NCBI GenBank assembly: GCA_019695095.1
Contig: JAIBAQ010000016.1
Location: forward strand, 1 to 60,633
From: Candidatus Hydrogenedentota bacterium
GTDB lineage: Bacteria; Hydrogenedentota; Hydrogenedentia; Hydrogenedentales; SLHB01
Length of the DNA: 60,633 bases
Direction: 5' to 3'
Shown here: positions 1 through 60,633 of the stretch, piece after piece
Layout: every line of letters begins with the position of its first letter
Position numbering within the stretch: position 1 is the first letter of the stretch
Notes under the pieces: generated by a model
Told to the model about the DNA's origin: nothing
The model's database searches: none
Seen by the model: the letters and a program-made list of their open reading frames with translations, nothing else
Made by a program: the position numbers and the translations under genes

Positions 1-1062
1 TACATGCTGGAAGACCAGACCTACACGGAACGGCAATCCGTTGGCCAACCTGGAACCTGTATCCACTGCCATGGATCGATCTATGTGCCGTACAAGAAGC
101 TGGGCGAAGGCGACCTGATTCGCGGATTCGAGAAGATGAACCAGATGAAGTTTCCGGAAGCGCGCAAGCTGGTGACCCATCCCATCGGATGTATCGACTG
201 CCACGATCCGCAGACCATGGCGCTGCGCGTGACGCGCCCCGGCTTTCTCGAAGGCATAAAGGTCAAGAAGGCGCTGGAAGGCATCAACGACTACGACGTG
301 AACAAGATGGCTTCGCGCCAGGAAATGCGCACCTATGTGTGCGCACAGTGCCACGTCGAGTACTACTTCAAAGGTCCCGAGAAACGCCTCGTGTATCCCT
401 GGATGAAAGGTCTGAAAGCGGACGAGATTCTCGCGTATTACGATGAAGCCGGGTTCAAAGACTGGGCACACGCCGAAACCGGGGCGCCGATGCTGAAAGC
501 GCAGCATCCCGAGTTCGAGATGTGGAGCCAAGGCATTCATGCGCGGTCCGGGGTGGCATGCGCCGACTGCCACATGCCGTATACGCGCGTAGGCGCGCTG
601 AAGATCAGCGATCACCACGTGCAAAGCCCCATGCTCAACATCAACAACGCGTGCCAAACCTGTCACAAGTTCTCCGAGGAAGAGATGCGAGCGCGCGTCG
701 AGAACATCCAAGAGAAGACGTTCGCCATGCGGTCCACCGCGATGGACGCATTGATGCAGCTTATCGACGGCATCAAAGCGGCCAAGGACGCCGGCGCCAC
801 CGACGAACAACTGGCCGCGTCGCGCGACTATCAGCGCAAAGCGACCTTCTTGCTGGACTTTGTCGAAGCCGAGAATTCCACCGGCTTCCACGCCCCGCAA
901 GAGGCCGCTCGAATCTTGTTCCTTTCCCTGGAAAATGCCCGCAAAGGCGAGCTGGCGCTACCGGTCATGCAGACCAGCGCCGTCGCCGCCAGCGCTTCCC
1001 AGCCCCCTGCGGCGGTCCCTGAAACGGCCGCTCCCGCGTCTTCTATAGGAGGCCAAACGTAA
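1..1062 (+). CDS. nrfA: Ammonia-forming cytochrome c nitrite reductase NrfA, C-terminal part (5' end outside the window)
   Basis: Periplasmic pentaheme enzyme reducing nitrite to ammonium with six electrons. The frame is open from base 1, so the true start lies upstream. Numbering from the first visible Met (base 4), five heme-binding motifs occur at 19-23 (CIHCH), 63-67 (CIDCH), 113-117 (CAQCH), 186-190 (CADCH) and 217-221 (CQTCH), in NrfA order and spacing. The family signatures CHVEYYF (calcium/active-site region) and LKAQHPE (active-site His168) are present. The first motif, which should hold the catalytic heme, is CXXCH rather than the classical CXXCK, so the distal-side ligand should be His instead of Lys. 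This variant is known in some NrfA. The active-site Arg expected before heme 1 is outside the window. The tail is Ala/Pro-rich. The stop lies 10 bases before moxR, so the two are probably co-transcribed. Confidence 0.95.
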   Translation, partial: YMLEDQTYTERQSVGQPGTCIHCHGSIYVPYKKLGEGDLIRGFEKMNQMKFPEARKLVTHPIGCIDCHDPQTMALRVTRPGFLEGIKVKKALEGINDYDVNKMASRQEMRTYVCAQCHVEYYFKGPEKRLVYPWMKGLKADEILAYYDEAGFKDWAHAETGAPMLKAQHPEFEMWSQGIHARSGVACADCHMPYTRVGALKISDHHVQSPMLNINNACQTCHKFSEEEMRARVENIQEKTFAMRSTAMDALMQLIDGIKAAKDAGATDEQLAASRDYQRKATFLLDFVEAENSTGFHAPQEAARILFLSLENARKGELALPVMQTSAVAASASQPPAAVPETAAPASSIGGQT

Positions 1063-1072
1063 AGGAGTCCTT

Positions 1073-2107
1073 ATGTCCACAGAGACGGTGTCTACGGCGC
1101 TTAGCAGTGAAGACGTCGCCTTGGCGCAAGCGTTCGGAGCGCGCACCAAGGAGCTGCTCGAGGAGATCCACAAGGTCATTGTGGGTCAGGACCGAATCGT
1201 CATGCAGGTGCTTACCGCCATGTTCGCGCGGGGACACGGACTCATTATCGGTGTGCCGGGTCTTGCGAAGACGTTGCTCGTGCGCACCTTGGCGCAATGC
1301 ATGGGGTGGGAGTTCAAGCGGATTCAGTTCACGCCCGACTTGATGCCTTCGGACATCACCGGCACGGAGATTCTCCAAACCGACTCCGCATCCGGACAAC
1401 GTCACATGACCTTTGTGAAGGGCCCGCTCTTCGCGAACCTGATTCTCGCCGACGAGATTAATCGGACTCCGCCCAAGACGCAGGCCGCATTGCTCGAAGC
1501 CATGCAGGAATTGACCGTCACATCCGCCGGGCACAGCTATCACCTCGATCCTCCGTTCTTCGTGCTCGCGACGCAGAATCCCATCGAGCACGAAGGCACC
1601 TATCCGTTGCCCGAGGCGCAACTCGACCGTTTCATGTTCAGCATCAACATCGCGTATCCGACGCGCGAAGAAGAGTTGCGTATCGTCGAAGAAACGACCG
1701 CGCGCGAGATTCCGCCCGTAAGGAAAGTGTTCACAAAGGAAGAGGTGCTCAAATTCCAGGCGCTGGTGCGGCGCGTGCCCGTGTCGGCCCATGTGATGCA
1801 GTATGCGGTGGACCTTGCGCGCGCGACGAGACCCGTCGGCGCGGAAGCCGATCCCTTCGTCCGCGAATACGTCGAGTGGGGCGCCGGACCGCGCGCGTCG
1901 CAGTATCTCATTCTCGGGGCCAAAGCGTTGTCGCTGCTCCACGGCAAGCCGTCGCCCTCCGCGGTGGAAGTGAGAACGGTCGCGCCGTCCGTGCTTCAGC
2001 ACCGCGTGATTCCCAACTACAAGGCCACCGGCGAAGGCATAACGTCGCTGCAGATCGTTGAGCGGCTCTTGAAGAACGCCAAAGAGCCCGACTATCGAGG
2101 CAAATGA
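1073..2107 (+). CDS. MoxR-family AAA+ ATPase
   Basis: Cytoplasmic AAA+ chaperone-like ATPase of 344 residues. The Walker A variant GVPGLAKT lies near residues 60-68, Walker B LILADE near 123-128 followed by INRTPPKTQAALLEAMQE, and the sensor-1 type segment LATQNP near 168. This is the MoxR signature set. The start is supported by AAAGGAG five bases before the ATG. Its stop overlaps the start of the DUF58 gene (ATGA). MoxR proteins are usually encoded with VWA proteins, as here, and are thought to remodel or insert metal into client complexes. The client is unknown. The immediately upstream gene being nrfA hints at a role in cytochrome or envelope maturation, but that is inference. Confidence 0.95.
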   Translation: MSTETVSTALSSEDVALAQAFGARTKELLEEIHKVIVGQDRIVMQVLTAMFARGHGLIIGVPGLAKTLLVRTLAQCMGWEFKRIQFTPDLMPSDITGTEILQTDSASGQRHMTFVKGPLFANLILADEINRTPPKTQAALLEAMQELTVTSAGHSYHLDPPFFVLATQNPIEHEGTYPLPEAQLDRFMFSINIAYPTREEELRIVEETTAREIPPVRKVFTKEEVLKFQALVRRVPVSAHVMQYAVDLARATRPVGAEADPFVREYVEWGAGPRASQYLILGAKALSLLHGKPSPSAVEVRTVAPSVLQHRVIPNYKATGEGITSLQIVERLLKNAKEPDYRGK

Positions 2108-3093
2108 TCAACTTTCCAAAACCGCCGCCGCTCCCCTCGCGCAAGCGCGACGCGCCGCAAGACGCGTCCGCCAAGAAGCGCGCGTGGAAATACCTCGGCC
2201 CGGAAGAACTGCTGGGTCTGAAGAACCTGTACTTCGCCGCGCGCGTGATTGTCGAAGGAGCGTATGCGGGCGGGCACAAGTCGCCGTACAAAGGTTCCGC
2301 GGCCGAGTTCGTGGACTACCGCGAATACTATCCCGGCGATGAGATCCGGAGTATCGACTGGAAAGCCTACGCGCGGACCGACCGCTATTTCGTGAAGCTC
2401 TTCGAAAAAGAAACGGACATGACCGCCCATCTCCTCGTGGACCGCAGCGCCTCCATGGGATACGGCGGCAAAGACTACAAGCACGTATTTCCCACGCAGG
2501 AAATGTCCAAACTCGATTACGCGGCCTATCTTGCCGCCGCGCTGGCTTACTTGCTGGTGAAGCAGGGCGATCGTGTCGGCCTGACGCTGTTCGACAAGAA
2601 GATTACTGGACACGTTCCCGCGGGCAGCAGCTTTGCGCACCTCAACGCCCTGCTGAGTCTTCTGGAACGTCAACGCGCAGGCCGCACGACGTCGATCTCA
2701 AAGACGCTTCGAGACGCCTATGCCCTGTTCAAGCGGCGCGGAATGCTCATTGTCATTTCCGATTTCCTGGACGATCCACTCGAGATCTTTCGCGCGCTGG
2801 ACATGTACCGCCACCGAAACTTCGAGATCATTCTCTTTCATATACTCCATCGCTACGAGGCCAAGCTTCCGCCGTTGGCGAATGTGAATTTCGTCGATGC
2901 CGAAACCGGTGAGTTCCTGACCACGACCCCCTCGGACATCGCGGCGCAGTACGAAAGCGAGTTGCAGTCCTTCATGGACACATTATCGTCGTACGCGCAG
3001 GCGCGAAACATCGATTACAACTGCGTCAATACCCAAACGCCGCATAGCGATGTTCTGCAACGCTACCTGTTGCGGCGGGGCGGGGTGCAGTGA
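2104..3093 (+). CDS. DUF58 domain protein with VWA-like fold
   Basis: Protein of 329 residues without signal peptide or membrane span. It carries the DUF58 hallmark YPGDEIRSIDWKAYAR at about residues 76-91 and a MIDAS-like DRSASMG at 113-119, the usual order for the MoxR-partner DUF58/BatB-like family. The start overlaps the moxR stop by four bases, indicating translational coupling. It probably acts as the cytosolic adaptor between the MoxR ATPase and the membrane VWA proteins that follow. The biochemical activity of the family is not established. Confidence 0.9.
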   Translation: MINFPKPPPLPSRKRDAPQDASAKKRAWKYLGPEELLGLKNLYFAARVIVEGAYAGGHKSPYKGSAAEFVDYREYYPGDEIRSIDWKAYARTDRYFVKLFEKETDMTAHLLVDRSASMGYGGKDYKHVFPTQEMSKLDYAAYLAAALAYLLVKQGDRVGLTLFDKKITGHVPAGSSFAHLNALLSLLERQRAGRTTSISKTLRDAYALFKRRGMLIVISDFLDDPLEIFRALDMYRHRNFEIILFHILHRYEAKLPPLANVNFVDAETGEFLTTTPSDIAAQYESELQSFMDTLSSYAQARNIDYNCVNTQTPHSDVLQRYLLRRGGVQ

Positions 3094-5246
3094 TGAATCT
3101 GACGAATCTCATATTCACAAATCCCGCGCTTTGGGCCGGAGCGCTCGCACTGTTTGCGCCGGTTTTGATTCATCTTCTCACGCGGCGAACGCCCCGGCGT
3201 CTGGTTTTTCCGACGTTGCGATTCATCAAGGCCGCGCAGGCGAGTCAGTCCTCGCTATTTCGAATTCGCCATCTGCTGATGCTGATTGTGCGCACGGCCT
3301 TTGTGTTGTTTCTGCTGCTCGCGTTCTTGAAGCCGGTTATGCACGCCGGTGTCACCACACCACCCGAATTGCGTGGACGTTCCGCACACGTCATCGTTCT
3401 TGACGCTTCGCTTAGCATGAGCTTTCAGGCGAGCGGAAACTCGCCGTTTGCCAAAGCACAATCCATCGCGGTGCGCATCGCGGAAAGTCTGGCGCCCGAA
3501 GACTCCGCCAACCTGATCATTGCAGGCGGTCGCCCAACGCCGTCATTCACCGCGCCCGCATCCAATCCGATCTATCTGAAGCGCGACATTCTGAGCGCAA
3601 AACCGACCATGGAGCGGGCCGATGTCGATGCCGCGCTGGCCGAAGCGGTCAACCAGCTTGGCCAGGCACCGCAGCCGTTCAAGGTGCTGCACATTGTGTC
3701 GGATTTTCAGCGCGCAAACTGGTCGGCGGCAGCCTTCAAGAATGTGCCGCCGGAAGTGAAGGTGTTGTTTCTTAATGCGGGCGACACGGCGCGGCCCAAT
3801 ACCGCCATAGCGGAAATCACACTGAGTCCCCGGTCGCCCGTGGTATCGGAAGACACGGAAATCACGTGCAAAGTCGCCAACTACGGGCCGGAAGACCACC
3901 GCATTCCCGTACAACTTCAGTTTGGAGAGGATGCGCCGCTGCAACGAGACGTCGATGTCACGGCGGGCGCGACGGCATCTGTCACGTTTCGGGTTCGCGC
4001 CGGCAAGCCCGCCTTTTACGAAGGTATCGTCAGCATACCCGACGACGGGCTCCCCGCGGACAACCGCCGGTTCTTCACGATGAACGTCAGCGACCGTGTT
4101 CATGTCGCGTTTCTAAACGACACCGGCGCAGGCGACAGAAACGCCGGCAGCCGTGCGTTGTTGCGGGCGCTGGACCCTTATTACGATGACGCAACCCGAT
4201 CCACGGACACCGCGCAGACGCGAGGCAAGCTTCAGGTGCACGCGATGCCGTCGGACGATTTCGACACGTTTGCCGCGTCGAACGCGCACATTGTTGTTAT
4301 CGAGGGTGTGCTGACCTTCTCCGAGAAGACCGCGGATACGCTCTTGGAGTACCTGAGAAACGGCGGGGCCGTGGTCTATTTCATCGGCGACGCCGCCGAT
4401 GCCGCCAATCTAACCCTGATGCAGACACGGGCAGCCAATCAGTTGACCCTTCCCTTCACACCGGGGGCAGTCCGCGATTTTGGAGGCGGAGCAACGGAGC
4501 CGGATAGTCCTGCGTTGACCTTTGCGCAGGCGAATTTTGACGATCCCATGCTGAAACGTTTTCGTGACCTGCGCGAGCTTGCCGAGGTGCGCTTCACGCG
4601 CGCGCTGCAGACCGAACGGAGCAAGGGCAAAGGACAGGTACTCATACGCTTTAACGACGAGACCATCGCCATGGCCAAAGCTCCGTTAGGCGCGGGGACC
4701 ATGCTTTTGTGCAACTTCTCCCTCGCGCGCAACGCGAGCGATTTTGCACGGCGGCCCCTGTTTGTGCCGTTCGTGCATGAATTGCTTCTGGGCATGCGTC
4801 CCCTCGCGGGTTCGGGTCGAGAGTCACACGTTGGACAAGCGGCTTCGGGCACTATCCCCATGCCCGCCACGGCGCAGTCGGTACGGTTTACCGGGCCGTC
4901 GGGCGTTGCGGAAAACGCGACCATCACTCGGAGCGAGACGGAAGCCGCCGTCATCATCACACAGACACGCGAACCCGGTTTCTACCGCGTATACGCGGGC
5001 GATAGGTGTATGGGGGCGATTCCCGTGAATATCGATCCGCGCGAAAGCAATCTGGAATCGTTGACCGAGGCCCAGTTGCTGGAATTGACACAGCGCAAGG
5101 ACGGAGGCGTCGAAGTGGCCTCGGGAAGCGACGCATCGGCCATCATGAAGGCAATCGAAGGAAAACCGCTCTGGCACTACTTCCTGGTCGCGGCTTTGTG
5201 CGCGCTTGCATTGGAGCAAGGACTTCTCCTTGCGCTGAGGCGGTGA
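3093..5246 (+). CDS. BatA-type membrane protein with VWA domain
   Basis: Protein of 717 residues. The N-terminal segment (LWAGALALFAPVLIHLL, then RRTPRR and RFIKAAQ) matches the BatA/aerotolerance-regulator N-terminal domain, with a second membrane span near 60-80. A VWA MIDAS motif DASLSMS follows near 104-110. A long periplasmic region with beta-sandwich-like and glutamine-amidotransferase-like stretches leads to a last membrane span near the C-terminus (HYFLVAALCALALEQG). ATG at 3093 overlaps the previous stop by one base (TGATG). A GTG three bases upstream is an equally possible start. Central member of the MoxR-VWA operon. Confidence 0.85.
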   Translation: MNLTNLIFTNPALWAGALALFAPVLIHLLTRRTPRRLVFPTLRFIKAAQASQSSLFRIRHLLMLIVRTAFVLFLLLAFLKPVMHAGVTTPPELRGRSAHVIVLDASLSMSFQASGNSPFAKAQSIAVRIAESLAPEDSANLIIAGGRPTPSFTAPASNPIYLKRDILSAKPTMERADVDAALAEAVNQLGQAPQPFKVLHIVSDFQRANWSAAAFKNVPPEVKVLFLNAGDTARPNTAIAEITLSPRSPVVSEDTEITCKVANYGPEDHRIPVQLQFGEDAPLQRDVDVTAGATASVTFRVRAGKPAFYEGIVSIPDDGLPADNRRFFTMNVSDRVHVAFLNDTGAGDRNAGSRALLRALDPYYDDATRSTDTAQTRGKLQVHAMPSDDFDTFAASNAHIVVIEGVLTFSEKTADTLLEYLRNGGAVVYFIGDAADAANLTLMQTRAANQLTLPFTPGAVRDFGGGATEPDSPALTFAQANFDDPMLKRFRDLRELAEVRFTRALQTERSKGKGQVLIRFNDETIAMAKAPLGAGTMLLCNFSLARNASDFARRPLFVPFVHELLLGMRPLAGSGRESHVGQAASGTIPMPATAQSVRFTGPSGVAENATITRSETEAAVIITQTREPGFYRVYAGDRCMGAIPVNIDPRESNLESLTEAQLLELTQRKDGGVEVASGSDASAIMKAIEGKPLWHYFLVAALCALALEQGLLLALRR

Positions 5247-5250
5247 CACG

Positions 5251-7479
5251 ATGCAGGGCTTTTCCATACAACCTCCATTTCCAGCCGCCGCGATTCTCGG
5301 GCTTGGCGCGCTCGTGATCGGTCTCGTGGTGGTGGGCTATATGCGCGCCCCCGCCAAGGGATGGGCGCGGACGCTTCTGGCGATTGTGCGGATTGTCGCG
5401 GTGCTTGGTCTGACCATCGTGCTGTTGCGGCCCATGCGGCTGGCGCCCGACAAGCGAATCGACGAGAAGCCCGTATTCGCGGTGCTGGTGGATGCATCGC
5501 AAAGCATGTGCACGGAGGACATCGACGGCAAAGCGCGGTACCAGGCTGTGACCGACGCGCTTAAGCCCATGCAAGAGCAACTACAGCGAGGTTTTGCGGA
5601 GGAGTTCGACGTGAAGGCGTACATCTTCTCCAACGCGTTGACTCCGGCCTCGCTCGGGCAGTTGCTGAACATGCCGTCTCCAACCGGAAGTATCACCGAC
5701 ATCGGCACCGCGTTGACGGACTCCGCCAGCATCGCGGGGAGCCGAAAGCACGCCGGAGTGCTCCTCATTTCGGACGGACGCGAGAATTCGGGCAGCAGTG
5801 TGCAGCAAGCGGCCATGGCGCTGAAAGGGATGAAGGTGCCGGTGTGGACCGTGCCCGTTGGTAGCGTGACGCAAGCTAAAGACCTGTACGTGACGGCGCG
5901 CCTGTCGTCAAACTTCCTGTTTGTGAAGCAACCCGCGAAACTCAAAGCGGCCCTGTCGCACTCGGGCTACGAGAACTTGTACGCGACGGTCGAACTGTAT
6001 CGCGAAGACGCGCTTGTCAATACGCAACAGGTGATGTTGAAAGCGAGTACAACCGACGTGGAATTTCCATTGCTGGAGGATCACGAAGGCGTATACCGGT
6101 ATTGCGTGAAAGTGAAACCGCTTCCGGGCGAAGCAGACGTCAAGAACAACGAGCGCACGGTCTTTGCGCGCGTCGCCGACGAGAAGAACAAGGTGCTGAT
6201 TGTGGAAGCGCGTCCCTATTGGGACACGAAGTTTCTGCTGCGGGCTTTGCAGAAAGATCCGAACCTCGAAGTGACGGCGGCGTTTTTGTTGAACCGCGAA
6301 AAGGTCTTTACCGTGGCGCAACAAGCCGCCAGCGATATCGCGGCAACCGCGCAGGTTACCTCGGGCGTAGCCATGCCGCGAACGCGCGAGGACCTCTTCA
6401 AATACGATTGCCTTGTGTTCGGACGCGGAGCCGATACGGCCTTCTCCGCCGAAGAGCTGAAACTGCTGAAGGACTACCTCACGATTCGCGGCGGCAGTGT
6501 GTTGTTTTCGCGCGGTAAGGCCTACGGATTCGAGAACATCGATTTGGCGGACCTGGAACCGGTCGAATGGTCGCAAGATGCGCTTCACAATGTGCGATTC
6601 GAGTTGACCGCGGACGGCAAGATCAATCCCACGTTTGCATTTGGCGCGGGACTGCCTGCGGACACGGTCATTCGCGAATTGCCTGCCATGGTCAGCGTGA
6701 CGCGCGTGAAGGCCGAGAAATCACTTTCGGTAATCCTGGCGCGCAGCGCGGACAACACGAGCGGCGAATCGCTCGCCACGATTTCCTATCAGCGATACGG
6801 CAAAGGCAAAGTCATGACCGTCGGCTCGACGGGTCTGTGGCGGTGGGCGATGACGCCGCCGGAACTCGACAAATACGATGACGTGTTCGTGCGATTCTGG
6901 ACGCAGATGATCCGCTGGCTTATTTCGGAATCGGATTTCTTGCCCGGGCAGGACATCTCGTTTCGCACGGACCAGTATTCGTACGCCTTGGGCGATCCGG
7001 TGCGATTCATCGTTGAGACCAAGTTTGTCGACACCGCGGCGTATCAGCCGCAAGCGGTTCTTACGCAGCCGAACGGCGAAACGGCCACGCTGACGTTCGA
7101 GCCCCTGCCCGACCGGGAAGGCTCGTTCGCGGTGACCTACCCTCCGAAAGACGAAGGCGAATACAGCGCCGAGTTGGCGCCGGGCCCTGCCAAAGATACG
7201 GTGCAGCGCGTCCGCTTCACGGTGTATTCGGATAGCGTCGAGAATCGCTTCGTGGCCGCGGACGAGGAACTCATGCGGCAAGTGGCTACCGTGACCGGCG
7301 GTGAAACATTGAAGCTGAATCAGCTTCCGGATTTGCCGGACAAGGTTCGCGCATTTGAACGATTGACGCGCATGGAGATAAAGCCCAAAGACGCCTGGGA
7401 CACGCGGGCGATCTTCACCGTGTTGGTTTGCCTGCTGGCCTTCGAGTGGTTCGTGCGCAGGCGGGCGGGGCTGGTCTGA
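5251..7479 (+). CDS. Membrane VWA/glutamine-amidotransferase-like protein
   Basis: Protein of 742 residues with two N-terminal membrane spans (about 12-30 and 41-60), then a VWA domain with MIDAS motif VDASQSM at 80-86. Segments around residues 310-430 (VLIVEARPYWDTKFLLRAL and later a DxLVFGRGAD-like stretch) look like the class I GATase-like fold common in these operons. A predicted final span lies at the C-terminus (FTVLVCLLAFEWFVRRR). It starts five bases after the preceding stop. It is probably the partner of the previous VWA protein in a membrane complex; substrate and function are unknown. Confidence 0.8.
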   Translation: MQGFSIQPPFPAAAILGLGALVIGLVVVGYMRAPAKGWARTLLAIVRIVAVLGLTIVLLRPMRLAPDKRIDEKPVFAVLVDASQSMCTEDIDGKARYQAVTDALKPMQEQLQRGFAEEFDVKAYIFSNALTPASLGQLLNMPSPTGSITDIGTALTDSASIAGSRKHAGVLLISDGRENSGSSVQQAAMALKGMKVPVWTVPVGSVTQAKDLYVTARLSSNFLFVKQPAKLKAALSHSGYENLYATVELYREDALVNTQQVMLKASTTDVEFPLLEDHEGVYRYCVKVKPLPGEADVKNNERTVFARVADEKNKVLIVEARPYWDTKFLLRALQKDPNLEVTAAFLLNREKVFTVAQQAASDIAATAQVTSGVAMPRTREDLFKYDCLVFGRGADTAFSAEELKLLKDYLTIRGGSVLFSRGKAYGFENIDLADLEPVEWSQDALHNVRFELTADGKINPTFAFGAGLPADTVIRELPAMVSVTRVKAEKSLSVILARSADNTSGESLATISYQRYGKGKVMTVGSTGLWRWAMTPPELDKYDDVFVRFWTQMIRWLISESDFLPGQDISFRTDQYSYALGDPVRFIVETKFVDTAAYQPQAVLTQPNGETATLTFEPLPDREGSFAVTYPPKDEGEYSAELAPGPAKDTVQRVRFTVYSDSVENRFVAADEELMRQVATVTGGETLKLNQLPDLPDKVRAFERLTRMEIKPKDAWDTRAIFTVLVCLLAFEWFVRRRAGLV

Positions 7480-7537
7480 TGAAATGGTATAGTAAGAGAG
7501 CACTTCAAAGCGGCGGTCACGCCGCGCGAGGCCGAGC

Positions 7538-10381
7538 ATGGACAGCGAAGCACTGATACTGACGAAAGCGGTAGAAGGGTTCGCAGCCGCGCGGCGCCGG
7601 CAAGTGCTTAGGCTGGCGCTGGTTCGAGGAGTGTGGGCGGCCGGCGTGGCCATGCTTGCGCTGGTCTACGCGGATCTGCTCTTGCAGCTTTTGCCCGAAG
7701 CGCGGCTTTTCATGACTGCCACCGCCGGCGCCACGATCCTTGCTGTCGTATTCGCCGCGTACCGTTGGGCAACGCGCACGCCATCCGAGCAGCGCATGAT
7801 CGCGCGAATCCTCGAAGTGCGCGACGACTCGCTTCAGAACGATCTGATCAATGCCATCGACTTCGAAGACGCCTTGAAGAAGGGCGTGACGCCAGACATT
7901 TCCAGCGATCTCATGCGCAAGGAAATCGACGTCGCGGCGCAGAAGCTCGGCTCCGTGACCGATCCGGCGGAAGCCTTGAAGCCGCCCGAATTAACGCGCG
8001 ACTATTGGCGGCTCGCGAGCGTTCTTGTATTATGCCTGGCCTTAACCGCTTTCTTCCCGCGAGTCTTTGGCGCGATCATTCCGCGCTACCTCGACCCCTA
8101 CGGCGACCATCCGCCCTATTGCGCAACAAACTTCGTAGTCGAACCCGCGGGCGGAACCATCGACTACGGCGAGGATTACACCGTACGCGTGACGACCTCG
8201 GGGCGCGACGTGGATAACGTCGATCTCGCCGTGGAAGACATGCAAGGGAATCTTATCTCGCGGCAGCCGATGCTCGACGGCGGCGAAGAAGGATTTACGA
8301 AGACCTTCGAGAACGTTCGCGACGACGTGCGTTACTACGCGGCGATCGAGCGAGGGCGAAGCAAGCGGTATGCCCTCACGCTCACCAAAAACCCGCGCTT
8401 CGATTCCGTCGTCGTATCGTACGAGTTTCCGCCGTACACGCATATTCAGCCGAAGACGCGCCTGCTCGGAACGCCCGCCGAAGTGAAGGCCTATGCAGGA
8501 ACCAAGGTGACGCTGTCCGTGACGTCGAACAGGCCGTTGAAGGGCGGACCGTTGAACGTGTACGGCGAGGCATCGGAAATGACGCCGACTACGGACCCTA
8601 ACACGGTGAGCGGCGCGTTCATGCTGAGCAAGGCCGGCGATTTCTCGGCCAAGCTGATCGACGTGGACGGACTCGAGAGTCGCGCCACGTACACCGGTGC
8701 GATAGCTGTTGTTCCCGACGAGAAACCGGAGATCGCCGTCGTATCGCCGGGGCACCATAGTTTCGCAACGCCGTCCGCAAAAGTTCCGTTGATCATTGAA
8801 GCGAAAGACGACCTCGGTATCGCGAAGGTTACGCTGTACCGCAACCTCAACGATATGCCGGATTCCTCCAAGATTCTGTTCACAAGCGATGGCGGTGAAG
8901 TTTTCGCCAATCCCATCGAGGTGTTGGACCTCGCTGATTTAGGCGTGCGCCCCGGCGACATCATCGATTACTACGTCACCGCAACGGATACGTTGCCGGA
9001 CTCGCCTCAAACGGCGGCTTCTCCTTCCTATCGGCTCGCGATTATCTCGGACGATGACTACAAGGAGTTCATGCAATCGCAGACGACGGCGCAGGAACTC
9101 AAAGATAAGTACGACGCGCTGTTGAATGAGTTGGACGAAATCAAAAGCGCTCAGCAGGCCCTCGCCGAAAAGACAAAGGCATTGGAGGAGAAACTGGCGC
9201 GGGAAGGTTCCTTGTCTGCCGACGAGCAAAAGGAATTGCAGGAGGCGCAGGCCGAACAGGCCAAGTTGAAAGAGCGCGCCGACGCCCTCGCTCAGAAGAT
9301 GAAGGACGAAGCCGCTGCGCCTCCCATATTCGACATCGAGAAGGACTACAAGAAAGCTCTCGCGGATATGGCGGAGCGTGTCGCGCGCGCCGGCGAGATG
9401 ATGCAATCGAGTCAGGAGAACATGCAGAAGGCGGAAGCCGCGCAGGATGCGGCGCAACGGGCGGGCGCGTTGCAGCAGTCGCAAGGAAATCAGCAAGAGG
9501 CGCTGAAGGAATTGGGAGAGACCTCTCAGGAATATCGCGACCAGATACAAAAGGCGAACGAAGAATTGGCGAAGGTTTACGACCTGATGGCCGACGTGGA
9601 GGTGTTCAAGCAGTTGTTTGCCGCACAACAGGATGTGGAACGGCAAGCGCGTTCGTTGAAGAGCATAACCACGCCCACCTTGGATGAGCAGATTAGACTC
9701 AAGGAACTCGCGGACCTTCAGGACCAGATACGGCAAGGATTGGAGCAGCTCTCCAAGGATCTTCGGACGCACGCGGCGAATGTCGAGAAGGACTACCCAA
9801 AGGTCGCGCAGGATGCGCGAGATATCGCAGACGAGATGGAGCAGCGGAAAATCGCCGGTCTGATGAAGGATGCGATGGACCGCATGACCGCGGGTGATGC
9901 GCCGCAGGGACACGGCAACGCGCAACGAGCCGTGGAAGAGATGAAGGCGATGGTGAAGTTCGCTCAAATGGGACAAGGAGCAGGCTCGGCCTGCGAATTC
10001 CGGTTGCGCATTATGATGGGAATGAATCCCGGCGGGACGATGGGGCAGTTGGGCAAGAGTCTCGGTTCGATGATGGGGCAAGGCCTCGGCATGGGGGCGG
10101 GCGGTCAAGGCGGCATGTCGGCCAGTTCGGCGCAGTTCAATGTCTACGGCTCCGAATCGCCCAACGGCAAGCCCGATAAAGAAAATCCCGCGGGTTCGCG
10201 CCGTATGCACGATGCGCAGGCGGACCCGGTGGCGCCCGAATCGCTTGCGGGCAGCATCGAAGAAGCACCCATTCCCAAGAGTTACGAACTCGATTCCGAA
10301 TCGGGCGGCGCGGAACGCTTCATGGATTCGTATCGCTCGCTTATCGAAGCGTACTTCCGGCGCGCCGCCGAGGAGAAATGA
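7538..10381 (+). CDS. Large membrane protein with extracytoplasmic and coiled-coil regions (DUF4175-like)
   Basis: Protein of 947 residues. Two membrane spans lie near 30-50 and 55-75 and a third near 152-175. A long extracytoplasmic part follows, with several beta-rich segments (for example PDEKPEIAVVSPGHHSF). About residues 500-760 form an Ala/Gln/Glu/Lys-rich coiled coil. A Gly/Met-rich tail (MGQGLGMGAGGQGG) precedes an acidic C-terminus. This layout resembles DUF4175-type proteins found with MoxR/VWA clusters; the family name is from memory. GAGG lies six bases before the ATG. A 58-base spacer with a GC hairpin (7510-7525) separates it from the previous gene. Confidence 0.75.
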   Translation: MDSEALILTKAVEGFAAARRRQVLRLALVRGVWAAGVAMLALVYADLLLQLLPEARLFMTATAGATILAVVFAAYRWATRTPSEQRMIARILEVRDDSLQNDLINAIDFEDALKKGVTPDISSDLMRKEIDVAAQKLGSVTDPAEALKPPELTRDYWRLASVLVLCLALTAFFPRVFGAIIPRYLDPYGDHPPYCATNFVVEPAGGTIDYGEDYTVRVTTSGRDVDNVDLAVEDMQGNLISRQPMLDGGEEGFTKTFENVRDDVRYYAAIERGRSKRYALTLTKNPRFDSVVVSYEFPPYTHIQPKTRLLGTPAEVKAYAGTKVTLSVTSNRPLKGGPLNVYGEASEMTPTTDPNTVSGAFMLSKAGDFSAKLIDVDGLESRATYTGAIAVVPDEKPEIAVVSPGHHSFATPSAKVPLIIEAKDDLGIAKVTLYRNLNDMPDSSKILFTSDGGEVFANPIEVLDLADLGVRPGDIIDYYVTATDTLPDSPQTAASPSYRLAIISDDDYKEFMQSQTTAQELKDKYDALLNELDEIKSAQQALAEKTKALEEKLAREGSLSADEQKELQEAQAEQAKLKERADALAQKMKDEAAAPPIFDIEKDYKKALADMAERVARAGEMMQSSQENMQKAEAAQDAAQRAGALQQSQGNQQEALKELGETSQEYRDQIQKANEELAKVYDLMADVEVFKQLFAAQQDVERQARSLKSITTPTLDEQIRLKELADLQDQIRQGLEQLSKDLRTHAANVEKDYPKVAQDARDIADEMEQRKIAGLMKDAMDRMTAGDAPQGHGNAQRAVEEMKAMVKFAQMGQGAGSACEFRLRIMMGMNPGGTMGQLGKSLGSMMGQGLGMGAGGQGGMSASSAQFNVYGSESPNGKPDKENPAGSRRMHDAQADPVAPESLAGSIEEAPIPKSYELDSESGGAERFMDSYRSLIEAYFRRAAEEK

Positions 10382-10382
10382 C

Positions 10383-11096
10383 ATGCGAACAGCGAACAGG
10401 ATATGGCAAAGCGCGGTTTGGGCTTTCTGCGTAGGGGCCTTGTTGATGGGAGTGGCCGGGGATCCTCCCCCGAATCCCGTACCCCAAGATAATGCCGTGC
10501 TTTCCCCTGGGAAAGAAGACTTGGTGCGCTGCGCCAATCTCGTGTATGCGGGCTCGAAGAGTTCAGTGTGCTTCAGTGACAAGTTCATGACCGAGGTTAA
10601 GCGGAACACCTTTGTTGAGGTGGACAGTTCGTTTACCCCGGTACGCCTGGCGAAGGAAGACCTGTTCGATTTCCCGTTCGCGATCATGACCGGCGAGGGA
10701 ACCTTCTCGTTACTGGAACAAGAACGCCAGAACTTGCAGGCCTACTTGAAGCGAGGCGGATTTCTGCTGGCTTCGGCGGGTTGTTCGTCGCGTGAATGGG
10801 ACCAATCGTTCCGGCGCGAGTTCAAGAAGATTTTTCCGGAGTGCAAGCTTCAGACGATTCCGATCACCCATCCCATTTACCAGACGGTGTATGCGATCAA
10901 GCGAGTTAACCTGAAAAACGGAGGCACAACGCTGCTGGAAGGTCTGGAGCTGGACGGGCGGATCGTCCTCGTCTATTCGTCGGAAGGTTTGAACGATACC
11001 GGGAGTGTATCCGGTTGTTGTTGCTGCGGCGGCAATGAGGTCAAGAACTCCAAGGACGTGAACACGAATATTTTTACGTACGCATTGACGCATTGA
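10383..11096 (+). CDS. DUF4159 domain secreted protein
   Basis: Protein of 237 residues starting at an ATG one base after the preceding stop, with GGAG just upstream. Longer versions of this frame run into the preceding gene and are not credible. The N-terminus is a signal peptide (VWAFCVGALLMGVAG). The body has the DUF4159 pattern: a LVYAGSKSS-like start, then FPFAIMTGEGTFSLLEQE, LKRGGFLLASAGCSSREWDQSFRRE and FPECKLQTIPITHPIY. This is the GATase-like fold that occurs at the end of MoxR/VWA operons. A CCCC run near residue 220 (SGCCCCGG) is unusual and could bind metal. Confidence 0.8.
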   Translation: MRTANRIWQSAVWAFCVGALLMGVAGDPPPNPVPQDNAVLSPGKEDLVRCANLVYAGSKSSVCFSDKFMTEVKRNTFVEVDSSFTPVRLAKEDLFDFPFAIMTGEGTFSLLEQERQNLQAYLKRGGFLLASAGCSSREWDQSFRREFKKIFPECKLQTIPITHPIYQTVYAIKRVNLKNGGTTLLEGLELDGRIVLVYSSEGLNDTGSVSGCCCCGGNEVKNSKDVNTNIFTYALTH

Positions 11097-11121
11097 GCTG
11101 GCGCCGCAGGGAGACGTTTGC

Positions 11122-12108
11122 ATGAAGAAATGGGTTGTACTCATAGCGCTCACGCTGTCCATCGCGGGCGGCGCCGCCTACCTTGGGCTGGGTGGCGTCT
11201 TCGGGCGCGCGCGGACCCCCGTTGCGCCTCCCGTGGCGTTGACGCTCTTCTACACGTGCGACACGCGAGGTCATATCAATCCGTGCAATTGCGAGGCGGG
11301 AGTTGCCGGTGGACTTGCCCGGCGCGCCACCTTCGTCAATCAGCGCCGCACACCGCTTTCGCTGTTGGTCGATGCCGGGGACGTGACCTCCGGTCCACGC
11401 GAGTGGGAGTTGCTGGAACTGGACTACCTGCTCAAGGGTTATGGAATTCTCAAGTACGACGCAGTAAATGTGGGCGCGCGGGAGGCGTCCATTGCGCTGA
11501 CCGAACTCAAGAAGATCGCGGCCACGTATCCGTTCTTGGTTTCCGCGAATATCCACGATGGTTCCGGTACGTTGGTGTTCCCGCCGTATCGAGTTGTCGA
11601 CCTGCCGGAAGGATTTCGCGTGGGTATCCTTGGCGCGCTGGACGAAAAGACGCCAGCCGACGAACTGGGCGCGGGTGTACGTGTTCTTCCGATGCGAGAC
11701 GCTATCACGCGATACCTGCCGAAGCTGCGGAAGCAAGTCGATTTCGTCGTACTGCTCGCGTTCACGGATGAACAGACCTTGCGCGCGTTGGCCGAGGAGT
11801 TCTTCGAAATCGATGTGATTGTCGGCGGAAAAGTGGAGCAACCCTCGGGGACGCCGCTTGAAGTGAACCGATCCACCATTGCGTACATCACCGACAAAGG
11901 CAAATCGGTGGGCGAACTGGAATTGAGCTTTGTGGGCGGGCAAAAGGTCGTGACCAAGAACGAAGTCACGATGCTGATGGAAGACGTGAAAGACGATCCC
12001 GCCATTGCCGATCTTATTAAAGAGCTTACGAACGAACAGGTGAAGCGCAACTATCCAACGGAGAAGGACGATGAAGAGGGCCTCTCGACCATTGCGCCCG
12101 CTGCGTAG
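11122..12108 (+). CDS. Membrane-anchored metallophosphatase/5'-nucleotidase-like protein
   Basis: Protein of 328 residues with an N-terminal signal or anchor (VVLIALTLSIAGGAAYLGL). The following segment YTCDTRGHINPCNCEAG, then GGLARRATFV and LLVDAGD, matches the first metal-binding half of UshA-like calcineurin-fold phosphatases. In a sub-branch the usual Asn-Asp-x-His is replaced by a Cys-rich ...GHxxPCxC. The C-terminal nucleotide-binding domain of true 5'-nucleotidases is absent. GGGAG lies eight bases before the ATG. The substrate is unknown. The Cys cluster and the adjacent thioredoxin-like gene suggest a redox or metal-dependent periplasmic role (inference). Confidence 0.65.
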   Translation: MKKWVVLIALTLSIAGGAAYLGLGGVFGRARTPVAPPVALTLFYTCDTRGHINPCNCEAGVAGGLARRATFVNQRRTPLSLLVDAGDVTSGPREWELLELDYLLKGYGILKYDAVNVGAREASIALTELKKIAATYPFLVSANIHDGSGTLVFPPYRVVDLPEGFRVGILGALDEKTPADELGAGVRVLPMRDAITRYLPKLRKQVDFVVLLAFTDEQTLRALAEEFFEIDVIVGGKVEQPSGTPLEVNRSTIAYITDKGKSVGELELSFVGGQKVVTKNEVTMLMEDVKDDPAIADLIKELTNEQVKRNYPTEKDDEEGLSTIAPAA

Positions 12109-12904
12109 TTTTCTGCGCGTGCTTCCGGCACTGGCGTTGCTTTGGACCTCTGCGGGCGATGCGGCGGCGGCCGAGGCCGCGATTACGTGGCAACCGACCT
12201 ACGAGAAGGCAGTTGAGGAGTCGTTTGTGCAACAGAAGCCGCTGCTGCTGGATTTCACGGCGGAGTGGTGCGGCTGGTGCAAGAAGATGGATGAGGAAGT
12301 GTACGCGACGCCCGAGGTATCGGGGATTCTAAAAGACTTCGTCTGTGTGAAGGTGGATATCGAACAGAATCCCGCCGTTGCGCTGGCCTATGAAGTGCAA
12401 TCCATACCGCGCACGATCATCCTTAGCGCGGATAAACGGATCATATCGGACCAGATGGGGTTCTATACGGCCGATGTATTCGCGGAATTCCTGAAAGAGG
12501 CAAAAGACTGGAAGCCGGGTTTAGAACTGCCTCCATCGGCGCCTGAGATTGCCGCAGCGCGCATTGAAGAAACCGTACCCGACACGGTAGACACCCCTGA
12601 TGCAGCCGCGAAGCTTCTGAGACTGCTGGCGAGTCAGGACGTGGATCTGCGCGCAAAAGCAGAGGCGGCAGTTGTGAAGGCGCTTCCGCAGATGCTGCCA
12701 ACTTTGGTGAAGGCATTGTCCAGCGAAGTCCTGGCGGAACGCATCGCCGCGCTTGAGGCGCTGCGCAAGAATGGCACGGACGTAGCTCCCTTCGATCCGT
12801 GGGCGTCGCGTCCGGAGCGCGACGAAGCCGTGAAGCCATGGCTTGCGTGGCTGGCGCAACAGCCCGCGGTCACTTTGGAAACACCGCAGACACAGACTCC
12901 GTGA
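12071..12904 (+). CDS. Exported thioredoxin-like protein with C-terminal helical-repeat region
   Basis: Protein of 277 residues with an Arg-rich signal peptide (MKRASRPLRPLRSFLRVLPA), which supports this start even though it overlaps the previous gene by 38 bases. A thioredoxin fold follows with active site EWCGWCKKMD near 70-79 and cis-Pro loop SIPRTI near 115. This is DsbD-gamma/thioredoxin-7-like. The rest (about 170-277) is helical with Ala/Leu-rich stretches reminiscent of HEAT-type repeats. Last gene of the nrfA-moxR operon. It could supply reductant for cytochrome c thiols or the Cys-rich neighbour (inference). Confidence 0.8.
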   Translation: MKRASRPLRPLRSFLRVLPALALLWTSAGDAAAAEAAITWQPTYEKAVEESFVQQKPLLLDFTAEWCGWCKKMDEEVYATPEVSGILKDFVCVKVDIEQNPAVALAYEVQSIPRTIILSADKRIISDQMGFYTADVFAEFLKEAKDWKPGLELPPSAPEIAAARIEETVPDTVDTPDAAAKLLRLLASQDVDLRAKAEAAVVKALPQMLPTLVKALSSEVLAERIAALEALRKNGTDVAPFDPWASRPERDEAVKPWLAWLAQQPAVTLETPQTQTP

Positions 12905-12913
12905 AAAGGACAA

Positions 12914-12943
12914 CGCCGGTAGTCCATTCATTGACTACCGGCG
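12914..12943. terminator. Terminator-like hairpin between convergent operons
   Basis: A perfect 11-bp inverted repeat (arms 12914-12924 and 12933-12943) with an 8-base loop sits between the thioredoxin-like gene (+) and hcp (-). There is no clear T-tract on either side, so it may be a transcript-end stabilising structure rather than a classic rho-independent terminator. Confidence 0.5.
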
Positions 12944-13016
12944 CTGCCGCTACGAAATCGCCCAGGCCTTCACATTACCGCACTCTTGCGGCCAAAAGAC
13001 GATCAACTCATTGAAA

Positions 13017-14318
13017 TCATGCGCACGCCAACTGCGCGTCCTTACGCCCGTCCGTGCCGATGGCCTTCAGGTCAAAGGTCTGCTGGAGGATCTTCAACAC
13101 GTTCGGCGACACGAAGGCCGGAAGCGCGGGCCCGAGCGCGATGCCCTTCACACCGAGGTGCAGCAGGGTAAGCAGCACGGCGACGGCCTTCTGTTCGAAC
13201 CACGAAATCACCAGAGTCAGCGGCAGATCGTTGACACCGCACTGGAAGGCATTCGCCAGCGCCAAGGCGACCTGCACCGCGCCGTACGCGTCGTTGCATT
13301 GACCCATGTCGAGCAACCGAGGAAGACCCGCAACGGTGCCGTAGTCATGTTCGCGAATGCGGAACTTGCCGCAACCGAGGGTGAGGATGATGGACTCCTG
13401 CGGCAAGCCTTCCGCGTACTGGGCGAAGTAGTTGCGGCCAGGTTCCGCGCCATCGCATCCGCCGATAACGAAGAAGTGTTTGATCTGGCCCGATTTGACG
13501 GCTTCGACGACCTTGTCGGCGAGGCTCAGGATGACGCTGTAGTGGAAGCCGATGGTGGCTTTCTTGGTTGCGGTGGGCTTCAGCGAACCGATTTCCTGCG
13601 CCCGCTTGATCACGGCGGAGAAATCGTTGTCCTTGATGCGCTTCGCGCCCGGAACGGCGGTCACACGCGTGGTGAAGAACTTGTCGAGGTACGTGTTCAC
13701 CGGACTCGGAATCAACACGCAATTCGTCGTGGCCAGGATCGGTCCACCGAACGCCTCGAACTCCATGCGCTGCTTCTGCCACGCGCCGCCGAAATGGCCA
13801 ACGAGATGCGGATAGGCGCGGAGCTTAGGATACGAATGTGCTGGCAGCATCTCGCCGTGCGTATAGACTTTGACGCCGGTTCCGGCCGTCTGATCGAGAA
13901 GGTCTTTAAGGTCGACCATGTCGTGACCGGTCACCAGGATCCCCGGGCCGTCCTGGATGCCTTCAGTCACTTCCACGGGCGTTGGCACGCCGAACTTCTC
14001 AATGTGCCCGTCATTAAGCATCTGCATGGTTTTGAGATTCATGCGACCGCATTCAAGCACGAGTTCGAGCAGACTTTCGATGTCGAAATTTACGTTTGTC
14101 ACCGTTGCGAAGAGAGCTTCTTCGACGAAGGCGTCAATCTCGGAATCGACCTTGCCAAGACGGCGCGCATGATGCTTGTACGCGCACATGCCCTTCAAAC
14201 CGTAAAGCAAAATCTTCTGCAGAGACTCCATATCCGGGTTCTTGCCGCAAAGCCCCGATTCCGTACAGGCAACTCCGTTTTCCGTTTGTTCACATTGGTC
14301 GCAGTGCATGAGGCTCAT
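13017..14318 (-). CDS. hcp: Hybrid-cluster protein / hydroxylamine reductase, short class
   Basis: Cytoplasmic iron-sulfur-oxygen enzyme of 433 residues. The N-terminal cluster motif has Cys at 6, 9, 18 and 24 (CDQCEQ...CTESGLCGK). All hybrid-cluster ligands can be placed: His132, Glu156, Cys200, Cys288 (GGCDGAE, the persulfide position), Cys316, Cys341, Glu375 and Lys377 (WFEQK). The family is usually about 550 residues. This one lacks roughly 110 residues after the N-terminal motif, as in the class III proteins of hyperthermophiles. Hcp reduces hydroxylamine in vitro and acts as an NO reductase in E. coli. It lies downstream of an Rrf2 regulator on the same strand with a 99-base gap, and next to the HAO-like operon, which fits nitrosative-stress defence. 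No hcr reductase gene is adjacent. Confidence 0.95.
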   Translation of the reverse strand: MSLMHCDQCEQTENGVACTESGLCGKNPDMESLQKILLYGLKGMCAYKHHARRLGKVDSEIDAFVEEALFATVTNVNFDIESLLELVLECGRMNLKTMQMLNDGHIEKFGVPTPVEVTEGIQDGPGILVTGHDMVDLKDLLDQTAGTGVKVYTHGEMLPAHSYPKLRAYPHLVGHFGGAWQKQRMEFEAFGGPILATTNCVLIPSPVNTYLDKFFTTRVTAVPGAKRIKDNDFSAVIKRAQEIGSLKPTATKKATIGFHYSVILSLADKVVEAVKSGQIKHFFVIGGCDGAEPGRNYFAQYAEGLPQESIILTLGCGKFRIREHDYGTVAGLPRLLDMGQCNDAYGAVQVALALANAFQCGVNDLPLTLVISWFEQKAVAVLLTLLHLGVKGIALGPALPAFVSPNVLKILQQTFDLKAIGTDGRKDAQLACA

Positions 14319-14417
14319 ACGTAGTCTTCCTTTCGACGGAGTGTTCCCGAATCCGTAGCGGGCGTTCGAAACCTGCCCGCAGGGATCTCAGGCTGTTTTT
14401 GCTTATCCGCGCGCCAC

Positions 14418-14909
14418 TCATGGCTTCACGGGTTCCTTTTTTTTGTGCTGGACTGGCGCGCCCGAATCGATGCACGACATCTTGCAGCGCACCAGTCCAC
14501 GCAGGGGGGGAGATGGAAGCGTTTTTTTCTCGATATCTTCAACGGTCCATCGGCCCAACGTGCCGATGATCGCTTGGTGCAATTCCAGCATGGCCGCGTG
14601 AAACGCGCATACGACCTTGGAGCTCGCGCCGTCTTGGCAGTAATCGCCGAGAATTCGGCCTTGGCACGCTTCCACAACCTCCAGCAACGTGATCTGGCTG
14701 GTCGGACGGCTGAGGCTCACTCCCCCGTGCACACCCCGGTGCGCCAGGAGGAGATTCGCCTTCACGAGGAGCCCCGTGACCTTGGCCATATATGTGGGCG
14801 ATGCCTTGAGATGAGCAGCCAATTCGCGAGGGGATACCGGTGTGATATCGTTCCGCCTGCTCAGGATGATGAGGGTCTGTACGGCGATCTCAGAAGTCTT
14901 CGTCAACAT
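14418..14909 (-). CDS. Rrf2-family transcriptional regulator (NsrR/IscR-like)
   Basis: Regulator of 163 residues with an N-terminal winged helix (TSEIAVQTLIILSRR ... SPTYMAKVTGLLVKANLL), the RGVHGG wing, and three cysteines at 82, 91 and 101 where Rrf2 proteins bind an Fe-S cluster. Cysteine spacing (8 and 9 residues between) is wider than in NsrR or IscR, so the sensing specificity cannot be named. The gene is upstream of hcp on the same strand and divergent from the cytochrome/NrfCD/HAO operon. It is a good candidate regulator of both through an NO- or redox-sensitive cluster (inference). Confidence 0.88.
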   Translation of the reverse strand: MLTKTSEIAVQTLIILSRRNDITPVSPRELAAHLKASPTYMAKVTGLLVKANLLLAHRGVHGGVSLSRPTSQITLLEVVEACQGRILGDYCQDGASSKVVCAFHAAMLELHQAIIGTLGRWTVEDIEKKTLPSPPLRGLVRCKMSCIDSGAPVQHKKKEPVKP

Positions 14910-15417
14910 GGGGTGTCTCCAAAGTCTGACAAAGTGTATCCTATTTATACGAAAAATTCAAGCCCCTTCTTTTTTGGGGCCATTGAGCCTAAAAGACGAT
15001 CTCGCCGAAAGCCTTTGTGCCACGCGGCAATTCTATAATCTTGACCAGCTTTCCCCCGAAAAATCAGATTGAAAACGCATCTCAGCCCCCCGCGCGCATC
15101 GGGACTCTGCGGCCCTCGAAGAGCGGCTTGCTTAAGGCGTCGGCAGGAGAAATTGCAGCCCCCTGAGCAAGGGCGTTGACAAACTCTTCTATCTCTGATA
15201 ACCTATATCTGCTTTGTATGAAATTGCCGCGCGGTACAGTTCGCCACTCCGATGTGTTGAGCCGATCTCTTGAGAGATTGCTGATGCACTCGGACAAGAG
15301 GACGCTTCGGGAGTGACCGAAGTAATCTGGTGGGTCCTTCGAGGCGACGGGCTGAGGCGGGGCAAAAATCGGACCGCGGCGAGATTCCCGAAATACGGGA
15401 CCGCCAAGGGGGTAGAC
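14910..15417. other. Divergent intergenic region between Rrf2-hcp and the cytochrome/HAO operon
   Basis: About 500 bases without a supportable gene. It holds the Rrf2 promoter candidate and a GCCCC-N9-GGGGC hairpin (14962-14980). On the + strand there is a perfect TTGACA (15176-15181), whose best -10 at 17-bp spacing is only TAACCT (15199-15204). A small inverted repeat TCCCG-N5-CGGGA (15386-15400) lies just before the ribosome site of the next gene. The weak -10 would suit an activated promoter. Other open frames here look like chance. Confidence 0.5.
14933..14961 (-). promoter_or_regulatory. Putative promoter of the Rrf2-hcp unit with a palindromic spacer
   Basis: On the - strand, TTGAAT (14961-14956) and TACACT (14938-14933) are 17 bases apart, about 24 bases before the Rrf2 start codon. 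The spacer contains a short inverted repeat, GTAT-N7-ATAC, placed where a repressor would block RNA polymerase. It could be an Rrf2 autoregulatory operator. The match to sigma-70 is moderate. Confidence 0.4.
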
Positions 15418-16113
15418 ATGCTACTGTCCGAGTCCGGGTCCGGCGGGAGGAGGATCATAGAACCGGGGGGCCGTCGAGGCGTCAATACGCTCGCGGCGGC
15501 GGAAAACCCCTTCCGGCGCGTGATGCGCCGCGCGCTCCCGTTCGCGGCGATGAGCGCCGTCCTCCTCATTGCAACTTCCTGTGATTCGCCAACGCCGGGA
15601 GTCGAAGCCGCGAGTCTCTTCGAACGAAAGGTTGAAGGCAATCTGTTCGACACGACCCCCGTTCGCGGCGAACTTCGTCCATTGCGCCATCGGCGCAGCG
15701 GTTTCGAATACCGTTGCAGCGAGTGCCACACGTCCATTCAAAGCCCTCGCCATCAAAACGAATTCTTGGGCGAACACCGGAATATCGTGCTTGACCACGG
15801 GGCCAATCTCTATTGCGTGAACTGCCATCACCCGGTCAATCGAAACGCTTACGTCGATCACGACGGAAGCGAAATCTCATCGACTACACCCGCTCTCCTG
15901 TGCCGCAAATGCCACGGTCCCACCTATCGCGAGTGGGAACTCGGCATTCATGGACGCCAGAACGGCTACTGGGACAAAGAAAAGGGGGAAAGGACAAAGC
16001 TGCTCTGCATTCAGTGCCACGACCCCCACAGTCCGCGCTTCAAAGCCATGAAACCGGAACCGGCCCCCGCGCGGACTCGGTTCGACCGTAAGGGCGAGGA
16101 GTCTCACTCATGA
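15418..16113 (+). CDS. Tetraheme c-type cytochrome, probable lipoprotein
   Basis: Product of 231 residues from the ATG at 15418, which has AAGGGGG six to seven bases upstream. A second possible start at 15523 gives a more classical lipoprotein signal (MRRALPFAAMSAVLLIATSC), with a lipobox-like LIATSC before the mature Cys. Four CXXCH motifs follow (CSECH, CVNCH, CRKCH, CIQCH), with extra His residues for bis-His ligation. It is probably a periplasm-facing electron carrier linking the NrfCD-type quinol dehydrogenase to the octaheme enzyme. First gene of a five-gene operon. The next gene overlaps it by four bases. Confidence 0.85.
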   Translation: MLLSESGSGGRRIIEPGGRRGVNTLAAAENPFRRVMRRALPFAAMSAVLLIATSCDSPTPGVEAASLFERKVEGNLFDTTPVRGELRPLRHRRSGFEYRCSECHTSIQSPRHQNEFLGEHRNIVLDHGANLYCVNCHHPVNRNAYVDHDGSEISSTTPALLCRKCHGPTYREWELGIHGRQNGYWDKEKGERTKLLCIQCHDPHSPRFKAMKPEPAPARTRFDRKGEESHS

Positions 16114-17066
16114 CAGAAGAACCTCGAGAGGAAAGCAAGGAAATGAGCCCCAAGGGAATCGAAGTCCCTCGGCGCAATTTCCTCAAGGCCGGCTTCGGAA
16201 CCATGGCGGCCATAGCCGCACTCGCGGGAGTCTCTGCCCCCTTGGCCTCCCTGACGAAAGGCTTCACCAGTGTCGACGCGTTTCTGCAGCAACACTACAA
16301 ACGGCTAACTTCGGACGACCTTGACCAGATCCTGCGCCGTCTGGAAGCAGAGATCGCCCGCGACTATGGAGCGCGGGTTCATGTGAACGATGTTCGCCCC
16401 ATGGATGGCGTCGAATACGGGTATGCGCTCAATCTGAGCCGCTGCAACGGTTCCCGCCGCTGCGTGGAAGCGTGCGTCAAAGAAAACAACCAGACCCGGG
16501 ACCCGCAGATGCAGTACATCAAGGTCCTGGAAATGTCGAATGGTTCGCTCGACGTCGAGAAGTCCGACCACTACTACGATGTACCCGAAGTCCCCCGCGA
16601 AGGGAAATACTACTTGCCCGTACAGTGCCACCAGTGCAAGAACCCGCCCTGCACGAAAGTCTGTCCCGTACAAGCGACATGGACGGAGCCCGACGGCATC
16701 ACTGTGATCGATTACAACTGGTGCATCGGGTGCCGGTACTGCATGGCCGCGTGCCCTTACGAGGCGCGCCGCTTCAATTTCAGTAAACCTGAGATTCCCG
16801 CCGAAGAGATCAACCCGGACATGGCCTATCTGGGCAACCGCATTCGGCCCGCCGGCGTGGTTGAGAAATGCACGTTCTGCATTCATCGGACACGCCGAGG
16901 CAGGTACCCCGCCTGCATGGAGGCATGCCCAACAGGAGCGCGCATCTTTGGCAACTTGCTCGACCCCAACAGCGAGATCAACTACATCCTGAAGAATAAG
17001 CGCGTGTACATCCTTAAAGAAGAGGCAGGGACCATTCCCCGCTTCTACTACTACTTCGATGTATAG
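16110..17066 (+). CDS. Tat-exported 4Fe-4S ferredoxin-type subunit (NrfC/DmsB-like)
   Basis: Protein of 318 residues with a twin-arginine signal RRNFLKAGFG at 21-30. Four cluster motifs follow, in the order typical of NrfC/PsrB/DsrO-type subunits: Cys112-x5-Cys118-x3-Cys122; Cys173, 176, 181, 185; Cys205, 208, 211, 215; and Cys254, 257, 269, 273. In the first motif the second cysteine is Ser115 (RCNGSRRCVEAC), leaving 15 of 16 canonical ligands, so this cluster may be [3Fe-4S] or Ser-ligated. It should accept electrons from the NrfD-like subunit encoded next and pass them to periplasmic cytochromes. ATGA overlap with the previous gene. Confidence 0.9.
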   Translation: MTEEPREESKEMSPKGIEVPRRNFLKAGFGTMAAIAALAGVSAPLASLTKGFTSVDAFLQQHYKRLTSDDLDQILRRLEAEIARDYGARVHVNDVRPMDGVEYGYALNLSRCNGSRRCVEACVKENNQTRDPQMQYIKVLEMSNGSLDVEKSDHYYDVPEVPREGKYYLPVQCHQCKNPPCTKVCPVQATWTEPDGITVIDYNWCIGCRYCMAACPYEARRFNFSKPEIPAEEINPDMAYLGNRIRPAGVVEKCTFCIHRTRRGRYPACMEACPTGARIFGNLLDPNSEINYILKNKRVYILKEEAGTIPRFYYYFDV

Positions 17067-17075
17067 GGAACGCCG

Positions 17076-18308
17076 ATGAGACTACTTAGAAGCTACGTGG
17101 CCTTTCTGTTGCGAGCGACTCTATTGAGTTTTACGGGCTCGTGGCGCTTCTACGCGTGGATGACCGTGCTAACCCTGATAGCGGCGGCGGGCGCCTTCGC
17201 CTACGCGCGCCAACTCGAACAAGGGTTGGCAATCACCGGCATGACAGACCAGGTCTCCTGGGGCGCGTACATCGCCAACTTCACATATCTCGTAGGCGTG
17301 GCCGCGGCCGCGGTCATGCTCGTGATTCCCGCATACATCTACCGGAACAAAGACATGCACGACGTGGTCTTGTTCGGCGAGCTGCTCGCTATCGCGGCCA
17401 TCATTATGAGTCTGCTCTTCGTCGTCGTAGACCTCGGACGTCCCGATCGGTTCTGGCACCTGATTCCGCGGCTAGGTGTCTTCAACTTCCCCGGCTCCAT
17501 GCTCTCCTGGGACGTGATCGTTCTGAACGGATACCTGGCGCTGAATCTTCACATCTGCGGGTATCTTCTGTTCATGAAGTACATGAACCGCAAACCCACC
17601 CTTGCCTTCTACATGCCGTTTGTGGTCGTCGCAATCGCATGGGCGGTTAGCATCCACACGGTAACGGCCTTCCTCTACGTCGGCCTTGTAGGACGGCCCT
17701 TCTGGAACACGGCGATCGTTGCTCCGCGTTTCCTGGGTTCGGCCTTCACGGCAGGTCCGGGAATTCTCATTATCGCCTTCCAGGTTATTCGCCGCCTGAC
17801 CCATTACGAAATCAGCGATCGGGCGATTCACATGCTGCGCAACATCGTGACGGTGTCGCTGCTGGTCAACCTCTTCCTGTTGGCTTGCGAAGCGTTCAAG
17901 GAATTCTACTCCGCCTCCCTGCACAACAGTTCCGCGCGCTACCTGTTCTTCGGACTGCACGGCCACGATGCGCTGGTGCCATGGATCTGGGCGGCAATCG
18001 GTATGGAACTGGTTGCGGCCGTAGTCCTCATCGTGCCGCCCCTCGCGCGCCGCATTTCCTTTCTCAACGTGGCTTGCGTGCTGTCGATCGTAGGAATCTG
18101 GATCGAGAAGGGCATGGGACTGATCGTACCGGGTTTCGTGCCCACGCCTCTTGGAAACATCGTGGAATATGCCCCCAGCCTCAATGAAGCAATGGTGTGT
18201 GTGGGTATTTGGGCATTTGGGCTACTGCTGTTCTCGTGGATGTTGCACATCGCCATACCAATCATGTCGGGCGAGTTCCGGCACGAAACGGCGGAAACGC
18301 GCGCCTGA
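17076..18308 (+). CDS. NrfD/PsrC-type integral membrane quinone-interacting subunit
   Basis: Very hydrophobic protein of 410 residues with about ten membrane spans. It has the NrfD-family feature LLFVVVDLGRPDRFWHLIPR near residues 110-129 and LSWDVIVLNGYLALN near 141-155. Proteins of this family exchange electrons between menaquinol and a periplasmic Fe-S subunit without heme. It is encoded 9 bases after the Fe-S subunit and before an octaheme cytochrome, so it most likely feeds quinol electrons to that enzyme, or accepts them. Confidence 0.9.
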   Translation: MRLLRSYVAFLLRATLLSFTGSWRFYAWMTVLTLIAAAGAFAYARQLEQGLAITGMTDQVSWGAYIANFTYLVGVAAAAVMLVIPAYIYRNKDMHDVVLFGELLAIAAIIMSLLFVVVDLGRPDRFWHLIPRLGVFNFPGSMLSWDVIVLNGYLALNLHICGYLLFMKYMNRKPTLAFYMPFVVVAIAWAVSIHTVTAFLYVGLVGRPFWNTAIVAPRFLGSAFTAGPGILIIAFQVIRRLTHYEISDRAIHMLRNIVTVSLLVNLFLLACEAFKEFYSASLHNSSARYLFFGLHGHDALVPWIWAAIGMELVAAVVLIVPPLARRISFLNVACVLSIVGIWIEKGMGLIVPGFVPTPLGNIVEYAPSLNEAMVCVGIWAFGLLLFSWMLHIAIPIMSGEFRHETAETRA

Positions 18309-18339
18309 TCGGCGGCATACAGGATCGGGAGGAATCGGA

Positions 18340-19827
18340 ATGCGCAAGATGATGGGGTTCAAATGGGCCGTGGCGGCAGCGTTGTGGACGCTTGCAGCGG
18401 CCGCGTGGCCGGAGACCGTGGCAGGAGCCGGCTACATGCTGCCCGAACTCTCCGCGGAATCCAAGGCGTGCGCGGAGTGCCACAAGAAGGAGAGCCCGGC
18501 TATCTACGAGCAATGGGGCTCCAGCAAACACTTCCGGGGCAACATCGGCTGCATGGAATGCCACCGTGCGGAACCGGACGATCCGGATGCCTGGGTTCAC
18601 GAAGGCCAGACCATCTCGGTCATCGTCAGCCCGCGCGACTGCGCCCGCTGCCACCCGCGCGAGGTCGAAGAGTTTACGGCGTCGCATCACTCCAAGGCGG
18701 CGCGCATCCTTGGTTCTCTCGACAACACCCTTGCAGAGGTTGTCGAAGGAAACCGCGGCTTCATGACGGAAGCTTTCCCGGAAGGCGTTTCCGCGGCGGC
18801 GGTGAACGGGTGCTGGCAATGCCACGGTACGGAAGTGAAAGTGCTGCCCGGCGGAAAGCTCGATCCCGCGACGTGGCCGAACACGGGTATCGGCCGCATC
18901 AATCCGGACGGGTCAGAAGGCTCGTGCTCCGCTTGCCACTCCCGGCACGGATTCTCCGTGGAGCAAGTGCGCCAGCCCGAGAACTGCGGCAAATGCCACA
19001 TGGGTCCTGACCATCCCCAGATCGAGATCTACACGGAATCCAAGCACGGCATCGCGTTCCGCGCCAACATCGACAAGATGAACCTGGGCAACGCCAAATG
19101 GGTGGTCGGCGAAGACTATAGCGCTGCCCCAACCTGCGCGACGTGCCACATGAGCGCCACGAAGAAGCTTCCCGTTACCCACGACGTAGGGACGCGAATC
19201 AGTTGGAACAACCGCCCCGCCGTGTCGGTGCGTCCCGAAGTTGCGGACGCAAAACTCGGCCTGCCCGGCAAAGACTTGACGTGGGAGACACGCCGGGCGC
19301 AGATGAAAGAGGTCTGCCTCAGTTGCCACAACACGGTCTTCTTCGACAGCTTCTACAAGCAGTACGACGGGCTGATCGAGCTGTACCATGACAAGTTCGC
19401 GAAACCCGGCCTGGCGCTCATGGAAGCCGCCAAGCCTCTTCTTAAGCCGGCTGAGTTCTCCAACGAACTCGACTTCGTCTGGTACGAGATTTGGCACCAC
19501 GAAGGCCGCCGCGCTCGCCACGGCGCTTCGATGATGGGACCTGATATCACTCACTGGCACGGAACCTACGAGGTTGCCAAGCATTTCTATTCGGAGTTCA
19601 TCCCGCAGTTGGAGCAACTCGCGAAGGAAGGGCAGGAATCCAGCGACGCCGCCCGGCAGAAGGCGGGGCACGATCTTGCCGCAAAACTCGAGGAGGTCCT
19701 GAACAGCGAGAATCACAAGTGGTATCTCGACAAGATGACCCCCGAAGAACGTGAAATGCGCAAGAAGCGTCAGGAAGAGTTCAAGGCGCGTTACGAAGGC
19801 CAGGGCGCAGGGAAACCCGCGCAATGA
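18340..19827 (+). CDS. Octaheme cytochrome c of the hydroxylamine oxidoreductase (HAO) family
   Basis: Periplasmic protein of 495 residues. The ATG at 18340 has GGGAGG seven bases upstream and gives a clean signal peptide (AVAAALWTLAAAAWPETVAGA). Eight CXXCH motifs begin at Cys 44, 71, 101, 158, 196, 216, 266 and 326. The segment CSACHSRHGFS followed by CGKCHMGPDHP and EIYTESKHG is the HAO hallmark, and Cys158 lies in a CWQCHG motif expected for the catalytic heme. In the C-terminal part (GPDITHWHGTYEVAK) I see no Tyr directly before the HWHG segment. If this is the place of the P460 cross-link Tyr (from memory), the enzyme would be of the reductive type that reduces nitrite to hydroxylamine or ammonium. 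Context with NrfC/NrfD-like genes favours a reductase. Confidence 0.88.
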   Translation: MRKMMGFKWAVAAALWTLAAAAWPETVAGAGYMLPELSAESKACAECHKKESPAIYEQWGSSKHFRGNIGCMECHRAEPDDPDAWVHEGQTISVIVSPRDCARCHPREVEEFTASHHSKAARILGSLDNTLAEVVEGNRGFMTEAFPEGVSAAAVNGCWQCHGTEVKVLPGGKLDPATWPNTGIGRINPDGSEGSCSACHSRHGFSVEQVRQPENCGKCHMGPDHPQIEIYTESKHGIAFRANIDKMNLGNAKWVVGEDYSAAPTCATCHMSATKKLPVTHDVGTRISWNNRPAVSVRPEVADAKLGLPGKDLTWETRRAQMKEVCLSCHNTVFFDSFYKQYDGLIELYHDKFAKPGLALMEAAKPLLKPAEFSNELDFVWYEIWHHEGRRARHGASMMGPDITHWHGTYEVAKHFYSEFIPQLEQLAKEGQESSDAARQKAGHDLAAKLEEVLNSENHKWYLDKMTPEEREMRKKRQEEFKARYEGQGAGKPAQ

Positions 19828-20270
19828 CAACGGCGCAGACCGAGGCAGGATGCTGCGAAAGCCCGCCGCTGGGTGAGTGTCTCCGAGTACACGCACTCCT
19901 TGCCGCGCGGCGGGCCGTGGCCCGGCTTCATTCGCCGTTAAGCGCCGACAACCTAGGCCAATTCCTGTTGGATTCCGCGTGTCTGCGGTACCCGACCACG
20001 CTGGAGTTTGACTCGGAAGGACTTGAGTCGAATCAGTTTGCGCAGCCTTTCCTGGAGGAACGCGACGGCGTGCGATGCTGTGTATTGCGCGTGCATCCGC
20101 GCTACGAGTCGAATGCCGAAGCGATTCCCTATTTCGTGGCGTACATGGCGGCGGCGATCAACTACGGACCCTTAGCATCGCCGGACTTGTGCGAGGAGTA
20201 TGGGGCATCGCTCATGGGACTGGAGACCGACGCGTTCTATACGACGCTGCTTGGATGGGTGGACGGCTAA
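19824..20270 (+). CDS. Small hypothetical protein, last gene of the HAO operon
   Basis: Product of 148 residues with no signal peptide or membrane span. Its start overlaps the HAO gene stop by four bases (ATGA), so it is translationally coupled. I do not recognise the family. Visible features are a Cys pair near the N-terminus (GCCES), another (RCCVLR) near residue 88, and a mostly helical pattern with a Tyr/Ala-rich stretch (IPYFVAYMAAAINYG). It may be a cytoplasmic assembly or chaperone factor for the cytochrome complex (inference only). Confidence 0.6.
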   Translation: MTTAQTEAGCCESPPLGECLRVHALLAARRAVARLHSPLSADNLGQFLLDSACLRYPTTLEFDSEGLESNQFAQPFLEERDGVRCCVLRVHPRYESNAEAIPYFVAYMAAAINYGPLASPDLCEEYGASLMGLETDAFYTTLLGWVDG

Positions 20271-20289
20271 CCGTTCCAGCAAATAACGC

Positions 20290-20337
20290 AAAAAAGAGGG
20301 CCTTGTACCGGCAACAATCGATGCTGGCACAAGGCCC
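20290..20337 (-). terminator. Rho-independent terminator of the DUF3748 gene
   Basis: On the - strand, a 9-bp stem (arms 20337-20329 and 20306-20298) with a partly paired inner region is followed by a run of six T (complement of A 20290-20295). It starts 15 bases after the stop of the - strand gene. In the + direction it has no T-tract. Confidence 0.75.
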
Positions 20338-20351
20338 AAACGTTTGTGAGC

Positions 20352-21740
20352 TTACGGCGCGATCACGCCATCTCCGTCGGCATCCGGGAACGGCAGCACG
20401 AAGATCTGCTGGCAGTCCTTGCCTGCGTAGGTCTTGACGAGTGCACCCTGACGATCATACGTCGGTACCGGCTTGACGTACGCGAACAACGAACCGTCTT
20501 GCGACCAGACCAACTCCGTGCGCGGCGTATCGCCTTGCGGAGTCAGGAAGACCGATTCGCCGAATCGCGGCCCCGGCGTCACGCACGTGACCACGATGCC
20601 GCCGTTGCTCGTACACGCGATGGAATTACCCGAGGGGTGCCAACGAAGTCCCGGACCCGCGCCTTTCGGAAGACGGGTGGCTTGCACGGGGCGATTTGCA
20701 GGATCCGGGTCTTGATCGGACCCGTGCGACGGAATGATGAAGATTTGGGTGGTTCCGTCATCCGCCTTGCCGTAGTAGGCGATTCGGTCCCCTTGAACCG
20801 TGCCGCGAACAACGCCTTCGGCGTGCGTGTGGGTCAAGCGGCGAATGTTCAATCCCTTGGGCGGAGAAGGATAGCGGGTCGCGGACCCGGAGTCGGCCGT
20901 GGTGATATCAACACCAGCCGGCACGTCGACTACAAAGAGCGACTCCTCGTAATTGACCCCATCCGCGGCGCGCACCTTGCCGATGAAGGCCCGCATCAGA
21001 CCGTGCTTGCCTACCCACGAATCTCCGTATGCCTTCTCGATTTCACCGGGCTTCGCCGTACCCATGGGAACCGGTTTCACCAGGACCGCGAAATAACAAC
21101 GCGCGCCGTTCGGAGCCTTGGCGTTCGCTTCCATGTAACCAATCGTCCGATCGTACTTCGGTAACAGGAAATCGTCGTAGGTGAAGCCAACACGCTTGCC
21201 GTCCAGGGTGTACTCGTGCCGGTGCGTGCCACCGCGGTGGGCTCCCGGAAGCGTGTCGCGCGAGGTGTCAATGTCGCGATAGTCCAGCCAGATTCGCGCA
21301 CCCGAACCATCGGCCTTAACCTGCGCACCCGTGCGGTTGGGCTTGCCATAGGGTCCCCGCGCCGCCACTTCCTCGAGCAAAGGACCGTGAATGAAGACGA
21401 CTTCGTCAGTGATGGGGGCATACGACACCGCGCCCACTCCCGGAGCCGGTTTCTCGCCCGTGACCGAAGGAGGCGCGTAGAGAACGGTTTCGATACCGGT
21501 CGCAATCTCGACCTTCTCGATGCTCAGCGAATTGTCGATTCCCGGCCCCACTTGTTCGCGCGTGTCATAGCACAGAAACCGCATGTCCGGAGAGAAATTG
21601 TCGTTGTTGTCCAGGCTATGGTTATTGGGTGAATACGTGACCTGGCGTTCTTGAGCGTAGAGAGTCGAGTTCATGAAGAAACATCCTGCTGTAGTCGCGA
21701 ATAGAACGAAGTTGACCAAGGTGGAATAAGGCTTTCTCAC
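20352..21740 (-). CDS. Exported DUF3748 (YidR-like) beta-propeller protein
   Basis: Product of 462 residues from a GTG at 21740, which has GAGGA seven bases upstream and gives a signal peptide (YSTLVNFVLFATTAGCFF). The mature start RQVTYSPNNHSLDNNDNFSP, then FLCYDTRE and SIEKVEIATGIETVLY, resembles E. coli YidR/DUF3748, a TolB-like propeller. Repeated W/FSPD-type blades and a C-terminal LVWSQDGSLFAYVKP support this. The C-terminus ends in an Asp-rich DADGDG. Function unknown. Monocistronic, divergent from argC. Confidence 0.7.
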   Translation of the reverse strand: MRKPYSTLVNFVLFATTAGCFFMNSTLYAQERQVTYSPNNHSLDNNDNFSPDMRFLCYDTREQVGPGIDNSLSIEKVEIATGIETVLYAPPSVTGEKPAPGVGAVSYAPITDEVVFIHGPLLEEVAARGPYGKPNRTGAQVKADGSGARIWLDYRDIDTSRDTLPGAHRGGTHRHEYTLDGKRVGFTYDDFLLPKYDRTIGYMEANAKAPNGARCYFAVLVKPVPMGTAKPGEIEKAYGDSWVGKHGLMRAFIGKVRAADGVNYEESLFVVDVPAGVDITTADSGSATRYPSPPKGLNIRRLTHTHAEGVVRGTVQGDRIAYYGKADDGTTQIFIIPSHGSDQDPDPANRPVQATRLPKGAGPGLRWHPSGNSIACTSNGGIVVTCVTPGPRFGESVFLTPQGDTPRTELVWSQDGSLFAYVKPVPTYDRQGALVKTYAGKDCQQIFVLPFPDADGDGVIAP

Positions 21741-21812
21741 ACAATTATCCTCGCGGTTGCCACCCAAACCGTTACAATTGCCCGAAATGGCGCGCCTGGG
21801 CGCGTTGCGCCG

Positions 21813-21818
21813 ATTATA
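21813..21818 (-). promoter_or_regulatory. Possible -10 element for the DUF3748 gene
   Basis: A perfect TATAAT on the - strand lies about 70 bases before the GTG start. No convincing -35 hexamer is at 16-18 bases, so this is only a candidate. Confidence 0.3.
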
Positions 21819-21928
21819 CGCCCGGCGCAACCCAAGTGCACGGAACAGCACGTACTACGCGGTCGAATGGCTCGCCTGGACCGGGGGCGGCCCACAATGC
21901 GCATACTACCAGCGCATACAATAACCGT

Positions 21929-21957
21929 TTGATACAATGGCCGAGCGGGGATATAAT
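21929..21957 (+). promoter_or_regulatory. Near-consensus sigma-70 promoter of the argCJB genes
   Basis: TTGATA (21929-21934) and TATAAT (21952-21957) are separated by exactly 17 bases, with the argC ATG 32 bases after the -10. This is the best housekeeping promoter match noticed in the window. No classical ARG box was recognised around it. Confidence 0.75.
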
Positions 21958-21988
21958 TCCCGCTTATTTCGTCAAGGAAAATCGCCCT

Positions 21989-22999
21989 ATGATCAAGGTT
22001 GGAGTAGTTGGTACCGGATATGGCGCGCGGGAACTGATCCGCCTGTTGGGCGGACATCCTGAGACGGAACTGGTCGCGGTTACATCGTCGAGTGCGGCCG
22101 GTAAGACGCTGGATGAGGTTCTGCCGGCATTTCGCGGCATGTACTCCATTGTGCTGGAGGCTTTCGACGCGAAAGCGCTCAAGGCGAAGTGCGACCTCGT
22201 GTGTATCGCGGTGCCGAGCAAGCAATCGATGCCGATGGTGTCTGCGCTTCGGCAGGAAGGCGTCCGGGTATTCGATCTTGGCGGCGATTTTCGGCTGAAA
22301 GACCCGGCCCTTTTCGCGAAGTACTACAAGGCCGAGCACACGGCTCCGGAGTTGCTCGCGGATTGCGTGTATGGCCTGCCGCCGTTCTACCGGGAAGAGC
22401 TCAAGACCGCACAATTGGTATCGGTACCCGGCTGCTATCCGATTAGTGTCATCCTTCCTCTTCGGCCACTCCTCGAAAATGTCGGCACAGACATCCCGGT
22501 AGTGGTCGATTCTATTTCCGGGATATCCGGCGCGGGACGCACACCCAGCGAGGCATACCACTTCCCGGAAATGAACGAGAACCTGAAAGCCTACCGCCTC
22601 GGCAATCACCAGCACATTCCCGAGATCGAGCAAGAACTCGGCAACAAGGTAATGGTTCAATTCACGCCGCACGTCGCCCCGCTGACGCGCGGGATATTGA
22701 CGACGATTACGTTCCGGCCCAACGGCCCCGTGAATCCGGAGGCGGTTTACCGCTGTTACGATTCGGAACCGTTTGTACGTATTCTTCCCCACGGGCATCT
22801 GCCCGAGATTCGGTATATTCGTGCGTCCAATTACTGCGATATCGGCTGGACCATGGACGAACGGACGGGCAATTTGCTGATTGTCAGCGCAATCGACAAT
22901 ATGATGGGCGGTACCGCGGGCATGGCGTTACAATGCCTCAACGTAGCGTACGGTTTTGACGAACGCACGGGCCTGAACTTTGGAGGCATGGTTCCATGA
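21989..22999 (+). CDS. argC: N-acetyl-gamma-glutamyl-phosphate reductase
   Basis: Cytoplasmic NADPH-dependent enzyme of arginine synthesis, 336 residues, converting acetylglutamyl phosphate to the semialdehyde. The start at 21989 has AAGGAAA eight bases upstream and begins with the Rossmann motif VGVVGTGYGARELIRLL. The catalytic Cys lies in VSVPGCYPIS (about residue 148). GDFRLKD and a HAPxTRG-like segment (HVAPLTRG) are also present. The open frame extends upstream to 21836, but that would cover the promoter. The end overlaps argJ by four bases. Confidence 0.95.
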   Translation: MIKVGVVGTGYGARELIRLLGGHPETELVAVTSSSAAGKTLDEVLPAFRGMYSIVLEAFDAKALKAKCDLVCIAVPSKQSMPMVSALRQEGVRVFDLGGDFRLKDPALFAKYYKAEHTAPELLADCVYGLPPFYREELKTAQLVSVPGCYPISVILPLRPLLENVGTDIPVVVDSISGISGAGRTPSEAYHFPEMNENLKAYRLGNHQHIPEIEQELGNKVMVQFTPHVAPLTRGILTTITFRPNGPVNPEAVYRCYDSEPFVRILPHGHLPEIRYIRASNYCDIGWTMDERTGNLLIVSAIDNMMGGTAGMALQCLNVAYGFDERTGLNFGGMVP

Positions 23000-24201
23000 A
23001 GACCATTCCGGGTGGTGTGACAGCTCCCAAGGGGTATCGCGCATCGGGTGTGGCGGCAGGTATCAAGCCCAAGTCGACCAAGAAAGACTGCGCCCTCATC
23101 GCCAGCGATGCCATCGCCACAGTCGCGGGCATGTTCACGAAGAACGTGATGAAGTCCCCGCCGGTCGTGTGGAACCAAAGTGTTTGCGCGGCAGGGTGCG
23201 CCCAATCGGTGTTCATCAACAGCGGCAATGCGAATGCGGCAACCGGGGAATCCGGTGCAGCCGATGTGCGGAAGACGGCCGACCTTGTAGCCGATGCGCT
23301 GGGCACGCAGCCCGGCACCGTGTGCCTTTGCAGCACGGGAGTCATCGGTGTGCCATTGCCGATGGACCGCATCGCGAAGGGTGTGGTGGAATGCGCTGCC
23401 GCGCTGTCGCCCGCAGGCAGTGCCGACGCCGCCGCGGCGATCATGACGACGGACACCGTACCCAAGGAAGTCGCCTACGAAGTACCTCTATCCTCGGGCG
23501 TTGTGCGGATGGGCGCAATCGCCAAAGGTTCAGGAATGATTGCGCCGAATATGGGCACGATGATTTGCGTGATCACGACGGACGCGACCATCGCGGCGAA
23601 GCCGTTGGCCAACCTCTTGCGCGACGCCGTCAATCTGTCGTTCAACTGCATCAGTGTTGACAACGACATGAGCACGAGCGACACGGTGTTGTGTTTTGCG
23701 AACAGCGCAGCGAACCTGCCGAATCTGGAACCGGGCACGGCGGATTACGAAGCGTTTGGAGACGCGCTTACGATCTTGTGCAGAGACGTTGCGCGGAGGC
23801 TCGTGCTGGACGGCGAAGGCGCCACCAAGTTTGTGGAAATCGTCGTCGAAGGTACGTCCACCGATTCCGATGCGAAAACGATCGCGCGGGCAATCGCGTT
23901 CTCTCACCTATGCAAGACCGCGTTCTTTGGTGAAGACCCCAATTGGGGACGAATCGTATGCGCGGCGGGGTACGCAGGCGTGCCGTTCGATCCGAACGAC
24001 GTTGCCTTGTGGCTGGACGAGGTACAATTGGTTGAACGCGGGGCGGCCACGGACTACCGCGAATCGGATGCGGCAGCCGTAATGAAGAAGCGGGAATTTC
24101 GAATCCGTTTGGATGTGGGGACTGGGCCCGGCCAGGCGCTGTTCTGGACAAGCGATCTCAGCAATGAATATGTGCGCATTAACGCGGATTACCGGTCCTG
24201 A
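22996..24201 (+). CDS. argJ: Glutamate N-acetyltransferase / amino-acid acetyltransferase
   Basis: Self-cleaving ornithine acetyltransferase of 401 residues, which recycles the acetyl group from acetylornithine to glutamate. Family motifs are the NSGNANAATGESG stretch near 74-86 and KGSGMIAPNMGTM near 179-191, where cleavage before the Thr creates the catalytic nucleophile. SFNCISVDNDMSTSDT and GEDPNWGRI follow. The usual ATM at the cleavage site is GTM here. Overlaps argC (ATGA). Confidence 0.95.
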   Translation: MKTIPGGVTAPKGYRASGVAAGIKPKSTKKDCALIASDAIATVAGMFTKNVMKSPPVVWNQSVCAAGCAQSVFINSGNANAATGESGAADVRKTADLVADALGTQPGTVCLCSTGVIGVPLPMDRIAKGVVECAAALSPAGSADAAAAIMTTDTVPKEVAYEVPLSSGVVRMGAIAKGSGMIAPNMGTMICVITTDATIAAKPLANLLRDAVNLSFNCISVDNDMSTSDTVLCFANSAANLPNLEPGTADYEAFGDALTILCRDVARRLVLDGEGATKFVEIVVEGTSTDSDAKTIARAIAFSHLCKTAFFGEDPNWGRIVCAAGYAGVPFDPNDVALWLDEVQLVERGAATDYRESDAAAVMKKREFRIRLDVGTGPGQALFWTSDLSNEYVRINADYRS

Positions 24202-24245
24202 CGAATTCGCATTGAAGTAAACCGCCGGGCATACCGAGATTCTAC

Positions 24246-24259
24246 CGGGTTAAAACCCG
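24246..24259. promoter_or_regulatory. Short palindrome between argJ and argB
   Basis: A perfect inverted repeat CGGGTT-AA-AACCCG lies 31 bases before the preferred argB start and 4 bases before the alternative start. It could be an operator or a small RNA structure. It is not a recognisable ArgR site. Confidence 0.3.
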
Positions 24260-24289
24260 TCTATGAGAGGGACAACGAGATTGAAAGCT

Positions 24290-25153
24290 ATGGACGAGTA
24301 TATTCAAAAGGCAGCGGTGCTGATCGAAGCGCTGCCGTACATTCGAGAATTCGAGGGCAAAACCGTCGTTATCAAATACGGCGGAGCGGCAATGGAGAAT
24401 CCCTCGTTGCGCCGGAGTACAACCGAAGACATCGTCCTCATGAAATACGTGGGGATGAACCCGGTGATTGTGCACGGCGGCGGACCAGAAATTAACCGCA
24501 CGCTTACTCGTCTTGGCGTGGAAACCAAATTCCAAAACGGTCTCCGCGTGACCGATGAAGAAACGGTGAAGGTCGTCGAGATGGTGCTGGCGGGCACGAT
24601 CAACAAAGAGATCGTAACACTCATCAACAAGGCGGGCGGCAATGCCGTCGGTTTAAGCGGCAAAGACGCCAACCTGCTGCACGCGAAAAAAGTGCAGATG
24701 CCGGACGGTTCGGATATCGGTTTTGTTGGTGAGATCGCCAGTGTTCATTATCAGATTATCAACGTGTTGTGCGGCGCGGGCATGATTCCAGTCATTGCGC
24801 CGATTGCCACCGACCCGCAGGGCGCGACCTGGAACGTAAACGCGGATACGGCAGCGGGTGAAATTGCCGGAGCGATTCAGGCGGAGAAATTGGTGTTCCT
24901 TACCGACACGCCCGGGTTGCTTCGCGACCCGAAAGATCCGAGCTCGCTGATCCACCAGCTTTGTTACAAAGACATCCTGGAACTGACCGCGCAAGGCGTC
25001 ATTGCGGGCGGAATGATCCCCAAGGTCGAAGCATGCCTGAAAGGACTCGACTACGGAGTCGTGAAGACTCACATTATCGATGGGCGCGTCCCGCATTCCT
25101 TGTTGCTGGAGATCTTTACCGATCACGGCATGGGCACCTTGGTAACGCACTGA
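24290..25153 (+). CDS. argB: Acetylglutamate kinase
   Basis: Cytoplasmic kinase phosphorylating N-acetylglutamate, 287 residues. Motifs: VVIKYGGAAM near 23-32, VIVHGGGPEI near 61-70, GLSGKDANLL near 123-132 and NVNADTAAGEIAGA near 180-193. The usual argB N-terminus (IQKAAVLIEALPYIREF) favours ATG 24290. An in-frame ATG at 24263 would add nine residues and has no ribosome site. It is separated from argJ by 88 bases. Confidence 0.95.
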   Translation: MDEYIQKAAVLIEALPYIREFEGKTVVIKYGGAAMENPSLRRSTTEDIVLMKYVGMNPVIVHGGGPEINRTLTRLGVETKFQNGLRVTDEETVKVVEMVLAGTINKEIVTLINKAGGNAVGLSGKDANLLHAKKVQMPDGSDIGFVGEIASVHYQIINVLCGAGMIPVIAPIATDPQGATWNVNADTAAGEIAGAIQAEKLVFLTDTPGLLRDPKDPSSLIHQLCYKDILELTAQGVIAGGMIPKVEACLKGLDYGVVKTHIIDGRVPHSLLLEIFTDHGMGTLVTH

Positions 25154-25347
25154 GGTCGTTCCGCGAGACGTGGTAGGTTTGCTGTCATGTTGAGCGCGGC
25201 GGGCCTTCCGAGTACGCTTCTTGAAGCGATCCTGGATTCGATTTTCTCAACCCAACAGCGCAGGTCGAATAGATCCCGCCGGGGAATCTCCGGCGATGAT
25301 GAACACCAGACGTAATCGGCGTGCTCCTTGCGCCGAGGAGGTAGTGC
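25154..25347. other. Intergenic gap between argB and exbB
   Basis: It contains a small hairpin, CGCCGG-N7-CCGGCG (25277-25295), without a T-tract. A strong ribosome site, GAGGAGG, lies just before the exbB start. No gene seen. Confidence 0.4.
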
Positions 25348-26001
25348 ATGTCGTTGACGGATTATGGCTTTACTTCTCCGATGGACATCATGGAGAAGGG
25401 GGGTGTCCTGATGTGGCCGATCCTGGCCACGTCGGTCGTTGCATTGGCCATCGCGCTCGAGCGCTTCTGGTCGTTGCGCCGCGCCACGCTGGACACGCGG
25501 GAGTTCATGGATGCCATGCGCGGCACCTTGCGACAGAACCGCATCCAAGAAGCGATTGGGATGTGCGAGGAAGCCGACGCGCCGGTTGCGCGCATCATTC
25601 GCGCGGGACTGTTGAAACACGACCGCGGCAAGGACGAAATTCGCGAGGCGATTGAGAATGCCGGTCAGCTTGAGATTCCGCGACTGGAGCGCTTTCTCGC
25701 GGCGCTCGCCACGTGCGTGAACATCGCGCCGTTGTTGGGCCTGTTGGGCACGGTGCAGGGCATGATTCTGTGCTTCGCGCGCATTATGCAACGCCAGGGG
25801 CAGGTGGTTCCGGCAGACCTCGCCGAAGGTATCCAGAATGCGCTGTTGACGACGGCCTTCGGGCTGACCGTCGCGATACCCGCCATGATTGCGCACAATT
25901 ACTTCATTACGCGCGTCGAAGGCATGATCCTGGAGATGGAAGTCAGTTCAACGGAATTGTTGGATATTCTGACACAGACTCGCGGCGAGCGAGACGTTTA
26001 A
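25348..26001 (+). CDS. exbB: ExbB/TolQ/MotA-type proton channel
   Basis: Inner-membrane protein of 217 residues. Three spans are seen: about 18-38 (VLMWPILATSVVALAIALE), about 125-145 (APLLGLLGTVQGMILCF) and about 162-182 (ALLTTAFGLTVAIPAMIAHNYF). The family signature APLLGLLGTVxGM is intact. It forms the proton-driven motor with ExbD and energises a TonB-like protein. GAGGAGG precedes the ATG. Confidence 0.92.
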   Translation: MSLTDYGFTSPMDIMEKGGVLMWPILATSVVALAIALERFWSLRRATLDTREFMDAMRGTLRQNRIQEAIGMCEEADAPVARIIRAGLLKHDRGKDEIREAIENAGQLEIPRLERFLAALATCVNIAPLLGLLGTVQGMILCFARIMQRQGQVVPADLAEGIQNALLTTAFGLTVAIPAMIAHNYFITRVEGMILEMEVSSTELLDILTQTRGERDV

Positions 26002-26018
26002 CAACATGATACTCATCG

Positions 26019-26074
26019 GAAATCAGGGACTGACCCAAGCGCAGCGAAGCGGAGACGGGTCTGTCCCCGATTTC
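26019..26074. repeat. REP-like imperfect palindrome inside the exb operon
   Basis: Arms 26019-26036 and 26057-26074 match at 16 of 18 positions as inverted repeats (GAAATC..GGGAC..GACCC type). The 20-base centre is rich in AGCGAAGCGGAG. It lies between exbB and exbD, in an 89-base spacer that is long for this operon. It resembles the small mobile palindromes dispersed in many environmental genomes. Whether other copies exist needs the rest of the genome. Confidence 0.7.
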
Positions 26075-26090
26075 TGGGTACGGTGAGGGT

Positions 26091-26534
26091 ATGAAATTTC
26101 AACGAGTCGGAAGCGGAAAACACCGGGTGCGCGCGAGTCTGGATCTCACGCCCCTGATCGATGTCGTGTTCAACCTCATCGTTTTCTTCATGCTGTCGTC
26201 GACATTTGTTGTGCAGACGTCCATTCCGATCGAAACACCGGAGGCTCCGGGTACAGTCAAAATGGAGAACCGGGAGCTGTCCGTGACGCTTCAGTACGGC
26301 GATGGCGGGCCAGACGGCAACGGACGCGTGTATGTCGAGAACGATGAGGTGACGACGTGGGACGATCTGTCGCGCAGGCTTGCGGAGGAAGTGGCAAAGA
26401 AACCGGATGCGCTCGTACTAATTCGTCCGGATGAGCGCGTGGATACGGGAAGGCTTGTGTATGTGCTGGGCATTGCCACGAGCGTGGGCATCCAGCGATA
26501 CGGAATCGCCGCGGTTCCGCCGAAGGAACAGTGA
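26091..26534 (+). CDS. exbD: ExbD/TolR-type biopolymer transport protein
   Basis: Protein of 147 residues with one span near 22-40 (LIDVVFNLIVFFMLSSTFV). The essential Asp is in the family motif DLTPLIDVVF. The periplasmic domain ends with the expected pattern (PDALVLIRPDERVDTGRLVYVL). Partner of ExbB. Its stop overlaps the start of the TonB-like gene (TGATG). Confidence 0.92.
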   Translation: MKFQRVGSGKHRVRASLDLTPLIDVVFNLIVFFMLSSTFVVQTSIPIETPEAPGTVKMENRELSVTLQYGDGGPDGNGRVYVENDEVTTWDDLSRRLAEEVAKKPDALVLIRPDERVDTGRLVYVLGIATSVGIQRYGIAAVPPKEQ

Positions 26535-27364
26535 TGGTCCGCGTGGGCAGGCATAAGCCCGCCGTTGTGGCGTTTGCGTTCTCGGCGGCGCTTCACTTGT
26601 CCATGGTGACGGTGTTTACCATCTACATCGACATCCCTGTGCCCCGTCTTCGTTACTACACCTTCGACATAGTTAATCCCACGACGCACGAATCCTACCT
26701 GGGACCAATCGAGCCAGATATCTTGCCCGACGCCTCGTTGCGCGAAACGCTGCGCCTGGATACCGGCGTTCAACCCCTGGCCGACGTCGCCGAGAGCATT
26801 CCGGCCGGGGTTGCTTCGGAATTCCCCACGATTACGCTGCCCACGTGGGCCGTGCCTGAACTGGAGCGGCTTCAACTACGCCAGGAGAGTCTGCGTCTTC
26901 GAGCAGAGTTCACCCGCAAGCAGAAGCAAAGTCCGTTTTCGTTCTTGCTGGGCGAATCCGGGTTCCTTCGCGAGACGCTGGGGCGAATCACGGACTCAGA
27001 CGATGAGACAGCGGCGCCTCCCACGACCTCGGCCATTCTGGTGGGGCGGCCCGTGGAAGGTGTCGTGATGTACATCGAGTGGATGGCAGACCCGCGTAAC
27101 CGCGAGATCCTGTTTTCGCCACCCGTTGAGAGCCTGTGGCGGCTTGGGCCGTCCTCGCTGCAACAGCCCTTGAGCCTGCTGTTTAAGGTGGCGGCTACGG
27201 GCGAAGTCACCGAAGTGCTGACGCCTATCGAAGACGACAACGAACTGGCGGCCAGCGCAGGCAAAGCCCTGCTCAAGTACCGGTTTGCGCCGCTTCTCGA
27301 AGGCGGCGAGAGGGAACAATACGGGACGCTGATCATCGCGCCGGAAAGCAAGGACTCGCCGTGA
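26534..27364 (+). CDS. TonB-like periplasm-spanning protein
   Basis: Product of 276 residues from ATG 26534, with AAGGA six bases upstream (a GTG three bases earlier is possible). The N-terminal span (AVVAFAFSAALHLSMVTVFTIYI) has the Ser/His (SAALHLS) feature seen in TonB anchors. The long middle is not Pro-rich in the TonB way. The last 75 residues (SLLFKVAATGEVTEVL ... SAGKALLKYRFAPLLEGG) follow the beta-alpha-beta pattern of the TonB C-terminal domain. It is probably the energy transducer for an unknown outer-membrane receptor. No receptor gene is nearby. Confidence 0.65.
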   Translation: MVRVGRHKPAVVAFAFSAALHLSMVTVFTIYIDIPVPRLRYYTFDIVNPTTHESYLGPIEPDILPDASLRETLRLDTGVQPLADVAESIPAGVASEFPTITLPTWAVPELERLQLRQESLRLRAEFTRKQKQSPFSFLLGESGFLRETLGRITDSDDETAAPPTTSAILVGRPVEGVVMYIEWMADPRNREILFSPPVESLWRLGPSSLQQPLSLLFKVAATGEVTEVLTPIEDDNELAASAGKALLKYRFAPLLEGGEREQYGTLIIAPESKDSP

Positions 27365-27723
27365 TCGCGATCGAGCTGAAATGGGCCTTGCTGCTCTACG
27401 CGAGTATCCTCGGCGCGATGGTGCTCTTCGTCTGGGTGTACACCCAGGTGACCGTGTGGCGTCCGCACCGGTACCTGGGGCAACAGTTCCTGTGGCGATG
27501 CTCCTTCTGCGGATACACCTACCTCGACGAATCGCACGAGCACATCTCGCAGTGTCCGCGGTGCCAGAGTTTCAATTCCGCTACCGACGCCAATGTGAGG
27601 TTCGTGCCCGCGAGGGGAGAGACCGCTCCGGAAGCCATGACCGACGACGCCCTCGATTCGCGCCGGAACCCATCGCGCCGAAAACGTCCCCACCAACGCC
27701 GCCGGGGTCCTCGCCGCAGGTAG
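27361..27723 (+). CDS. Membrane protein with a C4 zinc ribbon
   Basis: Product of 120 residues from a GTG that overlaps the previous stop by four bases. One N-terminal span (ALLLYASILGAMVLFVWVYTQV) is followed by a zinc-ribbon pair CSFCGYTY ... CPRCQSFN (about 47-72) and a very basic Arg/Lys-rich tail (RRKRPHQRRRGPRRR). Function unknown. Last gene of the exb operon. The basic tail could bind nucleic acid or acidic lipids. Confidence 0.65.
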   Translation: MIAIELKWALLLYASILGAMVLFVWVYTQVTVWRPHRYLGQQFLWRCSFCGYTYLDESHEHISQCPRCQSFNSATDANVRFVPARGETAPEAMTDDALDSRRNPSRRKRPHQRRRGPRRR

Positions 27724-27830
27724 TCCTCTCGTGATCGCCGTTTGCTCGTTGGTTGCATGCGACGCCCAAGTCGGGTACCGTCTCACGTGCTGGTCCAGTC
27801 CTCAAGCTGCAACCCAAGATGGAGGCCCCT

Positions 27831-28724
27831 ATGCCGGCCAATCCCGTGCAGTACCGTACCGAGCATCGCATGGTAGGAGATCTGTTTCGAGCCGAGGCGG
27901 CAAGTCCCCCGCAGCGTTTTGCGCTGAGTGCGGCGCAGGTCGCCGAGTACCGGGAACGCGGATACGTTCGTGGGCCGCGCGTGTTGGACGACCGGCAAAT
28001 CGAAGCGCTGCGCGCTGGGCTAGAGCAGATTCGTACCGGGACAAATCCCCGGCTAGCGGAACTGTACGAAATCGACGACGCGTGGAAGAAGGCGCCCGAG
28101 AAGAACGTCTTCCATTTTCTAGGCGCGTGGCGCATCGACGAGGCATTCCACGATCTCCTGTTTCATCCGGCGATTGCCGTTCCCGTCAGTCAGTTGCTCG
28201 ACACGCCGCGCGTGCGTTTCTGGCACGACCAGGTGTTCTACAAACCGCCGCGGCATCCCGGCGTTGTCGCGTGGCATCAGGACTACTCGTACTGGACGCG
28301 AAGCGTGCCCGCGCGTCATCTGACGGTCTGGATAGGGTTGGACGATTCGACCTTGGCGAACGGGTGCATCCATTTTGTGCCGGGAAGCCATCGCTGGCCG
28401 TTGCTGCCAAAACTGCAACTGCTCGAAAACATGGATGGCATCAGGGACGTGCTTACGCCGGAGCAGTTGGAGCAGTTCAAGCCGGAACCGCTGGAGTTGA
28501 AGGCGGGCGAGTGTTCGTTTCACGATTGCATGACCTTGCACGGTTCGTACGGAAACAATTCGGATATCCCTCGGCGCGGCGTTGTGCTGAATTTCATGCA
28601 TCCGGAAACGAAGAGCGCGGATGGGAAACATCCGCTGTTGGTACACACACCTGTTATTCCTGAAGGGGCGATAATTGAAGGGGATGACTTCCCGATTGTG
28701 TATGATGCGGCATCCAAGAAGTAG
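27831..28724 (+). CDS. Phytanoyl-CoA dioxygenase (PhyH) family oxygenase
   Basis: Fe(II)/2-oxoglutarate-dependent oxygenase of 297 residues. The start at 27831 has GGAGG five bases upstream. Iron ligands are His149 and Asp151 in AWHQDYSYW and His237 in LHGSYGNN. Arg248/249 are suited to hold 2-oxoglutarate. The segment GCIHFVPGSHRW (179-190) is typical of the family. The substrate is unknown. It is followed 28 bases later by a DegT/DnrJ aminotransferase, so both may modify an amino-sugar or small-molecule product. Confidence 0.88.
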   Translation: MPANPVQYRTEHRMVGDLFRAEAASPPQRFALSAAQVAEYRERGYVRGPRVLDDRQIEALRAGLEQIRTGTNPRLAELYEIDDAWKKAPEKNVFHFLGAWRIDEAFHDLLFHPAIAVPVSQLLDTPRVRFWHDQVFYKPPRHPGVVAWHQDYSYWTRSVPARHLTVWIGLDDSTLANGCIHFVPGSHRWPLLPKLQLLENMDGIRDVLTPEQLEQFKPEPLELKAGECSFHDCMTLHGSYGNNSDIPRRGVVLNFMHPETKSADGKHPLLVHTPVIPEGAIIEGDDFPIVYDAASKK

Positions 28725-28752
28725 TGACCGGTAATTCGATGGAGAGCGAACG

Positions 28753-29952
28753 ATGATCTCAAAAGAACGCAGACAGGAAATCTTCCAACGCGGCAAGTCG
28801 ACGATTCACTGGCAGGGGGAGCCGAGACTGGGGAGTTCCTACGGCGAGGAAGAGGTCGAAGCGGCGGTCAGCGCGATTCGCGATGCGACCGTGCCGAGCC
28901 GTGGATTCGGATTTAGCGGGTATCCCATTCCCGAGTTCGAGAGAGCTTTTGCCGATCACGTTGGCACGAAGCACGCCGTTGCGTTGAACAGTGCCGGTCC
29001 GGGCCTGGACATCATGATGAACTACCTCGACCTGCAACCGGGCGACGAGGTAATCGTGCCCGCCATCAATTTTGTGGCCGCGCCGCTGGCGGTGTTGGGC
29101 GCGGGCGGGCAAATCGTCTGGGGCGAGGTAGACCCCAAGACCTTGCAGCTCGATCCCAGCGACGTGGAGAAACGCATCACGCCGCGAACCCGCGCCATCT
29201 TCCCGGTACACATGAACGGGCTTAGTTCGCCGATGGATGACCTTATCGAATTAGCGCAACGGCATCCGCACGAGAAGCACGGGCCGTTGAAGGTCATCGG
29301 CGACGCGGCGCGCGCCTGCGGCGGCGGGTACAAAGGCGAACAGATCGGGAAGAAAGGCGTCGCGACGGTGTTCTCCTTCCACACGATGAAGAACATGACG
29401 ACGCTCGGCGAAGGCGGCATGGTTACCACCGACGACGACGACGTAGAAGCGTACTGCCGCTCGACGCGGTTCTATGGAATGAACACCGACATCTGGGGGT
29501 CGTCGTACGTAATGACGACGGTGCAAGCCGCAGTTGGTCTCGTGCAATTGAAGAAGCTCGACGGCTTCATCGATGCGCGGCGGCGGCTGGCGCAACGTCG
29601 CAATGAGCTACTTGCGGACGTCCCGGAATTGGCGCTTCCACACGAACCGGCGGACTGCCGCCACTCCTACTACCTGTACACGTGCGTCGTATGCGAAGAA
29701 TGGCGCGGCGAGAAGCGCGACCGGTTGATGAAGATGCTGGAAGAAGAATACGACGTGCGATGCATCGTGGCGAATCCGCCCGCGTACAAGGCGCGGCGCG
29801 TGTTGCGCGATTGTACTCCCGGGCAGTCGCTGCCGTTGTCCGAATCGTTGGGCGAACGGCTCTTCTGCGTACCCATCCACCCCGCGATGACCGACGAAGA
29901 CAACGAGTTCATGGCAGCAGCAGTCATTGAGTGCGTGGAGCGGCTGCGGTAA
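28753..29952 (+). CDS. DegT/DnrJ/EryC1/StrS-family PLP aminotransferase
   Basis: Protein of 399 residues with the fold type I sugar-aminotransferase pattern: VALNSAGPGLDIMM near 76-89, EVIVPAINFVA near 99-109, Asp184 in VIGDAARACGG, and the PLP Lys213 in SFHTMKNMTTLGEGGM. GGAGAG precedes the ATG. Such enzymes make amino sugars or, in small-molecule clusters, amino-cyclitols. No nucleotide-sugar genes are adjacent, so the substrate is open. Confidence 0.9.
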   Translation: MISKERRQEIFQRGKSTIHWQGEPRLGSSYGEEEVEAAVSAIRDATVPSRGFGFSGYPIPEFERAFADHVGTKHAVALNSAGPGLDIMMNYLDLQPGDEVIVPAINFVAAPLAVLGAGGQIVWGEVDPKTLQLDPSDVEKRITPRTRAIFPVHMNGLSSPMDDLIELAQRHPHEKHGPLKVIGDAARACGGGYKGEQIGKKGVATVFSFHTMKNMTTLGEGGMVTTDDDDVEAYCRSTRFYGMNTDIWGSSYVMTTVQAAVGLVQLKKLDGFIDARRRLAQRRNELLADVPELALPHEPADCRHSYYLYTCVVCEEWRGEKRDRLMKMLEEEYDVRCIVANPPAYKARRVLRDCTPGQSLPLSESLGERLFCVPIHPAMTDEDNEFMAAAVIECVERLR

Positions 29953-30097
29953 GAGACGACGGTCGAGATTCACTTCTTCTGAGAAAAACGGCAATCTTCT
30001 TGCCATGTCTCTTACCCCGCACGGACAGCGTGTGCTCTTGTTCACTGCTCACACCGTCTGTTCCTCCTGCGCGCCGCACGGCGCAAAAACATAACAG

Positions 30098-30162
30098 CCT
30101 GGGGCAGAGTCCTCCGAAGCCCCGAGACGCAGTCGAGGGGCGAAGGAGGACGCCGCCCCAGG
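30098..30162. repeat. Large nested hairpin (65 bases)
   Basis: Three nested stems: CCTGGGGC/GCCCCAGG (30098-30105 with 30155-30162), GTCCTCC/GGAGGAC (30109-30115 with 30145-30151) and GCCCC/GGGGC (30119-30123 with 30137-30141). They are separated by small bulges, with a 13-base apical loop. About 20 base pairs in total. It could be a structured RNA, a mobile palindrome or an attenuator-like leader. It matches no riboswitch I know. Confidence 0.6.
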
Positions 30163-30202
30163 TAAGCAACCCACCCTAACGACCGCTCTAAAGGAGCCCC
30201 AC

Positions 30203-30229
30203 ATGCAAGAGGTTCTGCTTGTTTCTTAG
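30203..30229 (+). CDS. Possible 8-codon leader-like ORF
   Basis: ATG plus seven codons and TAG encode MQEVLLVS, preceded by a perfect AAGGAG seven bases before the ATG and lying 40 bases after the nested hairpin. No + strand gene follows within 1.2 kb, so a leader-peptide role has no evident target. Could be chance. Confidence 0.25.
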   Translation: MQEVLLVS

Positions 30230-30334
30230 GAGAGGCACGGAAGAAGACAGGCCGCACACACGGCGATTGGCACGGATTTCTTACAAGCGCACAAGTCTCA
30301 AAATGGGTTTACGTGTGCTCATCAAGAACGCGAA

Positions 30335-30736
30335 TTAGGCGAGAAGGACTTCGAAACCAGCTTGCGCGAAATGGTGGTCGGCGGTCAGTGCGCTTTTCAA
30401 ATGGAGCGTGTTCATCACTGCGAACGACGTACAATCCGTCAACGACCACCTTTTGTCATTTCTAATAGCGAATAATTCGACCGCATCGGACAGGAGCTTC
30501 GTCGAGCACTCGACAATTTGCGTGTAGCTATCCGACCTCAATTGAGAAAACAGATCGACGAACAGCTGCCGCGTTTCGGTAGACGAAAAGAAATTGCCCA
30601 CTTCAACAAGTACGAACTCTGAAGTCACGGTCCGCCCTCGAAAGCCTTGACTGAATTCAAGTGCTGCGGAGTGAAGTGAATCCCTTGGATTTGCCAATGC
30701 CACGTAAAACGAAGTGTCGGCAAAGACAGCTCTCAT
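30335..30736 (-). CDS. PIN-domain ribonuclease toxin (VapC-like)
   Basis: Protein of 133 residues with the PIN acidic residues Asp7 (FADTSFYVAL), Glu45 (FVLVEVGNF), Asp101 (SLTDCTSF) and Asp120 (TADHHF). Full family length. Its ATG overlaps the stop of the antitoxin-like gene by four bases, the usual toxin-antitoxin layout. Expected to cleave RNA unless neutralised by the partner. Confidence 0.88.
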   Translation of the reverse strand: MRAVFADTSFYVALANPRDSLHSAALEFSQGFRGRTVTSEFVLVEVGNFFSSTETRQLFVDLFSQLRSDSYTQIVECSTKLLSDAVELFAIRNDKRWSLTDCTSFAVMNTLHLKSALTADHHFAQAGFEVLLA

Positions 30737-30981
30737 AGAGAATCTTGGCTACGGGGAGCCCCATACAAATAGTGGTCGTGCTCTCGGGCGGCGTCAATGG
30801 GCAACCCCTCGGCCTTTCCGATTATGCCAGACATACGCTCGGCGAGGGTTGGGACGTTCACTTCGTCTTCCGATTGCTGCGGCGTCTCCCAGATCTCTAT
30901 CTGGACGGGGGTGCCGTCCGGAAGATCGATGAGTTCCTCTACAACTATCTGTCCTTCTTTGACCAAGCCCCTATAGGTCAT
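30733..30981 (-). CDS. Antitoxin-like partner of the PIN toxin (AF2212/DUF104-like)
   Basis: Protein of 82 residues. The N-terminal half (MTYRGLVKEGQIVVEEL ... LPDGTPVQIEI) has the GxIxL...LPxGTxVxI pattern of AF2212/DUF104-type small beta antitoxins. The C-terminal half is acidic and helical (VPTLAERMSGIIGKAEGLP), suited to wrap the toxin. Overlaps the toxin gene downstream and the small paralogous gene upstream. Confidence 0.75.
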   Translation of the reverse strand: MTYRGLVKEGQIVVEELIDLPDGTPVQIEIWETPQQSEDEVNVPTLAERMSGIIGKAEGLPIDAAREHDHYLYGAPRSQDSL

Positions 30982-31100
30982 GCGTCACCTCGTCTCCGGC
31001 GCGGCTCGCGAACCTCGACAGTCACAGTGGTTCCGTCAGGCAAATTGACGGTGCTTTCGAGGACGATGCGTCCGTCCACTATCGTACCGCGATAGGTCAT
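30978..31100 (-). CDS. Truncated antitoxin paralogue (40 residues)
   Basis: The ATG at 31100 has GGAGG eight bases upstream; an ATG at 31106 is too close to it. The product, MTYRGTIVDGRIVLEST then VNLPDGTTVTVEVREP, is a clear paralogue of the N-terminal half of the next gene. It ends in RRRRGDA where the toxin-binding half would begin. The stop overlaps the next start by four bases, so all three genes are one coupled unit. Confidence 0.65.
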   Translation of the reverse strand: MTYRGTIVDGRIVLESTVNLPDGTTVTVEVREPRRRRGDA

Positions 31101-31451
31101 GTTCATGGCCTCCGTTCTTTGCGCTAGACTCATAATACCACGATGCGCCATTTCCATCGGATTTGAAGGCCTGCCTGCAAAACGCCCGCGCTTGCCCCGG
31201 CGAATACTGTCGGCTCGAAGACGCGCCTTGGTCTCATGTCCGCGAGAAACACCAAGATGGTCAAGACAGCAGGAGTCAGCAGAACAGGCAAATTTGCCGA
31301 GGTCCCTTTGGCCGTAAATGCACCAACTGCGTTTTACCCCCTTGACCCGATCATTGCTGCATAGTTTAGGCTTGTGTTCGAGTGTTCGGGATACACGTGG
31401 CTCGGGCGCTCGGATACCCCGGCCGGGTAGAGAAACGTCAGGAGTGAGTGC
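31101..31451. other. Intergenic region between the antitoxin unit (-) and the MerR gene (+)
   Basis: It holds a TATTAT -10-like element on the - strand (31137-31132) upstream of the antitoxin unit, without a clear -35, and the AGGAG of the MerR gene. The spacing of a typical MerR operator was not recognised. Open frames here look like chance. Confidence 0.35.
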
Positions 31452-31973
31452 ATGAGGATTGGGCAATTGGCGCGTGCGTTTGGGCTGAGCCGAGGCACGT
31501 TGCTCCACTACGACGCCATCGGCTTGTTGACTCCGTCGGCGCGAAGCGATTCGGGCTACCGGGAGTACACCGAAGCCGATGTGGAACGTTTGCGTCGCAT
31601 CTGCACGTACCGCGCGGCGGGCGTGCCGTTGGCGGAGATACGGAGCGTGTTGGATACCGTCGAGCCGGAAGGATTCCGGCGGGTGTTAAGTTTCCGGCTT
31701 GCTCAATTGGGCGAAGAGATTGCACAACTTCAAGGACAACAACGCCTTATCGTGCGGCTGTTAAGGCCGTCCGAGGCGAACGAGGAACAACCGATGTTGA
31801 ACAAAGACCAATGGGTGGCGCTCATGCGCGCAACCGGATTGACGGACGACGATATGAAGCGGTGGCACAAGGAATTCGAGAAGATGTCGGGTAGCGCCCA
31901 CGAAGAGTTCCTGGTGTCGCTGGGAATCGGCGCGAAGGAGATAGCCGAAATCCGCGAGTGGTCGCGTAAGTAG
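31452..31973 (+). CDS. MerR-family transcriptional regulator
   Basis: Protein of 173 residues. The N-terminal MerR winged helix starts MRIGQLARAFGLSRGTLLHYD and continues GYREYTEADVERLRRI. A coiled-coil region lies about 85-105, then a helical C-terminal domain of unknown ligand (LTDDDMKRWHKEFEKMSG). No metal-binding Cys are present, so it is not a metal-type MerR. AGGAG lies seven bases before the ATG. Convergent with the Hsp20-like gene. Confidence 0.88.
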   Translation: MRIGQLARAFGLSRGTLLHYDAIGLLTPSARSDSGYREYTEADVERLRRICTYRAAGVPLAEIRSVLDTVEPEGFRRVLSFRLAQLGEEIAQLQGQQRLIVRLLRPSEANEEQPMLNKDQWVALMRATGLTDDDMKRWHKEFEKMSGSAHEEFLVSLGIGAKEIAEIREWSRK

Positions 31974-31993
31974 TCGGTCGATCCAAAACACTG

Positions 31994-32022
31994 GCGCCCC
32001 GGGACTTACCACCCCGGGGCGC
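31994..32022. terminator. Bidirectional terminator-like hairpin
   Basis: A perfect 10-bp GC-rich inverted repeat (31994-32003 with 32013-32022, 9-base loop) lies between the convergent MerR and Hsp20-like genes. On the - strand it is followed shortly by TGTTTTGG. The + side has little T. Confidence 0.6.
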
Positions 32023-32054
32023 ATCTATCTGAAAGCCCACCTAACGAGGCGGCG

Positions 32055-32777
32055 CTACTGAGGTTTTTGCGTTTCCGTTGGTTTGCTGGGGACCTTCTTG
32101 GGAAGCGTCACAGTAAACACGCCATCTTTGTAGGCGGTCTTCATGCCGGCCTCGTCGACGGCCTCGGGTAACGGCATGGACCTCTGAAACTGTCCCGACA
32201 CGCGCTCCTGGCGAAGAATACGTCCATCCTTTTGCTGCGACACGGTCTGGTCACGCTTGCCGGTTATCGTCAGCGTTTGGTCCTTGATCTCGACACGGAT
32301 ATCCGACTGTTCAGCCCCGGGCATGTCGACCGTTATCACATACTTGTCCCCCTGATCGGCCATATCGATATTGGGACTCGTGACTAGGGTCGAGGACTGG
32401 GCCAGATTGCCGAAACGCGGGCTATCCTTAAACCGGTCAAGGGACTGGTTAAACAACTGATCCATCTGCTGTCGCATCTTGGCCATTTCCTGGAACGGGT
32501 CCCAGTTCGTGGGATCGGACATCGATCCAAATGGATCGGGCAAAGAGCCCATATTCGGAAACGGGGTGTCGGGCTTGCCGTTGCTGTCCTTGTTGGGGTT
32601 CGGAATGACCGTCCAGCCGTCATCCGACTTGGCCGTCGCCATGGCTTTCGACAGTTTCTCGTGCATGGACCACATGTACGCGCCTTGAATACACACGGCG
32701 ACGATTAAGGCGCTCAAGACACCGACGAGGAGCTTTGAGCGCTTTTTCTCAGAAGTTTCGTTCTGAACTTCGCTCAT
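32055..32777 (-). CDS. Membrane-anchored small heat-shock protein (Hsp20/alpha-crystallin)
   Basis: Protein of 240 residues. Residues 16-37 form a single span (LLVGVLSALIVAVCIQGAYMW) after a charged cytosolic N-terminus. A Pro/Asp-rich linker and a Met-rich helix (EMAKMRQQMDQLFNQSLDRF) follow. The alpha-crystallin domain spans about 130-230 (DMADQGDKYVITVDMPGAEQSDIRVEI ends its first half), with the end motif YKDGVFTVTLPK. Classical Hsp20 is soluble, so the anchor would place the chaperone on the periplasmic side. GGAGGA precedes the ATG. The neighbouring HtrA protease fits envelope-stress protection. Confidence 0.85.
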   Translation of the reverse strand: MSEVQNETSEKKRSKLLVGVLSALIVAVCIQGAYMWSMHEKLSKAMATAKSDDGWTVIPNPNKDSNGKPDTPFPNMGSLPDPFGSMSDPTNWDPFQEMAKMRQQMDQLFNQSLDRFKDSPRFGNLAQSSTLVTSPNIDMADQGDKYVITVDMPGAEQSDIRVEIKDQTLTITGKRDQTVSQQKDGRILRQERVSGQFQRSMPLPEAVDEAGMKTAYKDGVFTVTLPKKVPSKPTETQKPQ

Positions 32778-33086
32778 GGCACGTATCCTCCTAACATCAG
32801 AACAAGGTCAAGAAGCGGGGCAATGGGTTGCACGCTCCTTACGTGTTGGGATATAGCAATAGATTTGCCAAGATCGTGTGAGAGGCGTCCTGAAGTTCTA
32901 AGATACTGTAAAACAATATGTTACGAGTTGCGGGCTGCCCGCGCGAAGTCTTTGGCCGGGTGTCGCAAATGCCGAAATCGGGAAACGGAGCCGGAGGATA
33001 CCCGATTTGGGGAACGGAAGAGGTTGAATGTGTGCTTGGGCTACCGGTGTTCAAACCGGCCGAAACTTGCCTGAGGAACCGAAGAT
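32778..33086. other. Intergenic region upstream of the Hsp20-like gene
   Basis: About 300 bases, more AT-rich in its middle (32845-32925), containing the ribosome site and presumably the promoter of the Hsp20-like gene. No gene and no convincing sigma-70 or sigma-32 pair was found. Confidence 0.3.
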
Positions 33087-33704
33087 CTACTCGTTGGCGG
33101 CCGCTTCTTTGGGAACCAGCTTGGCATAGACGCGCGGATAGTCAGCATTGACCCATTCGGCAAACGGCTTCGATCCATCGTACAGGTCGAGAAGGGTGCC
33201 TATGGGGGCATTGTCGAAAAACGGCCCAAACTGCTTACGGGCCTCGTCTACCGTTTTTCCCTGCAACAAGAGGTAGACGGCAGAAGCGACGCCGCTACGG
33301 TGGGTGCCTCCCTGGCAGTGAACGAGAATGGGCTTCTCGGCCGATAAACACCATTTCACAAACTGGGCGAGGGACTCCGGCTCCGGGAGCTTCTCCTTCG
33401 ACCACGGTAGGTCAAAGTGAGCCACGTCATGACGTTCGCACGCTTCACGTTCTTCCCGGTACCATCGCGAGTCCGGGTCAGGGTGCCGGAGACTGATCAC
33501 CGTGCGGATGCCATCGTCCTCGATTGCCTTCTCCAGCCGGGAGGCGGGAAGTTGGCCCGACCTGTACAGTGTTTGGGCTTCTACCGTCCGAAAATTGTGA
33601 TCGAGGTACGCGCAGCAGACAAGGTGCGTGACAGCAAGCGCGGCAACTACGGCAAATGAGGATCGCACGGGCTTGCGGAGAGTATACAATGAGCGGTACT
33701 GCAT
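33087..33704 (-). CDS. Dual-specificity/tyrosine phosphatase-like protein with membrane anchor
   Basis: Product of 205 residues from the ATG at 33704; a longer reading would overlap the divergent protease gene. An N-terminal span (SFAVVAALAVTHLVCCAYL) is followed by the cysteine-phosphatase signature HCQGGTHRSG, with nucleophile Cys130 and Arg136, and upstream ISLRHPD and FDLPWS. This fits the DSP/DUF442-like exported phosphatase group. Substrate unknown. Divergent from htrA with 44 bases between. Confidence 0.82.
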   Translation of the reverse strand: MQYRSLYTLRKPVRSSFAVVAALAVTHLVCCAYLDHNFRTVEAQTLYRSGQLPASRLEKAIEDDGIRTVISLRHPDPDSRWYREEREACERHDVAHFDLPWSKEKLPEPESLAQFVKWCLSAEKPILVHCQGGTHRSGVASAVYLLLQGKTVDEARKQFGPFFDNAPIGTLLDLYDGSKPFAEWVNADYPRVYAKLVPKEAAANE

Positions 33705-33748
33705 GAGGATTCCGCAACTCCAGAAACCGAAACCGAAGGAAGACTGCT

Positions 33749-34858
33749 TTGATACTACAATCCAAAGTGTCATTTATAACGCTGGCGGCATTTCTGGCTT
33801 TGAGCGCAGCCGGCCAAGAGAGCATAGACCAGTCGCGCCGGACGGCCATTGTCACGGCGATTGAGAAGGTTTCCCCGGCGGTCGTGTCCGTGAATGTCAT
33901 CGAGCTTCGCGCTCAGCGGCAGCTTCCCCCGCGCCTGCGCGACTTTTGGGACATGTTCGACCTTCCTGGCCCCTACACGGTGCAACAGCGGCGTTTGAAT
34001 TCGGTCGGAAGCGGGTTCTTCTACCGGGAAGGCTACATCATCACGAACTACCACGTCGTGGAGGAAGCGGATCAAGTAGCCTCGGTGACATTACCTGATG
34101 GCCGGGAACTCGAAGTCGCGCTGGTCGGGATAGACGAACGCACGGACATCGCTGTTCTGCGCGCCAGTGGCGCAAACCTGCCCCCCGTTTCGCTGGGGAA
34201 CTCGGATGACTTACTGACCGGCGAGTGGGCGATAGCCATCGGCAATCCGTTTGGCCCGCTGATGAGCGATTCCCAACCGACCGTCAGCGTCGGCGTGGTA
34301 TCCGCGAACCACCGCCGGATCAGTCCGCGCGTGGGAGGCGGGGAACGGCTGTATCAGGGGATGATCCAGACGGACGCGGCCATCAATCCAGGCAACAGCG
34401 GCGGTCCGCTGGTGAATTCGCGCGGCCAGGTAATTGGCATCAACACCATGATCTTCAGTGAAAGCGGCGGAAGCGTGGGCCTGGGATTCGCCATTCCGAT
34501 CAACCGCGCGAAGCGCGTGGCCGAAGAGATCATTCAGTACGGGCGCAGGCGCGATCCCTGGGCGGGATTCAAGGTTGAAGACGTCGCAAACCTCACCCAA
34601 GGGATTATCTCCCAGCTTGGCATCCAGTCGCATGCGGGGTGTGTCATTCAGAACATTCTCAAAGACTGCCCTGCCTACGCCGCGGGATTGCGGCCGGGAG
34701 ATGTGGTCATCGGCGTGAATGGGCAACGCGTCGAGACGAGCAGCGATATCGACTTTGCAGTTTGGGATTTATTCGTCGGCGATCCGATCACCGTGACCGC
34801 AGAGCGCTCGGGGCAGGTGAGTGAGTTTAAATTCGTCATTCAGGAACTGGCCAAATAG
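33749..34858 (+). CDS. HtrA/DegP-type periplasmic serine protease with one PDZ domain
   Basis: Product of 369 residues from a TTG start with AAGGAAG six bases upstream. Signal peptide VSFITLAAFLALSAAG. Catalytic triad: His102 (TNYHVV), Asp133 (ERTDIAVL) and Ser217 (NPGNSGGPL). A single PDZ domain lies in about residues 270-365 (AYAAGLRPGDVVIGVNGQRV). The length fits DegS-like one-PDZ proteases. It probably removes or senses misfolded envelope proteins. Confidence 0.93.
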   Translation: MILQSKVSFITLAAFLALSAAGQESIDQSRRTAIVTAIEKVSPAVVSVNVIELRAQRQLPPRLRDFWDMFDLPGPYTVQQRRLNSVGSGFFYREGYIITNYHVVEEADQVASVTLPDGRELEVALVGIDERTDIAVLRASGANLPPVSLGNSDDLLTGEWAIAIGNPFGPLMSDSQPTVSVGVVSANHRRISPRVGGGERLYQGMIQTDAAINPGNSGGPLVNSRGQVIGINTMIFSESGGSVGLGFAIPINRAKRVAEEIIQYGRRRDPWAGFKVEDVANLTQGIISQLGIQSHAGCVIQNILKDCPAYAAGLRPGDVVIGVNGQRVETSSDIDFAVWDLFVGDPITVTAERSGQVSEFKFVIQELAK

Positions 34859-34902
34859 ACTCAGGCTCGCGCACGTGAACCAGATTCACCGGGAGGGAAG
34901 GA

Positions 34903-36255
34903 ATGAGGGAGGAAACCAGTCGGCTGGATAGACTGCGTTCCGAAGGAGATCTCAATCTGTCGCCACTTCGAGCCGCGTGGGCGGTCACCAACCTCGGCCA
35001 TGAAACCGAGGAATTGCTGGATCGAGATGCCGACTATTTTCTCCACCAGTCGCTTTCCACGCCGTGTTTGAATGTGCTGAAAGGCTGCGAAGGAATCTAC
35101 CTCGAAGACCTTCAAGGCCGGCGAATCATGGACTTCCACGGCAACAGCGTCCATCAGGTGGGGTACAAGAACCCGCGCGTGATGGCAGCCATCCATGAAC
35201 AACTCGAGACGTTGCCCTTCTGTCCCCGACGATATACGAACCGGACAGCAATAGCCCTTGCCGCCAAACTCGCGGAACTCGCCCCCGGCGACCTGAACAA
35301 GGTGCTGTTTGCGCCTGGAGGGACTACAGCAATCGGGATGGCGTTGAAGCTGGCGCGAGCGGCCACGGGGCGCTTCAAGACCATATCGATGTGGGAATCG
35401 TTTCACGGGGCCTCGCTCGACGCGATTTCCATCGGAGGCGAGGCCATCTTTCGCAAGGATATGGGGCCGCTGCTTCCGGGCGCCGAGCATGTGCCTCCGC
35501 CCGACCCGGCGCACTGTCCCTTCGGTTGCGGCAAAGAATGCACGCTGAAATGCGCGGACTACATCGAGTACGTGCTCGAACGCGAAGGGGACGTCGCCGC
35601 GGTCATCGCCGAGACCGTGCGGTGCACGCCGTTCATCCCCCCGCGCGAATACTGGACGAAGGTGCGCGCCGCATGCGACAAACACGGAGCCCTGCTGATT
35701 CTCGATGAGATCCCGACTTGCCTGGGGCGTACGGGAAAGATGTTCGCGTGCGAACACTACGGCATCGTGCCCGACATGCTCGTCATTGGCAAAGGGCTGG
35801 GCGGCGGAGTCATGCCCTTGGCCGCGCTCATTGCGCGGGAAGGGCTCGACGTGATGAAAGACCGCGCACTCGGCCACTACACCCACGAGAAGAATCCCGT
35901 GGCGTGCGCGGCGGGTCTCGCCACCATTGCGTGCATCGAAGAAGACGGATTGCTGGAACACGCAACGCGCCTCGGAGAGCACGCGCTCAATCGCATGCGC
36001 GGGATGATGGACCGCCACTCGATTATCGGCGACGTACGCGGACTGGGGCTTTTGCTCGGCATCGAACTCGTGAAAGACCGCGCGACTCGCGAAAAGGCCA
36101 ACGAAGCCGCGGAGCGTGTGCTCTACGCCGCCTTGGCGCGGGGACTCAGCTTCAAACTAACCATGGGCAACATCATTACCCTGACCCCGCCGCTTACGAT
36201 TACACAAGTGGAACTCGACACGGCGCTGGACATCATCGAGGAGTGCCTGCCTTAG
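34903..36255 (+). CDS. Class III PLP-dependent aminotransferase-fold enzyme (possibly PbfA-like lyase)
   Basis: Protein of 450 residues. PLP Lys297 in VIGKGLGGG, Asp268 in LLILDEIPT, and GGTTAIGMALKLARAATGRFK near 139-159 identify class III. The N-terminus (EGDLNLSPLRAAW, DADYFLHQSLSTPC, MDFHGNSVHQVGY) and the end (SFKLTMGNIITLTPPLTIT) recall, from memory, the (R)-1-hydroxy-2-aminoethylphosphonate ammonia-lyase group. No other phosphonate gene is adjacent. Four cysteines at 205, 209, 213 and 217 (CPFGCGKECTLKC) form a possible metal site. GGGAGG and AAGGA precede the ATG. Follows htrA by 44 bases. Confidence 0.8.
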   Translation: MREETSRLDRLRSEGDLNLSPLRAAWAVTNLGHETEELLDRDADYFLHQSLSTPCLNVLKGCEGIYLEDLQGRRIMDFHGNSVHQVGYKNPRVMAAIHEQLETLPFCPRRYTNRTAIALAAKLAELAPGDLNKVLFAPGGTTAIGMALKLARAATGRFKTISMWESFHGASLDAISIGGEAIFRKDMGPLLPGAEHVPPPDPAHCPFGCGKECTLKCADYIEYVLEREGDVAAVIAETVRCTPFIPPREYWTKVRAACDKHGALLILDEIPTCLGRTGKMFACEHYGIVPDMLVIGKGLGGGVMPLAALIAREGLDVMKDRALGHYTHEKNPVACAAGLATIACIEEDGLLEHATRLGEHALNRMRGMMDRHSIIGDVRGLGLLLGIELVKDRATREKANEAAERVLYAALARGLSFKLTMGNIITLTPPLTITQVELDTALDIIEECLP

Positions 36256-36307
36256 GCATAGTCTCAGTCAACAAGTCATGGGTCTGGCCTGCGCAAGCAG
36301 AAGTGTT

Positions 36308-36333
36308 GGGCGAGGCTCCGAAGAGCCTCGCCC
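36308..36333. terminator. Terminator-like hairpin between convergent genes
   Basis: A perfect 11-bp stem (36308-36318 with 36323-36333) is closed by a CGAA tetraloop, between the class III enzyme (+) and the giant surface protein (-). No T-tract on either side. Confidence 0.55.
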
Positions 36334-36344
36334 TCCGCCTTAAC

Positions 36345-39300
36345 TCAAGTACCGGACGATGTTGCTTGTGTTGAGTGGATTCTCCGAAGGACTACCGCAG
36401 TCCCAATCAGTAGCAGCGCAACCAACGCGAGCCCCGGATACAACGGAACCGGCGGGACATCATTTGCATCCGTGGGACTGGCTCCTAACGCGACTTCGAG
36501 ACCATCCGAGAAACCGTCGCCGTCGCTGTCTGTGACAAAAGGATCTGATCCATACTGCAGAATCTCATCACCGTCGTTGAGTCCATCGTCATCGGTGTCC
36601 GCTACATACGGATCTGTCCCTGTGTCATGAGGCCCAACGTAATGCCCCGTGTTTGATTCATGGATGTCCAGCAGACCATCCCCGTCCGCATCGCCCCATT
36701 CACCCGCCAAGATGAAGTACGAGTAATCTCCACTTGAGGTCGCTTCAATCTTGTTTGTCGTAGGTTTAACACTGGACGGCAATTCGACGAATGGGCCCTC
36801 GGACGAAGTTGCTCCATACACTTTCAGAGTGGCTTCTCCAATGCCAAAGACTTCGGAGTTCAGGTACGTAAATCTCAACGTGCGGCTTCCCGCATTCAGA
36901 CGATTGGAATTCACGTGCCATGTAACATCCGCAACCTTTGTTAAGTCGGGCATGTTCACGTCCAGGTCATTTCGCGTGAGCAGAACCGTGGTCTGGCTGC
37001 TGGCATCTCCCTGCGCGAAATCAATCGATGCGCGTGCAGTCCCGAACGCTTGTGGGAGAGGATCGCCAGAGTGGCTCCAACGGCGAACCTCGGCGGTATC
37101 GGGCAAAGCGTCCCTGCTGAATGCGGTCGAGCCAAAGATCACGAATGCTTCACCGGCGGCCGTTCTGTTGTTGAGAGGTCCGTTGCCGCCGTAGTCTCCA
37201 ATCACGAGATCGTTCATCCCGTCGGCATTGACGTCACCGCCCATGCGATAGGAATGATAGGGCCCAACGCCATTGTAAAAGCGCATGTTCTCATCGCCTG
37301 CGGCGAAATCGATGCTTGCAGGAAGGTCGGATGAGCCGAATACAACGAATGCCTCAAAGAAGATCGAGCCATTGGGTTCATGGGCCGCCGCAAAAATATC
37401 TGCCACTCCATCCGCATTGATGTCTCCGGACGTGATCCATCCGTCATGCCCCAAATAAGCGGCCAATCCTCTTCCGTAGAAGCGTGTGTCCGGAGGGGTG
37501 GTGGCGAAGTCTACCGAGGCAGGCCATGTGGGCCGTCCATACATGATTAGCAGTTCGCCGCAATTCGAGCGTGCATTATCCGGACCGTCCGCTTCCGAGG
37601 CGGCCATGATTAGATCCTCGATGCCGTCTCCGGTGACGTCGGCTATGTCTATGCCGGCCTCGTCGGTCAGATAATCACGCTGATCTGCGCCGATGAGCGT
37701 AACGTCGGCGCCGCCATCTACAACGTTTAACGTTGAAGGAAGGCTCGGCGAACCGAATATGATGCACGCTTCACCGCAGTTGTACTTTGTTCCAGACAGG
37801 CCGTCGTACGAGTCCAATCCGAATACGATGTCTTCGATTCCATCGCCATTTAGATCGCCCAAATTGACGTTGGCCCATCCGTTCACGAAATGCACATCGC
37901 TTTCTCCACCGATTACGTCGATCAGGGCGGGCAAGGTTCTGGACCCGTAGACTGCATACGCGTTGGAAGAGTTTCTGCTGCCTAAAACGAGATCGTTGCC
38001 GCCGTCTCCGTTAATATCGCCAGCTCGCAGCACACCGGAGCACCCCAGCATCCACACGTCTTGCTCATTGTTTGCCAGGTCGACAACCGAAGGAAGAGCA
38101 GATGAACCATAAATCACGTAGGTACATCCGTCCTGTGGATGGGTATTCCCAGGACCATCCGCATACTCGGCAGCAGCAATAAGGTCTTCAATACCATCCA
38201 AATTGAGGTCTGCAAGCAACATCCAGCCCGGACTGGAAACATGGCTGGGATAAGCCAAATGGTCGTCGGTCTCCGCGCCGTAAATCGTGACGCTTTGCTC
38301 ATTCGCGGCAATGCTTATGGTCGATGGCCAGGAAGTCCTACCGTAGAGAACGTATATCTCCCCGGCATCTTGCCGCGCATTGGATGGCCCATCCGCCCAC
38401 GGGGCGCCGAGCACCACGTCCTTGATCCCATCGCCGTTCAAGTCCCCGAGCTTTACCAGGCCGGAGGTAGCCATCAAATCCATGGTATTCGCACCGGTAA
38501 TTATTACGTCGGGTTTTGGACCAAACTGCCCGTAGACGTCGCGAGTGCCGGAGAAACCAGGACCGCCAAAACAGATGTAGGCGTGGCCGCCAGAGGTCGG
38601 CCCGGAGGTGTCCTCCTCAGCGCCCAAGACGAGATCGTCGTATCCGTCGCCGTTTACGTCGCCCATGGCGATGGCTCCTCCCATCGTCATGCGGTCTTGA
38701 TCCGGTCCACCGTAAACAACGGAATCGCTGTCCGTCTGCAGGTCGAACTCGTTTTCAGCCTTGGCAGTGTAGGTCACTCGGTTGTCGACGCTCGTTGAGG
38801 GCGCGTTGGGATTGCCGCCGACATCAGAACAGGCTCCTGCCGGAACGGACGCTATAATCTGGCCACCGTGCTCCGCCCCGGTGATAGAGATTCGGAACCG
38901 GTCATTCCCGCTGATCGTCGTTACGGTAAACGTGACCTGTCCGGCTGTCCCCGAAATAACCACATCCGACGCATCGAAGCCGGTGACATCCTCACTGAAT
39001 GTCACGTCAAATAGAATTGGAAACACGAAAGTCGGATCTTCCTGGCCAAAGGACTGTTCCACCGTAACCGTGGGCGGAACCGGATCGACATATGCAACAC
39101 TGTTGTCGGCGCTTGTCGACGCCAGGTTGGTATTTCCCGCCAAGTCAGTACAACGGCCAGAAGCAATACTGGGTACTAGCGTGCCCGGAGTTTGGGCGCC
39201 CGTAACGAGGAGTGTGTACGCCGCCGAAGGCCCTGTCGGAGTGACACTAAAGGCGACACCTGTGGCAGTACCCCCCATTGTGATGTCGATTTTGTCGAAG

Positions 39301-42300
39301 TTCGTCACGGCCCGTTCAAACTGAATATCGAACCGGATGGGCACGTCCGAGGTCGGATCCGCCTGACCAGCGCCTTGCTCGACAGTTACATGGGGATGCG
39401 CCGAGGTTGTGATGCTGAAGTCCGCGTTACTGAGGTCATTGACGTGCGAATTACTCTCAGAGACAACCTTGATTCGATAATCGTTGCCCAGCACTACGTC
39501 CGAGGGAATACTCCAGTTCCAGCTCCCCGCCGAGGCAGCAACGCCCGAGCCGAGAGTGCGGACCACCGCACGATGTTTCAGCAGATCAATACGAATCGTG
39601 CCCGTCACTCCGGAATTGGCCCATGTGATTGCATAACTCTGGCCCAAATTCCACGTTTCGGATCCGTTTGGAGTCGTGACGGACAAAGGATGCGCGTCAA
39701 CGATTTGCGGATCCGTTCCATTTCCATACTCTTCCGCATTGCCGTAGCCGTCTCCGTCCGGATCGGCGTCAGGCCCGTTTGCGCCAGTACCCACATACGG
39801 ATCCAGTCCCTGTTCAGATTCCCATTCGTCGGGCATTCCATCGCCGTCGCTGTCTGTATCCATGAAATTGGGTAGCGCGTCTCCATCGGGATCCGACGCC
39901 CCCTCTGAGCTGTCAGGCAGCGAATCGTCGTCAGAATCCGGATCAAGATAATTGGGAGTTGTATCGCCGTCGGTGTCGAGCGTGGATTCGATTACATCTG
40001 GGATGCCGTCTGCATCAGAATCGATCTGCGTTGCATCGAACACCCACAACTCCTCGCCATGCACACCGTCGTTTGCCAGGAAGTACACAAGATTCCCGAT
40101 AGTGCAAAACGCATACGGGTTGCTATTGAATACGCCCGGGGCAATGTCTTGGAGCAATCGCGTACCCGCGGGTGTCCCGTCGGTCCACCAGAGTTCCACC
40201 CCGCTGTCGCCATCACTGGCGGCGAACAGCGCAAAATCCCGGTGTGTGCCGACAGTGCCTACGATGATCCGGGCAATCGGGAGCGGTATGGGGAGTTCTG
40301 GGTATTGGATAGAGCTGGAGGCGCCGGAATAGATGTCTCCAAGCAGAATCGTGCCCGCTGATGTGCCATCGGTTACCCAGACTTCACGGCCATGATCCGG
40401 ATCGTTGGCCGTGAAGAGGAGCCTATTGCCCAGCCTTGTCAGATCCCGCGGATCGCCAGCCGTTGCGCCAGGGAACAAGTCTGCAACCATTGCGGTGCCC
40501 GCTTGGGTGCCGTCTGACTTCCAGAGTTCCCGTCCATGTGGATTCGGTGCCCACGGAGATAGGCCGTCCTCTGCAGAGAAGTAGACCGTGTCGTTTACTT
40601 GCGTAAATTTGTCGGGTCGCGAATCCAATCCATCCGGGGCGATATTCTTCACCAGAACGGTCCCGGTGGCCGTGCCATCGGTTTTGAACAATTCGATACC
40701 GACGTTGTTGCCGCCATCCCCCTCGAAGTAGATGGAATCGCCGATCGCGGTAAGCAGATCTCCCGCGCCCAAGCGCTTGACGAATCCCGTTCCCAAGGCT
40801 GTCCCGTTACTTCGCCAGAGGTCGAATCCCGATCCTCCTCCATGCGCGTCAAAGTAAAGATAACCGTTGAGGTAAGTCAAATTTGATGGCGACGAACCTT
40901 CCCCGGCGGTCCGGTTAATATCTTTGACGAGAGTGGTGCCTGCGGCAGTTCCGTCACTGGACCAGACTTCATAACCGTGGATGCCGTCGTCGGCGGCAAA
41001 ATATGCCTTTCCATCCACATCGGTGAAGTCGGGCGTATATGTGCTCAGGAACGACGCCACGGAACTCTCGCTCCCGGAGCGAATGTCTTTTACGATACTT
41101 GTTCCCGCCGAGGTGCCATCGCTGGCGTATACTTCGTATCCAGTTGCGGGCTCGTATGCAGTGAAGAATACTTTTGAGCCAACTCGTTGCAGGTATTGCG
41201 GCCCCGAAGAATCGGTCCCCGGTCTCAAGTCCTTGACAATCAGAGTGCCGGCCGCCGTTCCATTACTGCGCCATAACTCGGTGCCGTGTGTGAAATCGTT
41301 TGCGGAGAAATAGAGATTTCCGCCCATATCGATAAGACCGCTAATATAGGATCCCGGTGCGCCGGACCGAATATTGCGCACGCGAACCGTACCTGACACG
41401 GAGCCGTCCGTCTTCCACAGTTCGATCCCCCTTGTGCCGTCATCCGCGGCGAACATGACTGAAGCTCCCACGGTCGTGAGTTGAGTCGGAATAGAAGCGG
41501 CAGTCCCCGGGAAAATGTCCTGGACTCGTGCGGTTCCAGCGGAGGTGCCGTCAGTACGCCAGAGTTCGCGGCCCCCCGAAGCGTCCGCCGCGGGAAAGTA
41601 GAGGTAGCCGCCCAACACCGCAAACGAGGGAGGAAAGTGCGTAGTGTCCAGCGAGCTACTGCTTCCGGCGGCGATATCTTTCACCATCGCCGTTCCCGCG
41701 ACCGTCCCGTTACTGATCCAGAGTTCGCGCCCGTTGGCGGCAGTACCTGCCGCGAAGTACACATTGGAGCCAACAGCGTAGAGATTGGTGGCCCCACTAC
41801 TGCCCGTGCCGGCCACTATGTCGGAGACGAGAACCGTTCCAGCAGAGGTGCCGTCGCTTTTCCAAAGTTCCTGCCCAGACGCTTCGTTTATTGCCGAGAA
41901 GAAGAGCGTTCCGTTCGCATTGACCATATCGCGAATATACGAATCCGCTGCGCCAGGGTTGATGTCCTTGACCATTACCGTCCCGGCAGATGTACCATCG
42001 CTTTTCCAGAGTTCGAAACCATTTGTAAAGCCGTCTGCAGCATAAAAGAAGAGCGTGTTGCCCACCACAGTGAAGTTTTCGGGTTGAGAAATGGCAAACG
42101 CCTTTACAGATACGGTGCCGGCCTCGGTTCCATCGCTTTTCCAAAGTCCAATTGGCTGGCTGACGCCATTGTGGGCGGCGAAGTAAACAGTCCCATTCAT
42201 AACGGTCAAGTCGCGAGGATCGCTGCTGCCGGTAGAAGAAACGTCTTTCACAAGGACAGTACCAGCTTCCGTGCCGTCCGTCTTCCAGAGCTCGCGACCG

Positions 42301-42830
42301 TGCGTGCCATCGTTGGCAACGAAATACAAAACCCCGCCCGAAAGGGCAAACTCGGCCGGTTCCGAACCGTCGGGGCCAGGGAGTATGTCCTTTACACGGA
42401 CAGTCCCAGACCGGGTACCGTCGGTGCGCCACAACTCCTTACCCGATACGCCATCGTTCGCACAGAATAGTACGTATGGCGTAAGTGCAATGAGACGTGT
42501 GGGTTCCGAACTTGCCGTGCCCGGATAGATGTCGCGAACAAGACCGGTGGTGCCTTCTGTTCCATCGCTTTTCCACAGCTCGCGCCCCTCTCCGTCCGTT
42601 TGACTGCTGAAGAATAGGCGGTTTCCCAAGACAGCGAACTGTTGAGGAGACGATCCGAGGTCCGAAGTCGGCTGAGGCAGAATATCCTTGACGAGAGTCG
42701 CCGATTGGGCCCAAGCGACGGTTAGTGTGGAGACGCACAAGAGAATGAGGAGTCTCAAAAGAAACTTACACGGTTTGGGCCGAAGGATATACGGCGACAC
42801 AATGACACGAAATCCAATTTTATAAGGCAT
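36345..42830 (-). CDS. Giant secreted ELWxxDGT-repeat / FG-GAP surface protein with C-terminal sorting signal
   Basis: Protein of 2161 residues. A signal peptide (LLRLLILLCVSTLTVAWAQ) is followed by about 17-18 repeats of roughly 50 residues with core GRELWKSDGTxAGTxxVKDI (about 45-935). Next are Asp-rich thrombospondin type 3-like calcium repeats (about 940-1030), an Ig-like segment (NGSETWNLGQSYAITW, about 1050) and two related Ig-like domains (VEQ.xGQxDPT, about 1150-1350). Then come eight FG-GAP integrin-like repeats (GDxNGDGxxDLVLGA, about 1380-1880) and a second Asp-rich calcium stretch (2050-2125). A final hydrophobic segment plus RR (LALVALLLIGTAVVLRR) resembles a CTERM-type sorting or anchoring signal. 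AGGGGGA precedes the ATG. It stands alone. A calcium-dependent adhesin or matrix protein is the likely role. Confidence 0.88.
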   Translation of the reverse strand: MPYKIGFRVIVSPYILRPKPCKFLLRLLILLCVSTLTVAWAQSATLVKDILPQPTSDLGSSPQQFAVLGNRLFFSSQTDGEGRELWKSDGTEGTTGLVRDIYPGTASSEPTRLIALTPYVLFCANDGVSGKELWRTDGTRSGTVRVKDILPGPDGSEPAEFALSGGVLYFVANDGTHGRELWKTDGTEAGTVLVKDVSSTGSSDPRDLTVMNGTVYFAAHNGVSQPIGLWKSDGTEAGTVSVKAFAISQPENFTVVGNTLFFYAADGFTNGFELWKSDGTSAGTVMVKDINPGAADSYIRDMVNANGTLFFSAINEASGQELWKSDGTSAGTVLVSDIVAGTGSSGATNLYAVGSNVYFAAGTAANGRELWISNGTVAGTAMVKDIAAGSSSSLDTTHFPPSFAVLGGYLYFPAADASGGRELWRTDGTSAGTARVQDIFPGTAASIPTQLTTVGASVMFAADDGTRGIELWKTDGSVSGTVRVRNIRSGAPGSYISGLIDMGGNLYFSANDFTHGTELWRSNGTAAGTLIVKDLRPGTDSSGPQYLQRVGSKVFFTAYEPATGYEVYASDGTSAGTSIVKDIRSGSESSVASFLSTYTPDFTDVDGKAYFAADDGIHGYEVWSSDGTAAGTTLVKDINRTAGEGSSPSNLTYLNGYLYFDAHGGGSGFDLWRSNGTALGTGFVKRLGAGDLLTAIGDSIYFEGDGGNNVGIELFKTDGTATGTVLVKNIAPDGLDSRPDKFTQVNDTVYFSAEDGLSPWAPNPHGRELWKSDGTQAGTAMVADLFPGATAGDPRDLTRLGNRLLFTANDPDHGREVWVTDGTSAGTILLGDIYSGASSSIQYPELPIPLPIARIIVGTVGTHRDFALFAASDGDSGVELWWTDGTPAGTRLLQDIAPGVFNSNPYAFCTIGNLVYFLANDGVHGEELWVFDATQIDSDADGIPDVIESTLDTDGDTTPNYLDPDSDDDSLPDSSEGASDPDGDALPNFMDTDSDGDGMPDEWESEQGLDPYVGTGANGPDADPDGDGYGNAEEYGNGTDPQIVDAHPLSVTTPNGSETWNLGQSYAITWANSGVTGTIRIDLLKHRAVVRTLGSGVAASAGSWNWSIPSDVVLGNDYRIKVVSESNSHVNDLSNADFSITTSAHPHVTVEQGAGQADPTSDVPIRFDIQFERAVTNFDKIDITMGGTATGVAFSVTPTGPSAAYTLLVTGAQTPGTLVPSIASGRCTDLAGNTNLASTSADNSVAYVDPVPPTVTVEQSFGQEDPTFVFPILFDVTFSEDVTGFDASDVVISGTAGQVTFTVTTISGNDRFRISITGAEHGGQIIASVPAGACSDVGGNPNAPSTSVDNRVTYTAKAENEFDLQTDSDSVVYGGPDQDRMTMGGAIAMGDVNGDGYDDLVLGAEEDTSGPTSGGHAYICFGGPGFSGTRDVYGQFGPKPDVIITGANTMDLMATSGLVKLGDLNGDGIKDVVLGAPWADGPSNARQDAGEIYVLYGRTSWPSTISIAANEQSVTIYGAETDDHLAYPSHVSSPGWMLLADLNLDGIEDLIAAAEYADGPGNTHPQDGCTYVIYGSSALPSVVDLANNEQDVWMLGCSGVLRAGDINGDGGNDLVLGSRNSSNAYAVYGSRTLPALIDVIGGESDVHFVNGWANVNLGDLNGDGIEDIVFGLDSYDGLSGTKYNCGEACIIFGSPSLPSTLNVVDGGADVTLIGADQRDYLTDEAGIDIADVTGDGIEDLIMAASEADGPDNARSNCGELLIMYGRPTWPASVDFATTPPDTRFYGRGLAAYLGHDGWITSGDINADGVADIFAAAHEPNGSIFFEAFVVFGSSDLPASIDFAAGDENMRFYNGVGPYHSYRMGGDVNADGMNDLVIGDYGGNGPLNNRTAAGEAFVIFGSTAFSRDALPDTAEVRRWSHSGDPLPQAFGTARASIDFAQGDASSQTTVLLTRNDLDVNMPDLTKVADVTWHVNSNRLNAGSRTLRFTYLNSEVFGIGEATLKVYGATSSEGPFVELPSSVKPTTNKIEATSSGDYSYFILAGEWGDADGDGLLDIHESNTGHYVGPHDTGTDPYVADTDDDGLNDGDEILQYGSDPFVTDSDGDGFSDGLEVALGASPTDANDVPPVPLYPGLALVALLLIGTAVVLRRIHSTQATSSGT

Positions 42831-43302
42831 AAATCCCCCTAATCAGCGAGCGATCAGATCCACACAACCCGGTTCCACTCGCGTTGACTGCACCGAGGCG
42901 AGGCCCCCAGACTTCTGAGTGGCAAATTCCCCTTAAGAGCAACGTATAAGTACTTCGGCGTCCCCAGAATCTGCCAATAGCAGCCGATTACGTTGGACAA
43001 GTAATACTGTAGCGTGGCCCAGACTCTGCAGGAACACATCAATGGCGTCTGGTATATGGCAGGCGAACGAGCTTACGATCAAACTACTTTAGTCCGCCAT
43101 TTGCGGCGGCGCGATTGGACGCCGACGCAAGTTGCTCACGTGCAAGACTTTGAGCTTGTGCCATGAGGACTTTTCGCGAACGCACCCTGCTTTCGGGATC
43201 TGCAATGCCCTTCACCGTACGTCCCGCAAACGACCTGAATACGAGAGCAGGTTCGCGGGAAATCCGAGTCGGGCAGTGCGCGGAGACCGCGTGGCAAATT
43301 GC
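42831..43302. other. Intergenic region upstream of the giant surface protein gene
   Basis: About 470 bases with no supportable gene. Frames are short and broken. It must hold the promoter for the - strand gene at 42830, but no clear -35/-10 pair was found. No repeats noticed. Confidence 0.35.
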
Positions 43303-44367
43303 CTACACGTTTCCCGATTCGATGCTCGCGATGGCCTTCTGGCCCAGGATGCCGACCATGAAGATCATGGAAGCGAAACGGGGGTCGTGGGTGAGGCCCT
43401 GTTTGTAGCGGTAGTAGATCTGTTGGACGATGACGGCGAGTTTGAAGAGCGCAAAGACGTAGTAATAGAGGATGTTGGAGATATCGCGTCCGGTGCGCGC
43501 GGCGTAGGCTTCGGCAAGTTGACGGCGCGTGAGTGCCCCGGGCTCGGTGGTCAGGAAGCACTGGACGACCTTCATGGCATCGTCGTTTGGTTCGATCCAG
43601 TACGCGAGGGATGCGCCGAGATCGGCGAGCGGATCGCCAATCGTTGCCATTTCCCAATCAAGCACTCCGATGATGCGAGTGATGTCGCTGGGATCCAGGA
43701 CGATGTTATCGAACTTGTAGTCGTTGTGGACGAGGACCGCGGCCGTGTCTTGGGGGATGCGTCGCATCAACCATTCAATAACGGCTTCGATGTCGGGGAT
43801 GTCGTCGGTCTGCGAATCCTTGTACCGCTTTGCCCAACCGGTAACTTGGCGTTGGACATATCCTTCGCCTCGATAAAGTCCATCCAACCCGAGCGCACGG
43901 TAATCGAGCGCATGCAGATCCGCAAGATTGGCTATGAACGACTCGCAGCACTTCCGCACCAGCGCGGGCGTTGTCTCAAGGTCGCCTGGTTTTGCCGCGC
44001 GAAGGATGACGCCTTCGATGCGTTCCATGACATAGAACTTCGCGCCGATGATGGATTCGTCGTCGCAGAAGTGCAAAGGCTTGGGCGCGGCAGGGTAGGC
44101 GCCGGATAGACGAGATAGGACATCGAATTCGCGGCCCATGTCGTGGGCGGACTTGACTTTGCTGCCGAACGGAGGGCGGCGTAGAACCAACTCGCGCGAT
44201 CCGCACCGCAGCAAGTACGTGAGGTTCGAGTGACCGCTGGGGAATTGTTCAATAATCAAATCGCCATCCAGTCCGAAGACGGATTGACGGAGATAGTGTC
44301 CGAGCGCCGACGCGTTTAACTCCTCGCCATGGCGGACCGGGGCCGTACGGTCGAGGGGAGCGGTCAT
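43303..44367 (-). CDS. Phosphotransferase of the APH family (ACAD10/11-type kinase)
   Basis: Protein of 354 residues. Aminoglycoside-phosphotransferase fold: N-lobe QFPSGHSNLTYLL and ELVLRRPP, catalytic HNDYKFDN (Asp216, Asn221) and metal Asp237 in GVLDWEMATIGDP. This subgroup is commonly encoded with, or fused to, acyl-CoA dehydrogenases (ACAD10/11) that process 4-hydroxy acids by phosphorylation. Here it directly follows such a gene with a four-base overlap. Confidence 0.88.
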   Translation of the reverse strand: MTAPLDRTAPVRHGEELNASALGHYLRQSVFGLDGDLIIEQFPSGHSNLTYLLRCGSRELVLRRPPFGSKVKSAHDMGREFDVLSRLSGAYPAAPKPLHFCDDESIIGAKFYVMERIEGVILRAAKPGDLETTPALVRKCCESFIANLADLHALDYRALGLDGLYRGEGYVQRQVTGWAKRYKDSQTDDIPDIEAVIEWLMRRIPQDTAAVLVHNDYKFDNIVLDPSDITRIIGVLDWEMATIGDPLADLGASLAYWIEPNDDAMKVVQCFLTTEPGALTRRQLAEAYAARTGRDISNILYYYVFALFKLAVIVQQIYYRYKQGLTHDPRFASMIFMVGILGQKAIASIESGNV

Positions 44368-45581
44368 GCGCGGCCCCCCGGGCCAATCGTGATGCCGTAC
44401 TTTCTGAGGATGCGCTTGGCGATGGATTGTTTATGGACTTCGTCGGGACCATCGTAGATTCGCGCGGCGCGTTCGTGGCGATAGTAATACGACAACGGCG
44501 TATCGTCCGAGACACCCAGTCCGCCGAGCGCCTGAACGGCGCGATCCACGACGCGGTGCAGCGTATTGGCTACGAAGAACTTGATCGTCGAGATTTCGTC
44601 GCGGGCATTCTTCTGTCCCACCTGCTCGATCATCCACGCCGCGTGCAAGGTCATGAGGCGGGCCGCGTCGATCTCGGCGCGGCTCTCGGCGATCCACTGC
44701 TGCACCATCTGCCGGGTGCCAAGGGGCGAACCTGGAGCGAGCTCGCGCTTTACGGCGTACTGGCACATGATGTCGAAGCTGCGTTCGCAGATACCGATCC
44801 AGCGCATGCAATGGTGAATGCGGCCGGGTCCGAGGCGTTCTTGGGCAATGGCAAATCCCATGCCTTCACCGCCCAACAAGTTCGACTGCGGCACTCGGCA
44901 GTTCTCAAATCGGACTTCGGCATGGCTGGCCCAATCGTCGCCCGCATCACCCATAACCGAGATATTGCGGACAAACTTGTAGCCGGGATTGTCGAGGGGC
45001 ACGAGAATCATGCTCGCGCGAAAGTGCGGGTCTTGATTGGGATCGGTGACGGCCATGACGATGGCGAAGGACGCGCCTTCCGCAGAGGACGTGTACCATT
45101 TGTGGCCGTTGATGACGTAGTCATCGCCGTCTTTAACGGCGGTCGTGCTCATCCACACGGGATTCGAGCCCGCGTGCTCCGGCTCGGTCATGGCGAAACA
45201 ACTGCGGATGTCGCCGCGCAACAACGGTTCAAGCCACGTCTTCTTCTGTTCGTCCGAGCCGAACTGGAGGAGGACCTCCATGTTGCCGACGTCGGGCGCC
45301 TGGCAATTGAAGCAATAGTGGGCCAGCGTGCAACGGCCCAGCTCCGCGCTGAGCATACCGTGTTCGACAAGGCTCAGACCCATTCCGCCGTGTTCCTTGT
45401 CGATGTGGGGAAGCCACCAGCCGCGCTGCTTCACCTCGTCTCGCACGCGGTTGAGTTCGGGCAGCAGCGATTTGAAGCCGACGCCGTGATATCCGTCTTC
45501 AAGGGGGACGATGCGTGTAGTGACGAATTCGCGGACTTCGGCCAGGAATTGCTGCATCTTCGGCGAGATTGAAAAATCCAT
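44364..45581 (-). CDS. Acyl-CoA dehydrogenase (ACAD10/11-like)
   Basis: Flavoprotein of 405 residues from ATG 45581, with GGAGG four bases upstream; an in-frame start 72 bases further up has no such support. Motifs: CFAMTEPEHAGSNP and the substrate/flavin segment WYTSSAEGASF in the middle, ALGGLGVSDDTPL and RIYDGPDEVHKQSIAKRIL near the C-terminus. The YDG position, where classical ACADs have Glu, carries Asp, as in ACAD10/11 relatives (from memory). With the APH-like kinase downstream it suggests catabolism of hydroxy fatty acids. Confidence 0.9.
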   Translation of the reverse strand: MDFSISPKMQQFLAEVREFVTTRIVPLEDGYHGVGFKSLLPELNRVRDEVKQRGWWLPHIDKEHGGMGLSLVEHGMLSAELGRCTLAHYCFNCQAPDVGNMEVLLQFGSDEQKKTWLEPLLRGDIRSCFAMTEPEHAGSNPVWMSTTAVKDGDDYVINGHKWYTSSAEGASFAIVMAVTDPNQDPHFRASMILVPLDNPGYKFVRNISVMGDAGDDWASHAEVRFENCRVPQSNLLGGEGMGFAIAQERLGPGRIHHCMRWIGICERSFDIMCQYAVKRELAPGSPLGTRQMVQQWIAESRAEIDAARLMTLHAAWMIEQVGQKNARDEISTIKFFVANTLHRVVDRAVQALGGLGVSDDTPLSYYYRHERAARIYDGPDEVHKQSIAKRILRKYGITIGPGGRA

Positions 45582-45692
45582 ACTACCTCCAGTGCGTTGC
45601 GAACTGCAGGTCCACCAATCGAATTCCCGCGACGGGAATCCGTCTTCACTCAAGACAGCCTCTTATGACGCGCCGCGTCCGGCGCGGCGCAA

Positions 45693-46673
45693 TTACACGG
45701 CCACCATTTTGCCCGATGCAACCGACTTGTGCGCGGCGACCGTTACTTCGACGGCCTTCAGTCCGTCGTATCCCGTGATGGCAGGGTCGCGGTGTTCGTC
45801 GATGGATTGAGCGAAATCGCGCACAAGTCCCGTGTCGCAATTGTCGCCCCAGCCAACCCACGTGCCCTTCATGTCGTCATCGCTGTATACATCAAGTTTC
45901 TGGTTGAAACCGTCGACAGACACATTGCCCTTTTCGCCGATGAACTCCAGCGTGATATCGCCCCACGTTGCGAAGCTCTTGGGGCGGTTCCAACTCGCGA
46001 TATGCGAAACCTTGACGCCGTCTTCCATCTCGAAGTGCAGGCTGCCAACGTCGTCGGTCGCGATGTCGGGTTTGATGAGCTTGCCATTTTCGCAGTAGAC
46101 CTTGACGATCTCCTTGCCCAAAATCCACCGCAACAAATCCGCCACGTGGACCGTATGGTCCATGGTCGCGCCGCCGCCAGACCACGTGGGATCGGCGAAC
46201 CAGCCACCCGGATAGCTGCCGTTGTTCGTGCACGCGGCTGCATAGATCTTTCCGTATTTGCCGGCGGCGATGTCATCCTTCACGGCCTTGATCGGGGTGA
46301 TGTAGCGGCAGGGGAAGGCTGTGCCGAGCCCGACGCCCTGCTTCTTGCACAAGTCGACCATCGCTTTCGCGTCTTCAACGGTCGTCGCGAGCGGCTTCTC
46401 GCACAAGATCCACTTGCCCGCCTTTGCGGCCGCTTCGACCATGGCGCGATGCTTGACGTTCTCCGAACAGACAACGACACCTTGCACGTCCGAAGCCAAG
46501 AAGGAATCGAGATCGGCGATGAACTTCGTACCGTACTGCTCCGCGGCGGCCTTACCGCGAGCCGGATCGTCGTCCCACACGGCGGTCAGGGTCGCTTCAG
46601 GCAACGCGTTGATGCTGGCCGCGTAGCTGTAGGCGTGCATGTGGGCGAAACTCATGATTCCGATCTTGGCCAT
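45693..46673 (-). CDS. Gfo/Idh/MocA-family oxidoreductase
   Basis: NAD(P)-dependent sugar or cyclitol oxidoreductase of 326 residues from ATG 46673. An unusual Rossmann start (IGIMSFAHMHAYSYAASINA) precedes the family EKP motif (ILCEKPLATT, about 95) and the catalytic-side GGGATMDHTVHVADLLRW. The genes around it (small membrane protein, a second family member, isomerase-like gene) suggest a carbohydrate pathway. Confidence 0.88.
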   Translation of the reverse strand: MAKIGIMSFAHMHAYSYAASINALPEATLTAVWDDDPARGKAAAEQYGTKFIADLDSFLASDVQGVVVCSENVKHRAMVEAAAKAGKWILCEKPLATTVEDAKAMVDLCKKQGVGLGTAFPCRYITPIKAVKDDIAAGKYGKIYAAACTNNGSYPGGWFADPTWSGGGATMDHTVHVADLLRWILGKEIVKVYCENGKLIKPDIATDDVGSLHFEMEDGVKVSHIASWNRPKSFATWGDITLEFIGEKGNVSVDGFNQKLDVYSDDDMKGTWVGWGDNCDTGLVRDFAQSIDEHRDPAITGYDGLKAVEVTVAAHKSVASGKMVAV

Positions 46674-46686
46674 GGTCAATACTCCT

Positions 46687-47052
46687 TCAGGCGCTCTTCT
46701 CTTCACGGATGCGCCGCATTGTTCGAAAGAAGACTTGAATAGCAACGGCCACAAAGGGGCCGGGCACGGTTAACACAATCGTCCAGAGAATGGCGGCAAT
46801 GAGCCGCTTGGTTCCTATCTCCGATGTCATGTCCAGCGGCAGGTTTCCCTCAATGAGACCGCGAACGTATTCGCCGTAACCGGAAAACCGGAGGGCAGGA
46901 TAGACGCCGATAAACAGCGCCAGCAGCGCACCGGAGATTAGCGCGCTGGGCAGCTGGTCCTTCCAAGCCGACCGCATGAGCATGACGAAGCTCAACACCA
47001 TACAAGCGCGCACAACCCAGTGAAAGGTCATCCAAGCTGTAGCGTACGACAT
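46687..47052 (-). CDS. Small membrane protein of unknown function
   Basis: Protein of 121 residues with about three spans (VVRACMVLSFVMLM, ALISGALLALFIGVYPAL and LIAAILWTIVLTVPGPFVAVAI) and a basic C-terminus. AAGGT lies eight bases before the ATG. Family not recognised. It lies between two Gfo/Idh/MocA genes on the same strand. Confidence 0.6.
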   Translation of the reverse strand: MSYATAWMTFHWVVRACMVLSFVMLMRSAWKDQLPSALISGALLALFIGVYPALRFSGYGEYVRGLIEGNLPLDMTSEIGTKRLIAAILWTIVLTVPGPFVAVAIQVFFRTMRRIREEKSA

Positions 47053-47102
47053 CTTCGTATACCTTCGTCGGTATCCAGGAGCGGCGACTCCGCTCCCACA
47101 TC

Positions 47103-48080
47103 CTAAAACGTTACCGGTTGACCCGTCTTGGCCGATTCAAGCGCACCAAGCGCCATGCGCACGGCCCAAACGCCGTCGTCAACACTCACGCGCGGCGTGG
47201 CGCCGCCTTTCAGCCAAGCGGTGAACTCCTGCCATTCCAGCAAATACGGACTCTCTGCGACGGGATTGCCCGGGATAACCAAGCCTGCTTTGCCGTCGCC
47301 GGAATCGCGCATGATCGCCGTGATGGGCACATCGTTGCTGTCGAACTGAATCATCCCCTTCTCGCCGCAAATCTCGACCTTCACACGGAACCCGGAAGGC
47401 TGCGCCCATGTGCCGGTCGTGCTGATTATGATCCCGTTCTGCATGCGGAACGTCACGACGGAGTAGTCAATCCCTTTGTTCAAGTGCTCGGGGATGTTCT
47501 GGCAGAAGACGCGTTCAGGATCGCCGAACATGTAGCGGTACCAATCGAAATCGTGAATGATGGTGTCCATGGTGACGCCGCCGCTTTGGGAATAGTCGCG
47601 GTACCATCCGCCTTCGCCGACAGGACACACGCCGCCACGGCTGGTTTTCACGAAACCGACCTTGCCGACCTTGTCCGCCAGGACTTGCGCGCGGATCGCC
47701 TCGAATTCCTGGAAGTAGCGGACGACGTGCGCAACGAAAAGTTTTACGCCGGCCTTATCCGCGGCGGACTGAGCTTTGGCGCATTCGTCGAGCGTGCGGC
47801 AGAACGGCTTCTCGCAGAAGATCTGCTTGCCCGCTTCCGCGGCGGCGATGACGTACTGCACGTGGGCGGGCGTCGGCGTCAGTATCGCGACCACATCCAC
47901 ATCCGCGCGCTTGCACAGCGCGAGGCAATCCGTCGTGGCTTCAGCGCCGTATTGCTTGGCGAGCGCCTCGGCGTTGGCTTTGTTGGTGTCGCCGCAAGCC
48001 ACAATGCGATAACCGCACTGCGCCGCAAGCGGGGCGTGGTGCCGCCCCATGATTCCGCATCCGACGATGGCAAGGTTCAT
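47103..48080 (-). CDS. Gfo/Idh/MocA-family oxidoreductase
   Basis: Protein of 325 residues with the N-terminal Rossmann motif AIVGCGIMGRHHAPLA, the EKP motif (QIFCEKPFCRT, about 94) and the HDFDWYRYMFGDPERV helix. AGGAGA lies seven bases before the ATG. It is a divergent paralogue of the gene 0.4 kb downstream, probably acting on a different sugar or cyclitol. Confidence 0.9.
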   Translation of the reverse strand: MNLAIVGCGIMGRHHAPLAAQCGYRIVACGDTNKANAEALAKQYGAEATTDCLALCKRADVDVVAILTPTPAHVQYVIAAAEAGKQIFCEKPFCRTLDECAKAQSAADKAGVKLFVAHVVRYFQEFEAIRAQVLADKVGKVGFVKTSRGGVCPVGEGGWYRDYSQSGGVTMDTIIHDFDWYRYMFGDPERVFCQNIPEHLNKGIDYSVVTFRMQNGIIISTTGTWAQPSGFRVKVEICGEKGMIQFDSNDVPITAIMRDSGDGKAGLVIPGNPVAESPYLLEWQEFTAWLKGGATPRVSVDDGVWAVRMALGALESAKTGQPVTF

Positions 48081-48135
48081 ACCGCTTCTCCTGCGCTTCT
48101 ATCGCCCGCGAGGGGCGCTGGTTGCTGTCTTCGTG

Positions 48136-48951
48136 CTACAACGCAAGCATACTGCGTTGCGCTGCGCGAATGTGCTCGAGCATGGGCTCCATCCCGTGCT
48201 TGTACCCAAAGTACTCGGCGGTCAGAGCCCGATTGTAATCGATCCCGCGCAACGCTTTCATAACGGCGGGCCAGTTCACGTCGCCCTCCATGAGCATGAC
48301 GAATCCATCGAGGGTGCCGACCCCCGCTCGATAATCCTTGAGATGAATCGCGCGGATGCGTTGGCCGAGGATCTCAATCCACTGCTCGGGATATCCGTAG
48401 AGCACGATGTTGCCGGTGTCGAAATACGCGCCGACGTATTCGCTATCGAATTGATCGATGAAGTCGCGCATTTCGACCGGACTTAGCAGGAACTTGTTCC
48501 AGACATTCTCAATCGCCAACGAGACTTTCAGCCTTTCGGCCGTGGGCGCCAGATCCTGAATGCACGCCATGGCATTCTCCAGGGCTGCGTCATACGGGGT
48601 ACCCGGATCGCACATCCCCGGCACAACGAGCAACGCGTCGCATCCCAGCCACTGCGCGATCTGCAACGCGCGGGCATTTGCTTCCTTGGCCTTGTCGCGC
48701 TCCGCGCGGTCGGCGGACGTCATCTTGTACTTCCACCCCATGCCCGATGCGAGGCTGCACAGAGCGATGCCCTCCTTTTCCGCGTGCGCGCGGATAGCGG
48801 ATGCTTCTTTCTCGGAGATGTCGAGCGATGTGGGTCCTTCGTCGCCGACGCAAACCTCGAAGGACTCGAATCCAAAGCGCTTCGCGGTTGAAATGCAGTC
48901 GATGGCGCTCAGATTCGCCGGAAATGCCCACTGATTGATGCCTGGTAACAT
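48136..48951 (-). CDS. Sugar phosphate isomerase/epimerase-like TIM-barrel protein
   Basis: Protein of 271 residues of the xylose-isomerase-like AP-endonuclease-2 fold: VSLAIENVWNKFLLSP near 145-160, YFDTGNIVLYGYPEQW and IRAIHLKDYRAG near 210-221 carry the expected metal-binding Glu, Asp and His. GGGGGAG precedes the ATG. With the two Gfo/Idh/MocA genes it forms the common oxidoreductase-isomerase sugar cluster. Confidence 0.87.
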   Translation of the reverse strand: MLPGINQWAFPANLSAIDCISTAKRFGFESFEVCVGDEGPTSLDISEKEASAIRAHAEKEGIALCSLASGMGWKYKMTSADRAERDKAKEANARALQIAQWLGCDALLVVPGMCDPGTPYDAALENAMACIQDLAPTAERLKVSLAIENVWNKFLLSPVEMRDFIDQFDSEYVGAYFDTGNIVLYGYPEQWIEILGQRIRAIHLKDYRAGVGTLDGFVMLMEGDVNWPAVMKALRGIDYNRALTAEYFGYKHGMEPMLEHIRAAQRSMLAL

Positions 48952-49155
48952 ACGCTGTCTCCCCCGTTGCGTTGGGTGGTGGGTGATGGCAAGTAGCTAG
49001 TATAGCGCTTGGCGAGGTGAAAGGAGCAAAAGAACTCAAAGGTTCAAGCAAGTTGATATCGAACCGGACGACTTGATAGGTTCCTGCCTTGGTGTCTCTG
49101 TTCGGGCTAGGGTACGAGGGGCATGACCACAAACACATCGGGCGGTGAGGACGAA

Positions 49156-50346
49156 ATGTCCGCAACCGTGGCGAACACTCCGTTTTTCCCCGCTGCGACC
49201 ATAGGAGATGCTTCCACCTCGCAATACTACCAACCAGAATTGGATTGGTTGAGATTCATCGCGTTTCTCGCGGTTTTTGCGAGCCACGCCTACTTTCGGC
49301 CTGATTCCCCCCTGCCAAGTTGGACGGCGCCGTATCCGGTCGAGGGGCTACTCATGCCGTTTGTGCGTGCGGGTGGATATGGCGTGGACCTCTTCTTTGC
49401 GCTGAGCGCATTCCTGATTACGAAACTCCTCCTGTTAGAACGAGAGCGCACGGGAAGAATACACGTAAGTCAGTTTTACCTCAGGCGAATCCTGCGAATC
49501 TGGCCACTGTTCTTTACATCTGTTCTCGCTATGTATCTTATCGACAGATTCGTGCGCAACTTGCCGACCGGTTATTACGGGGCATTGGCCGTTTTCGTGG
49601 GAAATTGGTTTGCCGTATACAACACCACCGCCCTCAGGACTCTGGCGCTACCTATGTGGAGCGTCTGCATCGAAGAGCAATTTTATATTCTGTGGCCTCA
49701 TCTCGTGCGTTGGACGAATCCCATCCGCTTTGTAATGCTCATGGGTGCTCTCCTCACTTTTTCTGTGCTCTACCGGACGATGTATGTAATGGGATTGCCA
49801 CCACACGCGGATTCGGTCTGGATGAATACGCTGACTCGGCTTGATCCGTTCGCGCTTGGTGGTCTGCTGGCCATCGTGTTGCACAAGCGAGACATCGTTC
49901 GCAATCGCATTCAGCGCGCACTCATTCTGGCGGCAAGCATCGGGCTCTTCTGGTTCCTGGGGAACCACATAATTTGGATAGGGACCGAACCCGCTTCCAT
50001 TTGGTCCAGTCCTATTTCTTACTTGCTTGCGGCAATGGGGAGCGTTCTACTTCTTACGGTATTTGTCACGCTTCCCCCCCGCAGCTCGTACCCGCCTTAC
50101 CTTAATTTGCTCTCGTATCTCGGAAAGATCTCATATGGCCTGTATGTCTTCCACTATCCAAGTCTTTACTTAACAGACTACTTCGTATCCGACGCCGTAT
50201 CATCCGGTCCATTGGCGTTCTGTCTTAACGCGGGCACGGGCGGTCTGCTGACGTTTATGTTGGCGGCAGCTTCATACAAATGGCTGGAGAAGCCATTTCT
50301 CAAGCTAAAGCGTCGCTTCACGTATGTGGATTCGCGACCGGAGTAG
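49156..50346 (+). CDS. Acyltransferase family 3 (OafA/YrhL-type) membrane protein
   Basis: Product of 396 residues; GAGG lies five bases before ATG 49156. ATG 49123 in frame is possible but its ribosome site is too close. About ten spans. The family start ELDWLRFIAFLAVFASHAYF carries the conserved His. FFALSAFLITKLLLLE, FYLRRILRIWPLFF and WSVCIEEQFYILWP follow. Such enzymes O-acetylate surface polysaccharide or lipid. The neighbours are glycosidases, so a carbohydrate target is likely. Confidence 0.88.
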   Translation: MSATVANTPFFPAATIGDASTSQYYQPELDWLRFIAFLAVFASHAYFRPDSPLPSWTAPYPVEGLLMPFVRAGGYGVDLFFALSAFLITKLLLLERERTGRIHVSQFYLRRILRIWPLFFTSVLAMYLIDRFVRNLPTGYYGALAVFVGNWFAVYNTTALRTLALPMWSVCIEEQFYILWPHLVRWTNPIRFVMLMGALLTFSVLYRTMYVMGLPPHADSVWMNTLTRLDPFALGGLLAIVLHKRDIVRNRIQRALILAASIGLFWFLGNHIIWIGTEPASIWSSPISYLLAAMGSVLLLTVFVTLPPRSSYPPYLNLLSYLGKISYGLYVFHYPSLYLTDYFVSDAVSSGPLAFCLNAGTGGLLTFMLAAASYKWLEKPFLKLKRRFTYVDSRPE

Positions 50347-50475
50347 TGAAAGCGGTGACAGCTTGGGGTCCTTGCTCCAAGAATCACCTAATCTTGAACG
50401 ATGAAGCGGGCGAGATTAGTCTTTCGGTGAATCTTTAATGAGCACGGGCACGAGTTCTTCAGGGGAGTACAGTAC

Positions 50476-51897
50476 ATGATGGGGACAAGCAGGCTCTTTA
50501 CGGTATGGGTTGCGGCGCTGGCGGTGGCTGGCGCGTGCCACGCGGCGTCGCTGAAGATCCAAGATGACCGCATGGCGGAAGTGGACGGGAAGCGTACATT
50601 CATTCTGGGGTTGTATGGTGCGCCAAAGGGGGATAGTTCGCTGGACCAAGCAGCGGCAGCCGGATTCAATCTGATCAACGCGCAACCGGACAAGGGGCAA
50701 TTGGACACGCTGCAAGCGAAAGGCGTGTGGGGATGGATTAACACAGGCGCGGCGATTGACTTCAGCGAAGCGCGTGAAGATCGAGAACAGCAACTCCGCA
50801 AGCTCGTAACGGACTTTGGCGGGCACCCCGCGATGTTGGTCTGGGAAGTGCCCGACGAGGCGCTGTGGAACGTGTGGTACGGCGCGAACCAATGGCGCAT
50901 GGGTGCGGAGAGGTCGCAGCTCAAGCAGGCGATCGACGCGCTCACCGACGCCGAACTGCAAAAGAAACTGCTTGCAGACCGCGACCGCGCCGGACAATTG
51001 TACGGCGAAGGCAAGTACGCGGAAGCCGAGCAGGTCACCGATAGCATTTGGAAAGCCCTCGGCAAAGAACAGCCACAGCCCGGACTAAACCTCTCGAACG
51101 CGCCGGAGCGCGCCACCAAGATGGCAAACGGCATGATCGAAGGCTACAAACTGCTGCGTGAAATCGACACCAATCATCCCGTGTGGATGAACCACGCGCC
51201 GCGCAACACCATCGAGCAGTTGGCCGAGTTCAATCGCGGGGCCGACATCGTAGGTTGCGACATTTATCCCGTGCCGGCGCGCGTGGGCGGACATTCCGAT
51301 TTGATGGACGTGACCGTTACCTCCGTTGGGGGGTATACGAAGCGCATGCAAGACGCCGCGCCCGGCAAACCAACGTGGATGGTGTTGCAGGGATTCGGGT
51401 GGGCGGATCTCGGCGAGACGAAGAGCGATCCGAAGCGCGACGAATTTCGGCGTCCGACATTCGATGAGTCGCGGTTCATGGCCTACGATGCGATAGCAAA
51501 CGGCGCGCGCGGCATTCTGTACTGGGGCTCCGCGTATATCGAAGCCGACTCGCAACTGTGGGCCGATTTGCAGAAGCTCGTGCGCGAATTGGCCGATCGC
51601 CAGCCGCTGTTGTCCGCGCGCGAAGCGACATTGCCTATTCGAGTGACCACGGCGCAAACGTGGGGCTCGCAAGACCGCACTATTCGGATTGTCCCCAAAC
51701 AAGTTGGCGACACGGTGTCGTTTATCGTCGTGAACGAATGGCGCGAACCGCTGACCTATACGATCGCGGGCCTCGAATCGCTGAACGGCGTGACATACAG
51801 CGACGGCCCGGATATCACCGCGACCGTTACCAACGGCTCGTTAACGCAGACGATCAAGGGTCAGAGCGTACACGTGCTGGAACCGGGCGCGAAATAG
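50476..51897 (+). CDS. Secreted glycoside-hydrolase-like TIM-barrel protein
   Basis: Protein of 473 residues with a signal peptide (LFTVWVAALAVAGACHA). The barrel pattern includes FILGLYGAP, AGFNLINAQ, MLVWEVPDEALW (Glu candidate as acid/base), IVGCDIYPVPAR, TWMVLQGFGW and ARGILYWGSAY, then a C-terminal beta domain (VSFIVVNEWREPLTYTIAG). It resembles clan GH-A enzymes without a clear family. The second catalytic Glu is not evident, so it may be non-catalytic. GGGGAG precedes the ATG. Confidence 0.6.
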   Translation: MMGTSRLFTVWVAALAVAGACHAASLKIQDDRMAEVDGKRTFILGLYGAPKGDSSLDQAAAAGFNLINAQPDKGQLDTLQAKGVWGWINTGAAIDFSEAREDREQQLRKLVTDFGGHPAMLVWEVPDEALWNVWYGANQWRMGAERSQLKQAIDALTDAELQKKLLADRDRAGQLYGEGKYAEAEQVTDSIWKALGKEQPQPGLNLSNAPERATKMANGMIEGYKLLREIDTNHPVWMNHAPRNTIEQLAEFNRGADIVGCDIYPVPARVGGHSDLMDVTVTSVGGYTKRMQDAAPGKPTWMVLQGFGWADLGETKSDPKRDEFRRPTFDESRFMAYDAIANGARGILYWGSAYIEADSQLWADLQKLVRELADRQPLLSAREATLPIRVTTAQTWGSQDRTIRIVPKQVGDTVSFIVVNEWREPLTYTIAGLESLNGVTYSDGPDITATVTNGSLTQTIKGQSVHVLEPGAK

Positions 51898-52062
51898 ACG
51901 CAGTGCATACGTAACCGGGATGACCTGCTCCGAGCCAACCGTCCCAGAATTGTGTAAAGGCGGAAAGCCGGATCTTCGCGGAACACGGCTGGTAAGAGAA
52001 TCTTTAGCGTGCGAGGGCGCTCTCGCCAGGCTTCGCCTTCCCCGGCATTGGCAACAGTGAAG

Positions 52063-54282
52063 TCATTCCGGAGATCCCTGCCTGGAGCCCGGGGAGGCTG
52101 CTTTCGCTTTTGCTCGCTTCTCGAGAATGCCCAGGACTGCTGCCACGACAACAGAAACCGCGACTCCAGCCAGAAATCCGCCAATCATGTCCCAGTTTAC
52201 GGTCCATCTTCGGCGGCTAGCGTACTTTTCGAGTTCAAAGCGCCGTTCGTACATGCCATTGAAGACATTGCGCGCCGAACTGGCCATTTCCGGATAGGGC
52301 TCATCGGCGACGGTAACGAAACCGATGTTGTAGTTCTCGCCATCGTACCAGCGTCCAGTGACCGGGTCGTCGAGATACTGAAACCAGTGGCAGCCCACGA
52401 ATGACGGATTCTCAAGCACGCTGTTGACATACCGCTCGAAGGACGCCGCGCGCTCGCCCTGATTGACGGTATCGACGAGACCCGTGTGGAACATGCCGCG
52501 GTCGAGCGCACCGAAATGAAACTCGCCGATCATGAGCGGCTTTCCCAAGTACGTGTACGCGTCAGGGGGGAGTTCGCGGTAATAGAGATCAAAGCTCACG
52601 ACATCGGCGACGTCGGCACAAGCACGCACGGCCGGATCGGGCATGACGCAGAAGCGGCAGCCCAGATAGAGCTGATTCGGCGCAACCTTCTTCAACGCGG
52701 TGTTAACGATCTCGAAGTACCGGTGCGCAAATGCGTACAGGTAAGCATCGAGGTCCGCTTTGCATGCGTACGTACGGTTGGCAGGGACACGCAACGAATC
52801 CCAATCGGCGGCAGTTGTCTCCCACGCCTTGTTCAACGAGGCTATATCGCCGTACCTCTGCTTGAGCAATTCGATTTGCGCGACGCGGCACGGCTGATCG
52901 GGCGGACTCGCCAAGGTCCCTGTTACGACATTGTCCCACGAGATCTCGTTGTCCACGAAGTAGCCGATGCATAGCGGATTTGCGGCCCACTTTTGCACCG
53001 CGGGCCCTATGCTGCTTTCGACGGTCTCGGCAAAGGACGGCGCATAGGCGTCGACCACTTTCGACCAATACCCGCCGCCGCCTTCGATGCGCTGGAGACC
53101 GCCGTGCACGCTCACCGAGACGGTGAACGGCATAGGGCTGTTTTCCAGCACGTCCGATTGTGACCAGTTGCCGATGGTGTTGAACCCCCAGTCCTTGAGC
53201 CGGGCGTACGCGGCCTCGCGCCATTTCAACCGCCAGTCTTCGTCGTACTTTCGGATGAGATTGGCTCGATAGAAATTGAACGTGAGCCCTTTGCCCCCTA
53301 CGGTATCAGCCATGCTGTGCGCGCCCTCGACGCGCTCGTAACAGACTCCGTAGAGGGGGTCGTCCTCCGCGGGGAGCCATTCAAACCAGTTGGGGCGCCG
53401 ATCGACAAAGGTCTGTTCCCCTGCAATGACGCAGTCCATGCCTGCCGAGAAAAAAAGATGACCTTCCGGAGTGATCAGCCACCATTTACCGTCCAGATAA
53501 TCGGTGCGAAACCAACCGGTGGCCCTTCGTTGGGGTCCGCCCGCCCATCCGCCGAACCGGTCGCGCCGCTTAATCGCAGGCTGGCGGTTCCTCTTGTTGG
53601 ATTCGCGTTCCGCGTTTGTCTCGAGCTCGCGAACGTCGCCAGCTTTGCCGGGCCAGTCGCCGTGCCGGTATTGGCCGAAGCGGTCCACAAAAGGAAAGGG
53701 GATTGCCGAAGCTTTGAGCAGGGATTCGCCGTAGAGCCGGACATTGTCAATCAGAAGCGTGTGCTCCGTCTTGGGCTGGGGCAGGAAGACTTGATACGCC
53801 ACAATCTTGCTTGCGTCTATGTTTTTGCCGTTGCCCAGCGGCCCAACGACCGGGATGCCGCGCATGCCCCAAAAGGGTCCCGCGTCGGTCGGCCGGAACA
53901 TCGCTCGCAGCGTGGTCCATTCTTCCGGCGGGGCAACACCGTCTACGGTAACGAATCCTCCCGTATCGGCGTCCGCATTGTCCACGCGCAGGGACACCTC
54001 CACGGACGCCGCCTCGGGGTTGTACACATCCACTGCGAGACCCTTCGACTCGCTCCAGTCCCATGGGTCTCCGTGATGCGTGAACGTCACATTGGGCCAA
54101 TCGACAACGCTGAAATGCACTTCCAGAACGCGCTCGCCTTCGTGTCGCGCAATGGATGCCTCGACGTGGTTTTGCGTTATCGCCGTCGGCAACTCAGGGC
54201 CGTCGAACGTCTCGATAGGTCTTTCCTGTGCGATGACGGCCGCCGCAGAAATCGCGATAGGCATAAGTAATCGCAAAACCAC
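52063..54282 (-). CDS. GH50-like glycosidase with C-terminal membrane anchor
   Basis: Product of 739 residues from GTG 54282, which has GGGAGAAG about four bases upstream, matching the site of the paralogue; ATG 54309 would add nine residues with no ribosome site. Signal peptide LMPIAISAAAVIAQ, an N-terminal carbohydrate-binding-like beta domain (about 20-190), then a GH-A barrel. Catalytic Glu candidates are Glu446 in IGYFVDNEISW and Glu587 in IGEFHFGALDRGMFH, the GH50 agarase signatures. A C-terminal span (IGGFLAGVAVSVVVAAVLGI, about 700-719) and basic tail anchor it. Substrate inferred only (galactan-like). Confidence 0.82.
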   Translation of the reverse strand: MVLRLLMPIAISAAAVIAQERPIETFDGPELPTAITQNHVEASIARHEGERVLEVHFSVVDWPNVTFTHHGDPWDWSESKGLAVDVYNPEAASVEVSLRVDNADADTGGFVTVDGVAPPEEWTTLRAMFRPTDAGPFWGMRGIPVVGPLGNGKNIDASKIVAYQVFLPQPKTEHTLLIDNVRLYGESLLKASAIPFPFVDRFGQYRHGDWPGKAGDVRELETNAERESNKRNRQPAIKRRDRFGGWAGGPQRRATGWFRTDYLDGKWWLITPEGHLFFSAGMDCVIAGEQTFVDRRPNWFEWLPAEDDPLYGVCYERVEGAHSMADTVGGKGLTFNFYRANLIRKYDEDWRLKWREAAYARLKDWGFNTIGNWSQSDVLENSPMPFTVSVSVHGGLQRIEGGGGYWSKVVDAYAPSFAETVESSIGPAVQKWAANPLCIGYFVDNEISWDNVVTGTLASPPDQPCRVAQIELLKQRYGDIASLNKAWETTAADWDSLRVPANRTYACKADLDAYLYAFAHRYFEIVNTALKKVAPNQLYLGCRFCVMPDPAVRACADVADVVSFDLYYRELPPDAYTYLGKPLMIGEFHFGALDRGMFHTGLVDTVNQGERAASFERYVNSVLENPSFVGCHWFQYLDDPVTGRWYDGENYNIGFVTVADEPYPEMASSARNVFNGMYERRFELEKYASRRRWTVNWDMIGGFLAGVAVSVVVAAVLGILEKRAKAKAASPGSRQGSPE

Positions 54283-54386
54283 GCTACTTCTCCCTGTATG
54301 CACTCGCATTTACGACAAGCGACAGATGAGATTTATGGCCCCGCCGGAGTCTCTCCGATCGGTCTCCGGTATTGCCCAATTGCCTC

Positions 54387-56450
54387 CTAGTTGCCGAAGC
54401 GCCGTTGATACATTTCATTGTGCACCTTGCGCGCGGCGCGGACCATCTCCGGGTATGGGGTGTCGGTGACGGTGAGGAAACCGATGTTGTAGTTCTCGCC
54501 GTCGTACCAGCGCCCGGTGATGGGTTCGTCGACGTATTGGAACCAGTGGCAACCGACGAACGACGGGTTGTCGATGACGCTGTTTACATAACGCGCGTAG
54601 GCGGCCGCGCGGTCTTTCTGGTTGCGCGTGGCGACGAGTCCCGTGTGGAACATGCCGCGGTCGAGCGCGCCAAAATGAAACTCGCCAATCAGAATGGGCT
54701 TGCCCAGGCTGTTGCCGCCCACGTACTCATCCTTGCCGATGCTGCTGCGATAGAAATTGAAACTCACGACGTCGACGACGTCGGCACACGCCCGGACGGC
54801 GGGTTTGGGCGCGGAGGAGAAGCGGCAACCCAGGTAGAGGTGATTGGGCGCATAGTTCTTCAGCACGGTATTGATGGTCTCGAAATACCGGCGTCCAAAC
54901 GCATACACGAAGTCGTCCAGGTCGGCTTGGCACGCAAAGGTGCGCTTGCCGGGAACGCGCAACGAATTCCAATCGGCGGCGCTCGTATCCCACGCCTTGT
55001 TGAGCGACGCGAGATCGCCGTACTTCTGCTTGAGCATCTCCACGTGCGCAATGCGGCAGGGTTGATCCGGCGGACTCGCGAGTGTGCCGACTTCGATGGC
55101 TTCCCACGAGATTTCGTTGTCGACGAAGTAGCCGATGCACAGGGGATTATCCGCCCACTTCTTTGCCGCCGGGGCAACGCTCTTCTCCACCGCGTCCGCG
55201 AAGGAGGGGTCGTAGGCGTCGGCCATCTTCGCCCAGTACCCGCCGCCGCCTTCGATCCGGCGAATGTCGCCGTAGATGCCCGCGGTTGCCGTGAACGGCA
55301 TCGGGCTATTCTCAACAACGTCATGTTGCGCCCAGTTGGCAACGGTGTTGAAGCCCCAGGACTTCAAGCGCGTGTACGCCGAATCGCGCCAAGGCGCTGA
55401 AAAGTCCTTGCCGTATTTGCGGATGAGATTCGCTCGATAGAAGCTGAAGGTCCGGCCCTGTCCGCCGATGCGCTCCGCCATGCTGTGTGCGCCGGACACC
55501 TTACCGTAGGCAGCGCCAAAGACCGGGTCATTCTCGGCAGGCAGCCATTCGAACCAGTTATCACGCTGTTCGACAAAGGTCTGTTCCCACGTGCCGACAC
55601 AATCCATGCCAACGGAAAAGAACAGGTGCCCCTCCGGCGTGATCAGCCACCATTTGCCGTCGACGTTCTCGGTGCGAAACCAGCCGGTGGCTTTCAGTTG
55701 CGGGCCATCGGCCCAGCCCCCGAAACGGTCGCGCTGCGGCATGGATTCGTGCCGTTTCCAATCGCGCGCTTCACGTTCGGCACTCTTCGCGAGGCCGCGC
55801 TCGTCCTTTATCTTGCCGGGCCAATCCGCGCGCTTGTATTGCCCGAAGCGATCCACAAACGGAAACGGTATCGAAGCGCCATCTAGCGTAGACTTCCCGG
55901 CCAGGCGAATGTTGTCGATGTAGAGCGTGTGTTCTTCCGCCGGTCTCGGCAGAAAGATCTGGATTGCCACGATACACGCCGGATCGATGCTCTTCCCCTT
56001 GCCCAACGGGCCGACGCCGGGAATGCCGCGCATGCCCCAATACGGGCCGGAATCGCTCGGGTTAAACAGCGCGCGCAGCGTCGTCCACTTGCCCGGGCCG
56101 GCGGAAGTCTGGGCCGTCACGCAGTGGTTCTCGCCGTCGGCCCCCGCGTTGTCCACGCGCATGGACACCGTTACCGGCAGGTCCTCGGGGTTGTACACGT
56201 CAATGGCGATTCCCGATGCCTCGCTGAAATCCCACGCACCTTCCCTCGGCGCGAAGTAGACATTGGGCCAATCGCTCTTCTTGAAACGCACTTCCAGAAC
56301 GCGCTCACCTTTCACACGCACAACGGACGCGTCGACGTTGTTCTGTTTCAACGTCGGCGGAAGCGCGGAGCCGTCGAAAGTCTCGATAGGCTTCTCCTGC
56401 GCAAACGCTCCCATTACGCCAACCACTGCAATCGCCACAAGACGAAGCAT
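54387..56450 (-). CDS. GH50-like glycosidase, tandem paralogue
   Basis: Product of 687 residues from ATG 56450 with GGGAGAGAG upstream. Signal peptide VAIAVVGVMGAFAQ. Same architecture as the next gene: beta domain, then barrel with Glu446 (IGYFVDNEISW) and Glu590 (LIGEFHFGALDRGMFH). It ends at YQRRFGN without the membrane anchor, so it should be periplasmic or secreted. Clearly a tandem duplication that has diverged in the linker and C-terminus. Confidence 0.85.
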   Translation of the reverse strand: MLRLVAIAVVGVMGAFAQEKPIETFDGSALPPTLKQNNVDASVVRVKGERVLEVRFKKSDWPNVYFAPREGAWDFSEASGIAIDVYNPEDLPVTVSMRVDNAGADGENHCVTAQTSAGPGKWTTLRALFNPSDSGPYWGMRGIPGVGPLGKGKSIDPACIVAIQIFLPRPAEEHTLYIDNIRLAGKSTLDGASIPFPFVDRFGQYKRADWPGKIKDERGLAKSAEREARDWKRHESMPQRDRFGGWADGPQLKATGWFRTENVDGKWWLITPEGHLFFSVGMDCVGTWEQTFVEQRDNWFEWLPAENDPVFGAAYGKVSGAHSMAERIGGQGRTFSFYRANLIRKYGKDFSAPWRDSAYTRLKSWGFNTVANWAQHDVVENSPMPFTATAGIYGDIRRIEGGGGYWAKMADAYDPSFADAVEKSVAPAAKKWADNPLCIGYFVDNEISWEAIEVGTLASPPDQPCRIAHVEMLKQKYGDLASLNKAWDTSAADWNSLRVPGKRTFACQADLDDFVYAFGRRYFETINTVLKNYAPNHLYLGCRFSSAPKPAVRACADVVDVVSFNFYRSSIGKDEYVGGNSLGKPILIGEFHFGALDRGMFHTGLVATRNQKDRAAAYARYVNSVIDNPSFVGCHWFQYVDEPITGRWYDGENYNIGFLTVTDTPYPEMVRAARKVHNEMYQRRFGN

Positions 56451-56527
56451 GCTTACTCTCTCCCGTCGATATACGCGAACGTCTTCGAACGTCCGATTGT
56501 GCGCGCGCCGTATGTTCTGCCGGTTCT

Positions 56528-57550
56528 TCAAAGCAACGTGGCGAGAGCCGTCGCCGCGTTCGCGGTGGGGTCGTTGGGGAAGGCGCGAAGACCCGCTTCT
56601 CGCACACGCCGCCTGCCTACCTCGTCCCTGAATACGTGCTCCAATCGCTCCACCAACTCTTCGTCGCTCACCGATTCGCCGAGCCCCAGATCGAACGCTA
56701 ACCCATCGGCGGCGAATTGCACGGTCTCCGTGGCTTGGTCCTCGTTTTGAGAGACAACAGCGCAGGGCAGGCCCAAGTACGCCGCTTCATACTTGGTGAG
56801 ACCGCCGCCGCAAATGCAGAGATCGGCATCACACATCGCCGCGGCAAGACTCGGCAGTTGCACGTCCACGCGGTCTCCTTCCCGGAGCACACGTCTCAAG
56901 CCGTCGAGGTCTTCGTAACTGGCCCCGACGACAACATGCAACGCGCCTTCGTAGTTCGATGCGCGCAGCATTCGCGCAACGCGAAGCGTGAGGTTTTGGC
57001 GGTCGCTGCCGCCGATGCACACCAGCACGTGGCGCAATGCGCCCTTCGCGGGCACGCGCTTCTGCCGGGCGGTGCGCAGTGCCCGGCGGACCAACAGATA
57101 TTCCAGCCCTAAGAGCCAACGCTTCGCGCTGCCGCGATACGGAAGCTGCGTCGCGGCGACCCCGAAGTTGAGTACCGCAGTGCAATCGTAACGGTCGAGT
57201 CGCGCAAAATCGTCGATAACCACGACGGGCACACCCGCCGTTCCAAGAATGGACACGTCGTGCGAGTCCACGGCATAGCTGTCGACGACCAACGCGCACG
57301 GTTGATGCGCGACTAGCGCGCGAACCAGCGCGGGACGGTCGCATTCGCCGAGCGTCGAATCGATTGCCTCATACGCGAATCCGGCCTGCTGAATCAGGTC
57401 GGCCGCTCCGGCCTCGAGCTTGCCATGAAACAACGAACGTTTGCCCTGCTCCTGGAACGCTTCCGCAAGCGCTACACACCGGCTCACATGGCCCAGGCCG
57501 ATCTCCGGCGTGGCATCGCACAGAAAGATGACAGGCGGTGCGTCCGTCAT
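56528..57550 (-). CDS. PseG-like nucleotide-sugar hydrolase / glycosyltransferase
   Basis: Product of 340 residues from ATG 57550 (ATG 57574 is also in frame; neither has a strong ribosome site). N-terminal motif LCDATPEIGLGHVSRCVALA (PseG/GT-B GxGHxxR), LVVDSYAVD and VVVIDDFARLDRYDC, and the C-terminal GGGLTKYEAAYLGLP nucleotide-binding segment. PseG removes UDP in pseudaminic acid synthesis. No other pseudaminate genes are near, so the activity could be another UDP-sugar reaction. Confidence 0.8.
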   Translation of the reverse strand: MTDAPPVIFLCDATPEIGLGHVSRCVALAEAFQEQGKRSLFHGKLEAGAADLIQQAGFAYEAIDSTLGECDRPALVRALVAHQPCALVVDSYAVDSHDVSILGTAGVPVVVIDDFARLDRYDCTAVLNFGVAATQLPYRGSAKRWLLGLEYLLVRRALRTARQKRVPAKGALRHVLVCIGGSDRQNLTLRVARMLRASNYEGALHVVVGASYEDLDGLRRVLREGDRVDVQLPSLAAAMCDADLCICGGGLTKYEAAYLGLPCAVVSQNEDQATETVQFAADGLAFDLGLGESVSDEELVERLEHVFRDEVGRRRVREAGLRAFPNDPTANAATALATLL

Positions 57551-57707
57551 CGGTAAAGCCTGTAAGAGGCGCATGCCCCGCGGGAAGCGATTAGAAGGTC
57601 GTCAATACTACTCATGAGAAGATCCCCTTGGGAAAGATCATACCCACTTGCAGTGTCATTCGCACGTGATTCGGCTTGTCGATTCTTATTGTGCCTCGCG
57701 CAATGGT

Positions 57708-60140
57708 TCAGCGAACCCGCTGGCGCTGAATCACGTATCGCGCGCCGGGCTTCGTGGCGAACTCGACGACACTAGGCTCGACAGCGGTCAGTCCGGCCAC
57801 CGGCGAACCGTCTTCGTTGAAAACGGCGATCGGCTCTTTCGCGCGCACTCGGCACGGTAGGCCCGCGAGCGAAAGGATCGACGCCTCGGACAACTTCGCA
57901 TTGTCCCACTTCATGCCCACTTCGAAACCGCCGCGCGCGCGCAAGCCTTTGACTTCGCCCTTGGCCCATTCCGCTGGCAATGCGGGCAGCAGGCTGACTT
58001 CACCGGCGTGGCTCTGCAGAAGCATTTCCGCGATACCCGCCGCGCCGCCGAAATTGCCGTCGATCTGGAACGGCGGATGGTTGTCGAACAGATTCGGCAG
58101 CGTGCATTTCGCCAGCAAGGCCTGCACGTTTTCGTGGGCCGTTTCCGGTTCTTCGAAGCGCGCCCAGAAGTTGACGATCCACGCCCGGCTCCATCCTGTA
58201 TGCCCGCCGCCGTGCGACAACCGGTATTCGATGGATTTGCGCGCGGCCGCGGCAAGTTCCGGCGTTCCGCGCAACGTGATCTGGTTGCTCGGGTGGAACC
58301 CGTACATGTGCGACATATGGCGGTGGCCCGGCTCGGGTTCGTCGTAGTCTTCGATCCACTCTTGCAGACGGCCCGTCTTCGCGCTGATCTGCAGCGGGGC
58401 CAGCCGCTTCAAGGCGTCTTCGAGTTTGGCGCGGAACTCCGCGTCTGTGTCGAGCGTCTTGCTCGCCTCGATGCAGTTCGTGAACAGCTCGTGAACGATC
58501 ATGAGGTCCATTGTCGCGCCGTAGGTGAACATCGACTTCGTGCCGTCGGGTTTCTGAAACGTGTTTTCCGGCGAATGAGACGGAGACGTCACGAGACGCC
58601 CCTTCGGGTCTTCCACGAGGAACCCCAGCACAAATTCCGCGGCCCCTTTCATAAGCGGATAACCCTGCTTCGCCAGGAAGTCCTTGTCGGCGGTGAACAG
58701 GTAATGCTGATACGGATGCTCGCACAACCATGCCGCGCCCATCGGCCAGATTCCCCACACGCCGTCGGCGGGCGCCGTGAATCCGAAGAGGTCACTGAGG
58801 TGATGCACGACCCAACCGTCGCACCCGTAATGCACCTGCGCGGTGTGATGACCCGAAGGCACCAGCGAATCCATGTAATCGAAGAGCGGCGTATGGCATT
58901 CGGGGAGATTGCCCACCTCCGCGATCCAGTAATTCATCTGCAGGTTGATGTTCGTGTGGTAATCGCTGTTCCACGGCGCGTCCATGTGCTGACACCACAC
59001 GCCCTGCAAATTGGCGGGCAGATCGCCCGGGCGCGACGAACCCATCAGGAGGTACCGTCCGTATTGAAAATACAGCGCCGCCAACTGCGGGTCATCCTCG
59101 CCGCGTTTCACGGCGGCAAGCCGCTCATCGGTCGCCTTGTCGGCATGGTTGTCCGCGCCCAATTGCAGCGAGACGCGGTTGAACAGCGACTGATGTTCGG
59201 CGATGTGCGCGGCGCGCAGATCGGCATACGGCTTTACTGCGGCGGCCAAATAGTCGCGGCACTTCTGACTGGCATCGCCCCCGCCGTAATTCGTCGCACC
59301 CGTAATGAGCAGCGTCACCGCGTTCGCATTGCGTACTTCGAGCACGCCATTTTCGTTGACCAGCTCTCCCCCATCGTTTACGGCGAGCACCTGGCATTCG
59401 AACTTGATGCCCACGGGATTGCCCTGCTCGTCCTTGGGATTCGCGATTTGACCGCTCAACACGAGACGATCCTTGCCCTCGCTCGAACACGCGGCATCCT
59501 GCTGCCGCGTCAACGTGGTCTTAAAGCTGACGGACTTCTTCTTGCTGGCTTTGATGCGCACGACGATGGCCTGCGCGGGTTTCGAAACGAACACCTCGCG
59601 CGTGAACGTTACGCCGCGGTCTTTGTACTGCGTGGTCGCGATGCCCGTATCCAGATCGAGCGACCGCGTGTACTTGGAGACTTCCGTTGTGGCAGGGAAT
59701 TCAAGGAAGAGATCCGCGAGCGACTGATACGACTTGATGCGCTCCGGCACGCCCAGCATCGTCTTCTTTGCGAGTTCCGTGGCTTCTTCATTCTTGCCTT
59801 CGAAGAGCAGACGCCGCACTTCCGGCAGGGCTTTCAAGGCTTCCGGGTTGGTGGTGTCGCGGACCTGGCCGTCCCACACGCTTTCCTCGTTGAGTTGGAG
59901 ACGCTCCTTCGGCACGCCGCCAAAGACCATCGCGCCCAGCCGCCCATTGCCGGCCGGCAACGCCTCCTCCCACACGGTCGCCGGCTTGCGATACCACAAC
60001 GTCAACGGCCCGCCGGGATTCACGGCGGATTCCGGTTTTACGACCTCGCACGACGCCAACGGAGGCAAGAGCTCCGCGTTCTCCTTCGCCGCGCCCAGCA
60101 CACAACCGAACAACGCCACCATGATGGTCAGGTTCGACAT
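57708..60140 (-). CDS. GH95 alpha-L-fucosidase-type glycosidase
   Basis: Protein of 810 residues. N-terminal signal [18 protein letters not shown]. The GH95 beginning [28 protein letters not shown] and LNEESVWDG (84-91), the inverting-mechanism Asn/Asp segment [16 protein letters not shown] (about 390) and [15 protein letters not shown] (about 693) identify the family, which hydrolyses alpha-1,2-L-fucosides or L-galactosides. Full family length. GGAGGGGG precedes the ATG. Belongs with the neighbouring GH50-like pair to a fucose/galactan-degrading set. Confidence 0.93.
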
Positions 60141-60257
60141 GAGATCCCCCTCCGGATTGTACTCGGCATGCTACCACCCCGGCAGAAGAGGGAGCAATCA
60201 AGGGAAGGACATCGCGTTGCCGAATCGCAGCCGAGGGCGGCTGCGCCACATTGACTG

Positions 60258-60292
60258 TCATTCTGAGTCCGCCTGAGGCGGACGAAGAATCT
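60258..60292. repeat. Short dispersed-type palindrome
   Basis: The perfect GTCCGCC-TGA-GGCGGAC (60267-60283) is flanked by partly complementary TCATTCTGA and GAAGAATCT. This matches a small repeat type widely seen in environmental bacterial genomes (AGATTCTTC...TCAGAATGA). Copies elsewhere could not be checked. Confidence 0.55.
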
Positions 60293-60370
60293 GGCTTCAA
60301 ACCGGATTGGTACCGCTCACGAGCATGCGCCATAACAAGGGAAATGATGCTCAAGCGTAGTCGTGTATCG

Positions 60371-60434
60371 TGTGGCAGGCATCTTGCCTGCCGAATAGTC
60401 CGAGCACGAAGAGGCAGGCAGGATGCCCGCCACA
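60371..60434. repeat. BIME/REP-like double palindrome
   Basis: Two 22-base arms (60371-60392 and 60413-60434) are inverted repeats with 20 of 22 matches around a 20-base centre. Each arm is itself close to a hairpin of the GGCAGGCA-TCT-TGCCTGCC type. It lies nine bases after the stop of the TauE/SafE-like gene and may also work as its transcript end. Confidence 0.7.
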
Positions 60435-60442
60435 CATTGGCG

Positions 60443-60633
60443 CTAGGCGGCTGCGGGGAAGATGGCTTTCAATGCAATGAGGACGAGGTTGACGTCGGTG
60501 AGGAGTTGGATGGCGGCGACGACGGTCAGGACGAGGATGACGCGGTTGAAGACGGTTTCGGAGACGCGGTGGTGCATCCATTTGCCGAGGGCGGAGCCGA
60601 GGGGTATTAGGGGCACAAGCACGAGGTCGAAGA
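60443..60633 (-). CDS. TauE/SafE-family permease, C-terminal end (5' part outside the window)
   Basis: The - strand frame is open to the window edge and ends at a TAG (60445-60443), giving 62 residues. The segment PLGSALGKWMHHRVSETVFN followed by RVILVLTVVAAIQLL is the conserved last part of TauE/SafE sulfite exporters, with two predicted spans. The substrate could be an organosulfur or sulfite anion. Too short for more. Confidence 0.75.
   Translation of the reverse strand, partial: FDLVLVPLIPLGSALGKWMHHRVSETVFNRVILVLTVVAAIQLLTDVNLVLIALKAIFPAAA

Follow-up and report, generated by a model that had tools for sequence, protein, structure and literature searches.

A predicted calcium-binding two-propeller repeat protein of Hydrogenedentota bears a C-terminal tail that points to a little-known protein-sorting system

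How are surface proteins sorted in the bacterial phylum Hydrogenedentota, and what can a single large repeat protein tell us about it? This question is raised by a gene in a 60,633-nucleotide stretch of DNA from a Candidatus Hydrogenedentota bacterium (assembly GCA_019695095.1, contig JAIBAQ010000016.1; here the window). Our literature searches for protein sorting in this phylum, including exosortases, found nothing, and the available text of PMC3909097 describes no such sorting system for Hydrogenedentota. The original prediction had read the gene as an open reading frame (ORF) of 2161 residues that joins about 17 ELW repeats, Asp-rich calcium stretches, Ig-like domains and eight FG-GAP repeats to a sorting-type tail. 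As set out below, the reading frame and each of these parts were borne out, and the ELW count was revised.

The whole gene spans positions 36345..42830 and encodes a secreted multi-repeat protein of 2161 aa, as judged from the ORF with its ATG start, family profiles and the ortholog L208; this gene and all features described here lie on the minus strand. By eye, a GGGGGA stretch is located immediately upstream of the ATG, and residues 1-41 (42708..42830) were read as a signal peptide ending in ..LLILLCVSTLTVAWA before QS. From the N- to the C-terminus, the following parts are ELWxxDGT repeats, TSP3 loops, a Kre9/KNH domain, two Big_12 domains, FG-GAP loops, further TSP3 loops and the tail.

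Residues 45-935 (40026..42698) comprise 18 ELWxxDGT repeats, modelled as beta-propeller blades. The NCBIfam model TIGR04534 places the protein firmly in this family, matching it in 18 stretches with 937.6 bits (curated cut-off 65 bits). A regular expression found 17 ELW motifs, spaced mostly by 48 residues with the first at residue 132, and one further motif was recognized by eye at residue 84, which raises the count to 18. Structure prediction of this region, which had been proposed as a check, gave beta-propellers (AlphaFold2, mean pLDDT 82.7, pTM 0.54). Structural matches to the model include GH74 propellers (Foldseek) and DPP4 propellers (VIA-align), at about 10% identity. As the Foldseek TM-scores were low (0.14-0.33 of the query among the 50 matches listed), which is expected for a multi-domain query, the claim is limited to the propeller fold. 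The ELW profile gave no match at E 0.1 to sequences of solved structures, and a literature search for 'ELWxxDGT' found nothing. Elsewhere in this genome, ELW repeats form the C-terminal part of an apparent Ser/Thr kinase (C144, by eye).

The ELW region is followed by the first Asp-rich, TSP3-like calcium stretch (residues 936-1050, 39681..40025; 61% identical to the ortholog), and a second one precedes the tail (residues 2041-2122, 36465..36710; 55% identical). Their DxDxD loops are located at residues 937-1026 and 2047-2106. The TSP3_bac model PF18884 scored 22.4 bits on the whole protein, under its 25-bit cut-off, and 28.5 bits when only the last 61 residues were scanned. Between the two stretches lie a Kre9/KNH-like Ig domain (residues 1053-1131, 39438..39674; PF10342, 41.7 bits) and two Big_12 Ig-like domains (about residues 1136-1355, 38766..39425, outer limits set by eye; PF19078, two stretches, 32 bits, the best at 1266-1347), both models being over cut-off. 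Then comes the FG-GAP propeller region (about residues 1356-1930, 37041..38765), in which eight DxNxDGxxD loops span residues 1391-1874. PF01839 matched with 60 bits (cut-off 22.1), which identifies an FG-GAP region with calcium-type loops. This region also matched integrin alpha-5 chains by sequence (E 1.3e-6). An AlphaFold run on the FG-GAP half with two sequences reached a pLDDT of 27.9, and that model was left unused. The stretch after the propeller (residues 1931-2040, 36711..37040) is 42% identical to the ortholog, with no Pfam match listed at E 0.01.

The ortholog L208, from another genus, is full-length and 48% identical over 2170 columns, with the parts in identical order. An arrangement preserved in another genus is not what chance would produce, which confirms the described architecture, and the protein exemplifies a large calcium scaffold with two propellers that has been retained in more than one genus. 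Beyond residue 950, L208 was the sole matching ORF among the 40 alignment rows listed; some ORFs in the comparison, L210 and L214 among them, are incomplete at the edge of their sequence stretch, so that other joined forms may exist. In a whole-protein scan of contigs from 80 of 321 relatives, most matches concerned TSP3 and Ig parts and none was an evident ortholog, and a search for synteny with L208 or for conserved neighbours of the gene found none.

What might such a protein do? Its anatomy, as read from the sequence, fits a calcium-stabilised surface adhesin, which we consider its likely role: the ELWxxDGT and FG-GAP propeller regions would serve as binding heads, held apart by the TSP3 calcium stretches and Ig-like domains. 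Alternatively, the protein could be a secreted array of propellers that senses ligands or binds substrates, for instance polysaccharides destined for degradation. The GH74 and DPP4 propellers among the structural matches would agree with this, as would the apparent kinase C144, since its ELW repeats indicate that the ELW fold can serve as a sensor. However, no catalytic domain was found in the protein with Pfam or NCBIfam, and the structural matches share only about 10% identity; we consider a sensing or binding array unlikely.

The protein ends in a sorting-type tail (residues 2125-2161, 36348..36458) that begins with VPPVPLYPGLALVALLLIGTAVVLRR.. and resembles tails elsewhere in the genome and phylum. 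It has a hydropathy of 2.48, consists of a VPxVPL motif, a hydrophobic stretch and an end with two Arg, and contains no Trp, no Cys and no PEP. When the last TSP3 loop and the tail were used as a 51-residue query, both portions aligned to four more ORFs, with E-values no higher than 1.4e-6. In a genome search, a profile of the tail without TSP3 (A2), trained on six tails, recovered these six at E 1e-11 or better and matched six ORFs outside the training set (E 2.7e-6 to 8.5e-3). In five of the six new ORFs, no more than 53 residues lie between the match start and the C-terminus, and no TSP3 stands just before the match. The best tail-profile match in a control set of 36 TSP3-bearing genomes of other phyla had an E of 0.0033; two of the six new ORFs, C116 (E 0.0022) and C31 (E 0.0085), are no or little better than this. 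The tail of the 2161-aa protein scored weakly (E 1.3e-4) against a profile to which it had itself contributed.

In total, the tail forms the C-terminus of ten further ORFs in this genome, some of them without TSP3. Their consensus is about VP[LVI]xxWPxxxxLLxxGxxxxRR, and SSAVPIAAWPVALVLLAVGTVIVRRARKQ is the tail of one of the genome's ORFs, C58. Among 13 further ORFs that were read by eye, the N terminus resembles a signal peptide in 11, and the other two are truncated at contig ends. Across the phylum, the tail was detected in 35 of 62 genomes. We propose that it is a sorting signal of the phylum and that roughly a dozen different proteins of this genome carry it.

Does the tail belong to a described class? 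Eight tails compared with NCBIfam and eight with Pfam sorting models gave no match at cut-off. When 30 phylum tails were searched against NCBIfam, 24 families matched some of them weakly (best E 6e-4), most commonly LAVTG and MYXO-CTERM (six tails each). The PEP_CTERM model matched three of the 30 weakly (best E 0.024). The tail of the 2161-aa protein has a PEP-CTERM-like layout, with a signal peptide (by eye), a C-terminal helix and basic residues, although the basic end is short (two Arg); neither a PEP-CTERM model match nor Pro-Glu-Pro was found in it, which places it outside that class. MYXO-CTERM is defined by an invariant Cys before the helix and is processed by a CPBP protease, as described in the available text of PMC11980579; this Cys is absent from the tail of the 2161-aa protein. 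A type IX identity was rejected, as PF18962 (Por secretion) had no match in the genome at E 0.001, and so was IPTL-CTERM, as PF18203 had none at E 0.01. In the phylum, IPTL-CTERM matched 19 times at E 0.01, in 15 of 62 genomes altogether, and 10 of 62 genomes had matches over the cut-off of 20.8 bits. Some of these matches are VPAAG- or VPTVN-type tails and may be a further variant.

Which enzyme could act on the tail? Sortase-based sorting, and with it an LPXTG-type tail, was rejected, as PF04203 had no match in the genome even at E 1. Instead, four PF09721 exosortases are present. C12 is located close to a protein with a PEP-type tail, C296 immediately follows a VIT protein of the XrtN type that has a PEP-like tail, and C112 carries a fused EpsI and sits in an apparent EPS locus (by eye). 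The fourth, C9, is a divergent exosortase H (XrtH-like) with no evident partner of its own in the genome. As a whole protein it scored 86.1 bits with TIGR04177, barely over the cut-off of 86, and 80.8 bits, below it, in the genome scan; the match spans model positions 63-154 of 158. Cys, Arg and His are the exosortase core residues, and in an alignment of 13 enzymes they are invariant, C9 included, which places it among the exosortases. A neighbouring protein of 185 aa matched XrtH_assoc (NF041730) with 22 bits (E 1e-4), under the 35-bit cut-off and hence short of membership; in L066, an XrtH_assoc-like protein is fused to the enzyme. By eye, no tail protein was seen beside C9. By elimination, we propose that C9 processes the tail. 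With ten further tail-bearing ORFs and these enzymes in one genome, the earlier reading that the tail could reveal the sorting system of the lineage is supported; the outcome named as refuting it, a tail confined to this protein in a genome devoid of sorting enzymes, did not occur.

Among the 62 phylum genomes, 46 have XrtH-like enzymes at E below 1e-15, 17 of them without a detected tail. IPTL-CTERM is the substrate of exosortase H (XrtH, TIGR04177), and because it exceeds the cut-off in ten genomes, this one not included, XrtH-like enzymes may serve IPTL-CTERM there. The co-occurrence of tail and XrtH-like enzyme is suggestive but not significant (Fisher p 0.05-0.11), and the p-values are not independent, as the genomes are related. 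The tail could also be cut by another protease: an EpsH-type exosortase, a rhomboid or a myxosortase-like CPBP protease such as the one that handles MYXO-CTERM (available text of PMC11980579). EpsH-type enzymes do occur in this genome; in two genomes the tail was found together with an EpsH-type but no detected XrtH-like enzyme, and four have the tail with neither, one of which (G006) shows a weaker PF09721 match. On the other hand, 13 genomes combine the tail with an XrtH-like enzyme and lack an EpsH-type one, and the tail of the 2161-aa protein lacks both PEP and the MYXO-CTERM Cys, which makes another protease rather improbable.

We therefore lean, with modest confidence, towards a Sec-exported, calcium-stabilised modular surface protein whose tail is cut by a membrane protease, most likely XrtH-like. 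After export via Sec, the C-terminal helix would hold the protein in the inner membrane with its Arg end in the cytoplasm, so that the VPxVPL motif would lie on the outer side of the membrane; the protease, most likely the divergent exosortase H, would cut at this motif, and the protein would be passed to the cell surface or into the matrix. A plain, uncut anchor that leaves the protein in the inner membrane, reaching into the periplasm, would need no more than a hydrophobic stretch with Arg behind it, and the tail is just 35% identical to that of the ortholog. An anchor, however, needs no VP[LVI]xxWP-like motif before its helix, and this motif turns up on different proteins both in a single genome and in several; an exosortase without an evident partner exists as well. 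In addition, nine phylum ORFs (two seen in part) carry a secreted module, a VPLxxWP-type helix, a basic run, a signal-peptide-like stretch ending near AxA and a second secreted module, an arrangement that speaks against mere anchoring. A plain anchor thus appears improbable.

Processing of the tail by an XrtH-like enzyme would allow a bolder and rather doubtful step, in which the tails form an undescribed VP[LVI]xxWP-CTERM class read by divergent exosortase H and internal use in the nine ORFs splits the product. If true, two surface proteins would arise from a single translation product through the joint action of exosortase and signal peptidase. More generally, a tail shared by secreted proteins points to a little-known protein-sorting system of the phylum. 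With a phylum-wide tail and a candidate enzyme, many Hydrogenedentota surface proteins could be catalogued by sequence, and whether an XrtH-type enzyme pairs with a non-IPTL tail becomes open to a direct test in a laboratory host.

The protein and its tail may be compared with four known systems. With its 18 repeats far above cut-off it resembles the TIGR04534 ELWxxDGT repeat proteins, but here the protein with the array also carries an FG-GAP region as well as a sorting tail. The FG-GAP propeller of integrin alpha has seven repeats; the region described here shares its calcium-type loops and the alpha-5 sequence match, but belongs to a bacterial protein, has eight loops and is coupled to the sorting tail. 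Like PEP-CTERM/EpsH, as described in the available text of Haft et al. 2006 (PMC1569441), the tail combines a short motif, a transmembrane helix and a basic end on proteins with signal peptides, in several copies per genome and with exosortases in the same genome. It differs in its consensus of about VP[LVI]xxWP in place of Pro-Glu-Pro, and an EpsH-type enzyme was not detected in 17 of the 35 tail-bearing genomes. IPTL-CTERM, which occurs on an S-layer protein according to the available text of PMC8671808, differs in its IPTL motif and in the lack of a PF18203 match in this genome, whereas the likeness to IPTL-CTERM/XrtH extends to an enzyme family at cut-off, an XrtH_assoc-like protein alongside, dispersed substrates and, by eye, a proline motif shortly before Trp in many of the tails.

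The predicted secreted protein of 2161 residues, encoded on the minus strand at 36345-42830, starts with a signal-peptide-like N terminus (cleavage between AWA and QS), and a GGGGGA stretch lies upstream of its ATG (both read by eye). The original prediction of a repeat mosaic was borne out. TIGR04534 (NCBIfam) matched 18 stretches with 937.6 bits, and ELWxxDGT motifs extend over residues 84-927 with a spacing of mostly 48 (the motif at 84 was read by eye). The Ig-like and other domains FG-GAP, Kre9_KNH and Big_12 exceeded the Pfam cut-offs, the FG-GAP region carrying eight DxNxDGxxD loops; TSP3_bac scored slightly below its Pfam cut-off on the whole protein and above it on the last 61 residues. 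Its anatomy, with a pair of propeller regions, calcium loops and spacers, would fit a role as adhesin or matrix protein.

Structure prediction of the ELW region also agreed with the propeller-like repeats proposed earlier. An AlphaFold2 model of residues 45-935, computed with 14 relatives, reached a mean pLDDT of 82.7 and a pTM of 0.54, each repeat folding into about four strands. The 50 Foldseek matches listed were mostly propeller proteins, with low TM-scores. In VIA-align, used as a second comparison of Foldseek's matches, the top place went to the designed Cake10, with Z 22.7 and an rmsd of 3.6 over 340 residues (spanning model residues 1-889); third came bacterial DPP4, with Z 17.5 and an rmsd of 4.0 over 348 residues (model residues 13-450). 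By these matches the ELW region is therefore a predicted beta-propeller array; by sequence, the ELW profile gave no match among solved structures. The profile of the FG-GAP half matched integrin alpha-5 (E 1.3e-6), an assignment based on sequence, the AlphaFold2 model of this half having a pLDDT of 27.9.

ELW repeats occurred at E 1e-14 in 11 of 21 genomes of the family, including the host genome G000, where 43 repeat matches fall within four ORFs (on contigs C16, which encodes the 2161-residue protein, C58, C304 and C144). Among 22 ELW ORFs compared, several of which lack ends and are bounded by locus edges, one from genome G050 (C260; L208:1283-7894) aligned end to end with 47.8% identity over 2170 columns. 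Identity was 51% in the ELW part, 61% in the first TSP3, 56% each in Kre9 and Big_12, 42% each in FG-GAP and the part after the propeller, 55% in the second TSP3 and 35% in the tail. The genes around the two ORFs had no other gene in common. The window neighbours, a trypsin-like protease with PDZ, a convergent class III aminotransferase, an acyl-CoA dehydrogenase, Gfo/Idh/MocA oxidoreductases and, about 470 bases upstream on the same strand, an APH-family protein, have no evident link to the ORF. Just 3' of its stop codon, between it and the aminotransferase gene, bases 36308-36333 form an inverted repeat (11-base arms around a TTCG loop; GGGCGAGGCTC-TTCG-GAGCCTCGCCC, by eye) that appears terminator-like. 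Elsewhere, ORFs resembling Ser/Thr protein kinases by eye continue into ELWxxDGT repeats (C144 of G000, L029:2797-5223; L224 and L225 of genome G044), where the propellers are perhaps used as a sensor; the C144 ORF adjoins a gene resembling an FHA and sigma-54 AAA regulator (by eye).

Other proteins with the same C-terminal tail, which the original prediction led us to expect, were found in G000 (405 contigs, 95% complete). A 51-residue query comprising the last TSP3 loop and the tail hit ten places, itself included, of which C19 and C20 match TSP3 residues only and lack a tail. Profile A2, built from 29 tails with the TSP3 loop left out, hit 12 places, six of them training tails and six new; five of the new matches lie at an ORF end (the one on C254 is a fragment, cut off where its contig stops), and that on C31 is internal. 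Two of the new matches score close to the best control, E 0.0033: those on C116 (E 0.0022) and C31 (E 0.0085). The other four (2.7e-6 to 4.6e-4) are not near that value. The control set comprised 36 genomes of other phyla, the sources of 36 loci among the 79 others in the whole-protein search, and was mostly picked via TSP3-like sequence; five of the 36 gave any A2 match at E 0.01. Thus, by query and A2, ten further ORFs end in the tail, 11 with the 2161-residue protein, and looser versions occur on two more (C61 and C142).

Among 62 phylum genomes of at least 80% completeness, profile A1, made from six tails with TSP3, matched 50 at E 1e-4, a count that takes in TSP3-only matches. In 28 of its 30 loci a TSP3 loop is followed by a hydrophobic stretch and a stop; L043 reaches the sequence end and L063 has no tail. 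Profile A3 (30 tails, 29 positions; consensus xPxVPLxxWPxxxxLLxxGxxxxxRRRxx) gave 61 places in 29 of the 62 genomes at E 0.001, many of which served to build it. With A1 matches extending into the tail added, the tail is present in 35 and absent in 27 genomes. The matches of G062 (its C35, C61, C83 and C72; frames of 826, 1128, 675 and 411 aa) are those of G045, from the same family as G000. Proteins of four genomes (L232, L234, L236 and L237; G012, G001, G014 and G011) end in VPAAG/VPTVN or similar motifs, a helix and Arg, perhaps a second tail variant.

Tail position was read in 19 of the 30 A3 loci: nine tails were terminal, nine internal and one unclear (L204, a short frame). The internal-tail ORFs (L251 to L257, L195 and L198; L195 and L198 read in part, L253 incomplete at its C-terminal end) share one layout: a signal-peptide-like start leads into a secreted module and a VPLxxWP-type helix with a basic run; after these come another signal-peptide-like stretch, which terminates close to AxA, and a further secreted module. 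In all seven of the nine that were read further, the N terminus was signal-peptide-like by eye. Some second modules resemble formylglycine-enzyme-type domains. Such ORFs could be natural polyproteins yielding two products, or membrane hairpins. In C31 of G000 (L250:487-2523) and L231 (genome G039), a single reading frame joins an Ig-like secreted part, a tail-like helix and a type IV prepilin-like segment (FTLxELLxVIxIIGILAA), in this order.

A sorting enzyme had likewise been anticipated, and G000 encodes four PF09721 exosortases, with no match to PF04203 or PF18962. The C112 enzyme is XrtD/XrtW-like with a fused EpsI and lies in an EPS-like locus (by eye); the EpsH-like one on C12 has, at a distance of about 1 kb, a neighbour whose tail is of the PEP type (by eye). 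The XrtQ/XrtN-like one on C296 directly follows a 922-aa protein with a PEP-like tail, which matches 'XrtN system VIT domain' with 119 bits, below the cut-off of 250. In L032:646-4866, this VIT-like protein ends in IPGIPEPSEW, helix and Arg, and it and the exosortase are probably a dedicated pair. The C9 enzyme is XrtH-like; its 185-aa neighbour matches XrtH_assoc with 22 bits (cut-off 35), and L066 shows a fusion of the enzyme to a part that matches equally weakly. IPTL-CTERM (PF18203) had no match in G000 but was above cut-off in 10 of the 62 phylum genomes, G000 not among them. The apparent contexts of the other exosortases, and no IPTL-CTERM in G000, therefore leave C9 as the best candidate enzyme for the tail by elimination. 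An alignment of 13 enzymes shows invariant Cys, Arg and His residues in every one.

XrtH-like enzymes (E < 1e-15) occur in 46 and EpsH-type enzymes (E < 1e-19) in 27 of the 62 phylum genomes, and the direct statistical test of a tail-enzyme link was weak (co-occurrence p 0.05-0.11 for XrtH-like, 0.12-0.21 for EpsH-type). For the C9 pairing, 13 genomes have the tail and an XrtH-like enzyme without an EpsH-type one, versus two with EpsH-type only; against it, four tail genomes have neither enzyme, and 17 XrtH-like genomes have no detected tail.

The tail may act as a sorting signal: after export it would retain the protein in the inner membrane, to be cut off there by an exosortase; cleavage and final location are our proposal. 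We lean only modestly towards this model with XrtH-like cleavage and a surface role; IPTL matches in other genomes of the phylum, and the low scores of two A2 matches, lower our confidence slightly. The PEP-CTERM model of Haft and co-workers combines a signal peptide, motif, helix and basic end found on several different proteins (PMC1569441), and the tail proteins resemble it in each of these features.
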